From Lentisphaerota bacterium (lineage in GTDB: Bacteria; Verrucomicrobiota; Lentisphaeria; Oligosphaerales; Oligosphaeraceae): a stretch of 41,702 nucleotides of DNA. The translations under genes and the position numbers were made by a program. The stretch is taken from the NCBI GenBank assembly GCA_012799905.1, contig JAAZKI010000567.1, positions 1 to 41,702 on the forward strand. The letters run 5' to 3'. The notes under the pieces are model-generated. The model saw only the letters and a program-made list of their open reading frames with translations, searched no databases and was not told the origin of the DNA. Below, piece by piece: positions 1-41,702 of this stretch (its first letter is position 1; each line of letters opens with the position of its first letter).

Positions 1-15
1 CTTGAAACAAAACGC

Positions 16-44
16 CTTAAGTGATAAATTAACCATCACTTAAG
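16..44. promoter_or_regulatory. Perfect inverted repeat upstream of AbiEi remnant (candidate operator)
   Basis: Two perfect 10-bp arms, CTTAAGTGAT at 16-25 and ATCACTTAAG at 35-44, are separated by an AT-rich 9-nt centre. The repeat ends 33 bp before the start of the AbiEi-like remnant. AbiEi antitoxins of type IV toxin-antitoxin systems are known to repress their own operon by binding inverted repeats at the promoter, so this is probably the operator. The arms are seen; the role is inferred. Confidence 0.5.
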
Positions 45-77
45 AACCGTTGGATCAAGTTAAAGTTACATTACACC

Positions 78-329
78 ATGGACATGCGGACATTCTTGGC
101 CAAATACCCGGTGTTCACGCGGGCGGAAATAGAGAAAACGTTGAACGAAGACTACTCAACCGCTCCCGGAACCGTCAATGCTCGGCTTGCCTATCACGTT
201 CAGGCCGGACACATCATACAACTCCAGCGAGGGCTGTATGCCAGCGTACCGACCGGAGCAAATCCGTCTTCGTTCATTCCCGATCCCTGGCTGGTGGCGC
301 GAAGGCTCTCGCCATCCCTGGGAAGCTGA
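78..329 (+). pseudogene. Truncated AbiEi-type (type IV TA) antitoxin N-terminal domain
   Basis: An 83-aa reading frame matches only the N-terminal winged-helix part of AbiEi-like antitoxins: a VFTRAEIEKTL helix, then TVNARLAYHVQAGHI, then the RGLYASVP wing, then DPWLVARRLSP. In the family the last block normally continues into the second domain with a D-A-x-L-S-Y/H-H-(T/S)-A-L-E-like sequence. Here the frame breaks straight after LSP, adds four unrelated residues (SLGS) and stops. Full-length members are usually around 180-290 aa, so this is a remnant and its AbiEii nucleotidyltransferase partner is absent. The break lies only about 15-25 bp from the 3' end of the opposing SecB-like gene, which suggests a deletion or insertion junction. 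A short free-standing winged-helix regulator is possible but less likely. No convincing Shine-Dalgarno sequence precedes the ATG. Confidence 0.6.
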
Positions 330-343
330 CAAAAATCGAACCC

Positions 344-784
344 CTATAACGTTGGAGAGGGAGGTGCCTCTGAGGAGTCTGTCGCACGGCTCTTGTTGTA
401 TTCCTCAAGCATATCCAGCGTATTTATAGTATCTATGTAAAGCACAGGAAAGCGGGATTTAACCGTCAGCCCAGAAATATGCTCCCGGAGATACGGGATA
501 ACATGGGCAAGAATAACATGATCCTTCAGCATAACCGCCTCGCTCTCATCTTTTAGTTCATAAACTATTCGATAGCTGCACATCAACTGGAAAGGCTGGC
601 CATCCAGCCCCTGGAACAGGTCAAAAAGCATCCTGACAGGCAACAGGGAAACGCCCTCGGATACCATGACATCCTCACGGTGATACAACGTCAAAGCAAG
701 CCGATGGGATATTTTGTCTTTGTATTCCCTGCCCGAATCGGCAAAAAGGCTTGACAACAGCATGACATCGCGTATCTTGGGCAT
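344..784 (-). CDS. SecB-like chaperone (TA-associated type candidate)
   Basis: A 146-aa protein. Its C-terminal half follows the SecB fold signature: a beta-rich stretch (QPFQLMCSYRIVYEL, about residues 64-78), then HVIPYLREHISGL (94-106), then RFPVLYIDTIN (111-121). E. coli SecB has the corresponding FPYARECITSM / GTFPQLNLAPVN. The P-Y-x-R-E and F-P-x-L positions are kept. SecB is a tetrameric holdase for unfolded secretory proteins. SecB-like paralogues also act as dedicated chaperones in toxin-antitoxin-chaperone (TAC) loci, where they protect an aggregation-prone antitoxin. This is the last gene of a leftward three-gene operon behind a HEPN protein and an unknown protein, which favours the TAC-type role over housekeeping SecB. 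The start has a clear GGGAG ribosome-binding site, 15 bp after the previous stop codon. The fold assignment is by eye. Confidence 0.55.
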   Translation of the reverse strand: MPKIRDVMLLSSLFADSGREYKDKISHRLALTLYHREDVMVSEGVSLLPVRMLFDLFQGLDGQPFQLMCSYRIVYELKDESEAVMLKDHVILAHVIPYLREHISGLTVKSRFPVLYIDTINTLDMLEEYNKSRATDSSEAPPSPTL

Positions 785-799
785 CGTGGATCACTCCCA

Positions 800-1162
800 T
801 TATGCGGCATATACAGTCTGGCCGTGAACATTGCTTTGGGTCTGTTTCCAATAGTCTTCATATTCGTGCGCCTTACTTTTTTTTCCATTTTGCGGCGGCG
901 CATACATTTCCGGATAATAGGTCTTGGTATCTTCCTCGGAATACGTAATCACCGAGAGCATATAGGGTTCCGAAATAAGGCTCGCTTCCATGACGCGAAT
1001 TTTTTTCTTCAACTCATTCCGCTTTTCTTCCGGAACCATGAATACCCTTGCAATGATCAGTGCCTCATCTTCAACCACGAGGCAAGAAACCGGGAAGCCA
1101 AACGCACTCTGCAAACTGCAAGTAATATCTTTGAAGTCCATAACTATATCCATTTTTACCAT
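800..1162 (-). CDS. Unknown 120-aa protein, middle gene of HEPN/SecB-like operon
   Basis: I do not recognise a family. The protein begins MVKMDIVMDF and looks like a small alpha/beta domain. Alternating hydrophobic strands (VSCLVVEDEALIIARVFMV) are followed by a charged helix (PEEKRNELKKKIRVMEA), another strand (YMLSVITYS), an acidic EEDTKTYYPEM segment and a polar, probably disordered tail. There is no signal peptide or membrane segment. It starts 6 bp after the HEPN stop codon and ends 15 bp before the SecB-like start, so the three are very likely co-transcribed and translationally coupled. By position it could be the antitoxin, or the SecB-like client, of the HEPN protein. An alternative start is the ATG at 1153; neither start has a good ribosome-binding site. 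Confidence 0.7.
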   Translation of the reverse strand: MVKMDIVMDFKDITCSLQSAFGFPVSCLVVEDEALIIARVFMVPEEKRNELKKKIRVMEASLISEPYMLSVITYSEEDTKTYYPEMYAPPQNGKKSKAHEYEDYWKQTQSNVHGQTVYAA

Positions 1163-1168
1163 GCCAAA

Positions 1169-1561
1169 CTAATACTCTGATAAAAAACGAGTTCGCCATT
1201 TTGACCAAAATTCGTAGGCCTCCTCAAAATCCTCACGACATACTGGACGAGGCTCATAGTCCGCCTCATTGCGCAAATCATGCAAATCCCGAAACAAATC
1301 ATAAACACTATCGTCAAAAGTTTTTATGTACTGACTGACGAGCCGGTGAGAATTTGTCGCCGCTCCCGCTGACATTTTTGAAGCTTCTGGCTTGCTCGCA
1401 TCTTTCGCATTGGCCACCATACGACTTTTCACAATGAGAAAAATCGAGTAGTATAACCTGGAGGCAGCCACGTTAAAACGTCTTGGCAAATACGTTTTAA
1501 GCAACCCTACGCATTCCCAATTTTCATCCGCCTTGGCCTTTAAATGTTCATCAAAAGACAT
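1169..1561 (-). CDS. HEPN-domain protein (putative toxin/RNase-like)
   Basis: A 130-aa all-helical protein with the HEPN pattern: an N-terminal helix, a second helix with AASRLYYSIFLIVKSRM (about residues 32-48), and a C-terminal helix carrying DLHDLRNEADYEP (about 92-104). HEPN proteins are small helical dimers, many of them RNases with an R-x4-6-H motif, found in toxin-antitoxin and defence modules. Here the motif position reads R97-N-E-A-D-Y102, so tyrosine replaces histidine. This variant is common in the 'RNEADY' HEPN subgroup, whose catalytic activity is uncertain. The start is at ATG 1561 because AAGGAAT lies just upstream; an in-frame ATG at 1591 is less well supported. It is the first gene of a leftward operon, with an inverted repeat about 80 bp upstream. 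Confidence 0.75.
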   Translation of the reverse strand: MSFDEHLKAKADENWECVGLLKTYLPRRFNVAASRLYYSIFLIVKSRMVANAKDASKPEASKMSAGAATNSHRLVSQYIKTFDDSVYDLFRDLHDLRNEADYEPRPVCREDFEEAYEFWSKWRTRFLSEY

Positions 1562-1642
1562 GACTATTCCTTCAGACACGTAGAATGGCACCCCCGTTCC
1601 CTATTGCGATGACGCCCAGGACGTGCAAAAAAATAAATGGCC

Positions 1643-1660
1643 AGGTTATTAAATTAACCT
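1643..1660. promoter_or_regulatory. Inverted repeat upstream of HEPN operon (candidate operator)
   Basis: AGGTTA-TTAAAT-TAACCT has perfect 6-bp arms and an AT-only centre. It sits 82 bp upstream of the HEPN start, in the only AT-rich part of this gap. It could be the operator of an autoregulated toxin-antitoxin-type operon or an overlapping promoter. The function is inferred from position. Confidence 0.35.
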
Positions 1661-1792
1661 ACCACCAAGGACTTTTCAATCCTAGGCTACAAAAGTAAAC
1701 CCCACCTAATCGTCACAGCCATTGATAGCGGCCAATTCCTGCCTGCTTGACGCCCCCCTGCTGAAATACAAGATATATGTCTTCGCTCCCCT

Positions 1793-1978
1793 GTCCACTA
1801 AAGTCCACTTCAGTCCACGTCCACTCTCCACTAAAGTCCACTTCAGTCCACAGTCCATCGTCTACTAACGTCCACTAAAGTCCACTCAAGTCCATTGTCC
1901 ACTGTCCACTAAAATGCCTTACCCGGGAAGCCTGGCTCTGAAGCTTATCGGATTTCCGCGTATCAATGACTGCCCCAT
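1793..1978 (+). repeat. Dispersed GTCCACT-array element, copy A
   Basis: A 121-bp core at 1793-1913 consists of GTCCACT-like units with lengths 10,10,6,7,10,10,7,7,10,10,10,7,7,10. A roughly 65-bp tail follows (ACCCGGGAAGCCTGGCTCTG, then TATCAATGACTGCCCCAT). The same order of unit lengths, including one deviant GTCTACT unit, is found at 32095-32285 (reverse), 38031-38164 and 40410-40590. Stop codons occur in all frames and no gene is seen. Together with the HEPN upstream region and the tRNA promoter, this accounts for the 1562-2079 gap. Confidence 0.85.
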
Positions 1979-2022
1979 GTCGACCAAACTACCATTTTTT
2001 CCTGTTTTTTCACCTATTTTAA

Positions 2023-2050
2023 TTGCTTTCTCATATATCCATGTTATAGT
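2023..2050 (+). promoter_or_regulatory. Promoter of the initiator tRNA
   Basis: TTGCTT at 2023-2028 and TATAGT at 2045-2050 are separated by 16 bp, 30 bp upstream of the tRNA, in an AT-rich stretch that contrasts with its surroundings. A second possible -10 (TATAAG, 2050-2055) overlaps. Confidence 0.5.
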
Positions 2051-2079
2051 ATAAGCTATAACTTAAAAGAACACCATGA

Positions 2080-2156
2080 TGCGGGGTGGAGCAGCCCGGC
2101 AGCTCGTCAGGCTCATAACCTGAAGGTCGTAGGTTCAAATCCTACCCCCGCTACCA
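2080..2156 (+). tRNA. Initiator tRNA-fMet (CAT)
   Basis: A 77-nt cloverleaf with encoded CCA. The acceptor stem is GCGGGG pairing with CCCCGC, the D arm is GAGC/GCTC, the anticodon loop is CTCATAA, and the T arm is GTAGG-TTCAAAT-CCTAC. Initiator features are present: A11:U24 in the D stem and no Watson-Crick pair at 1-72. The unpaired 1-72 position here is U1/U72 rather than the usual C1/A72. The anticodon stem is TCAGG/CCTGA, so the first of the three usual G-C pairs (29-41) is A-U. The folding was done by hand. Confidence 0.93.
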
Positions 2157-2160
2157 ATTT

Positions 2161-2200
2161 GAAAGCCGTACGTGGCAACACGTGCGGCTTTCTCTTTTAT
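2161..2200 (+). terminator. Rho-independent terminator after tRNA-fMet
   Basis: The stem GAAAGCCGTACGTG / CACGTGCGGCTTTC has 14 pairs, one of them a G-U, closing a GCAA tetraloop. It is followed by TCTTTTAT and starts 4 bp after the tRNA CCA. Confidence 0.85.
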
Positions 2201-2252
2201 ATCCTTTATCGGCGCACAATCCCCCACCCGCCCCAGCCCCCCCCAAAGCAAA

Positions 2253-2297
2253 AGCGCCCGTCGATGCCAAAGACATCGACGGGCGCTCATTTTTCGT
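2253..2297. terminator. Terminator of the outer-membrane protein gene (possibly bidirectional)
   Basis: A perfect 14-bp stem, AGCGCCCGTCGATG (2253-2266) / CATCGACGGGCGCT (2274-2287), has a 7-nt loop. On the minus strand it lies 28 bp after the 302-aa gene's stop codon and runs into TTTTGCTTT. On the plus strand it is followed by CATTTTTCGTTTT, so it may work in both directions. Confidence 0.75.
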
Positions 2298-2314
2298 TTT
2301 AGGCTTAGTAGCGA

Positions 2315-3223
2315 TTAGAAGCGGAAGAGCAGCTTCAGGTTTCCACCCCAGGCGTCGAGGTCCTGAACCACATATTTGGTTCCAACCGTGCCAAAGCCTT
2401 CGTCATAGCGCAATTCGCAGGCCAGACCGACATTTTCGCTGAACCAATAGGACGCTCCTGCCGCAGCATACCAGCCCCATTCGAATTCGTGCTCGTTGGC
2501 GCGGCCGCGAGCGCTGCCAAGAGGGCTGTTGCCAGCAGCTGTATTGTACAGTCCGGCGCGGCTGTTGCTCTCCATGTCAGCCAGGGACAGGGTCGGGCCG
2601 GTCGCGACATACAAGCCGAGGCCGTTCTCGAAACTGTAATCCAAGGCGAGGCCCAGGTCAATCACATACAGGTCCATATCGAACTTAGTCTTCGATATGG
2701 CGCCGATGTAACTGGTCGACTCTGAGACGTCATTGTAGGACACTTCGCCGCCGGCTGCAAAGACGTTCGTGGTGTATTCGCTGCCAGCGCCGCCGTAGCC
2801 TGCCGAGTCCACCTGGAAGCACTGGAAGTTAGCGACAAAGTCCAGGCCGACTCGGCCATCTCGCCAAAGCCCAAGGCTCGTTCCCAGGATGATTCCCAGG
2901 GATTCCTGGAAGCCGTAATCGCCTGATGACTTGGCCGTTCCGCCCGTATAGGTGACGACGCTGACCGGAACCGGATCATCGCCCATGTAGTTCTTGATCT
3001 CGGTGGCAAAGTCACCCATGTTGGCCGCTGAGTCCTGGAACAGGCCGACATAATTGCCGGTGTTGACGCCGGTGAACCGGGCGTCGCGGAAATTGCGGTA
3101 ACTGACACCTACATTGAACGACCAATTGCCGGCGGAAGAAGCATCTGTGCCTACTTGAGCCATGACGCTGACGGCCATCAAACTAAGCCCACTGACAATC
3201 GCCATAATCCGACTGAATCTCAT
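2315..3223 (-). CDS. Outer-membrane beta-barrel protein
   Basis: A 302-aa protein. Residues 1-22 are a Sec signal peptide (MRFSRIMAIVSGLSLMAVSVMA). The mature part has many amphipathic strands rich in Tyr, Gly and Asn, and the chain ends in LKLLFRF. A C-terminal phenylalanine is the usual recognition signal for barrel insertion by BamA. Examples of strand-like segments are WSFNVGVSYRNF near the N-terminus and GLGLYVATGPTLSL and WGWYAAAGASYWF in the C-terminal half. The length suits an 8-12-stranded porin- or OmpA-like barrel; no periplasmic domain is seen. It is the last gene of a leftward set with the cohesin-like and dockerin-bearing proteins, separated by 130 bp and a hairpin, so it may have its own promoter. 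An AGGAG-like site precedes the ATG. The exact family is unknown. Confidence 0.75.
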   Translation of the reverse strand: MRFSRIMAIVSGLSLMAVSVMAQVGTDASSAGNWSFNVGVSYRNFRDARFTGVNTGNYVGLFQDSAANMGDFATEIKNYMGDDPVPVSVVTYTGGTAKSSGDYGFQESLGIILGTSLGLWRDGRVGLDFVANFQCFQVDSAGYGGAGSEYTTNVFAAGGEVSYNDVSESTSYIGAISKTKFDMDLYVIDLGLALDYSFENGLGLYVATGPTLSLADMESNSRAGLYNTAAGNSPLGSARGRANEHEFEWGWYAAAGASYWFSENVGLACELRYDEGFGTVGTKYVVQDLDAWGGNLKLLFRF

Positions 3224-3283
3224 GTTTCTCTTCTCCTTTTCTAAATAATGATGCGTTCACGCTGTTAAAGATATGATGATACA

Positions 3284-3318
3284 CCGGGACTCTAGCGCAC
3301 AGTGCGCTGAAGTCCCGG
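3284..3318. repeat. Imperfect palindrome between barrel gene and 1544-aa gene
   Basis: The outer arms CCGGGACT (3284-3291) / AGTCCCGG (3311-3318) enclose an inner AGCGC...GCGCT stem. It could end transcription of the 1544-aa gene (stop at 3354), but there is no U-tract on that strand. Its CT-GA-AG-like centre resembles the hairpins at 11343 and 25713, so it may instead be a REP-like element. Confidence 0.45.
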
Positions 3319-3353
3319 CTTGAGACTACCACGGCTGTGAAGCGCCTACAGCC

Positions 3354-6300
3354 TTAATCGGCCAGGTAGTTGAGACGATAGAGGACGAAGTTGCCCTGAA
3401 CCACATTGTTGACGTATTCGCGCACGAGGATATAGTCCCCGACTGCGAACGTCGAATCCGGGAGGTTCAGCGACCATGCCCCACCGCCCAAATCAACCGG
3501 CCGGACAGCCTTGCCGTCTTTCTTAAGGTACATGATCCAGCGCTTGGCGCTGGCGTCGTAATGCTGGACTTCATAGGAGATCGTCTTGACTGCCGGCAAG
3601 GCGCCCTGCTCTGGGCTGAAACTCATGATAAGTCTATTGCCGCCATCAACAGCGATGACGAATCCATCCACCAGGGGCGCAGCCGTCTGTTTGACCAATC
3701 GGAAGCTCATGGTCGTGCTGGCCAGCACATCGTTGCCTCTGACGGCTTCCACCCACCAAGTATAGCTGCCAAAAGCATTCGCTCCGATGGCAAGGCGCAC
3801 GTCCATCGCGTTGTCGCGGACGTCCTGCATGACCTTGACAACCTTGCCAAAACTGTCATACAAGTGGAAGTTATAGGCGGCAGCCGCGCTGACGACCGGC
3901 CAGGAGAATTTGACCGTGAACTCTTTCGCGCCCTGCGGAACCACGATGTTCCTGCCCGCAGTCGGGATAAAGCCTTCAGCCGGCCATTCCAGCTTCTCGG
4001 CGATTTCCCAACCAACCTCGCGCACGGCTTCTTCAGACTCTTCGCCGAAGCCCTTGGGATTGAAGCCTTTGACTGTGGCGCGATAGGTTCCCGCCGCAAA
4101 TAGGTCCAACTCCAGGTCAGCATTGGGGAGGATCAGCCCCTCGGCGTTCGGCACGAAATTGCTGGTAATGGTCTTGAACGGTGCATCGTTGCGGGTGATG
4201 GTCAGGACATAGCCGCTGGCCATAGGCGCCTTGATTGCAAAGATGTATCGGTTGCCGCCAATGGCAGCCGGTCCCTCAATGGCGACTTCCGCCTGACCGG
4301 GCACGTCGTATTCCGGCACCTGAACTTGGAGGTCGTCCTCATCGGCTTCGCAGACATCTCCAGCCACGCCTTGAGCAGGATTCCAGGGACGCAATTCCGC
4401 CGTATAGACGACGCCGGAGGTCAAGCCATTCGTATTGCTGTAGAAGTAATGCTCCGGCTTCAAGGTGGGGCCGGCGACATAGACGATGACCGTTTCCTCA
4501 CCTGGCGCCGCCAAGGTGACCTGGTGCGTTTCATGCTCAGCGCAAGGCAAGTCATAGATCGGATACCACGGCGTAGCGCCAAGCACCAGCTTGAACGGGG
4601 TCAGGCTCTTGTCATCGTCCATGCCTTCACGGCTGCCGCCGTCATCCTGGACGAGCAGCTCCAGGGGAATTTCCTCGCCCATGGGCGCATCCTCGGCCAG
4701 GATATACTTGACCGCCACAGCGCGCTGCGTGGTGGCGAAAAACTTCGCCAAGGCAGCACCCCGCTCAGGGTCACCTTTTACATCCGCATCAGCAAAAGTG
4801 CCGTCAGTGATATGGCCTTCCTCGTCAAAGCCGTTGATGACGACGGCCTCCATGTAGAGAATGATGTCATTAGGATCGTCGGCAAGAGTTTGCGCTTTCA
4901 GCAACAACTGGGCTGCTTCGGTGGCGTCAGTGCCGCCGGGATAGACCGCGAAGTACTTGATATGGACGGTCACGCCGTCGCAGTCGTTCGGTACGGCATA
5001 GATGTCAGACACGGCGACGACCGGCGGGTCATTGACCGCCTCGACCGTGACCGTCAACAGATAAGTGGCGGATTCGCCGTCTTCATCCGTAACCTTGACA
5101 CCGACCTTGAACTGACCGTTGTAGTGCTTTGCCGGCGTGTAGACAACGGACTTGCCGTCCGCGCCGATGACGACCGTGCCTGCTGCGGCGTCATAGTCAG
5201 CGCCCTCTGCGTTCTCGTCAATCGAAAACACCAGGCTATCGACGAAGTGTTTGTCGCCATTATCGTCGATTTGGAAGGCAGCCGCGTCAATGTCATTGGC
5301 GATCAGGATGGCGGCGTCGATGTTTTCCCATTCGAACGCCAAGGGCAGGACAGCCTCCTCAGCGCCGGTCGCTGACTCGAACAATTCCCAATTTACGCCG
5401 GCTTCAGTTTCGAAATAAGGCGCGGTGTTCTCAACCGTCAGCTCATCCGACGTAAAGGTCGGGCTTTCCAGGCGGGCAGCCGCGTTATACGCCGGGGCAG
5501 TGACTGCGACGGCTTTGACGCTCAGGCGGTCGCCCTTGATCAGCTTGCGGGCAAACGGCCAGTTGCAGAAGTCAGCGCCGCCGTCCTCAACCATATCCGG
5601 AGTTGCTTCCAGGAGGCTGAGGGGGCGGGGCAGCTTATCGTTCGCCAGGGTCCAGGTGTAGCGATAGCCGACCAGGGCATCGCCGTCCGGGTCTTGTGCG
5701 CCTTCGGCCTTGGCTTTGGCGTCATAGTCGGTGAACAGCCGGTTGTCTTCGCGCGGCGTGTCAAACACGATACCCGTCGCGGCTTCGGGCGCGCGATCAA
5801 CATCGCGGATGACGATATCCGGGAAAGCAAACGGTTCGGATTCGGCTTCATCGCCGTCAGTGGCAACGACGCTGAGGACGAAGATCAGTTCAGCCGGGCG
5901 GTCAGCGCCGGCGACCGTGTCAAAGCTGGGGAAGGTGATGGTGCAGGCAACAGTTCCGGTCTCCTTCTCGATGCCGGGGGCTTCGATGTAATCCAGCGTG
6001 ACTCCGTCAGGCAGTGCGCCGCCGTCCTTCCGTTCCAGCTTCCAGACGACCTTGGCCACGCCAGTGTCCTCAATGCCCTCGGCAACTTCAGTGTCACCGA
6101 CTTCAACCGAGACATTGACTACAGCCGGCGCATTGTCATTGTCGACATCGACCTCGTCATAGCCAGCCGCATCCACGCCCTGGGCAGTATCTGCCACAAA
6201 CACTGGCGGCGGGTTGGTGCGGTAGGTGACGGCCACGGTGGCGGCGTCTTCGCTCTTGCCGCCGTCCGCATCGATGGCCTTAAAGGTAAAGAAGTCAGCA

Positions 6301-7988
6301 TCATCGCCGAAGAACTCATCATCGCCGTCTACTGTATAGGTATAGGTCGTACCTTCCTTGAGCACGAGCGTTCCCTTGGTGGGCTGGGTCACAATCTCCA
6401 TTCCGACGATGTCGCCCTGCCCATCTGCGTCTTGAGCCAGCTTGCTCAAATCGATGTCCTTGGATTTCGGCAGGCCTTCGCCTTTCCGGACAAAGAGCGT
6501 GCCGTCACCAACCGTAGGCAGGCTGTTGCTGATGGTGATCTCGGCGGGGTCAGAGGCTTTCTTGTCATTGTTGAAGCTGTTGGCTGTGACCACGACCGTC
6601 CAGGTCTCGCCTTTTTTCGCGGTGCCAGCCGGAACAGTCTCCGTGAGCACCGTGGTGTCATTCTTATCGTTGGTCCATTCGTAGGTGTATCCGACGACAT
6701 CTTCCTCGTCCGGGTCAACGGCAGCCGTGAAGTTCACCTTCAGTTCGCTGGTCGTGTAAGCCGGGTCAGGCGTGATCACCAAATCCGTCGGCGGGCCAAC
6801 AGGCTGGTCAACGTCATGGATGGTCACTTCCGCCGGGGCGGATTCCGCCTCCTGCTCATCGAACTTATCAATGGCTTTGACCTTGAGGTTGTAGACGCTT
6901 GTCAGGTTCGGGTGCCCAACTGCATCATAGCCAGGGACTTCGTCACTGGTGAAAGTCAGGCCTTCCCATTCGCCTTCCACCTCTTCCCAATTAAGATTGC
7001 CAATCTGCACATAGACGACGTAGTCAAACTCGCCTTCTTCCTCGTCGTCGACGATGATTGTGAATACCAACTTCTCTATTTCATTGATGGCGGCAATCGG
7101 CTCCACAATCGCTATCTCTGCCGGATCATTGACCGGCGTGACCGTGATTGTAACCGTGCTGGTATCATCATTACCATCGGCATCCTTGGCAGTATAGTCA
7201 GCCACCACGTCAAACGCGGGGATGTTTCCGACCTTAGTCGGCGGCGTGTAAAGAATAGACTTTTGGTCTGCCGAGATGGCAAACTTGCCGTGCGTAGTAG
7301 CATCGCTGTTATCAGGATAATCGTATTCGACCTTGGTGATGGTTCCAGCCACGCCAGCGCCTGCGTCGTTGGTGAACCCGGGTACGTCATTGGCTCCAGG
7401 CGTAATGGTGATCTCAGCAGCGTCCTCGTCCGCAGCAGCAACCAGCGCCGGGGCATTGAAGAGCTTGACCACCGTCAAGGTGGCGTTGCGCAAAGTGGAA
7501 CCGATTTTCTCGGCAGTCCCCAAGTCATAACAGCCGACCATAGCCCCCTGATAATCGTCAACGGATAAGGTCAAATCGGCTATCTTATTGGCTTGAGCAT
7601 CATCAGCCACCTCGAAAACAACCGTGGCTATGACGTCGTCAAACCCGGCGGCAAAAAGCAATGTAAACTGAGTTTTCACGCCCATGATATACTCTGTCCC
7701 CGTCGCGCTAATGTCCTTTTTAAATTTCAGGACGTTTCCCGCATATTCCGGAAATTCGACATCCTTGATAATGACTTTAGGACTATTAGACGCCACCCGT
7801 GCAGATGCTTTGAACAAATCTACGGTAGTGGTTAATTTGAGGTCAACACGGAATGTTTCTCCGGCTTGATAAAGGTTGACTTCTTTCTGGTGGATCAATG
7901 AAAGTGTTGTCGGTTCTGCTGCCTCTGCCGCCCAGGCACTCAAGGAAACGACCGCGACACATACAAGAAAGGTCAGATATTTTTTCAT
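3354..7988 (-). CDS. Giant exported multi-domain protein: cohesin-like N-terminus plus cadherin/Ig-like repeats
   Basis: A 1544-aa protein. The start at ATG 7988 is chosen because a GGAG box lies just upstream and the first 24 residues (MKKYLTFLVCVAVVSLSAWAAEA) are a clean signal peptide. The longer frame back to 8168 would overlap the upstream gene. Residues about 27-170 resemble a cohesin or similar beta-sandwich: VNLYQAGETFRVDLKL, then FDDVIATVVFEV, then LTLSVDDYQG. The rest is a chain of bacterial cadherin-like and Ig-like domains with recurrent linkers VNDP, DVDQP, DVDRAP and KVTDEDGES. It is very acidic (Asp/Glu rich), as expected for calcium-rigidified surface proteins. The C-terminus (about 1300-1544) has FN3-like strands and ends NFVLYRLNYLAD, with no sorting tag recognised. 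It lies 70 bp downstream of the dockerin-bearing gene. Its role is probably cell-surface adhesion or scaffolding. The cohesin assignment is tentative; the cadherin-like repeats are clearer. Confidence 0.8.
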   Translation of the reverse strand: MKKYLTFLVCVAVVSLSAWAAEAAEPTTLSLIHQKEVNLYQAGETFRVDLKLTTTVDLFKASARVASNSPKVIIKDVEFPEYAGNVLKFKKDISATGTEYIMGVKTQFTLLFAAGFDDVIATVVFEVADDAQANKIADLTLSVDDYQGAMVGCYDLGTAEKIGSTLRNATLTVVKLFNAPALVAAADEDAAEITITPGANDVPGFTNDAGAGVAGTITKVEYDYPDNSDATTHGKFAISADQKSILYTPPTKVGNIPAFDVVADYTAKDADGNDDTSTVTITVTPVNDPAEIAIVEPIAAINEIEKLVFTIIVDDEEEGEFDYVVYVQIGNLNWEEVEGEWEGLTFTSDEVPGYDAVGHPNLTSVYNLKVKAIDKFDEQEAESAPAEVTIHDVDQPVGPPTDLVITPDPAYTTSELKVNFTAAVDPDEEDVVGYTYEWTNDKNDTTVLTETVPAGTAKKGETWTVVVTANSFNNDKKASDPAEITISNSLPTVGDGTLFVRKGEGLPKSKDIDLSKLAQDADGQGDIVGMEIVTQPTKGTLVLKEGTTYTYTVDGDDEFFGDDADFFTFKAIDADGGKSEDAATVAVTYRTNPPPVFVADTAQGVDAAGYDEVDVDNDNAPAVVNVSVEVGDTEVAEGIEDTGVAKVVWKLERKDGGALPDGVTLDYIEAPGIEKETGTVACTITFPSFDTVAGADRPAELIFVLSVVATDGDEAESEPFAFPDIVIRDVDRAPEAATGIVFDTPREDNRLFTDYDAKAKAEGAQDPDGDALVGYRYTWTLANDKLPRPLSLLEATPDMVEDGGADFCNWPFARKLIKGDRLSVKAVAVTAPAYNAAARLESPTFTSDELTVENTAPYFETEAGVNWELFESATGAEEAVLPLAFEWENIDAAILIANDIDAAAFQIDDNGDKHFVDSLVFSIDENAEGADYDAAAGTVVIGADGKSVVYTPAKHYNGQFKVGVKVTDEDGESATYLLTVTVEAVNDPPVVAVSDIYAVPNDCDGVTVHIKYFAVYPGGTDATEAAQLLLKAQTLADDPNDIILYMEAVVINGFDEEGHITDGTFADADVKGDPERGAALAKFFATTQRAVAVKYILAEDAPMGEEIPLELLVQDDGGSREGMDDDKSLTPFKLVLGATPWYPIYDLPCAEHETHQVTLAAPGEETVIVYVAGPTLKPEHYFYSNTNGLTSGVVYTAELRPWNPAQGVAGDVCEADEDDLQVQVPEYDVPGQAEVAIEGPAAIGGNRYIFAIKAPMASGYVLTITRNDAPFKTITSNFVPNAEGLILPNADLELDLFAAGTYRATVKGFNPKGFGEESEEAVREVGWEIAEKLEWPAEGFIPTAGRNIVVPQGAKEFTVKFSWPVVSAAAAYNFHLYDSFGKVVKVMQDVRDNAMDVRLAIGANAFGSYTWWVEAVRGNDVLASTTMSFRLVKQTAAPLVDGFVIAVDGGNRLIMSFSPEQGALPAVKTISYEVQHYDASAKRWIMYLKKDGKAVRPVDLGGGAWSLNLPDSTFAVGDYILVREYVNNVVQGNFVLYRLNYLAD

Positions 7989-8058
7989 TTTTGCACTCCG
8001 TTGAATGACTCTTTTCGATAATATGTCTAAAAAATAATATGCACTTATGCTATGACGC

Positions 8059-9783
8059 TTACTGTTCAACCATATCAGCAATCTTCGCTCGGAACGCCTC
8101 TGCACTAGTAGCCGGGTAAATGGTGCCTGCAACCATGGCGTCATCATCAATACGGCCAAAGCCGGCATAATTGAAAATCAGGCGGACGTCGACATAATTA
8201 AAGCCGTTCTTGCCGTCAATATCCAACGATTCCACCATATCGGCAATCTTCGCTCGGAACGCCTCTGCACTAGTAGCCGGGTAAATGGTGCCTGCAACCA
8301 TGGCGTCATCATCAATGCGGCCAAAGCCGGCATAATTGAAAATCAGGCGGACATCGACATAATTAAAGCCGTTCTTGCCGTCCACATCCAGATTCGCATC
8401 TCCCTTGAGCTGGAAGGTGACGTCTGGGGTAGCGGTGAACACGTCAGCAGTTTCCTCGCCATCTTCAAGGGCGATGATAGCGAAGCTGACCGTGCCGCCC
8501 TTGGCCTTCAGGCCAGGCTGGAGGGTGACGGTCACGATTTGGTCTTCCTCGGAAAGGATATCCGCAGTATAGGTCGGGGTGACGACGCCGTTTGCTTCAG
8601 TAAAGACGCGGTTAAACTCGACTGGTGCCCGGGCGCCGCTGCCAACCTCGAAGGTAATTTCCCACGGGTAGTCCGCTTCGGCTCCTTTCCAGGCCGGGCC
8701 GGTGAAGACATAGCGGTTCGCCTCGTCAGTCAGGGCATCTGCCACCCCGTCGAGGTCGTATTCCAGCGTGATGGACTTGTAAGCCGACTTGTCATCGTCA
8801 ACATAATCGACTTTCACCTTAGCCGGGTCGCCGTCGATACCAACTCCCTCGCCGCCGACGGTGATAACCGCCAAATTGATTTCAATAATTTTACCGAGTC
8901 TCAATTCGACGGCGCCGGTCGCGCTGGGCGCATTTGCGCCGGCGTCATTGCGGGTCAGGGTATAGTTGATGACGACCGTGTCAAAGCCGTCGATGTCTTC
9001 GGGCAGGGTATAGAGGAGATCGCTGCCGTCAAAAACAACACCCGCCCTGGTGCCGGGGGGGAAGACCTGGTCATTGCCGTTATAGTAATAGACTTGTGCA
9101 TCCCCGGCGGTGAACTCATCCGCGTCAAAGCCGAGGTCAACTTCTTTGTATCCCTCAGCCGCTGCGGCGATGACGTCGTAGATCGGCGCAGGGGTTGCCG
9201 GGGCGGCGGCAGCGCCTGCCGCCAGGTATTGGATGTAGTAGATTCCCTTTGCCAGGCTGTCGCTAGCAGTCGTGCGCAAGTCTGCGACTTTGATTGCGCC
9301 GGCCGCGTCAAGCAATTGGAATGTCCCTTCGGCGGGTGCGCCCCCAACCGCCTCAACGGCCTCCCAGGACAATTCGACCGTATTGGCCACGGTATCTGCA
9401 ATCACCAGCACCCAGGTGGAAGCGTTGGTTGCCGCTGACTTGTAGTCTTCTGACAAACGGTAGTAGGCGTCACCGGTTTTCTTGCTGGTGTCCGGGCTGA
9501 AATAGCCTTGACCGCCTTGGAAATACAAGTAGTTCAAGACGCCTTCGACGGGGATCGTCAAATCGTCAACCACTTGGCGAGTCGGGGCGCCGGGAGGCGC
9601 CGGAAAGTCCAGTTCATCAACTGCGTCGGTAGCCGTTTCTGCGAGGCGACCAAACACGAGCGAGGCTGATTCTGCCTCTCCTACTTTCAAATTATAGGCG
9701 AATGACTGGGCATAGGCGCTGCCCCAGGACATCACCACTGCCGTCAAGGCGGCAAAGAGCATTGAGCTAATTTTTCCCCGCAT
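8059..9783 (-). CDS. Exported protein with two C-terminal dockerin-type repeats
   Basis: A 574-aa protein with a signal peptide (residues 1-25, MRGKISSMLFAALTAVVMSWGSAYA) and a GAGGAG ribosome-binding site. Residues 26-455 are beta-rich and acidic, with no family I can name. Residues 466-477 and 521-532 are identical-type calcium loops, D-x-D-G-K-N-G-F-N-Y-V-D, each followed by VRLIFNYAGFGRIDDD. This matches the 12-residue EF-hand-like loop and helix of type I dockerins. Classical dockerins have two roughly 22-residue repeats close together; here the repeat unit is 55 residues, nearly identical in both copies, and the second ends the protein. Dockerins bind cohesins to build extracellular complexes. 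The next gene in the operon has a cohesin-like N-terminus, so the two may pair. Similar dockerin-like tails are also used for surface retention in non-cellulosomal bacteria. Confidence 0.75.
   Translation of the reverse strand: MRGKISSMLFAALTAVVMSWGSAYAQSFAYNLKVGEAESASLVFGRLAETATDAVDELDFPAPPGAPTRQVVDDLTIPVEGVLNYLYFQGGQGYFSPDTSKKTGDAYYRLSEDYKSAATNASTWVLVIADTVANTVELSWEAVEAVGGAPAEGTFQLLDAAGAIKVADLRTTASDSLAKGIYYIQYLAAGAAAAPATPAPIYDVIAAAAEGYKEVDLGFDADEFTAGDAQVYYYNGNDQVFPPGTRAGVVFDGSDLLYTLPEDIDGFDTVVINYTLTRNDAGANAPSATGAVELRLGKIIEINLAVITVGGEGVGIDGDPAKVKVDYVDDDKSAYKSITLEYDLDGVADALTDEANRYVFTGPAWKGAEADYPWEITFEVGSGARAPVEFNRVFTEANGVVTPTYTADILSEEDQIVTVTLQPGLKAKGGTVSFAIIALEDGEETADVFTATPDVTFQLKGDANLDVDGKNGFNYVDVRLIFNYAGFGRIDDDAMVAGTIYPATSAEAFRAKIADMVESLDIDGKNGFNYVDVRLIFNYAGFGRIDDDAMVAGTIYPATSAEAFRAKIADMVEQ
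8067..8396 (-). repeat. 165-bp tandem duplication encoding the dockerin-type repeats
   Basis: Two head-to-tail 165-bp (55-codon) units fill the 3' end of the 574-aa gene. I count about four or five base differences, for example CAG/CGG, AATACGG/AATGCGG, GACGTCG/GACATCG and the codons next to the DxDG loop. The near identity, including third codon positions, points to recent duplication or gene conversion. Confidence 0.85.
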
Positions 9784-10327
9784 CGGTGCTTCTCCTCATT
9801 TGAGTTATCAGGGACAATTGATGACAATTGTGATATAGTTGGTAGTTAAGTATCATGTAGTTGGGCGTCAAGCAATTACAAAAAGCCGACGCCTGCCCGC
9901 AACCAAAACGGCACTAGCAGGCATAATGAAAATACTGCTAAACATACATTATAGCCTTGTTTTATTGCGCTGTCAACCGTCAAGCTTTTTTTTATTGGTT
10001 TTTTTCACAAAATTCCGAAGCAGGGGCGCACACCCTGCGAATGTCGGAATTTCTGTCTTTTTGCGAGGGTTCCTGGGCAGTCGGAAAGCGCGGCGACGTC
10101 CCACGCGAGGCCAGGTGTGCCAGGGTGGGTGTGACACCTGCCATCAAACCGCCTTGCCGCCGGTGCGCACGGGCAGACAATGCATTTTTTGATGGTAAAT
10201 AGTCAACTGACGCGTTGCAGTGTCAATGAAGCGCTTGCGAAAATCAAACTCCCGATGTATGTTTTCAGACAGTCGGAATAATAATACGTTGCCTCGGATC
10301 GGAAATTTCAACCACGGAGACACGGAC
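9784..10327. other. Intergenic region, divergent promoters expected
   Basis: No gene is seen in these 544 bp between the leftward dockerin gene and the rightward kinase. The left end is AT-rich with a repeated CAATTG motif (GACAATTGATGACAATTG near 9811-9828), a plausible regulatory site. The right end has a weak inverted repeat, CAGGTGT (10112-10118) / ACACCTG (10134-10140). I could not pick a convincing -35/-10 pair for either gene. Confidence 0.4.
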
Positions 10328-11323
10328 ATGTGTTCAGCCCACCAATCATCGTCTGCCGGGAAAGCGCCGCCGCCGAATCCGCACGAGCTGGCCAAGGCCT
10401 GGAAGAAAGGCTCTCTGCGTTGCCCGAAGTGCCGCAAATCGTCCCCGCTGGAAACACTCAACGGCTTGCAGCTGAACGACTGCCCGCACTGTTCAACGCC
10501 ATTTTTCGTGCCGCAGCGCATCCGGGACTATTTCTTGTACGAGCCGGCCGGCGGCGGCGGCATGGGCAGTGTCTACAAAGCGGTCTCGGTGAAATATCCC
10601 GACCGCGTCCTGGCAGTGAAGGTGCTGGCGCGCAAAGAACGGATGAACCCGCCGAACATCCACGCCATTCTCAACGAAGCCTTGGTGAGTTATGCTTTCA
10701 AAGACTCCCAGTTTGTGGCGGCCTGCCTGGACAGCGGGTTTGCTGATGACGAGTACTTCACTGTCATGGAATACATTGATGGAGAGCGACTGGACAAGCG
10801 CATTGAGCGCCTAGGCATGATGCCGGAAACAGAGGTCATCCCGATGGCGATGCACCTGCTGGCAGCAGAGCAGCATATTTTCCGCCACGGCTATCTATTT
10901 CGGGACATGAAGCCGGAAAACGTAATCATCAACAACTGCGGCTATGCAGTCCTGCTTGACTTCGGACTCTGCATTCCCCTGGACGCCGCCCGCAATCCGA
11001 TGGATGAATTCATCTCCGGCTCGCCGTACTACATGCCGCCGGAGCGGCTCCTGGGCGAGCCGGAAGATGCCTACAGCGAAATCTACAGCTTAGGCATGGT
11101 CATGTACCACGCCCTGACCGGCCATACCCTGTATGACGCCAATGAACTGGAATCGCTCGCCAAAAAGCATGTCGCAAAGATGAAGGTGAGCAACCTGGCG
11201 AAGATGACCAACATGTCCACCGGCATGGCAGAACTGCTTGACCGCATGATCCAGCAATCGCCGGAAGAACGGCCGCAGACGTTCCAGGAAGTGTTTGACG
11301 GACTGAAGGCAATCGCTGGATGA
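10328..11323 (+). CDS. Soluble Hanks-type Ser/Thr protein kinase with N-terminal zinc ribbon
   Basis: A 331-aa protein. The start is at ATG 10328 because a CGGAG box lies 8 bp upstream; an in-frame ATG at 10220 gives an implausible N-terminus. Residues 32-55 form a zinc ribbon (CPKC ... CPHC). The kinase domain fills the rest: glycine loop GGGGMGSVYK (75-84), ATP-binding Lys98 in AVKVLARK, catalytic loop FRDMKPEN (191-198), DFG at 211-213, and a PPERL motif in the APE position. The HRD histidine is replaced by Phe191, but the catalytic Asp193, Lys and Asn remain, so activity is likely. There is no membrane segment or sensor domain after the kinase, unlike PknB-type receptors, so it should be cytoplasmic. 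The zinc ribbon may bind a partner or nucleic acid. No phosphatase or obvious substrate is encoded nearby. Confidence 0.9.
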   Translation: MCSAHQSSSAGKAPPPNPHELAKAWKKGSLRCPKCRKSSPLETLNGLQLNDCPHCSTPFFVPQRIRDYFLYEPAGGGGMGSVYKAVSVKYPDRVLAVKVLARKERMNPPNIHAILNEALVSYAFKDSQFVAACLDSGFADDEYFTVMEYIDGERLDKRIERLGMMPETEVIPMAMHLLAAEQHIFRHGYLFRDMKPENVIINNCGYAVLLDFGLCIPLDAARNPMDEFISGSPYYMPPERLLGEPEDAYSEIYSLGMVMYHALTGHTLYDANELESLAKKHVAKMKVSNLAKMTNMSTGMAELLDRMIQQSPEERPQTFQEVFDGLKAIAG

Positions 11324-11342
11324 TAGAGACGCGGGACGAGTT

Positions 11343-11360
11343 CCGGCACTGAAGTGCCGG
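11343..11360. repeat. Short REP-like hairpin downstream of kinase
   Basis: CCGGCACT-GA-AGTGCCGG is a perfect 8-bp inverted repeat 20 bp after the kinase stop codon. It has no U-tract, so it is either a weak terminator or a REP-like unit. Confidence 0.4.
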
Positions 11361-11405
11361 CACTGGACGGAGGCGGGCACAGCATGATAGGCGCACCGGG
11401 GGCGA

Positions 11406-11476
11406 GCGCCTACCTGCGCAGGCGCCCGTCCACAACGTCCACCGCGTCCACTATGTCCACAAACACCCGTCGGCAA
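11406..11476. repeat. 71-bp direct repeat, copy 1
   Basis: This stretch is identical over 71 bp to 14315-14385. It begins with a hairpin (GCGCCT...AGGCGC), continues with 9-nt GTCCACNNN units and ends CACCCGTCGGCAA. The two copies bracket the oxidoreductase and phosphohexomutase genes in the same orientation. Confidence 0.95.
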
Positions 11477-11502
11477 GCGAAGTCCTTCGCGGCTGGCTGG
11501 GC

Positions 11503-12567
11503 TTAGTCTTCCAGGTCGGCCATGGTGTGGTTCGACTCTTTCAGGATGTCGGCGCAGAGGATTTTCTTGCCCTTCTGGTGCCCGGAGCGGAGCATCGCCT
11601 CGGTCAGCAGGGCGACGCGGCTGCCGAAAATAAACGGCACGCGGTTGATTCTGACCTTTTTGCGCAGCAGCTTGACGAAGTTGTCCACCGGTGAGAGCGG
11701 GTATCCGGCCGGGCGTGACAGCGACACTTCGGTGTACTCATTGGCTTCCTGGTCAAACAGGATGACCTGATCGCCACGGAAGAAGATGCTGCCCTTGGTG
11801 CCGCAAATGCGGACATCGTCCACAAAGCCGCCAGGAATATCGCTGAGAATGACGACGCGGCCAGTGACGCCGCCAGTCAATTCGACGTTGAAAGAGCCGT
11901 TGTATTCGACTTTAAGTTTCTTGCCGCGGTAGATTGAGTCGATATACCCTTCCGCGCTGACAGGCAGCAGGCCGGTCATCCACAGGAGGATATCCTGGTA
12001 ATGGCTGCCGGAGTCGTTGATCTGGCCGCCGCCGGAGAATTCCGGTTCACCGCGCCAGGTCCGTCCGCACCAGTCTTGAGCCATGTACACGAAAAAGTTA
12101 GTCACCTCGCCGATAGCGCCCTTAGCGATCAGTTCCCGCGCCTTCATGAATTTCAATTCATAGTGGCGCTGATAGGTGAGGAGGGCGGTGACTCCTTTTT
12201 CCTTGGCCAGTTTGGTGACTTCGAGGGCATTGGCGGCGCCGCAGACCATAGGTTTCTCAATCAGGACATTCCGGCCCTTCTGGAGGGCGTACTTGAGGTG
12301 GTCGTAATGCGGTATGTGCGGAGTGAAGATGCCGACAGCGTCAAGTTCGTTCTCATCAATCATACGCTTGTAGTCGTTGACGCCGGTGTAGCGGGCGAAG
12401 GTGTTGCTGCCGATGACATTAGCCAAGTTGTCCAGGCGGGGCGGGTCAATATCAACCGCTGCCACCAGTTCCACGCCGAGCTCGTGCGACACCATCTGCT
12501 TGATGCGGTGCGTGCCCATGTTGCCGCAGCCAATCGCCCCAAAACGAATTTTCGCCTGTTTCGCCAT
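11503..12567 (-). CDS. Gfo/Idh/MocA-family NAD(P)-dependent oxidoreductase
   Basis: A 354-aa protein, the normal length for the family. Residues 6-40 are the Rossmann nucleotide-binding unit (IRFGAIGCGNMGTH, then VAAVDIDP). EKP at 104-106 holds the family's catalytic or substrate-positioning lysine. The C-terminal alpha/beta substrate domain includes GGGQINDSGSHYQDILLW (about 179-196), with D185 and H189 in the usual active-site positions. Members oxidise or reduce sugars, inositols or sugar derivatives; the substrate cannot be told from sequence. It is divergent from the phosphohexomutase (168 bp between starts), and the pair sits between two exact 71-bp repeats. No signal peptide is present, so it is cytoplasmic. 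The start has a weak GGGAGAAGG-type site. Confidence 0.9.
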   Translation of the reverse strand: MAKQAKIRFGAIGCGNMGTHRIKQMVSHELGVELVAAVDIDPPRLDNLANVIGSNTFARYTGVNDYKRMIDENELDAVGIFTPHIPHYDHLKYALQKGRNVLIEKPMVCGAANALEVTKLAKEKGVTALLTYQRHYELKFMKARELIAKGAIGEVTNFFVYMAQDWCGRTWRGEPEFSGGGQINDSGSHYQDILLWMTGLLPVSAEGYIDSIYRGKKLKVEYNGSFNVELTGGVTGRVVILSDIPGGFVDDVRICGTKGSIFFRGDQVILFDQEANEYTEVSLSRPAGYPLSPVDNFVKLLRKKVRINRVPFIFGSRVALLTEAMLRSGHQKGKKILCADILKESNHTMADLED

Positions 12568-12735
12568 GTTAGCCTTCTCCCTTAATTTCAGCGCCGCCTG
12601 CCGGGTGTCGGCGCCGAGACAATATTTTCCATCCCGGGCAGGAAATGAATCAACAGATATATTATGATAATCAGAAACGCCGGCATTGCCAACGACGAAG
12701 ATACTTTTTCTTTATATAAGTTAAGGGACACGGCC

Positions 12736-14274
12736 ATGACGACAACGGTTGACATTCGGAAAATTTTCAAGCGGGACGACATACGCGGACTCTATCCGGA
12801 AGAACTCAACGGCGACACCGTATTTCTGGCGGGCCGTGCCATGGCGGAACGGCTGTCAGCCCTGCGCAAATCCAATCCACGCATAGTGGTGGGTTATGAC
12901 GCTCGCTTGACCTCGCCTGAATTGCGCCTGGCCTTCTGCCGCGGAGTGACGGCGGGCGGCGGCGAGGCCGAAGACCTGGGCCTAGTCTCGACGGAACATG
13001 TGTATTACGCCTGCGGCCAGCACCCGGAGCGCTATGCCGGCGGCGCTATGATCACAGCTTCGCACAATCCAGCCGCCTATAACGGCATCAAAATGGTCCA
13101 CGCCGGCGCCGCCCCCTTCTCCAGCGCTGACTTGAGCTGGCTGCAACAGCGCATGATAGAACTGCTTACACCGGCAACCAGCCGCGACCTGAAAAATGAA
13201 TTTGCAGACTACTTAGTCCGCCTGGCCGGCTTTGACGCCTGGCCAGACCGAGACCAGCCAGACTTTACAATCGTGGCTGCTGCCGGCCATGGCGTCGGCG
13301 GCGTCGCCTTCCAGCCGATCGCTGACCGCCTGGCAGCCAAAGGCCTGGAGGTCGTCTGGACAGACCCAGAGCCAGACGGGCGCTTCCCGCATGGCGTGCC
13401 AAACCCGCTGCTGTCAGACTTCATGGAACGCCTGGGACGGACAGTGGTCGCAAACAATGCTGACCTCGGCATTGGCTTTGACGGTGACGCTGACCGAGCC
13501 GGATTCACGGACAACGCCGGCCAGGCGATTGCAGGCTCCTTTGTGCTGGCTCTGGCAGCCAAGGCCAAACTGGCCCGGCACCCACGAAAACAAGGCCAGA
13601 AGCCGCTCATTTTCCGTAACTTGTGCTGTTCACAGCTCTTGCTGGATTTGTACGACAACGACGACACCGAGGTGATGGACACGCCAGTGGGACACGGCAA
13701 AATCAAACTGCTGATGCGACACGAAGCCTATCGCGATCGAATCGTGGTTGCCGGCGAACATTCCGGCCACTTCTTCTACCCCGAATTCCATTTCGTCGAC
13801 AGCGGTATGCTGACCAGCCTATACCTGCTGATGTTAGCCTGGGAAATGAAACGGCGCGGGGTGAGCCTCACGGAAGAACTGACATCGTGGCGACAGCGCT
13901 ACTGCTGGAGCGGCGAAGTGAACTTCAATTTAAGTTCGCCAGAAGAAGTCCTGCCGGTGCTGCTACGTACCTGGAAGGAAAACCAGGCCCTGGCCACGGC
14001 CCGATATGAAGTGCGAACCGACCCGGCTCTGGGCCTGGACCGCGTCTTCCTGGGCGAAGGCGACTATTGTCCAGCCAAACTGGCTGCGCCTGACCTGAAA
14101 GTGGTGTGCGACCGAACCGACAGCGGCTGGTGGTTCGTGCTCAGGCCCTCCGGCAATGAGCCCAAACTGCGGCTGAATGTGGAAGCCTGGGGCGATGATG
14201 CTGTCAACGCATGCCGACGTGAAACAGAGCGGCTGGCCACAGCTCTCCGTCAAGCTGGCGCAAAGGATGCTTGA
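12736..14274 (+). CDS. Phosphomannomutase/phosphoglucomutase (alpha-D-phosphohexomutase)
   Basis: A 512-aa protein that interconverts hexose 6-phosphate and hexose 1-phosphate to feed nucleotide-sugar and glycan synthesis. The start is at ATG 12736 (AAGGGA box 7 bp upstream). The phosphoserine loop is TASHNP with Ser109. The magnesium loop is GFDGDADRAG (D249, D251, D253). The sugar-binding loop is GEHSGHFFY. The phosphate-binding loop near the C-terminus reads RPSGNEPKLR, where most members have Thr in place of Asn. All four domains are present, so it should be active. Which of mannose or glucose it prefers is not clear. Its neighbour, an NAD-dependent sugar oxidoreductase, is divergent. Confidence 0.92.
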   Translation: MTTTVDIRKIFKRDDIRGLYPEELNGDTVFLAGRAMAERLSALRKSNPRIVVGYDARLTSPELRLAFCRGVTAGGGEAEDLGLVSTEHVYYACGQHPERYAGGAMITASHNPAAYNGIKMVHAGAAPFSSADLSWLQQRMIELLTPATSRDLKNEFADYLVRLAGFDAWPDRDQPDFTIVAAAGHGVGGVAFQPIADRLAAKGLEVVWTDPEPDGRFPHGVPNPLLSDFMERLGRTVVANNADLGIGFDGDADRAGFTDNAGQAIAGSFVLALAAKAKLARHPRKQGQKPLIFRNLCCSQLLLDLYDNDDTEVMDTPVGHGKIKLLMRHEAYRDRIVVAGEHSGHFFYPEFHFVDSGMLTSLYLLMLAWEMKRRGVSLTEELTSWRQRYCWSGEVNFNLSSPEEVLPVLLRTWKENQALATARYEVRTDPALGLDRVFLGEGDYCPAKLAAPDLKVVCDRTDSGWWFVLRPSGNEPKLRLNVEAWGDDAVNACRRETERLATALRQAGAKDA

Positions 14275-14422
14275 GGGGCTTTTTCTAGGGGCGAGGGGCT
14301 TTCTTGAGGGGCGGGCGCCTACCTGCGCAGGCGCCCGTCCACAACGTCCACCGCGTCCACTATGTCCACAAACACCCGTCGGCAAACTGAAGTTTGAACT
14401 ACCTGCGACTCCTGTCCACAAC
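14275..14422. repeat. Heptamer debris and 71-bp direct repeat, copy 2
   Basis: The 71-bp repeat at 14315-14385 is identical to 11406-11476. It is preceded by degenerate GGGGCGA/GAGGGGC units (14270-14314) and followed by another GTCCACAAC unit. The region separates the convergent phosphohexomutase and DUF4091 genes. No standard terminator hairpin with a U-tract is seen. Confidence 0.9.
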
Positions 14423-17302
14423 CTATTTTTCCAGTTTTTCCAGGAGAATTGCTATCTCACGGCGTCTGGCCCGGACATCTTCCGGAATCAGGGTATGGTC
14501 GTTAGGGGCACGAACCAGTGAATCAGGAATCTCAAGCAACCGCCTGGCTTCGAGCTGCAAGGCCTCGGGCACTTCAGAGTCTGCAAGTTTTTTCTCAAGA
14601 AGCTTGCAGTACCAGAGGTCTTCCCAGCCATCCCGGAGATTTTCCACGCGCAGGGTAGGATAGAAGATACGGTTTTCGCCGGGTATGAAGAAGTTCCCCT
14701 CTTCATTGTCTGTGCGGCAGGTGGCTGGATTCCAATTGGAACGCGGGCCATCCATGACCACGGCGCCCTTTCCAGCGTTAGCCCACTGCCTCCATGCTGT
14801 GACAGCCCAGTACAAAAATCCGTCCGGACGATATTTTTGCGCCATGAATCCACAGAAGAGGCGTGGAACAATAGCGGGCACTTCGAGCATGAAGGTTGGT
14901 TCCGGCGGTCTGGGGAAATTACAGACGTACCACCAGACCTCTTTGCCTCGCTTGCGGAGTTCGGCGGTCAGCTCCGGATTCCTGGCGGGCAGAATTCCTG
15001 GAACCAGGGCATCGATGTATTTCAGGCCCGGATGATCGGGATTGTGATTGAATCCGGCAGTGGTCATGATTTTCAGGTAGGGCCAGTTTTCTTTGACATA
15101 GCCAAAGACCCGGTCAGAAATCGCATCTACCCGCCACTCGTCAAAAGCGTAAATATAAGCCTTGTCAAGGATTCCCGCCTCGCGGAGAGCAGGAATGCGG
15201 TCATCAAGAAAAACCTTGAGGTTGTCGATGACTTTTTTGACGCTTTCATCTTCCGGCGAGCTGGGATGCCCACCCAACGGTGTAGGGTTGCAGATGCAGA
15301 AAGCGGTCAGCTGTCCTTTGTCTGCCAGGCGTTTCCAGCGTGGGATAAGCCTATCTTTTTCTTTGCTATATTTGCCATACGGCCCCCAATACAGCCGATC
15401 ATAAGTGATGAAATATTCAGCAGCCTGTTCGGTGAACTGATCCATCAGGTCTTCCACCTCCTGATTGTCCCTGCCCCAGGCAATGTTATATATTCTGCTC
15501 ATCGGGCGATGATCAAAATTCCAGCTTTGAGGAATTGGGGCGTGCATCGGAATGGTGAAATTGAATACGCGCACTTCAAGGGGAAATGAGTAGGACGGAA
15601 CCTGTTCGGCTGAAACCGTGACCTGTCCCTTGTAAATCCCTGGCGGAGTATCCGCCGTCGCATGAATCCGGGTCCAAAAAGGCACAGTCTCGCCTTGCTT
15701 GATGGTGCAAACCGTCCGGTTGGTGGCAACAAAATCCGGATACCATCCGACATATTCTACTTTGTAGCTGGGACGCTCGTTTTTGACATGCCCAACCAGA
15801 AAAGTCTCTGATTTGAGAATTGCATTATCCGGGCCGAGAAGATATGATATCGACACATTGACGTTCGACAAATCCTGGCTGCGGCTGAAAACAACCGTCT
15901 GGAAACTCTCATATTCTCTGCGGGCAAGCTCCATCTTGAGTGCTTTGGCAGGCTGCATGCGAAAGCCTTTTTCCTCAAGAAAGACCGAGGTCATTGAATC
16001 CGCGATGCCGACGGCGTATGGGAACTTTTTGTCCATGGCGGCCTCAGCATCGCGCAGGGATGCATTGCGAAGGATGCCGGAAGCCGTAACAGAAATTTTT
16101 TCGACCAGGCTGATGTACTTTTGAATCTCGCCATATTGGGCAACATCGCCGCGGACTTTATCGAAGAGGCTGTTCAATTGCGAGCTGAGGGAGTTGGCTT
16201 CCGCCTGTTCGGAGTCTGTCAGTGAAAGGTTTTTCAATGCATCGAGCTGTTCTATAGCAGGTTTCAGCAGGGTTTCCGGACGGAATTCAAAACGAAAATC
16301 CTTGATTTTTATCGCATTGGTATTGACGGGGCTGTTGATGTCTATTTGGGCATAGCGGATATTCTTCAGATCAAGCCCCATGTCAACAAATGAGCGGTCT
16401 AATTCGAAAGAGGAATTATCCTTGGAAAGGGCGAAAGACTGCCAGAATTCCTTTTCGTCATCATCCCGGAAGCGGATGCCTCCGTTGGTATTGTCAAGAT
16501 GGCTTTCAAGGCTGACGACAATATGCGTCTTGGTGCTGAGGTCCCCATTGTTCAGCGCTCCGCCGATACGTGACTGGAGTGTGATCCCGGGCCACTTGTC
16601 CAGCCCCGGTTGATATGCCGGGATAGTGGCGAGAAGGTACTTGCCGCTGTTTTCCAGGGTGACTCCCCCGGTCATCCTGAGAGCAGAAGGACGGGCGGCC
16701 ATCTCCGCTTTGACATCCAAGACTCTGGAAACAAGGGTGTCATCCGGAATGGCCTTGCTGCTGCCGCCGATTTTTGCTGAAACAAGGGTCAGTTCCGAAT
16801 CATGCTGCGGCTTGTTGATAGTAAAGCCGATTTTGCTGATGCGGCTGAGGTCAACCGAGCCGAGAGAGTCCAGGCGAAGCAGAATCCGGCTGGTAACACC
16901 AGCACGAACCCAGGTTCTGGCGCTGGCTTGCCTCCCCTCGGCATCAGTGATCTTAGTAAAAATAGTTGGAGAAATTTCAGCAGAATGATTGGTGATCTCC
17001 AGAACAAGATATGCGAAGGGAGTCCAGTCGTTGACCTTCAGCTGCCCTGGCATGGTTTCCACAAAAGGATAAAGGACGCTTCCTTCAACATATTTCGGAA
17101 AAAATACTTTCCAGCCGTCAGCGACCCGCTCAAAGCTGCATCCACGCTTCTGAATGTCTTCGACCTGAGGCCCATGCAGTTCGGACAGGCTGGCAAAGTC
17201 GACTACCGTGGTGAACTCTTCAGCATGGCAACCGAAAACAGCGAGCGAAATTCCTAGAAGCATTGCGCGAAAAGAATAAGACGCTGTTAATTTCTTGAAC
17301 AT
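14423..17302 (-). CDS. Secreted DUF4091 / GH123-like glycoside hydrolase
   Basis: A 959-aa exported protein. The N-terminal hydrophobic segment (MLLGISLAVFGCHA) is a signal peptide; the Cys could be a lipobox, but Phe at -2 is unusual. Residues about 30-350 are two beta-rich regions like carbohydrate-binding or accessory domains. About 370-430 is a helical linker. From about 440 the pattern matches the DUF4091 family related to GH123: a beta domain (GIYKGQVTVSAE), then a TIM barrel with PIPQSWNFDHRP, AYIYAFDEW (Asp-Glu pair as catalytic candidates), WWYVCNFPRPPEPTF, GFLYWAVTAWRQW and LRDGWEDLWY. GH123 members are beta-N-acetylgalactosaminidases using substrate-assisted catalysis; the true substrate here is unknown. 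It lies downstream of a prepilin-like pseudogene and a GntR regulator and shares a 13-bp motif with the former. Confidence 0.85.
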   Translation of the reverse strand: MFKKLTASYSFRAMLLGISLAVFGCHAEEFTTVVDFASLSELHGPQVEDIQKRGCSFERVADGWKVFFPKYVEGSVLYPFVETMPGQLKVNDWTPFAYLVLEITNHSAEISPTIFTKITDAEGRQASARTWVRAGVTSRILLRLDSLGSVDLSRISKIGFTINKPQHDSELTLVSAKIGGSSKAIPDDTLVSRVLDVKAEMAARPSALRMTGGVTLENSGKYLLATIPAYQPGLDKWPGITLQSRIGGALNNGDLSTKTHIVVSLESHLDNTNGGIRFRDDDEKEFWQSFALSKDNSSFELDRSFVDMGLDLKNIRYAQIDINSPVNTNAIKIKDFRFEFRPETLLKPAIEQLDALKNLSLTDSEQAEANSLSSQLNSLFDKVRGDVAQYGEIQKYISLVEKISVTASGILRNASLRDAEAAMDKKFPYAVGIADSMTSVFLEEKGFRMQPAKALKMELARREYESFQTVVFSRSQDLSNVNVSISYLLGPDNAILKSETFLVGHVKNERPSYKVEYVGWYPDFVATNRTVCTIKQGETVPFWTRIHATADTPPGIYKGQVTVSAEQVPSYSFPLEVRVFNFTIPMHAPIPQSWNFDHRPMSRIYNIAWGRDNQEVEDLMDQFTEQAAEYFITYDRLYWGPYGKYSKEKDRLIPRWKRLADKGQLTAFCICNPTPLGGHPSSPEDESVKKVIDNLKVFLDDRIPALREAGILDKAYIYAFDEWRVDAISDRVFGYVKENWPYLKIMTTAGFNHNPDHPGLKYIDALVPGILPARNPELTAELRKRGKEVWWYVCNFPRPPEPTFMLEVPAIVPRLFCGFMAQKYRPDGFLYWAVTAWRQWANAGKGAVVMDGPRSNWNPATCRTDNEEGNFFIPGENRIFYPTLRVENLRDGWEDLWYCKLLEKKLADSEVPEALQLEARRLLEIPDSLVRAPNDHTLIPEDVRARRREIAILLEKLEK

Positions 17303-17358
17303 TATTCAATTCCTTTAACACCAACAGCTATCAAAAACCAGTACATTCTGCCCGCAAC

Positions 17359-17371
17359 TTGAAACCGTCAA
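17359..17371. promoter_or_regulatory. TTGAAACCGTCAA motif upstream of DUF4091 gene (candidate operator)
   Basis: This 13-bp sequence lies 57 bp upstream of the DUF4091 start. The same 13 bp occurs in opposite orientation at 18343-18355, 48 bp upstream of the prepilin-like pseudogene. The ends TTGA/TCAA are inverted, as in operators. The nearby GntR-family regulator is the obvious candidate binder. Confidence 0.4.
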
Positions 17372-17413
17372 ATTCGCGCCATTGCTGAAAGTAGCGCTGC
17401 CACTTGCCTCTCG

Positions 17414-17471
17414 CTTGCCGACGTCAAGGCCAACTTCCATTGCGATAAGTTGGCCTTGAGACGTCGGCAAG
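17414..17471. repeat. Long hairpin downstream of the prepilin-like pseudogene
   Basis: A 12-bp plus 11-bp stem (CTTGCCGACGTC-AAGGCCAACTT / AAGTTGGCCTT-GA-GACGTCGGCAAG) with a 2-nt bulge and a 10-nt loop. It lies 40 bp after the pseudogene stop codon and may end its transcript, but no U-tract follows on the minus strand. Confidence 0.6.
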
Positions 17472-17510
17472 AATTTCAGGCGGGGCAATCCAGCGTTCTT
17501 TCTGATTCGG

Positions 17511-18295
17511 TCAGAAATTCGTTGCTACCCCATTGATATAGACCTGAGTGATGCCCTGGTCATCCCTCAGTTTTTGATAATGGAGCGAGCGGCAGCTGGC
17601 ATCAAGATAGCCGACGTTGGTGTTCATGCCATGATTGACGGAAACCAGAGCCCATGTACCTTTCTGGCCGACGAGCCAGGATTGCCAACCCACAAGGCCA
17701 GGTTCATTTGTTCTTGAATCATACAGAATGCCGAATTGGGAAGGATTGTTGGTCAGGGGAACATAACCGCTGTACCAAGTATCATTGCCGGCAGGCACCA
17801 GAATGGTGGGCTTCTTGCCCCCGTATGACTGATTTATCCATTGAGACCTCATCGGATTCCCAAAACATTTTGTCACCATCTGGAACCAATGCCCCCCGCT
17901 GCCGGCCTCGGCGGATGGACAGCGGGCGATCTGTGCACCTTCTTTGCTGCCGAAAGGAGGAAGATAGTTGTTATTGACCGTCCAGCAGAGTCAAGCGCTT
18001 CGGTGGTGTTGTACCCGCATCTGGCTAAAAAAGCGATCCAGGGTTACTGAAGAGTCTTGGGGCCGCTGACTTTGTCCCGTTGACTTAAGGCAATGAAATC
18101 ATCATAGTCATTCGCATAAACATGCATTGCCATAAGGCATTGCTTCTTGTTCGAAATGCAGCTCACTTCTCTGGCCTTCTCCCGTGCCTTGGCCAAGGCA
18201 GGAAGCAACATGCTGGCCAAAATTGCAATGATCGCAATCACCACCAGCAATTCAATTAAAGTGAATAAATGCTTTTCCCGTTGAATCTTCATCAT
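17511..18295 (-). pseudogene. Broken prepilin-like protein (type II secretion/pseudopilin leader)
   Basis: Reading starts at ATGATG 18295 (AAGGAG box 7 bp upstream) with [17 protein letters not shown], then the pilin-type helix [25 protein letters not shown]. It runs to KTLQ and a TAA at 18044-18046. In the same frame after the stop, the coding continues as PWIAFLARCGYNTTEAL. A change of frame near 17985-17995 then gives WTVNNNYLPPFGSKEGAQ, IARCPSAEAGSGGHWFQ and the open C-terminal part from 17879 to the TAA at 17511 (MVTKCFGNPMRSQW to YINGVATNF). One nonsense codon and one frameshift therefore interrupt one gene of about 260 aa, like the intact copy at 23180-23959. Such proteins are assembled or secreted by type II/IV pilus-like machinery; expanded families are typical of Lentisphaerota. 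Sequencing error cannot be excluded for either lesion. Confidence 0.75.
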
Positions 18296-18319
18296 GATGC
18301 TACTCCTTTTTGGTTTTGG

Positions 18320-18355
18320 GTGTCGACACTGCTTGTTAATGGTTGACGGTTTCAA
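18320..18355. promoter_or_regulatory. Regulatory patch upstream of prepilin-like pseudogene
   Basis: It contains a perfect 10-bp palindrome GTGTCGACAC (18320-18329) and the second copy of the 13-bp motif (TTGAAACCGTCAA on the minus strand, 18343-18355). The GntR regulator gene ends 37 bp further upstream. Regulation is inferred from the shared motif. Confidence 0.4.
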
Positions 18356-18392
18356 AAGAGGTGGGTAGAATGATGTTGCTTTTGCTTCTAAA

Positions 18393-19541
18393 CTAACATG
18401 AACTTCTTATAACCAGTTCTTTGGCAGGTACGGTGTAAGTTCGATAAAAATCCATGTTTGCGTTTGGGGCAAGCAGGCTCTCAAGCAATTCAATGACTGC
18501 CATGGCCGCTTCTTCTTTGGGGTGGGTGATGGCACTGATTCCGAGTTTCGAGGATGGGTTCTGAAAGTTTTTTTCCAAGTTGTCGTAACTGATCAGCTTG
18601 AAGTCAACCCCCAGTTTTAAATTCTGCTCAGCCATATAACTGAGAAAGCCATAGGTGAAATAATCGCTGACGCTAATCACCGGGTACTTCAATAACTTGT
18701 TCTGGCAGTAATATTCCGCTGAGTTCCGCCCGCAAAGAATTTTCGAATTGACAATCGGATTGCCGCCCCGATGAACAATCAAATTCTGGGAAGGAATATG
18801 CAAGCGTTCAGCAGCAGCCATGACCGCTTCGAGACGGCGCGGGGCTCCATCATCAATAGGAGTGTCGCCGCAGACAACGAAAAATTTCTTGTGTCCCTGC
18901 CGCAAGAAATGTTGCAGAGCCGCTGCAAACCCTGGCTGATAATCGAAGATGACCTGATGCCAAGGCCCTGGATGTACGATGTCATCTTGGATCAAAATCA
19001 CCGGCACCCGGCATTTTTCCAGATAATCTGCCGCTGGCTTCAGCATCCCGGAAGGAACGATAATTGCGTCATAGTTGTACAAGGGAAGTCGCAGCAGCCT
19101 TAAATTGTTCTTATCCGGGCCTTTTTCGTAAAAAATGTCGTAGGTGAAATCATGTTCAGCGAGATGCCCGGTAAGGATGTCAGTGAAATATCCATAGGCT
19201 GCATAGTCGAACTCTGCCAAACTGTCTTCAGCAGTTGTCCGCCAAAAGAACAGTCCAATGCGATACTGTTGCTTCAAGGTTTTATTCGATTTTACAAATG
19301 TGCCGCTGCCACGCTTTCGAACAATGAGTCCTTTTTCGACTAAAATCGACATCGCCCGGTTGGCTGTCTTCAGCGATACGCCATATTTTTTGGCAAGTTC
19401 ATTTCCTGAAGGCAGCTTCAGCCCGCGAGCCAAGTGGTTTCCGGTGATATATCCCTCCAATTCCCGTACAATATCATCCCCGGTATAACGGCGCGGTTTT
19501 GTCACCTTCTCTGCTTTGGTAGTATCCGAACAATTAATCAT
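18393..19541 (-). CDS. GntR-type HTH regulator with LacI/periplasmic-binding-like sensor domain
   Basis: A 382-aa protein. Residues about 17-85 are a GntR winged helix: [11 protein letters not shown], then [27 protein letters not shown], then [15 protein letters not shown]. Residues about 92-382 resemble the LacI/GalR sugar-binding fold: [63 protein letters not shown]. This AraR-like architecture senses a sugar or oligosaccharide and releases DNA on binding. It sits directly upstream of a prepilin-like gene and a secreted glycoside hydrolase, which are probably its targets. A good promoter (TTGAAA/TATAAT) lies about 100 bp upstream, with repeated TAAAATGG sequences around it that may be autoregulatory. 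Confidence 0.9.
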
Positions 19542-19642
19542 GAGTTGAATGCCTTCAATGCCTGCGAGACCGTGTCAATCACCCCGGCAGTGTACCTGAA
19601 TCAGTAACAAGGACGAGATGACTTTAACTAACTTGTGACATA

Positions 19643-19670
19643 ATTATATCCTTAAAATGGCCTATTTCAA
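19643..19670 (-). promoter_or_regulatory. Promoter of the GntR-type regulator
   Basis: On the minus strand, TTGAAA (19670-19665), a 16-bp spacer and a consensus TATAAT (19648-19643). TAAAATGG occurs in the spacer (plus strand 19653-19660) and again near 19697 within a CCATTAAAATGG near-palindrome, so the pair may be an autoregulatory operator. Confidence 0.65.
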
Positions 19671-19920
19671 TAAAGTGATTTCCTTATTGACCCATTAAAA
19701 TGGACATTTTAGTAGTAAAGTTAGGACAAGTTTTTATTAACTTTTATTTAACTTCCGGTTAATATGCGAAATCCTGTGCTAGTAAAAGATATTTGGCACA
19801 GTAACTGCGCTGGCAGGCGTCCCGTAACGTCCCTGCCAGACGCCATTTTTAGTTGTACCCCGGCAGCGGCAACTGCCCTGGATAAAGGCAAATTGTCAAT
19901 TGCGGAGCGCTTACGCCTGC
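19671..19920. other. Intergenic region between regulator promoter and GH42-like terminator
   Basis: No gene is seen. It holds an AT-rich segment (19690-19765) and a perfect 8-bp inverted repeat, CTGGCAGG (19810-19817) / CCTGCCAG (19832-19839). ACGCCATTTTTAG follows that repeat, so it could be a rightward terminator, although no rightward gene precedes it. Confidence 0.4.
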
Positions 19921-19969
19921 AAAAAAAATGCCCTGCTGGTCGCAGCTAATAGCCGCGACCAGCAGGGCA
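19921..19969 (-). terminator. Rho-independent terminator of the GH42-like gene
   Basis: The stem TGCCCTGCTGGTCGC (19929-19943) / GCGACCAGCAGGGCA (19955-19969) is a perfect 15-bp pair with an 11-nt loop. On the minus strand it is followed by eight U. It lies 50 bp after the stop codon of the gene ending at 20020. Confidence 0.9.
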
Positions 19970-20019
19970 AACTGTGTCGGCGTTCCAATTGATGTCACGC
20001 CTGCCCGGTTAGGCCAGGG

Positions 20020-23001
20020 TCATCGTTTGAGCCAGAGCACGGCGGTTTCCGCCGGCCCCAGCCGGATGGGGGCTGATTTCACCATTCCGTCCAATGTCAT
20101 GGGCAATGCCACGCCTCCAGGCAAGCTGGCGTCAATCAGCTGGGCGCAGGGCGCCGTGAAGCGAAGCGTTGCGGTTCTGACTTGATCCAGGTCGGGATTT
20201 TGCACGAAGAGGTAGTCATTGCCGTCTTCGGCATGGCGGAGGATGACTTCCAGGACATCGCCATCAGCCCAGGCGGCCCGACCCGCCCGCTCCTTGAGCA
20301 GGACGGTCAATTCAGCGGCGGGAGCATCCGTGCCAAAGCCGGCGCCGGGCGCAATTTGCAGGATATAGCCATTGGCATGGCGCGTTTCTATGGCCCAAGC
20401 CTTACCGTCCGCTTGCAGTTCGTGGCCGCCTGCGACTGCGGCTGCGGTCGCCAACGTCCGCTTGAATGCGTCAGCTGGCCGTGCCAACTCGTCCGCCTCT
20501 GGCAAGTCTGACAGTGCCACGAGCGTGCCGCCATTATTGACAAAAGCGGCCAGCTGCGTCTGCAAGGCAACCGGCATGTACAGCGCCGGCGGCAGCAGGA
20601 CGACGTCAAAGTCACCCAGGGAAACGCGGCCATCCAGGATAAATTCTTCAGGCAGGCTTTCATAGACAAAGCCATTAGCCTGAAGGAAATTATGGAATTG
20701 CTGCATGCCGCCCGCGACGCTCTGAGAAGGCCGCATATTGCGCATGGTTGACGATGGCTGCAAGAGCAGGATGCGACCGGGGGCGATGACGCTGTGGGTC
20801 AAAACCCAGTCGAAGTTTTCCATATTGCGGAGGGCGACGCCCAGGGCTGGGGCGCAATAGCGCATGGTGGTCAGGTCATGGCGGAGGCTCATCCAGTTGC
20901 CGTTATAGGTGAAGATATAGGCGCCGGTCGTGTAGGAGTACCATTTCATCTGCAAGGTGCGGCCCCAGACCAGGGAGCGGGTCACGTGTTTTTCCAGGCC
21001 GCGGCGTTGGGCGCGTTCTTCATCAATGCAATCCTGGGCGTCCTGGCAGCCCCAGAAGTCCTCCATGTAGGCCAGGCCGCGCTGGTAATGACGGTTCATG
21101 CTGTTGAGATACGGATAGACCATTTGCATACGCGGGGCGCGGCAATGGTGGGAGACAATGTCACAGACGTCGAAAGCCTGTGCGCCATTCATGTCGGTGA
21201 TCAGACCGCTGAACCGCGCCACCGTCGGCTTATTCGGATCAGCCGCTTTGATGGCCTGGTTGATGCTGCGCAGATAGTCCATGTAGCTGTTTTCCCGGAA
21301 GATTTCGAATTCCGCGTCCAGCGGGGTGACGGTTTCGCGTCTTTTGGCCAGCGGGTCTGGCGGCTGCACGGCGGCATTGAAGTCGGCAAAGTCTGTTCCC
21401 AGGGCTGCATTGACAGCGCCGATGTCCTGGTAGCGTCGGCGCAGGTGTTCCTGGAAAGCAATCGTTGCGTTCTTGCCATAACCGATGCTCCTGGTGCCGG
21501 CATTGGTTTTGAAATTCATCAAAGTCTCGGCCGCGAATTCATAGAACAGGATGCGTGGCTCCTTGGCGCAGAAGGCGGCGTATTCGCCCAGGTAGTCATT
21601 GATGTACTGCTTGACCGCCGGGTGGAAGAAATTCAAGCAGTAGCTTCTAGTGCGGCTGCGGTGTTCGGCGACATGCCCGTCCCAGGAGACGCGGGCGAAA
21701 TCAGGGTCGTCCTTGTATTTTTCATAGAACCAGACTGGGGCGTACATCTGGTCGTGGGTGCCGAAATTGAGGTACGCGAAGGTGCCGGCAAAGCCATTAG
21801 CCGTGTGCCCGTCGCAGGAGGCCGTAATATTGGAAAAATCGCGTTCAGTCTCGGTATGGACGGCTGGCTGGCCAGGGCCAGCAGAATGGAATTCAAAGCC
21901 GAACGGCTTTTCCGCTTCAATGAACTGGCCCGGGCTCCAGACGCCGATCAGCAGCCGGTTCATGCGGCCGTCGCCTTCGAGCGCTTTCAGGTCGCGGGAG
22001 GCCGGGCCGAAATGCGGCGGCAAGCCGGCGTCGGGCGTTGCATTCCAAAATGATTTGAGGCTGGCGTCCAAGGCATTGAGGGCATTGCCGAACCGGTCGG
22101 CAGCCTGCTGGAACGCTGTCCAGTCATCGTCCTTGCCAGAGGCGAAGGCCGTATCATAGGCGGCGTACATCGCTTGCAGAAGTTGCTCGGAAGTCGCGAA
22201 AGCCTGGCGTTCTGCGGTGAGCGTTCGCCCTGCGTAGGCGGCGGCGCGTTCGGCTCCCCGCAGGTTGGCCTCGGTCATGGCTGACTGCCAGAGCAAGGCA
22301 TTGTAACGGCGACCGGCATGATAGACAGCGCCCTTGGCGTTGTCGTGTTTGCGCCAGCGTTCCAGGGGCGGCGAGCCGATCTCGACGCCAAGGGTCCAAT
22401 TCGTCCAGACATCGGGCTTCTCCAATTTCAGATCGACTTTTTCAAAAACGACGTCATCAAACCAGACGCTGCCCTGGGTGTGTTCGACGCCGAGCAGGAA
22501 CTGCCAGCTGTAGTCGCCCTTGGGAACCTTAAAGTAACCGAACCATTTCTCCCAGCCGTTCTCCAGGGGAATGATTTTCTTGCGCATGGGGAAGGCCGTG
22601 GAGATAATTTTCCCGGGTTCCTGCTTGGCCTCAGTCGGCACTCGGAAATTAATCCGGTAGGTGATGGCGCGATTGCTGATGCCGGGCGATTTGCGCACCA
22701 GGACGGAAATCGTAAAAAAAGTCTCGGGCGGAAACACTTCGGCTGAAGGTTGAGCTGACATCAGGGCAAAGGCCCGCTGGCCGGGGTCAGGGGCGTCAAT
22801 GCGCAGCGACTGCTTTCCAGCGCCGACCACTTCCCGGTCGATATTAAGCGTTGACAGGCTGTTTTCCGGCCACAGCCCCAGTCCAAGTTCGGGCGCCTCG
22901 AAATCCTGGTTAGGATAGACAGTGACAACTTGCGACCAAGCGGCCAGCCCGGCGACGATGAGCCCGACAGTCAGAACACGACGAAGGAAGGAGGTCAACA
23001 T
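20020..23001 (-). CDS. Secreted GH42-like beta-galactosidase-family glycoside hydrolase
   Basis: A 993-aa protein. The start is at ATG 23001 (AAGGA box) because it gives a clean signal peptide (LTSFLRRVLTVGLIVAGLAAW); a longer frame to 23043 is less likely. Residues about 25-180 form a carbohydrate-binding-like beta-sandwich ending in QGSVWFDDVVFEKV. A helical linker follows. The central barrel has ILFYEFAAETL (acid/base region), a GYGKNATIAFQEHLRRRY helix typical of GH42 (compare FREWLKRRY), then SHHCRAPRM and YMEDFWG, where Glu fits the nucleophile. From about 700 there is a GH42 trimerisation-like domain (FDVVLLPPALYMP, VNNGGTLVALSDLP) and a C-terminal beta domain. Substrates are probably beta-galactosides or related plant or host glycans. 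It follows a prepilin-like gene with a terminator between them. Confidence 0.85.
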   Translation of the reverse strand: MLTSFLRRVLTVGLIVAGLAAWSQVVTVYPNQDFEAPELGLGLWPENSLSTLNIDREVVGAGKQSLRIDAPDPGQRAFALMSAQPSAEVFPPETFFTISVLVRKSPGISNRAITYRINFRVPTEAKQEPGKIISTAFPMRKKIIPLENGWEKWFGYFKVPKGDYSWQFLLGVEHTQGSVWFDDVVFEKVDLKLEKPDVWTNWTLGVEIGSPPLERWRKHDNAKGAVYHAGRRYNALLWQSAMTEANLRGAERAAAYAGRTLTAERQAFATSEQLLQAMYAAYDTAFASGKDDDWTAFQQAADRFGNALNALDASLKSFWNATPDAGLPPHFGPASRDLKALEGDGRMNRLLIGVWSPGQFIEAEKPFGFEFHSAGPGQPAVHTETERDFSNITASCDGHTANGFAGTFAYLNFGTHDQMYAPVWFYEKYKDDPDFARVSWDGHVAEHRSRTRSYCLNFFHPAVKQYINDYLGEYAAFCAKEPRILFYEFAAETLMNFKTNAGTRSIGYGKNATIAFQEHLRRRYQDIGAVNAALGTDFADFNAAVQPPDPLAKRRETVTPLDAEFEIFRENSYMDYLRSINQAIKAADPNKPTVARFSGLITDMNGAQAFDVCDIVSHHCRAPRMQMVYPYLNSMNRHYQRGLAYMEDFWGCQDAQDCIDEERAQRRGLEKHVTRSLVWGRTLQMKWYSYTTGAYIFTYNGNWMSLRHDLTTMRYCAPALGVALRNMENFDWVLTHSVIAPGRILLLQPSSTMRNMRPSQSVAGGMQQFHNFLQANGFVYESLPEEFILDGRVSLGDFDVVLLPPALYMPVALQTQLAAFVNNGGTLVALSDLPEADELARPADAFKRTLATAAAVAGGHELQADGKAWAIETRHANGYILQIAPGAGFGTDAPAAELTVLLKERAGRAAWADGDVLEVILRHAEDGNDYLFVQNPDLDQVRTATLRFTAPCAQLIDASLPGGVALPMTLDGMVKSAPIRLGPAETAVLWLKR

Positions 23002-23067
23002 GGTAATCCTTAGGTTGGTGGTTTTATCGATGAATTTGCCCAAAAAAACACAGTTTAAATTTTACAA

Positions 23068-23111
23068 GGAGGGCGGAAAGGATTGCTGCTTGCGGCTCCT
23101 TTCCGCCCTCC
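23068..23111 (-). terminator. Terminator between prepilin-like gene and GH42-like gene
   Basis: A perfect 15-bp stem, GGAGGGCGGAAAGGA (23068-23082) / TCCTTTCCGCCCTCC (23097-23111), has a 14-nt loop. On the minus strand it is followed by TTGTAAAATTT. It lies 69 bp after the prepilin-like stop codon. Partial read-through could link this gene to the hydrolase downstream. Confidence 0.75.
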
Positions 23112-23179
23112 GATGTTCCCCGTCCTATCCCTTTTTCAGCCCCGGACTCTGACGCGCTGGTGTTTTTGCTGCTTAACGC

Positions 23180-23959
23180 TCAGGGTGTGAGGGTCGCACG
23201 GGTTGGCGGCACTGCCCCGCGCCAGATATAGATTGTCGGCTTCTTCTGCCCCCATGCGGTGTATTCCTTCCACCAGTAGTCAGCGAAGCCGTGGGCGCTC
23301 TTGATGCTTTCCACATGGCCGTCAAGGAAAGCGAAGTTCCCGGAGCTGCCGCCGTGCGCGCCAACGTAGTAGCTCGGGTAATTTGCCGTCGTATAGGTAG
23401 GACGGGCAATTGAGTACTGCATGCCAGGCAACCCGGTCGGTTGATTAGGATTCCAGCTGTCTCCTAAGTGGATAAAACTTGATGGCTCTTTGACCTTGAT
23501 GGCAAAGGTGAAATAATCCTTATGCTCCTCAGCCGGGCTTTTCTTGACGGACCTGGTGAGGACGCTCAGCGTTCCGAGTTGCGGGTCGCCATAGGCCTGG
23601 TACGTGCCAGCTTTAGTGACCGGGTCGGTGGCAGAGTTGAAACGGTACGGCGCAACGGATGGACAAGCGGCTTCTTGTGGGTTCGGATCCGATGACATGT
23701 AGTTGGTCCCAGTGCCCCTGGTCAGGGCGCCGACCCAGTTGGTGCTGGCTCCGAAGCAGTTGGCATAGACGCCCTCGTAGTCGTCAATATACAACATTCG
23801 CGCCATGTTGCACTGCTTCAAGTTGTTGACGCAAGTGATGCTGCGAGCCTTTTCGCGAGCCTTGGACAGCGCTGGCAGCAGCATGGCAGCCAGGATGGCG
23901 ATGATGGCGATGACCACAAGAAGCTCAATCAGGGTAAAATAATGGCGTTTCCTGTTCAT
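23180..23959 (-). CDS. Prepilin-like protein with HxxDG C-terminal motif (DUF1559-like)
   Basis: A 259-aa protein. The start is at ATG 23959 with a near-perfect AAAGGAGGT box. [17 protein letters not shown] is a type IV prepilin leader cleaved before the Phe, followed by the hydrophobic helix and [12 protein letters not shown] conserved NNLKQC motif follows, and the C-terminal part has [18 protein letters not shown], the H-x9/10-DG signature of the large prepilin-like families in Planctomycetes, Verrucomicrobia and Lentisphaerota. It is probably processed by a prepilin peptidase and exported to the envelope. It may be involved in handling extracellular polysaccharide, given its repeated location beside glycoside hydrolase genes. 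It is intact, in contrast to the copy at 17511-18295. Confidence 0.88.
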
Positions 23960-24056
23960 AATGGACCTCCTTTTATCACGCGCCGCATAGACAACTTTGC
24001 GGATGACGAGCACTTGGTGTGGAATGACTTGCCTGGACAAAAGCGCCTAAATCATA

Positions 24057-24085
24057 ATTATAACATGATTTTATCTGAACGGCAA
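24057..24085 (-). promoter_or_regulatory. Promoter of the prepilin-like gene
   Basis: On the minus strand, TTGCCG (24085-24080), a 17-bp spacer and a consensus TATAAT (24062-24057). This gives a leader of about 90 nt ahead of the ATG at 23959. Confidence 0.6.
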
Positions 24086-24200
24086 GTTTTTTTCGGAAAA
24101 ATTATTATATTGAAGCATGAGAATGCCTTATTCACAGGCGAAGCTTTTCCTCCCCTTCTGTTTTTCGTAAATCCGGCTGTTTAATTCAGGAGTGGCGAAC

Positions 24201-25493
24201 ATGTCCTCATCTGCGACTTTAATTCAGGAATCGGCGCGGGTCACGCCCGTTCGCGGCAGTTATGACATCATCGTGGCTGGCGGCGGTCCGGCCGGCTATG
24301 CGGCTGCGCTCGGGGCGGCTCGGGCCGGCGTTTCGGTTCTGGTTCTGGAGCAAGCCGCCTGCCTCGGCGGGATTTGGACCGCTGGCCTGCTGCCCTGGAT
24401 CATCGATCAGCACACGCGAGGCAGCATCATGGGGGAGCTGCGCGATTACATTCTCAATCAAGCCGGCGGAACCCTGGTCGGGACGACGCTGGGCGTTGAT
24501 CCGGAATTGCTCAAGCTGCGCTTGGAGACTGACCTGCTCGCGGCCGGCGTCCGTCTGCGCTATAATACAATGATCACGGCCGCTCGCAAAAGCAGTGACG
24601 GCCGCACTGTCACCCATGCCATCACTGAATCAAAGGCCGGCCGCGAAGCCTGGCAAGCGAAGCTGTTCATCGATTGTTCGGGCGACGGCGACTTGGCAGC
24701 CCAGGCCGGCTGCGGATTTGACTATGGCAACGAACATGGCCTGGCCCAGCCGACATCGCTTGGCGTCATCGTGAGCGGCATTGACCCGGAACGCCTGGAA
24801 ACCGAATTGCCCCGCTCCATCCGCAAAGTCAAATTGTGCGAATTCCTGCGTGAAGGCGGCCTGGAGCCATCCTATAGCCTGCCCGGCCTCGGCTACCTCG
24901 GTCATGGCCTGTTCTTCTACGCCGGCACCCATCAGTACAACCGCCGTTTTGACGACCCGGACGCCTTGACTGCGGCTCTGATCGAAGCCCGTGCGGAGGC
25001 TCATCGCCAGATTGAAATTTTGCGGCGGCGAGGCGGTCTGTGGGCAAATCTGCGCTTGCATGGCACGGCATCGGCGCTCGGCATCCGCGAAGCCCGCCGC
25101 ATTCACGGCCGAGCCACGGTGACGGTTGACGATATCATCGAAGGCCGCAGCACCCCGCGGACAGTCTGCCGCAGTCACTTCGGGCTGGATGTGCACTCGC
25201 CCGACCCTGCCCGCACCCGCGGCATTGACAAGCCAATGGAAATTCAATCACGCCCCTATGGCATTCCCTGGGAGGCGCTGGCCGCCCGCGACTGCGATAA
25301 CCTGCTTATGGCCGGCCGCTGCATCAGCGGCGACTTCCTGGCTCATTCCAGCTACCGGGTGACAGGCACGGCAGTGGCGCTTGGCGAAGGCGCTGGCCGA
25401 GGCGCTGCCCGCGCCCTGCAACGCGGCATCCTCCCCGCCGAACTCACAGATGAAGACCTGGCGACCTTCACGGGCGATCTGGCAGATCAGTAA
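24201..25493 (+). CDS. FAD-dependent oxidoreductase (FAD_oxidored family)
   Basis: A 430-aa protein. The start is at ATG 24201, 8 bp after CAGGAG; the GTG at 24192 overlaps that box. The N-terminal dinucleotide-binding motif is YDIIVAGGGPAGYAAALGAARAG (about residues 23-45), followed by VLVLEQ. The middle has LFIDCSGDGDLAAQAGCGF, the conserved FAD-contact segment of this family, and near the C-terminus CDNLLMAGRCISGDFLAHSSYRVTGTAVALGEGAG. There is no signal peptide, so it is cytoplasmic. Relatives are common in carbohydrate-degradation clusters of Lentisphaerota and Planctomycetes, but their substrate is not established. It is divergent from the prepilin-like gene; its own promoter is unclear in the AT-rich 24060-24180 stretch. 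Confidence 0.88.
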   Translation: MSSSATLIQESARVTPVRGSYDIIVAGGGPAGYAAALGAARAGVSVLVLEQAACLGGIWTAGLLPWIIDQHTRGSIMGELRDYILNQAGGTLVGTTLGVDPELLKLRLETDLLAAGVRLRYNTMITAARKSSDGRTVTHAITESKAGREAWQAKLFIDCSGDGDLAAQAGCGFDYGNEHGLAQPTSLGVIVSGIDPERLETELPRSIRKVKLCEFLREGGLEPSYSLPGLGYLGHGLFFYAGTHQYNRRFDDPDALTAALIEARAEAHRQIEILRRRGGLWANLRLHGTASALGIREARRIHGRATVTVDDIIEGRSTPRTVCRSHFGLDVHSPDPARTRGIDKPMEIQSRPYGIPWEALAARDCDNLLMAGRCISGDFLAHSSYRVTGTAVALGEGAGRGAARALQRGILPAELTDEDLATFTGDLADQ

Positions 25494-25672
25494 TTAGGGG
25501 CGAGGGGCGAGGGGCGAGGCGAGGGGCGAGGGGCGAGGGGCGAGGGGCGAGGGGCGAGAGGCGAGGGGCGGAATGCGGAATGTTGAATGCTGAATGCTGA
25601 ATGCTGAATGCTGAATGCGGAGGCGCATTTCATAATTCATAATTCATAATTCATTAGCGGCGAGGGGCGAGC
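25494..25672 (+). repeat. Composite heptamer repeat (GGGGCGA, GAATGCT, CATAATT arrays)
   Basis: It begins 1 bp after the FAD oxidoreductase stop codon. It contains about nine GGGGCGA units (25497-25570), then five GAATGCT-type units (25571-25618), a GGAGGCGCATTTCA joint (25619-25632), three TAATTCA units, TTAG and a further GGCGAGGGGCGAG. The same joint and order appear in reverse at 32309-32398. It is non-coding. Confidence 0.9.
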
Positions 25673-25712
25673 CATAGCTGCTTGGGTGCTGCTGTTTTAC
25701 CTCTGTTCAGTG

Positions 25713-25730
25713 CTCGGGCTTTAGCCCGAG
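25713..25730. repeat. Short REP-like hairpin
   Basis: CTCGGGCT-TT-AGCCCGAG is a perfect 8-bp inverted repeat between the heptamer element and the ribosomal cluster terminator. Its form resembles 11343-11360. No associated transposase is visible. Confidence 0.4.
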
Positions 25731-25748
25731 GCATCAGGTTCTGGGGAC

Positions 25749-25808
25749 AAAAAGGCCCGCCGTCATCGCGTGGGGGGGGGTGGGTGGGGCTTGCGATGAA
25801 GGCGGGCC
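25749..25808 (-). terminator. Terminator of the ribosomal protein cluster
   Basis: The stem is GGCCCGCCGTCATCGC (25754-25769) / GCGATGAAGGCGGGCC (25793-25808), with one mismatch. A U5 tail follows on the minus strand (25753-25749). The 23-nt loop is almost pure G on the plus strand (nine, three and four G separated by single T). It lies 84 bp after the rpsS stop codon and shows that the transcription unit ends here. Confidence 0.85.
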
Positions 25809-25892
25809 AAACGGATGTTGGAACCCATGCGGCAATACACGGCGGCGCACTGCCCTAGGGACAGCCGCCTGCCGATTAACCAACCTAATTGG

Positions 25893-26165
25893 TTACTTGC
25901 CGCTGATGGCGCCATGGCCGCGGAATGTACGCGTGGGAGCAAATTCGCCCAAGCGGTGTCCGACCATGTTTTCCGTGATGAACACGTTGACAAACACCTT
26001 GCCGTTGTGCACGGCCAGGGTATAACCAACAAAGTCAGGCATGATCATGGAACGGCGAGACCAGGTCTTGACGATCTTCTTCTCACGCCGATTGTTCATC
26101 GCCTCAACTTTTTTCATGAGGTGACCGTCAACAAACGGCCCCTTTTTGATGGAGCGTGATGACAT
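25893..26165 (-). CDS. rpsS: 30S ribosomal protein S19
   Basis: A 90-aa protein of normal length. Signature segments are [26 protein letters not shown]-like ([24 protein letters not shown]) and [17 protein letters not shown]19 binds 16S rRNA in the 30S head near the decoding region. Its start codon overlaps the rplB stop codon by one base (TAATG), so translation is coupled. In most bacteria rplV follows; here the next element is a terminator. Confidence 0.97.
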
Positions 26166-26992
26166 TATTTCTTCCTCCGGGTAATGATGAAGCGATCAGA
26201 CGCTTTTTTGGATTTGCGAGTGCGCTGGCCCTTGGCAAGCTGTCCCCACGGAGACCGCGGGTGGCCGCCGCCGCTGGTGCGGCCTTCGCCGCCGCCCATC
26301 GGATGGTCAACCGGGTTCATGACGACGCCGCGGACGTGCGGGCGCCTGCCCAAATAGCGCTTCTTGCCAGCCTTGCCCAGGTTGATGCCGGAATGCTCAA
26401 GGTTGCCGACCTGGCCGATGGTGGCCCGGCAGGTGCCGTGGAACTGGCGGATTTCACCGCTCGGAAGCTTGACTTGAACATAGTCGCCTTCCTTGGCGCG
26501 AACAGTGGCCTGCTGACCAGCAGCGCGGGCAACCACAGCGCCGCGACCGGGATGCAGCTCAATGCAGTGGACGCTCAGCCCGTCTGGGATGTCCTTCAGC
26601 ATCATAGCATGGCCGACCTTGAACTCGGCTTCCGAACCGCTGCGAACCGTGTCGCCCTGTTTCAGGCCGACCGGCGCCAGGATATAACGCTTCTCGCCGT
26701 CTGCATATTCCAGCAAAGCGATGCGCGCTGAACGATTGGGGTCGTACTCAATATGCCTGACCGTGGCGGCCACGTCGTCCTTGTCACGACGGAAATCAAT
26801 GATGCGGTAACGACGCTTCGCGCCGCCGCCGCGGAAACGGGTCGTAATCCGGCCCATGTTGTTGCGACCGCCGGTCGATTTCAGCCCCTCGGTAAGCGAC
26901 TTCTCAGGCGTCGAACGAGTCAACTCGCTGAAATCGCTGACGGACATCTGCCTCCGTCCAGGCGAGGTTGGTTTATATTTCTTAATGCCCAT
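26165..26992 (-). CDS. rplB: 50S ribosomal protein L2
   Basis: A 275-aa protein of normal length. [18 protein letters not shown] opens it. [22 protein letters not shown] is the conserved N-terminal region. The C-terminal segment [18 protein letters not shown] contains the histidine implicated in peptidyl-transferase-centre function. An AGGT box lies 8 bp before the ATG. It follows rplW by 37 bp. Confidence 0.97.
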
Positions 26993-27029
26993 GATATGTT
27001 ACCTCATGCCTCAGCTGATAAAGGGAATG

Positions 27030-27314
27030 TCAAAGCAGGTCAATGCTGCCTTCGGAGAGTGTCACCATCGCCTTTTTCCAGTCGGCGCGCTTGCCGGCTC
27101 TGGAAGTGCGCATCCGCTTCACCTTGCCGCGGTAGTTCATGACATTGACGTCCGAAACTTTGACGCCTTCAAAAATGGCTTCCACGGCCTTGCGGATTTC
27201 GATTTTATTGGCATTTGGGTTGACTCGGAGGGCATACCGTTTCTGCTTGTCTGCAAGCGTTGTCGCCTTCTCGGTAATCAGGACGGTATAAACGATATTA
27301 TACGGGTTAAACAT
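27030..27314 (-). CDS. rplW: 50S ribosomal protein L23
   Basis: A 94-aa protein matching L23: [21 protein letters not shown], then [27 protein letters not shown], then [22 protein letters not shown]23 lies at the peptide exit tunnel and is the docking site for trigger factor and SRP. It is 14 bp downstream of rplD in the S10-type operon. Confidence 0.96.
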
Positions 27315-27328
27315 AGCTGGTTTCCTCC

Positions 27329-27958
27329 TTATGCCAAGCGCTGGCCGAGGATTTCCATCGCGGCCTTGGTGATGACGACTTTTTTGAACAGCAGCATCCA
27401 GTAGGTATTGACGGAGGCGGCTTTGATCACCATCGCCTCAGGCAGGTTACGCGCCGCCAAATCGATGTTCTCGCTGTAGTCGTCAACAACGATCATGCAA
27501 TTCTGGCCAGCTCCGACTGCGTCCAGAAACGCTATCATCTGCTTAGTTTTCGGTTCCGTGATATCGATTGATTCGACTAAGACCACATCGCCTTCATCAA
27601 GGCGTGCGGTGAAAGCGCGGCGAAGCGCGAGTTTCTCGACCTTATGGTTCGTTTTCTTGGCGTATGAGCGTGGCTGCGGCCCGAAGATGACGCCGCCGCC
27701 GCGCCACAACGGGCTCTGGGCAGTGCCGACGCGGGCGCGGCCCGTGCCTTTCTGGCGCCAGGGCTTGGCACGGCTGCCAGCGACCAAGCTGCGGTTCTTG
27801 GTGGCGGCAGTGCCGGAGCGCATCCGCGCGCGGAATGCGACTACTGAATCCTTGACGGCCTGTTCGCCCCGGTCACGCTCAAGCCAAGCATCCTGAATAT
27901 CGTAGCTGGCGCCAGAGTCGGCGCCGCTGCTGGTTTTAATGGGTATTGTCGTTGACAT
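27329..27958 (-). CDS. rplD: 50S ribosomal protein L4
   Basis: A 209-aa protein with the L4 core [30 protein letters not shown], which forms the loop reaching into the exit tunnel, and a C-terminal Rossmann-like part ([17 protein letters not shown]). In E. coli L4 also represses the S10 operon; whether it does so here is unknown. It is 21 bp after rplC. The N-terminal 25 residues are poorly conserved. Confidence 0.96.
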
Positions 27959-27979
27959 GATTATCTCTGCTCCCCCGGG

Positions 27980-28615
27980 TTATTTTTTCACCGCGCTGCG
28001 GACCATGACCAAGCCGCCAGTCGGGCCGGGAATAGCGCCCTTGACCAGCAGGAGGTTCTGTTCTGCGCGGACTTGCATGACTTGCAGGCTCTGGACAGTG
28101 CGGTTGACATTGCCCATCTGTCCAGGCATTTTGCGTCTCTTCTGCACTTTGCCAGGGGCGGAGCACATGCCGATAGAGCCAGTCCGGCGCTCCCAGGTGC
28201 CGCCGTGGCTGGCGCGGCCGCCGCCAAATTTCCAACGACGGACAACGCCGGCAAAGCCGCGGCCTTTGGTGCGGCCGGTGACGTCGACGAATTCATCGGC
28301 AGCGAACAGGTCAGCGCCGAGTTTGTCGCCCACTTGGTATTCCGGGTCTGCATCCAGGCGGACTTCGCGGATGATGGCAGGCGGAGTGGCTTGCAATCCG
28401 GCCGGGGCGAGATTGCCGAGAACGGCCTTGGAGACGTTCTTGGCCTTGCGCGTGCCAAAGCCCAGCTGGACAGCGCAATAGCCGTCTTTGGCCTGCGTCT
28501 TGAGAGCGATGACCGAGCAGGGACCGACTTCAATCGCGGTCACCGGCACCATCACGCCCGATTCGGTGTAGATGTGGGTCATGCCCAATTTTTTGCCTAT
28601 AAGACCTTTTTTCAT
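27980..28615 (-). CDS. rplC: 50S ribosomal protein L3
   Basis: A 211-aa protein with L3 signatures: [15 protein letters not shown] at the N-terminus, [20 protein letters not shown], then [17 protein letters not shown] and KMPGQMGN around the glutamine region that is methylated in some species (PrmB). It is 14 bp after rpsJ. AGGCGAC-type spacing precedes the ATG. Confidence 0.96.
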
Positions 28616-28629
28616 GAGTCGCCTCCCGG

Positions 28630-28941
28630 TCAGATCTTGATGATGATGTCAACGCCGGCCGGAAGATTGAGCTTACGCAGCTCTTCGACGGTGTTGGGGT
28701 TGGGATTGATGATATCGAGCACGCGTTTATGGGTGCGGATTTCGAATTGCTCCATGGATTTTTTATCGACATGGGGCGACCGATTGACGGTAAAGCGTTC
28801 GATGCGGGTTGGCAGTGGGATCGGGCCGGCGATTCTGGCGCCGGTGCGTTTGACCGTATTGACGATCTCCGAGGTGGACTGATCCAGAATCGTGTGCTCG
28901 AAAGACTGCAACCGGATACGGATGGTTTGACTGTTAGCCAT
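28630..28941 (-). CDS. rpsJ: 30S ribosomal protein S10 (NusE)
   Basis: A 103-aa protein: [17 protein letters not shown], then [41 protein letters not shown], then [11 protein letters not shown]. Besides its place in the 30S head, S10 acts as NusE in transcription antitermination. It starts 7 bp after the fusA stop codon. tuf, which often lies between these two genes, is absent. Confidence 0.97.
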
Positions 28942-28948
28942 GTTCGGG

Positions 28949-30979
28949 TCAACCTAAGTCTGTTGTTGGTGCTTGCTTGATGTGGTCCTGCGGGACTGGC
29001 TCATATGCCGCCGGTTCGGCGACAAAGTCAGCCCGGCCGCTGCTGAGTGTTCGGATTGCGGATGCGTATCCGAGCAGTTCGGCGAGGGGGACCAGGGCGG
29101 TAATTCGAGCTGCTCCAAGGGCCAACGAGTCAACCTCGGTGATCCGTGCTTGCCGAGCCGAGAGATCGGCGATGACTGAGCCAAGGTGATCTTGGGGCGT
29201 GCTCACTTCAAGGCGCATAACCGGTTCCATTTTGACCCTCCTGGCCTTGGCTATGGCATCGGCCAGGGCCAGGCGGGTGGCGGTGAGGAACGCCAATGCC
29301 GCCGCTTTGCCTGCATCGTGCTTAGCGGCGACGATTCGGATACGCATATCGGTCAGCGGGAAGCCCTCAGCTTCCGCGTTGATGAAATCCCGGATTCCGG
29401 CAGCGATTGCTTCGCGCTGGTCTTCGGGCCAGTTGGCGCTGTCAGGAGGGAAAACGACCTCCAGGCCGGCGCCGTTATGCAAAGGCGTGACGTCGAGTTC
29501 GATGTCAGCCGTGATGATGTGTTCCTGATTGGTCAGTTGCTTAGTAAAATGATAGGTGACCGCCGCCGGGGCGGCGATGGTATCGCGGTATTCGACTTTG
29601 CCGTTTCCGGCTCTGGTGTCAATGCCGAAGTCGGTTTTGATGCGGTCTCGGACGACGTCAAGATGAAGTTCGCCCATGCCGGCGAGGGTCCACTGTCCTG
29701 GCAGCGGCCCTGGCTTGGCTTTCAGGGTGGGGTCTTCCCGGCAAAACTTTTGCAGGACAGCGTCGAAACTGGCGGCGGGAACGCCGGCAGCTGGTTCGAC
29801 GACCATACTGACGACCGGTTCGGGGAAATCCATAATATTGTTGGTGATGGCCGGATGAGGGCCGGTGGCAAGAGTATCTCCGGTTACGAGCGCTGTTCCG
29901 ATGCCGCTGACGGCCACGATATCGCCGGGGCCGGCGCTGCTGATCGGTTCAAACATCTCAGCATAAACGCGATAAAGCTGGGTTGGAGTGAAGTGCTCCT
30001 GGCGCTGCACATTCCAAATTTGACGGTCGAGCGTAAGTGTTCCTGTGTATATTCTCAGATATGCAATCGGTCCTTCCGGACCGCCTTGGTCGATAACTTT
30101 AAAAACGGTTGCATTGAGTTCTTCGGCAGCGCCGTCCGAGGCTGGGTAGCGGTCGGCCGGCGAGGGCAGATAATCGCAAACTGCGTCAAGCAGCTGCTGC
30201 ATGCCGACATTGCGCAAAGCGCTGCCGAACAGAACTGGCACCAGGTTGCGGCGGATAACTGCCCGTCGCAGGGCGGCGCGCAGGGTTTCCGGAGGCGGGA
30301 TCGTATTCTCCAAATAGGCGTTGAGTATAATATCGTCGCTTTCGGCCAAGCATTCGATCAAGTAGCTATGGGCGGCCAAGGCGTCGGGATTAGCGGTAAA
30401 GTCGAGTTTTTGCTCGGCTGGCTGTCCATCGTTCCTGATCACGTCCCCGGTCAGCAGGTCAACCAGGCTGATGCTGCCGTCATCCTGCTCAAGGGGAAAT
30501 TGTAGAGGCACGGCGTTGACCAGCAATTTTTCCTTAAGTTGGCGCACTGTCCGGCGATGGTCGGCGCCGGGGCGGTCTAGTTTATTGATAAAGGCGATAA
30601 TCGGGATGGCATGTCGTCTGGCTTGGCGCCAGACAGTCTCGGACTGAGCCTGAACCCCACGCAGGGCGCAGAACACGGCGATGGCCCCGTCCATCACCGA
30701 CAATGTCCGCTCGACTTCCGCCGTAAAGTCGATATGGCCCGGAGTGTCGATGACATTGATTTGAGTCTGGCTCCAGGTGCAGGTGACGGCAGCGCTGATG
30801 ATGCTGATTCCGCGCTGGCGTTCCTGCGGCAGGGAATCGGTCACTGTGTTGCCGTCCTGCACATCTCCCATATAACGGATGGTTCCGGTATTATGGAGAA
30901 TGCGTTCGGTCAGCGTTGTTTTGCCGGCGTCGATATGGGCGATGATGCCGACATTGCGAATGGCATCAGCAGGCATCAT
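28949..30979 (-). CDS. fusA: Elongation factor G, divergent (EF-G2-like)
   Basis: A 676-aa five-domain translational GTPase, slightly shorter than the usual ~690-705. The GTPase motifs are intact: AHIDAGKTT (G1), QERQRGISI (switch II region), DTPGHIDF (G3) and NKLDRPGAD (G4). Domain III/IV junction [16 protein letters not shown] is normal. The tip of domain IV, where canonical EF-G has QSGGRGQYGHV, reads [16 protein letters not shown], so the GGRGQ loop is missing. This and [12 protein letters not shown] resemble the EF-G2 / EF-G2mt branch that works in ribosome recycling. The gene occupies the canonical str-operon place between rpsG and rpsJ, however, so it may be the main EF-G of this lineage. 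The start has no strong ribosome-binding site; M1 and M2 are both possible. Confidence 0.92.
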
Positions 30980-31027
30980 CGGACACCGCGCGTTTGGATG
31001 GTGAAAGGTTGCAAAAAGGCACTGTGC

Positions 31028-31060
31028 TTTCCTGGCCGCACGCGGAAGTGAGCCAGGAAA
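31028..31060 (-). promoter_or_regulatory. Hairpin in the rpsG-fusA intercistronic gap
   Basis: A perfect 9-bp stem, TTTCCTGGC (31028-31036) / GCCAGGAAA (31052-31060), lies in the 105-bp gap after rpsG, the longest gap in the cluster. No U-tract follows, so it is not a simple terminator. It could be an mRNA processing site or a ribosomal-protein feedback site. Confidence 0.35.
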
Positions 31061-31084
31061 TAACAGGCAAAGGAAGGCTTATCC

Positions 31085-31555
31085 TTACCAGCGGTAATGG
31101 GCGAACGCCTTGTTGGCATTGGCCATCTTGTGGGTGTCGTCCTTCTTCTTGACGGCGTTGCCGGTATTGTCAAAGGCGTCAAGGAGTTCGCTGGCCAGGG
31201 CCTGAGCCATGGCCGTGCCGCGACGACTGCGGGCATAGCCGACGATCCAGCGCAGGGCGACAGCCGCCTGCCGTTCAGCCGGGACTTCGAGAGGAACCTG
31301 ATAAGTCGCGCCACCGACGCGGCGGCTCTTGACTTCCAAGCGCGGCTTCACGTTTTCGAGCGCCTGCTGGAAGACTTCCAGCGGGTCAGCGTCTTTCTTC
31401 TTCGCCTTGATGATGTCCATGGCATCATAGACAATGCCTTGGGCGACGGTCTTCTTGCCGCGTTCCATCACCGTGTTGATGAGGCGGGCGATAATCTCGC
31501 TGTTGAAGCGAATGTCCGGAGTGACCGGACGCTTGTCTGATCTACGTCTTCTCAT
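31085..31555 (-). CDS. rpsG: 30S ribosomal protein S7
   Basis: A 156-aa protein of normal length: [30 protein letters not shown], then [17 protein letters not shown] and [14 protein letters not shown], then a [20 protein letters not shown] tail. S7 nucleates 30S head assembly and contacts the E-site tRNA. It is 23 bp after rpsL. In E. coli S7 represses the str operon through the rpsL-rpsG gap; here that gap is too short for the same structure. Confidence 0.97.
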
Positions 31556-31578
31556 TATTGGTCATTCCTCAGGACAGG

Positions 31579-31980
31579 TTATTTCTTCGCGCCCTTAGTG
31601 GCGGCGCCGGGCTTCGGTCGTTTGGCGCCGTACTTCGAACGGCCCTGGCGGCGTTTTTCAATGCCAAGCGTATCCAGGGCGCCACGCACAATGTGGTAGC
31701 GGACGCCAGGGAGGTCGCGCACGCGGCCGCCCCGCACCAGCACCACGCTATGCTCCTGCAAGTTATGGCCTTCGCCGCCGATATAGGCAGTCACTTCCTG
31801 GCCATTCGTCAAACGAACCCTGGCGATTTTCCGCATCGCGGAATTAGGCTTTTTCGGGGTGCGGGTCATGACCTGAAGGCAGACCCCGCGACGCTGTGGG
31901 CATCCGGCAATGGCGCGCACGCGTACTTTCCGCGGCTTGTCCTGACGCCCGTTTCTTACCAATTGATTGATTGTCGGCAT
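31579..31980 (-). CDS. rpsL: 30S ribosomal protein S12
   Basis: A 133-aa protein: [13 protein letters not shown], then [31 protein letters not shown], then [28 protein letters not shown]. The lysine in TPKKPNS is the position whose changes give streptomycin resistance; it is wild type here. This is the first gene of the cluster. AGGAAG lies upstream of the ATG, with a strong promoter about 50 bp away. Confidence 0.97.
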
Positions 31981-32026
31981 CGTACTTCCTGTATAGTAAC
32001 CGTAAACTAAAAAAAATTGAACTAAT

Positions 32027-32054
32027 AATGTACCTTCTTAGCCGGAATTGTCAA
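32027..32054 (-). promoter_or_regulatory. Promoter of the rpsL ribosomal cluster
   Basis: On the minus strand, a consensus TTGACA (32054-32049), a 16-bp spacer and TACATT (32032-32027). It is followed by an A/T-rich leader of about 40 nt to the rpsL ATG. It lies immediately downstream of composite repeat copy B. Confidence 0.75.
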
Positions 32055-32094
32055 TGCCAGCACTGACAAATATCCAGAAAAAGCGTAACTTGGT

Positions 32095-32398
32095 CGTAAT
32101 GGGGTCAGTGATTGATATTCGGAGTCCCAGTGAGTTTCAGAGCCAGGCACCCCGGGTAAGACACTTTAGTGGACAGTGGACAATGGACGCTAGTGGACTT
32201 TAATGGACGTTAGTAGACGATGGACTGTGGACTGAAGTGGACTTTAGTGGGGAGTGGACGTGGACGCAAATGGACTTTAGTGGACGAACGTAGTCCAAGT
32301 TCATTCTCGCCCCTCGCCCCTAATGAATTGTGAATTATGAATTATGAATTGTGAAATGCGCCTCAGCATTCGGTATTCGGCATTCAGCATTCAGAATG
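32095..32398 (-). repeat. Composite heptamer element, copy B (most complete)
   Basis: On the minus strand from 32398 down: GAATGCT-type units, the GAGGCGCATTTCA joint, CATAATT/CACAATT units, TTAG, GGGGCGA units, an AATGAACTTGGACTACG joint, then the GTCCACT array (32285-32165) with unit lengths 10,10,6,7,10,10,7,7,10,10,10,7,7,10, then the CCCGGGGTGCCTGGCTCTGA tail and ATCAATCACTGACCCCAT. This accounts for most of the 31981-32390 gap. Its left end supplies the stop codon of the gene ending at 32391. Confidence 0.9.
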
Positions 32399-33467
32399 TA
32401 TTTCGGTGAATTCGTGCGGATTGGACGCGTGTGCGCGGTTCATGGTCTTCGGCAGGCCAGCCCAGGGTGATGATGGCGACTGGGATAATCGATTCCGGCA
32501 GGTTTAGGGCTTGGCGTAGCAAAGCGATGCGTTCTGGGCGTGGATGGATGCCGAGCCAGCAAGCGCCCAGGCCCAGCGCAGTTGCCGCCAGCAGGATATT
32601 CTGAGTGGCAGCGGCGCAGTCCACCAGTAGGAAGGATTCAGATTGGGCATTGGCTTTTTGCAGATCGCCGCAGACGACGATGGCGGTGGGGGCGTCAGCG
32701 AGAAAGGGGCCGTTCGGCAGCTTGGATGCTAGATCGGCCCGCAGGGCGTCGTCCGCCAGGATGACAAAATGCCACGGGTCGCAGGCTCGGGCTGAGGGCG
32801 CCGCCATGCCGGCTTGCAGCAGGTCAGAGACCATCGCGTCCGCCACTGGACGGAGCTGGTAGCGCCGCACGCTGCGCCGTCGGAAGATAAAGTCCAGGCG
32901 TGGATTGAGGCCGGTCGCGCTGGCTGCTGCCGGGCTGTCGCTGCGAACCTGGTCTGGCCGGGCCTCGCGAATGCGGCGGACGGTGGCAGTGGTGGAGCAG
33001 CCGTCAACCAGGGGAATGAACACAAAGCGGGCGCCAGCCTGCTTGAGGATGGCGTGTTCTTCGCGGTCAAGGCTGTCTTCCGTGTAATCGCCGCCCTTGA
33101 CATAGACGTCAGGCGGGATGGCCGTGAATACGTCAACCGGCTTGGGGCCGTTGAAGATGACGACGGCGCTGACGCAGGCCAGGCTGGCGACTAGGTAGGC
33201 GCGGTCGTTTTCGTTGACGAGCGGCCGGTCCGGGCCTTTGCTGGCTTGCACCGAGGCGTCGGAATTGATGGCTACGAGGAGCGCGTCAGCTTGTTGGGCT
33301 GCCTGCCACAGGTAGGTCGCGTGGCCTCGATGGAGGAGGTCGAAAGCGCCATTGGTGACGGCGAGCGACTTTCCCGCGGCCCGGAGCTGGGCATGCCAGG
33401 CTTGGGCCTGCGCTAAGGTGAGAATCTTGCGGGCGGGATCGGATTCGTGGATTGGGCTGGTTGTCAT
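32391..33467 (-). CDS. Fusion: HldE-C/RfaE2-like nucleotidyltransferase + nitroreductase
   Basis: A 358-aa protein. Residues about 15-170 match the ADP-heptose synthase nucleotidyltransferase domain (cytidylyltransferase-like fold): SLAVTNGAFDLLHRGHATYL with the HxGH motif at 46-49, LLVAINSDASVQASKG, RPLVNENDRAYLVASL, VYVKGGDY and DGCSTTATVRRIRE. This domain adenylates heptose 1-phosphate for LPS core synthesis. Residues about 190-358 are a nitroreductase-like FMN domain: FIFRRRSVRRY, AGMAAPSARACDPWHFVIL, LVDCAAATQNILLAATALGLGACW. The two activities are not known to belong to one pathway, so the fusion is unusual. It is last in an operon with prmC and the acyltransferase fusion, 43 bp after the latter. 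The GAGGT box before ATG 33467 is good. The final codons and the TGA lie in the heptamer repeat. Confidence 0.88.
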   Translation of the reverse strand: MTTSPIHESDPARKILTLAQAQAWHAQLRAAGKSLAVTNGAFDLLHRGHATYLWQAAQQADALLVAINSDASVQASKGPDRPLVNENDRAYLVASLACVSAVVIFNGPKPVDVFTAIPPDVYVKGGDYTEDSLDREEHAILKQAGARFVFIPLVDGCSTTATVRRIREARPDQVRSDSPAAASATGLNPRLDFIFRRRSVRRYQLRPVADAMVSDLLQAGMAAPSARACDPWHFVILADDALRADLASKLPNGPFLADAPTAIVVCGDLQKANAQSESFLLVDCAAATQNILLAATALGLGACWLGIHPRPERIALLRQALNLPESIIPVAIITLGWPAEDHEPRTRVQSARIHRNTF

Positions 33468-33510
33468 GGTGACCTCGCTATCGGGAATTGCTGTCAGGTT
33501 GGTGCTGAAG

Positions 33511-36144
33511 TCAGGCTTTGGCCTGGTCGGTCGCTATGGCTTTCAGGGCGCGGTAGTCGGCCTTGCCCGTGCCCAGAAGAGGTATTTCTTTGACTTTAAT
33601 GACGTTGCGGATGCTGTGAATAGGCGATAGGCCCGCTTCGCGCAGCTGGTGATTGACGGTTTCACGGTTGAGGTCAAGCACAGTGAACAAGGTGATGTTC
33701 GGCTGCTCTTCGGTGCCGATTGCTTCCACTGCCAGCGGCACAGGAAGCTCCTCGGTGCGGTGAATCTCCAGGAGAATCTCTTCAATCGCCGGCAGGGAGC
33801 TCATCTCGCCGCCGATCTTGACGAATCGCTTCAAGCGGCCTTTGAAGGTGATGTAGCCGTCCGGGTCAGCGGCAACCAGGTCGCCGGTGCGATACCATTC
33901 TTTGCCGTTGATGGTGACAAATGGGGACGGGCCGTCATAATTCAGGTAGCCGCTAAAAACGCTGGGGCCGCGGAGATGGAGCATGCCGGTCTGACCATGC
34001 GGAACCGGCTTGTCCTGCTCGTCAGTGACGAGCCATTCCAGGCAGTTGATGATTTTGCCGATAGTGCCTGGGCGAGATGTGAACTGCTCGTTGAGCGCCA
34101 CCACCGGCGAACATTCCGTAATCCCGTACCCTTCCAGGAAGATGGCCTGCGGGCATTTTTCCTTGAACATCGCTTCAGTGGCGTCCGGACATTTCTCAGC
34201 CCCCGAGATGGCCATGCGCAGCGATTGCAGCTGCGCGGCGGTGCCTTGGCGGAGGATGCCGCCGATAAAGGTCGGCGTGGCGACGATCATGGTGATGCGG
34301 TAGGCGGCGATTAGGCGCGCCAGTATGTTGCCTTCAGTCGGATTGGCATGGTAGACGATGCGCAAGCTGGTCATCGCCGGCATCAGGCATGCCATCAACA
34401 GCCCAAACGAATGGAAGGGCGGGAGCATTCCGAGCGCGCAGTCGTCCTGGCGCAGGTTGAGCGCCAGCATGGCTGAGGCAACATCGCTGATGACATTCTG
34501 GTGGGTAAGGGGGACGGTTTTCGGCAGGTTTTCGGAACCGCTGGTGAAGACGATGGCGGCCAGTTCCGGCACAGGCGCCCGCCGCAGGCTGCGCCAGCAG
34601 AACCGGCTGGCCAGCAGTGCGCCGAGCTTCCGGGGCAGGGAGAGGCTGCCGCCGATGTCTTCCAGGTAGATAAAGGAGTCCTTGAGATCAGCGAAGTCAA
34701 TGCCGCGGCCTTCAAGCCGTTCAATGAACAGCGACGAGGTGATGATGTGCTTGACGTTGGCGTTGCCCAGGCAGTGGCGCATGTTCCGGATGCCGACAGT
34801 CCAGTTGATCATGACCGGGATTTTGCCGGCGAACAGCGTCGCCAGGTAGGCGATATTGACGGCGGCGCAGGCGGGCATGAGGATGCCGAGGCGGTCGCCG
34901 GGGAGTTTGGCCAAGGCTGGTCGCAGGGCCATGACGCCGAGGACGATTTTGCGGTGGGAGTAGATGCCGCGGGACTGGTCAGCGAGAACCACATAGTTGG
35001 GCCGGGCAGCGGCATTGCGCAGAAAGAGGTCGGTGACGCGCTCCCCGCTGGGGGGTTCCAGGGGGCGGCTGTCCTCTTTGATGAACCATTTCGGGGGGAT
35101 GGGCCGGAGCGGCTCAATGCTGCTGCTTTCGCCGATGGCGGCTAAGAGCAGGTTGCCAACCGTGCGCAGCGTTTCCGGGCTGTTGACGGCGTGGCCGAAT
35201 TCTTCCTGAATCCAGATTTGCAGTTCAGCGACCATGAGGCTGTCGAGGGCGAGGTCAGTGCCAAGGGTGTCGGTTTCCTTGAGAATGCGCTTGTTGGTGA
35301 TTTCATGGAGCTTGTCATAGACGACGCGGCGGACTTCCTCGGGCACGTCCTTGGTGTCAATCGGTGAACTGGTCGTCTCCGGCTCTGGAATACGGCGCGG
35401 ACCGCCGCGTTCCCACCAGTAGTACGGCACGTAGGTGTTGGGCGGGGCGTCCTCGTTGTAGAAATTCTCCAGCCAGCGGTTGATCACTTCCTTGTCAGCC
35501 GTGCGCGGAAAGTCCTCCGGCAGTTCAAAGAATTCGACGCTGACGTCCCGGCGGGGGCAGAAGAAAATCCCGTTGGCCAGGACGCACTTGACATTGCTTA
35601 ACAGAGTTTCCGGGAAGGGCGTCTGGTAGCCTTTGCCGCGACCGAACGAGCTGCCCCAGAGTCCGCGGGTGCGCACCAGTACGATGCGCACCTCAGGATA
35701 GGCCTCCAGGATGCGGGCGACGCCGCCGTTGCCGCGCAGCTTCTCGAAACGGCTGCGGTAGATGCGGCCAGCCGGGTAGAGCAGCAGGTTGTCGCCCTGC
35801 TTGAGAGCGTCGGCGCAGACGTTGATTTGCTGGATGACCTTCTCATGCCCGGCCCTGCCGGCGATGCCGATGTCAGGCAGGGAGAGGATGCGCAGGCCCT
35901 TTTGCAGATATTTGAGAATGGTGGTGCGGATTTGCTTCTCGTCAACCAGGGAGCGCGGATGAAATTTTCGGTACAGGATGGCGTTGATGATGATCGGGTC
36001 AATCAAGGCCGGGTGATTGGGCAGAAAAAGCACGCCGTTTCGGCCTTTGGCTACGCATTCCTTGTAGCCGTGGACACGGATGCGATAGCGGAGCGGGAGG
36101 ACAAGTCTGACGAATAGATACAGGAGATAGAGGAGAATCTTCAT
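33511..36144 (-). CDS. PlsC acyltransferase - ACP - acyl-ACP synthetase fusion (Aas-like)
   Basis: An 877-aa three-domain protein. Residues 1-230 are a PlsC-type acyltransferase with an N-terminal hydrophobic anchor (KILLYLLYLFVRLVLPL), catalytic NHPALID (43-49, H-x4-D) and LLYPAGRI. Residues about 260-335 are an acyl carrier domain with LALDSLMVAEL, where Ser302 would carry phosphopantetheine. Residues about 365-877 are an AMP-forming acyl-CoA/acyl-ACP ligase: FTSGSENLPKTVPLTH (533-548), EGYGITECSPVV, YRTGDLVAADPDGYITFKGRLKRFVKIGGE. E. coli Aas has the acyltransferase and ligase without an ACP domain between them. The fusion suggests a self-contained route for activating a fatty acid and placing it on a (lyso)phospholipid or other acceptor at the inner membrane. 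It begins 13 bp after prmC. Confidence 0.9.
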   Translation of the reverse strand: MKILLYLLYLFVRLVLPLRYRIRVHGYKECVAKGRNGVLFLPNHPALIDPIIINAILYRKFHPRSLVDEKQIRTTILKYLQKGLRILSLPDIGIAGRAGHEKVIQQINVCADALKQGDNLLLYPAGRIYRSRFEKLRGNGGVARILEAYPEVRIVLVRTRGLWGSSFGRGKGYQTPFPETLLSNVKCVLANGIFFCPRRDVSVEFFELPEDFPRTADKEVINRWLENFYNEDAPPNTYVPYYWWERGGPRRIPEPETTSSPIDTKDVPEEVRRVVYDKLHEITNKRILKETDTLGTDLALDSLMVAELQIWIQEEFGHAVNSPETLRTVGNLLLAAIGESSSIEPLRPIPPKWFIKEDSRPLEPPSGERVTDLFLRNAAARPNYVVLADQSRGIYSHRKIVLGVMALRPALAKLPGDRLGILMPACAAVNIAYLATLFAGKIPVMINWTVGIRNMRHCLGNANVKHIITSSLFIERLEGRGIDFADLKDSFIYLEDIGGSLSLPRKLGALLASRFCWRSLRRAPVPELAAIVFTSGSENLPKTVPLTHQNVISDVASAMLALNLRQDDCALGMLPPFHSFGLLMACLMPAMTSLRIVYHANPTEGNILARLIAAYRITMIVATPTFIGGILRQGTAAQLQSLRMAISGAEKCPDATEAMFKEKCPQAIFLEGYGITECSPVVALNEQFTSRPGTIGKIINCLEWLVTDEQDKPVPHGQTGMLHLRGPSVFSGYLNYDGPSPFVTINGKEWYRTGDLVAADPDGYITFKGRLKRFVKIGGEMSSLPAIEEILLEIHRTEELPVPLAVEAIGTEEQPNITLFTVLDLNRETVNHQLREAGLSPIHSIRNVIKVKEIPLLGTGKADYRALKAIATDQAKA

Positions 36145-36157
36145 GGCGTTCTCGGTT

Positions 36158-36994
36158 TTAGACTGGTTGTTGGGCGATGATAAAACGGTCGCGACCGGCG
36201 AAGTCGCGTTTGATGTCGATGTTCTGGTAGCCTTGACGGCGGAAGTGCTCTTTGAGCGGCGCTCCTTGCGTATCGCCGATTTCGCAGACTAGCCACGCTC
36301 CTGGGGTCAAGCGTGAGCGTGCGTCGCGGGCCAGGCGTTTGATGATGGCCTGGCCATGGTCATCGGCGATGAGCGCTTCTGGCGGTTCATGGTCTTTGAT
36401 GGTGCGCTCCAGGTGCGCATATTCGTCCGGAGCGACGTAGGGCGGGTTGGCTGTGATGAGGGCGAAGCGAGCTGTGGGCGGCGTCGGCGCCAGCAGGTCG
36501 CCCTGGTGGAAGGTGACGTTGGTCAGCTGCAAGCGGCTGGCGTTTTGCTCGGCCCAGGCCAAGGCTCTGGCCGAAATGTCCGTTGCCGTGATTTTGGCCT
36601 GGGGGAAAATCGTGGCCAAGGCGAGGGCAATGGCGCCGGAGCCGGTGCACACATCGCAGATTTCGCCGTTCCCGGGGTAGAGGCTGATGGCGATTTCGAC
36701 CAGCTGTTCTGTTTCCGGCCTGGGGATGAGAACGCCGGGACCGACGTCAAGCCGCACGCAATGGAAATCCACGTTGCCCATGATATATTGCAGGGGTTCA
36801 CCGGCGACTCGTCGACTCAGGCGTGAGCGCAGCAGTTCTTCCTGCTCAGGGGACAGGCTGTCGGCAGGTCGGCGTGGCTGGCCTGCGTCAGTGTCGAGAA
36901 TTTGTTTTAGGAGCCATCGTGCCTCTTGGCGGGCATTGGTGATGCCGCCGTCCTGGAGCGTGCGGATGGCTTCGGCGAGAATCGATGCAGTCAT
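36158..36994 (-). CDS. prmC: Peptide chain release factor N5-glutamine methyltransferase
   Basis: A 278-aa protein. The start is at ATG 36994, because MTASILAEAIRTLQDGGITNARQEARWLL matches the usual N-terminal helical domain; a longer frame back to 37366 would overlap aroE. The SAM-binding loop is VCTGSGAIALALA, and the active-site NPPY is in LITANPPYVAPDE. PLQYIMG and VLIPRPETEQLV are PrmC hallmarks. It methylates the GGQ glutamine of release factors RF1 and RF2. It is the first gene of the leftward operon and divergent from aroE (162 bp apart). No clear ribosome-binding site is seen. Confidence 0.93.
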   Translation of the reverse strand: MTASILAEAIRTLQDGGITNARQEARWLLKQILDTDAGQPRRPADSLSPEQEELLRSRLSRRVAGEPLQYIMGNVDFHCVRLDVGPGVLIPRPETEQLVEIAISLYPGNGEICDVCTGSGAIALALATIFPQAKITATDISARALAWAEQNASRLQLTNVTFHQGDLLAPTPPTARFALITANPPYVAPDEYAHLERTIKDHEPPEALIADDHGQAIIKRLARDARSRLTPGAWLVCEIGDTQGAPLKEHFRRQGYQNIDIKRDFAGRDRFIIAQQPV

Positions 36995-37156
36995 GTTAAG
37001 TGAGGGTGGCAGGAAACAGCGTCGCAAGTCGGATATGGCCGTTGGCCGACTCCGTTCAAAGCTGGCGGCGCGGGGTATGGAGAGAGCGTTTATTGCACTG
37101 GCGGAAACTTTAATGCCAGAAAGAATGAAGTCAACTTGAAAGGGTGATGATTGGCT

Positions 37157-38002
37157 ATGGAACGATATGGTATAATCGGGTGGCCGGTCGCGCATTCGGT
37201 CTCGCCGGCCATGCAGGAAGCCGGTTTCCGCGCCTTGGGCCGGGATGCTGTCTACGAACTCTATGAAACAGCGCCAGATGCTTTGGCAGACCGGTTTCAG
37301 CAGCTGCGGGCGGCTGGCTTGCGCGGCTGGAATGTGACTGTGCCGCATAAGGAGGCGGCAGTGCATCTCGTCGATGAGATCGACCCTGCTGCTGCCAAGG
37401 CCGGCAGCGTCAATACCGTGGTTGTGCGGAATGGGCGTCTGAGCGGCTATTCGACAGATGGCTATGGCCTAGCCACAGCGCTGACCGAGGCTTTTGCGCT
37501 GCCGCTTGTCGGCTCGCGTCAGTTGTATCTGGGCACGGGCGGCGCGGCGCGGGCAGCGGCTGTCTATGCAGCCCTGAATGGCGCTGTCGCCATTGTGTTG
37601 GTTAATCGGACGCTTGCCCGGGCAGAAGCCCTGGCTGCGACCATTCTGGCGGCAATGCCGGGGTTTCCGGTGCGCTGTCTCCCTTTGGCTGATACTGCCA
37701 GTGTGGCTGCGGCTCTGCGCCAGTGCGATGTCCTGATTCAATGCACGTCGCTGGGTCTGCGGCCGGATGATGGGCTGCCGCTGTCAGCGTCATTATTGCC
37801 GCGGGAGCTGGCTGTTTACGACATGATTTACGGCAGGACTCCATTCCTGCAGGCGGCGTCTGAACACGGCTGCCGCATTGCTGACGGCCGCGGCATGCTT
37901 CTGCACCAGGGCTGCCGCAGTTTTGAATTGTGGAGCGGACAGCCAGCGCCGGTAGCCGCCATGCGGGAAGCACTCAATAAGGCACTGCGACAGAGGAATT
38001 GA
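37157..38002 (+). CDS. aroE: Shikimate dehydrogenase
   Basis: A 281-aa protein. ERYGIIGWPVAHSVSPAMQEAGF is the substrate-binding N-terminus (SxS motif). NVTVPHKEAAVHLVDEIDPAAAKAGSVNTVV holds the catalytic Lys. LYLGTGGAARAAAVYA is the NADP-binding loop, followed by NRT at the phosphate-binding position. It reduces 3-dehydroshikimate to shikimate in aromatic amino-acid synthesis. ATG 37157 is chosen, but TTG 37151 (two codons earlier) is closer to the AAAGGG box and is a fair alternative. It is divergent from prmC and followed by repeat copy C. Confidence 0.94.
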   Translation: MERYGIIGWPVAHSVSPAMQEAGFRALGRDAVYELYETAPDALADRFQQLRAAGLRGWNVTVPHKEAAVHLVDEIDPAAAKAGSVNTVVVRNGRLSGYSTDGYGLATALTEAFALPLVGSRQLYLGTGGAARAAAVYAALNGAVAIVLVNRTLARAEALAATILAAMPGFPVRCLPLADTASVAAALRQCDVLIQCTSLGLRPDDGLPLSASLLPRELAVYDMIYGRTPFLQAASEHGCRIADGRGMLLHQGCRSFELWSGQPAPVAAMREALNKALRQRN

Positions 38003-38030
38003 ATTATATGTTGTCTTCGCCTCACTCACT

Positions 38031-38164
38031 GTCCATTAAAGTCCACTTCAGTCCACGTCCACTCTCCACTAATGTCCATTAATGTCCACAGTCCATCGTC
38101 TACTAACGTCAATTAAAGTCCACTAAAGTCCATTGTCCATTGTCCACTAACATGCCTTGCCCGA
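38031..38164 (+). repeat. Dispersed GTCCACT-array element, copy C
   Basis: A 121-bp array (38031-38151) has exactly the same unit-length series as copies A and B, including the GTCTACT unit. The tail is cut short after TGCCTTGCCCG, 11 bp before the stop codon of the next gene. The left flank (TGTCTTCGCCTCACTCACT) resembles that of copy A. Confidence 0.85.
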
Positions 38165-38174
38165 AGAGCTTTCG

Positions 38175-39338
38175 TCACTTCTCCGCTTCTGCTTCGGCTT
38201 TGGGCTGGAGTTTCCAGATCATCACTTCCCAGGGTTCCATGCCTGTTTCAACGCTGACCTTGCTTTTGACCAGGGCGGCTGGGACAGGGCGGGTGGCGCC
38301 CCATGGAATCAGGTCGAAATCGCGCTCAAAATAGCCGTCTAAATATGCTTGCGCACTAGCTCTGGCCATGGGCCAGGAGTTGACCAGGATCAGGTAGCCG
38401 TCGCCTTCTCTGCCTTTCCAGAATGCAGCCAGGTAGTTGCCATCGTCCGGACGTTGGAAGGTGATTGGTTCGGACGGCTTTTCGACCAGCTCCGTGAAGG
38501 CTCTGATTTCCCGGAACACCGGCGCTGCCACTTCGCCGAACCATTTCGGGTCGCCGCCGGTTCGGATGGCATGGTAGTAGGAGTAGGCGAACAGGCCGCA
38601 CAAACCATAAGTCATGGGGCCATAGGTCATGTAGCGCATTTCCGCTGAGTTCGGGAAGCGCAGGGCTTGCAGGTTGTACTTCTTCGGGTCCAGTGTTTTG
38701 GCAAAGCTTTTGTAGCAGCACAGCTGCGGCACGAACATGACTGGCTTGCCCAGTTTTTTAGCGGACGCCGTGAACTTGGACACGACTTGAATCTGCGCCT
38801 CTGGAAAGCCCACGTCGCGAACCGGATAGATGTCAATCATCTGGATGTCGAGGACATTGCTGTATTTGTACCAGGTCTCGTCCCAGCAGTTGACGATGGC
38901 GACCTTGATGTCGGGCGCTTCTTCGTGCAGCATGTCGTAGAACGGCTTCAGAACCTCTGGCGTGATTTTTTTGGCCGGCTCGTCGTACAGATACCAGAAG
39001 CCCAGGGCCGGATGATCCTTGTAGCGCCGAACGACCTCGCGCATCTTTTCGAGGCCGCCTTCCTCGGTCACCAGCTTGCGGTTCAAGTTGAACATTACCT
39101 TCATGCCGTGCTTCTCAGCCTGGCTCATAATCCTTTCGTATCTTTCTTCGGACGTGACATACGATTGAATCATGTCAAAGCCGGCCGCCTTCAGAGTTTC
39201 CAGCTGCTGGTCGTCGTGCGGGTCAGAGGAATAGACCCCAATCGGAAAACGGCTGAAGGAAAAGAAATCGTCACCAGCCAAGGCAGGGGCAAGCGCGCAG
39301 AAAATGGCGAGGAGAAGACAAGTGGTTTGTGATTTCAT
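38175..39338 (-). CDS. Secreted TIM-barrel glycosidase-like protein
   Basis: A 387-aa protein with a signal peptide (MKSQTTCLLLAIFCALAPALA). The chain reads like a small glycoside hydrolase barrel: FPIGVYSS, LKAAGFDMIQSYV, HGMKVMFNLN, HPALGFWYLYDEPAKK with Asp-Glu in the acid/base position, IDIYPV, KPVMFVPQL, then an acidic GLFAYSYYHAIRTGG segment. After about residue 305 a beta domain follows (YLILVNSWPMARASAQAYL). Similar exported proteins are frequent in Lentisphaerota and Planctomycetes; no substrate is known. The tail KAEAEAEK is low complexity. It is 30 bp downstream of mreC and probably co-transcribed; AGGAA precedes the ATG. Confidence 0.75.
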   Translation of the reverse strand: MKSQTTCLLLAIFCALAPALAGDDFFSFSRFPIGVYSSDPHDDQQLETLKAAGFDMIQSYVTSEERYERIMSQAEKHGMKVMFNLNRKLVTEEGGLEKMREVVRRYKDHPALGFWYLYDEPAKKITPEVLKPFYDMLHEEAPDIKVAIVNCWDETWYKYSNVLDIQMIDIYPVRDVGFPEAQIQVVSKFTASAKKLGKPVMFVPQLCCYKSFAKTLDPKKYNLQALRFPNSAEMRYMTYGPMTYGLCGLFAYSYYHAIRTGGDPKWFGEVAAPVFREIRAFTELVEKPSEPITFQRPDDGNYLAAFWKGREGDGYLILVNSWPMARASAQAYLDGYFERDFDLIPWGATRPVPAALVKSKVSVETGMEPWEVMIWKLQPKAEAEAEK

Positions 39339-39368
39339 GGCGTTCCTGGTGGGTTAGGGTGGAAGGGG

Positions 39369-40229
39369 TTATTTGAGGATGACATGAACAAACGGCAGCT
39401 GAGCAAGTGACTCGGCCGGTTGCAAACGCAGAATCGGAGCGCCGGCCTGGTCATGCTCGACCCGCACGACAGCGCCGACTAAAATGTCGTTGACGACTTC
39501 TGCCCGGCCATCCACCTTGCTGGTATAAACCAGGTCGCCGGGTTGGACAGTGTCAAACATAACTCCATCAAGCGCATCAACGACCAGCTCTGGCGGCGGC
39601 AGCAGGAGCTGCGGCCACGCCGCGTCCGCAGCAGAGGAAGGCTCTGGGCCGCGCAGAAGGCCAGTCAGGTTGCGCTTGGGTATCTGGCAGGCAAGGGCGA
39701 ATTTCGGACTGGTAACTAAAGTGACGGACGAGGACGACGGCGCAGTGTCAGCAATCAGTCCGACTAGGCCGCGGTGAGTGGCGACGAGCTGTCCAGGACG
39801 AATGCCGTCATTATGGCCGCGGTTGATGATGATGTTGTCATAAAACGCCGCAAAGGGATCGCGTTGAACCAGTTCTGCGACGACGATGGTCAGATTTTCG
39901 TTTTTATAAGTCAGTCGCAAACGGTTGCGCAGGAGGTTGTTTTCGAGTGCGAGGCTCTCGTATTTGTCATCGATGGCGGCCAGTTGCAGTTTAGTCGCGG
40001 TCAGTTCAGCGCGGACAGCATCAATGTCGTCATTTTCCTGGTTGTGGCGCAGTCCTCCCCAGGCGGCTCTGGAGACGCGCAGGCTCAGCGCTGCCAGGCC
40101 GCTGGCTGGCGCCATGATCAGCTGAGTGATGCCGACCAGGCGGCGCGTCGGTCCGGGCGGCAGGCAAAACAGCACCGCCAGCAAAATGCCGCTGGTAGTC
40201 AATACGGTGAAATGGGATGACAAGCGCAT
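39369..40229 (-). CDS. mreC: Rod shape-determining protein MreC
   Basis: A 286-aa protein. One N-terminal membrane segment (about residues 8-25, VLTTSGILLAVLFCLPPG) is followed by a coiled coil (about 68-105, DIDAVRAELTATKLQLAAIDDKYESL). Then comes the periplasmic beta domain with IVVAELVQRDPFAAFYDNIIINRGHNDGIRPGQLVATHRGLVGLI, characteristic of MreC, and SSSSVTLVTSPKFALACQI. MreC links cytoplasmic MreB to the cell-wall synthesis complex. mreB and mreD are not next to it in this window: serC is upstream and a secreted glycosidase-like gene downstream. The start codon has no clear ribosome-binding site. Confidence 0.88.
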   Translation of the reverse strand: MRLSSHFTVLTTSGILLAVLFCLPPGPTRRLVGITQLIMAPASGLAALSLRVSRAAWGGLRHNQENDDIDAVRAELTATKLQLAAIDDKYESLALENNLLRNRLRLTYKNENLTIVVAELVQRDPFAAFYDNIIINRGHNDGIRPGQLVATHRGLVGLIADTAPSSSSVTLVTSPKFALACQIPKRNLTGLLRGPEPSSAADAAWPQLLLPPPELVVDALDGVMFDTVQPGDLVYTSKVDGRAEVVNDILVGAVVRVEHDQAGAPILRLQPAESLAQLPFVHVILK

Positions 40230-40344
40230 GGTGCGAAGCCAGGAGCAGGTGGAGGGTAGGCATCGGCAAGAATACGGTTAATACCATAATGCCAAATCAA
40301 CGAACGTCCACTGTCAAGCAGCCGTGAATGGGCACCAATTGATA
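40230..40344. other. mreC upstream region
   Basis: No gene is seen. On the minus strand there is a consensus TTGACA at 40317-40312, but I see no convincing -10 at the right distance. A single GTCCACT unit lies at 40304-40310. Confidence 0.3.
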
Positions 40345-40611
40345 TTAGGGGCGAGGGGCGAGGGGCGAGGGGCGAGAACGAGCTTGGGCTACGCTGTCCG
40401 CCATGTCCACCATGTCCACTTCAGTCCACGTCCACTTACCACAAATGTCCACTTCTGTCCACAGTCCATCGTCTACTTGCGTCCACAAAAGTCCACTATA
40501 GTCCATTGTCCACTGTCCATTAAAGCGCTTTATCCGGGGCGCTTGGCGCCGCAGCTTGCCGGAAATCCAAGTATCAATCAGTCATCGATTACAAGTCCAC
40601 TGTCCACTCCC
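40345..40611 (+). repeat. Composite heptamer element, copy D
   Basis: ATTAG followed by about four GGGGCGA units, an AACGAGCTTGGGCTACG joint shared with copy B, then the GTCCACT array. The first unit is 9 nt here; the rest follow the 10,6,7,10,10,7,7,10,10,10,7,7,10 series. The tail is TATCCGGGGCGCTTGGCGCC and TATCAATCAGTCAT. Two further GTCCACT units lie at 40595-40608. It lies between mreC and serC. Confidence 0.88.
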
Positions 40612-40710
40612 CGCGTTTATTTTTCGGATAGTTGGGTTATATTATTTTTCCATTGTTTTTTTTGTTTGACTGTTTTATTTATTTCCATGTTATTGTAAGG
40701 AGTGTTTTTG

Positions 40711-41702
40711 ATGTCGAATCAGGTTGTGTACAATTTCAATGCCGGTCCGGCTGTTCTTCCCAAGTCTGTGATGTTGAAGGCTCAGGAGGAGTTTGTCAAC
40801 TACCGCGGCTGCGGTTATGGCATTGTCGAGGAAAGCCATCGGTCGCCGTTGTTCGAAGAGGTCATCCAGGCTGCCGAAGCCAACGTCCGCAAGCTGATGG
40901 GGATCAGTGACGACTACGAAGTGCTCTTTCTGCAAGGCGGCGCTAGCTTGCAATTCGCTATGGTTCCCATGAACCTGATGGTGCCAGGCCGTAAAATCGC
41001 GTTTTGCGACACTGGCGAATGGTCGCACAAGGCCATCAAGGAAGCGAAAATCCTGGGGGCGGACATTGATTTGGTCTATGACGGCTCCACCAATAAATTT
41101 TCCGCGATTGGCGATCCGTCGTCCTGGACCTTCCAGCAAGACGCCGCCTACGCTCACATTTGCAGCAACAACACGATTTACGGCACGGAATACCAGACTT
41201 ATCCCGACACCGGCGCGGTGCCGCTGGTGGCTGACATGTCGAGCGACATCATGTCACGCGTCGTGGACGTCAGCCGCTTCGGGCTGATTTTTGCTGGCGC
41301 TCAGAAGAACATCGGCCCGGCTGGCGTGACCCTGGTCATCATCCGCCGCGACCTGGCCGAACGCTGCCCAGAGACGGTGCCGACCATGCTCCGCTACAGC
41401 ACGCACATCAAGAGCAAATCCCTGTTCAACACGCCTTCGACGTTCTCGATTTACATGCTCCGGCTGGTGACTGACTGGATGTTGGAGCAGGGCGGCGTAC
41501 CCACCGTCCAGAAGTTGAATGAGATCAAGGCAGCCCGCCTCTACGCCGCCATTGACCGTTCCGGATTCTACCGGGGCACCTGCGATGTCGCCTGCCGTTC
41601 CAAAATGAACGTCTGCTTCCGCATTGGCGCTGGTGACGATGACCTGGAAAAGAAGTTCGTGTCCGAAGCCAAGGCTGCTGGCCTGATCGGCTTGAAAGGC
41701 CA
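40711..41702 (+). CDS. serC: Phosphoserine aminotransferase (3' end beyond window)
   Basis: The 330 complete codons present have no stop codon before the window ends; the family is about 360 aa. The start is ATG 40711, 8 bp after TAAGGAG. VYNFNAGPAVLPKSV opens the class V aminotransferase fold. SHRSPLFEEV contacts the phosphate, LFLQGGASLQFAMVPMN lies near the cofactor, and the PLP lysine is in FAGAQKNIGPAGVTLVI. RYSTHIKSKSLFNTPSTF is the substrate-entry region. It converts 3-phosphohydroxypyruvate plus glutamate to phosphoserine in serine synthesis, and often acts in pyridoxal phosphate synthesis too. The AT-rich 40612-40700 stretch upstream should hold its promoter, but several -10-like boxes overlap there. 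Confidence 0.95.
   Translation, partial: MSNQVVYNFNAGPAVLPKSVMLKAQEEFVNYRGCGYGIVEESHRSPLFEEVIQAAEANVRKLMGISDDYEVLFLQGGASLQFAMVPMNLMVPGRKIAFCDTGEWSHKAIKEAKILGADIDLVYDGSTNKFSAIGDPSSWTFQQDAAYAHICSNNTIYGTEYQTYPDTGAVPLVADMSSDIMSRVVDVSRFGLIFAGAQKNIGPAGVTLVIIRRDLAERCPETVPTMLRYSTHIKSKSLFNTPSTFSIYMLRLVTDWMLEQGGVPTVQKLNEIKAARLYAAIDRSGFYRGTCDVACRSKMNVCFRIGAGDDDLEKKFVSEAKAAGLIGLKG

What the first reader, a model, noticed from the sequence alone, without database searches (positions are those of the whole stretch)
1793..1978. Four copies of a GTCCACT array share the same irregular unit-length code
Copies at 1793-1978, 32095-32285 (reverse), 38031-38164 and 40400-40590 look like simple heptamer repeats. 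All four, however, follow the series 10,10,6,7,10,10,7,7,10,10,10,7,7,10 (first unit 9 in copy D) and keep the same deviant units (GTCCATC, GTCTACT, GTCCATT) at the same places. Three also share a tail (CCCGGG...GCCTGG...ATCAATCA). Independent slippage cannot give this. It is one dispersed non-coding element of about 190 bp, always between genes, with no transposase in sight.
Basis: seen in the sequence. Interest (0 to 1): 0.78.

Follow-up and report, generated by a model that had tools for sequence, protein, structure and literature searches.

The report
IS66-driven MITE carrying a frozen minisatellite
The four odd GTCCACT arrays are copies of one small 'hitch-hiking' transposon, present at least 113 times between the genes of this Lentisphaerae-group bacterium and spread by a known type of jumping-gene enzyme (IS66); it is unusual because a short tandem-repeat block has kept the same irregular spacing and nearly unchanged words in copy after copy.

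Summary
All four copies share the irregular unit series. Of 141 array copies collected from this genome and a same-genus relative, 67 carry the exact series and 104 are within one edit; shuffled orders essentially never come close. The genome holds at least 113 copies.

The arrays are the right-hand part of a miniature transposon (MITE), not a free-standing 190-bp element. Its right end is razor sharp (...TATCAATCRGTGACCGATTAC), and about a quarter of full copies keep an inverted left end (GTAATCGGTCA...TGATA). Ten of 50 two-ended elements have an 8-bp target duplication at 7 or 8 of 8 bases (chance: 0.02 elements), and two have clean empty sites in the relative. The sister genome (Lentisphaerae bacterium ADurb.Bin082) holds an intact 2,566-bp IS66-family element with the identical 21-bp ends and its own 8-bp duplication. 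So a transposase does exist.

MITEs with internal minisatellites are known (BrickBuilt in Porphyromonas), so this is a new variant. The surprising residue is that GTCCA words hardly change between orthologous copies (3%) while the spacers (28%) and the tail (13%) do. This suggests constraint on the words, by selection or copy-to-copy correction. The cause and the binding partner are unknown.

The parts
1706..1727 (+). Copy A, degenerate left terminal inverted repeat CTAATCGTCACAGCCATTGATA (consensus GTAATCGGTCAGCCATTGATA)
   Evidence: 3 substitutions, 1 insertion
1728..1792 (+). Copy A, 5' module between left end and array (ends ...GTCTTCGCTCCCCT)
   Evidence: same module type upstream of other copies
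1793..1913 (+). Copy A, coded GTCCACT array (14 units)
1914..1979 (+). Copy A, tail ending in degenerate right terminal inverted repeat (1961-1979)
32165..32285 (-). Copy B, coded array; lies at a synteny breakpoint between rpsL and the gene at 32391-33467
32096..32164 (-). Copy B, tail with intact right terminal inverted repeat TATCAATCACTGACCCCATTAC (32096-32117)
38031..38151 (+). Copy C, coded array (no recognisable left end; absent at the same site in the sister genome)
38152..38171 (+). Copy C, truncated tail
40324..40344 (+). Copy D, left terminal inverted repeat GTGAATGGGCACCAATTGATA
40345..40405 (+). Copy D, 5' module: (GGGGCGA)n and AACGAGCTTGGGCTACG
40406..40525 (+). Copy D, coded array (first unit 9); present at the same site in the sister genome
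40526..40592 (+). Copy D, tail with right terminal inverted repeat TATCAATCAGTCATCGATTAC (40572-40592)

Best explanation
The arrays belong to a MITE of the IS66 type. Layout: left end GTAATCGGTCA-N4-TGATA, an interchangeable 5' module, a 121-bp minisatellite with 14 ordered GTCCA-words spaced 6/7/10 bp, and a 67-bp tail ending ...TATCAATCRGTGACCGATTAC. SHOWN: sharp right boundary; inverted left end in a subset; 8-bp target duplications; empty sites in the relative; an autonomous IS66-family element with identical 21-bp ends and a perfect 8-bp duplication in the same genus. INFERRED: the IS66 transposase, supplied in trans, moved a founder MITE that had captured one GTCCACT minisatellite, so every daughter inherited the founder's unit-length series. 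Homologous recombination between copies then swapped 5' modules and produced truncated, tandem and array-only forms and rearrangements (as at copy B). SHOWN: within copies the words stay almost constant while the spacers change freely, also between orthologous copies. INFERRED, less certain: something preserves the words after insertion, either a word-reading DNA-binding protein or copy-to-copy correction. The confidence given is for the IS66-MITE core.
For: Conservation of 111 tails ends abruptly after ATTAC, falling from about 0.9 bits to about 0.05 within three bases. 10 of 50 two-ended elements have TSDs matching at 7 or 8 of 8 bases, against 0.04% in mispaired controls, e.g. ATGCAAAT, CCAGGCAA, TTTTTCCT, GGAAACTT. 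Two empty sites in the sister genome have a single target copy (ATGCAGAT in L086; GGAAACTT in L175). The autonomous element at L229:2826-5391 is 2,566 bp, has ends GTAATCGGTCACCGATTGATA/TATCAATCGGTGACCGATTAC, TSD TTTTTCGC, a 591-aa PF03050/NF033517 transposase and a 140-aa DUF6788 protein. A 49%-identical transposase in another genus of the family has ends GTAATGCCTCACCGATTGATA. GTAA ends and 8-bp duplications are reported for IS66-family elements (PMC12888890; PMC3281130; PMC12898284). Word divergence is 22/730, spacer 72/257, tail 95/722 in 12 syntenic pairs with 88.8% mean flank identity.
Against: Only 22 of 91 full copies have a recognisable left end within 800 bp (random windows 5.6%), so most copies are one-ended, decayed or recombined. 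The own genome shows no full-length IS66 transposase, only a 28-bit fragment match, although the assembly is in 614 pieces. About 26 copies are array-only, with boundaries at the array rather than at the inverted repeats, and at least one of these is absent in the sister without an obvious target duplication (n=124). The word constraint is weaker in the six cleanest orthologous pairs (11/385 against 24/399 in the tail, p=0.04), and strictly private variants are equally frequent in words and tail (4.7 against 5.5 per 1000, p=0.62).
Confidence: 0.85

Rival explanations
1. The coded array is a host-functional binding platform: a sequence-specific protein reads GTCCA words at a fixed irregular 7/10-bp register (for example a nucleoid, insulator or regulatory protein), and the MITE merely distributes it. 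(This adds to the IS66-MITE reading rather than replacing it.)
For: Words are 97.9% conserved, spacers 71%, tail 82% over 162 copies. Orthologous copies show 3% word against 28% spacer change. Word change does not rise with tail divergence. Deviant words are kept at fixed places. Modest co-orientation with tandem genes, 40 against 20, p=0.013.
Against: Singleton variants are as frequent in words as in the tail. No candidate binder was identified. The word is not enriched outside arrays. Many insertions are not shared between the two species.
Confidence: 0.3
2. The words are constant because copies are continually corrected by homologous recombination among more than 100 templates; the array is a passenger with no host role. 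(Also compatible with the IS66-MITE core.)
For: 5' modules are shuffled among copies, orthologous sites carry exchanged arrays, orthologous spacers diverge faster than the tail (21% against 6%, p=3e-6), and one genome has three tandem copies.
Against: Correction should homogenise the spacers as well as the words, and out-of-register correction should erase the deviant words, which remain intact in 85-91% of copies.
Confidence: 0.35
3. Independent slippage or local segmental duplication produced look-alike simple heptamer arrays.
For: Simple GTCCACW or GTCCACC heptamer arrays with other orders do exist in relatives.
Against: The shared unit series, shared deviant words, shared tail and a distribution over many contigs of the genome.
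Confidence: 0.01
4. A structured non-coding RNA family.
For: Modest co-orientation with neighbouring genes in tandem gaps; short palindromes at the ends.
Against: No consensus fold on either strand for 99 tails; no Rfam match; array words have no complementary partner on the same strand.
Confidence: 0.03
5. DNA-uptake-type word drive (words maintained by biased uptake and recombination).
For: Word constancy at orthologous sites.
Against: GTCCACT is not over-represented outside arrays: 32 observed, 36 expected in one genome; 140 observed, 117 expected in the other.
Confidence: 0.02

Closest known systems
BrickBuilt and MITEPgRS/MITE464 of Porphyromonas gingivalis (PMC4596501)
   Same: Intergenic MITEs with terminal inverted repeats matching a resident IS and an internal minisatellite; narrow host range; most copies lack one or both ends (only 4 of 19 have both).
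   Different: IS5-family ends and about 20 copies there, against IS66-type ends with clean 8-bp duplications and at least 113 copies here. Perfect 23- or 41-bp tandem units there, against a fixed irregular series of 6/7/10-bp units with constrained words here.
IS66 family, single-transposase type (compare the ISBst12 group; ISDge4, PMC12898284)
   Same: GTAA ends, 8-bp target duplication, PF03050 transposase in the autonomous relative.
   Different: The window element has no gene. The autonomous relative carries a DUF6788 ORF; no classical TnpA/TnpB ORF pair was seen (only the ORFs of L229 were scanned).
Intergenic bacterial heptamer repeats (TAACTGA in Beggiatoaceae, PMC4679880; GGGAATC/GGGGATT in Xanthomonas and Nostoc, PMC4692102)
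   Same: Short 7-mer direct repeats between genes, many loci per genome, patchy distribution.
   Different: Those are uniform heptamers of variable length with no known mover. Here one array is frozen in an irregular order and has been multiplied by a transposon.

Membership tests
MITE (non-autonomous TIR transposon) | Terminal inverted repeats | tested here: met
   50 candidate two-ended elements; left end in 22 of 91 full copies against 5.6% background. Many copies are one-ended.
MITE (non-autonomous TIR transposon) | Target-site duplication of fixed length | tested here: met
   8 bp; 10 of 50 elements match at 7-8 of 8 bases, expected 0.02
MITE (non-autonomous TIR transposon) | Empty sites in relatives | tested here: met
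   two clean empty sites
MITE (non-autonomous TIR transposon) | No transposase gene, short length, multicopy | tested here: met
   230-410 bp typical; at least 113 copies
IS66 family derivative | Ends identical to those of an IS66-family autonomous element | tested here: met
   L229:2826-5391, 21-bp identical ends
IS66 family derivative | GTAA termini and 8-bp duplication | tested here: met
   literature
IS66 family derivative | Mobilised by the IS66 transposase | not testable with these tools
   Needs a transposition assay
Minisatellite-bearing MITE (BrickBuilt kind) | Internal tandem repeat between leader and tail with inverted ends | tested here: met
   compared with PMC4596501
Structured RNA family | Conserved secondary structure | tested here: not met
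   no consensus fold; no Rfam match
DNA uptake sequence | Word enriched genome-wide outside arrays | tested here: not met

The most novel reading that the evidence does not exclude
The MITE has distributed a functional, non-coding word array over 100 or more intergenic sites: an as yet unknown host protein reads GTCCA words in a fixed irregular register of 7- and 10-bp steps, so selection keeps the words and their order while the spacers drift at the neutral rate.
Probability: 0.22. Interest if true: 0.72.

Novelty: new variant of a known kind. Interest (0 to 1): 0.46.

Why it matters
It gives a concrete route by which a short tandem repeat of the little-understood bacterial heptamer class can be copied to more than a hundred intergenic sites: capture by an IS66-type MITE. 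It also offers a natural experiment. Many near-identical arrays with the same word order sit at different sites in two species, so constraint on words against spacers can be measured site by site. If the word constraint is real selection, it would point to an unknown sequence-reading protein and a transposon-distributed regulatory or architectural network in a poorly studied phylum.

Tried and rejected
RNA structure: RNAalifold on 99 tails gave nothing on either strand. Rfam gave only the tRNA. DNA-uptake-word idea: the word is not enriched outside arrays. Coding idea: common spacer changes (TTC to TAA and others) create stops, so no frame is conserved. Phage origin: no exact core match in viral contigs. 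Wider spread: no exact core match in any record outside the sister MAG in the GTDB collection (records of the own genome may be left out); one 80% copy in another genus (G010). The left flank of copy A is not found in either same-genus relative, so its empty site could not be shown. An early finding of 98.6% word conservation came from a parser that selects intact words, so it was replaced by an unbiased HMM-position count.

Full report
CHECKING THE OBSERVATION. The four copies are in the window where stated. Parsing word starts gives 10,10,6,7,10,10,7,7,10,10,10,7,7 for A, B and C, and the same series with a first unit of 9 for D. Across 141 array-bearing copies from the own genome (G000) and a same-genus relative (G001), 67 have exactly this series and 104 are within one edit; shuffling the units of each copy never gave fewer than two edits. 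The deviant words GTCCATC, GTCTACT and GTCCATT are intact at their fixed places in 91%, 85% and 89% of copies. The own genome, 4.37 Mb in 614 contigs, holds at least 113 core matches (64 forward, 49 reverse), with none for the reversed control pattern.

DISTRIBUTION. G001 is Lentisphaerae bacterium ADurb.Bin082, a metagenome-assembled genome, with a similar number of candidate copies (232 against 209). A third same-genus genome (G002) and one genus of the same family (G022) have GTCCAC arrays with other orders and mostly without the tail. One copy at 80% identity is in another genus (G010). The exact core is found in no other record of the GTDB-based collection (own-genome records may be left out) and in no viral contig. 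Simple (GTCCACW)n or (GTCCACC)n arrays occur in a few relatives, so uniform arrays exist but are a different thing from the coded family.

WHAT IT IS. Aligned tails stop being conserved exactly after ...TATCAATCRGTGACCGATTAC. Upstream of the array in a subset of copies lies an inverted version of this end, GTAATCGGTCA-N4-TGATA. Among 50 non-redundant two-ended elements, ten have 8-bp flanking duplications matching at 7 or 8 positions; mispaired flanks reach 7 in 0.04% of cases. Some of these elements lack the array altogether (for example 124-bp elements in G002), so the array is not needed for movement. Two insertions have empty sites in G001 with one copy of the target: GGAAACTT and ATGCAGAT. 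A genome-wide search for the end sequence in G001 found two perfect copies in inverted orientation 2.5 kb apart. They bound L229:2826-5391, 2,566 bp, flanked by TTTTTCGC on both sides. It encodes a 591-aa IS66-family transposase (PF03050, 8e-24; NF033517 above its cut-off) and a 140-aa DUF6788 protein, with only one GTCCA word inside. A 49%-identical transposase in another genus of the family also lies between related ends (GTAATGCCTCACCGATTGATA). GTAA ends and 8-bp duplications are on record for IS66-family members (PMC12888890, PMC3281130, PMC12898284). The window copies are therefore MITEs, or remnants of them: A spans 1706-1979 and D spans 40324-40592 with degenerate left ends, B keeps only the right end, and C has lost both ends.

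HOW COPIES CHANGE. The 5' halves are interchangeable. Of 92 full copies, 40 have an ACACGTGTC module, 34 a longer module with AAGCATGGTTAAGCGCCTACGGCGC, and 23 have (GGGGCGA)n. About 26 copies are array-only, and one locus of G001 has three tandem copies with a 233-bp period. Copy D is shared with G001 at the same site upstream of serC. At the site of copy C, G001 has different repeats. Copy B sits exactly where synteny breaks: in G001 rpoC lies directly upstream of rpsL. These facts fit recombination between copies, which is an inference. Gene names here (rpoC, rpsL, serC) are read from the translated sequence and were not tested against a family library.

WORDS AND SPACERS. At model positions, over 162 copies, the most frequent base averages 97.9% in words, 71% in spacers and 82% in the tail. 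In 12 syntenic pairs between G000 and G001, words differ at 22/730 positions, spacers at 72/257 and the tail at 95/722, with 88.8% mean flank identity. In the six pairs with the least diverged tails the figures are 11/385, 29/138 and 24/399; word against tail is then only p=0.04. Word change does not increase with tail divergence. On the other side, strictly private variants are as common in words as in the tail. The pattern is shown; whether selection or inter-copy correction causes it is open. The word is not enriched outside arrays, which argues against an uptake-sequence role, and there is no consensus RNA fold.

CONTEXT. 124 of 130 copies are intergenic, while 88% of random positions lie in ORFs. 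In tandem gene gaps 40 copies point with the genes and 20 against (p=0.013, one of several comparisons made).

COMPARISON WITH THE KNOWN. The nearest precedent is BrickBuilt of Porphyromonas gingivalis, an intergenic MITE with an internal 23-bp minisatellite and IS5-type ends, also mostly one-ended (PMC4596501). Bacterial heptamer arrays with no known mover are described in Beggiatoaceae, Xanthomonas and Nostoc (PMC4679880, PMC4692102). Here the mover is of the IS66 type, the copy number is higher, and the repeat is an irregular frozen series rather than a uniform tandem array. I file it as a new variant of a known kind.

LIMITS. Both main genomes are drafts (the sister is metagenome-assembled; the own genome is in 614 contigs). 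The sample of copies is large but not the whole genome. The autonomous element was seen only in the sister genome. Most copies lack a recognisable left end. No function or mobilisation has been measured.

Noticed in passing
window 40324-40698 (+): An open frame of 124 aa reads straight through MITE copy D; such frames could be annotated as hypothetical proteins and are probably spurious.
   Followed up: no
window 25496-25671, 32306-32397, 40347-40376: Other heptamer arrays, (GGGGCGA)n, (GAATGCT)n and (TTCATAA)n, in the same order in two places (91-93% inverted match); they also form interchangeable 5' modules of the MITE.
   Followed up: partly
window 11399-11476 and 14308-14385: A 78-bp repeat, 99% identical, with 9-bp GTCCAC-containing units, flanking the genes at 11503-14274.
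   Followed up: no
window 8065-8390: A 165-bp tandem duplication (96%) at the 3' end of the ORF at 8059-9783, doubling a GKNGFNYVDVRLIFNYAGFGRIDDDAM segment that looks dockerin-like.
   Followed up: no
window 32096-32300: The rpoC-rpsL linkage seen in the sister genome is broken exactly at MITE copy B, suggesting recombination between copies.
   Followed up: partly
L229:331-2804: A second IS66-type element (transposase 39% identical) beside the first in the sister genome, with end variant GTAATGCGTCAGTGAAGCTGGG; some MITE copies have the matching GACGCATTAC variant at the right end.
   Followed up: partly
L102:7356-7997: Three MITE copies in tandem with a 233-bp period in the sister genome.
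   Followed up: no
window 19929-19969: Inverted repeat with 20-bp arms, 95% complementary, and 1-nt gap between genes; not examined.
   Followed up: no
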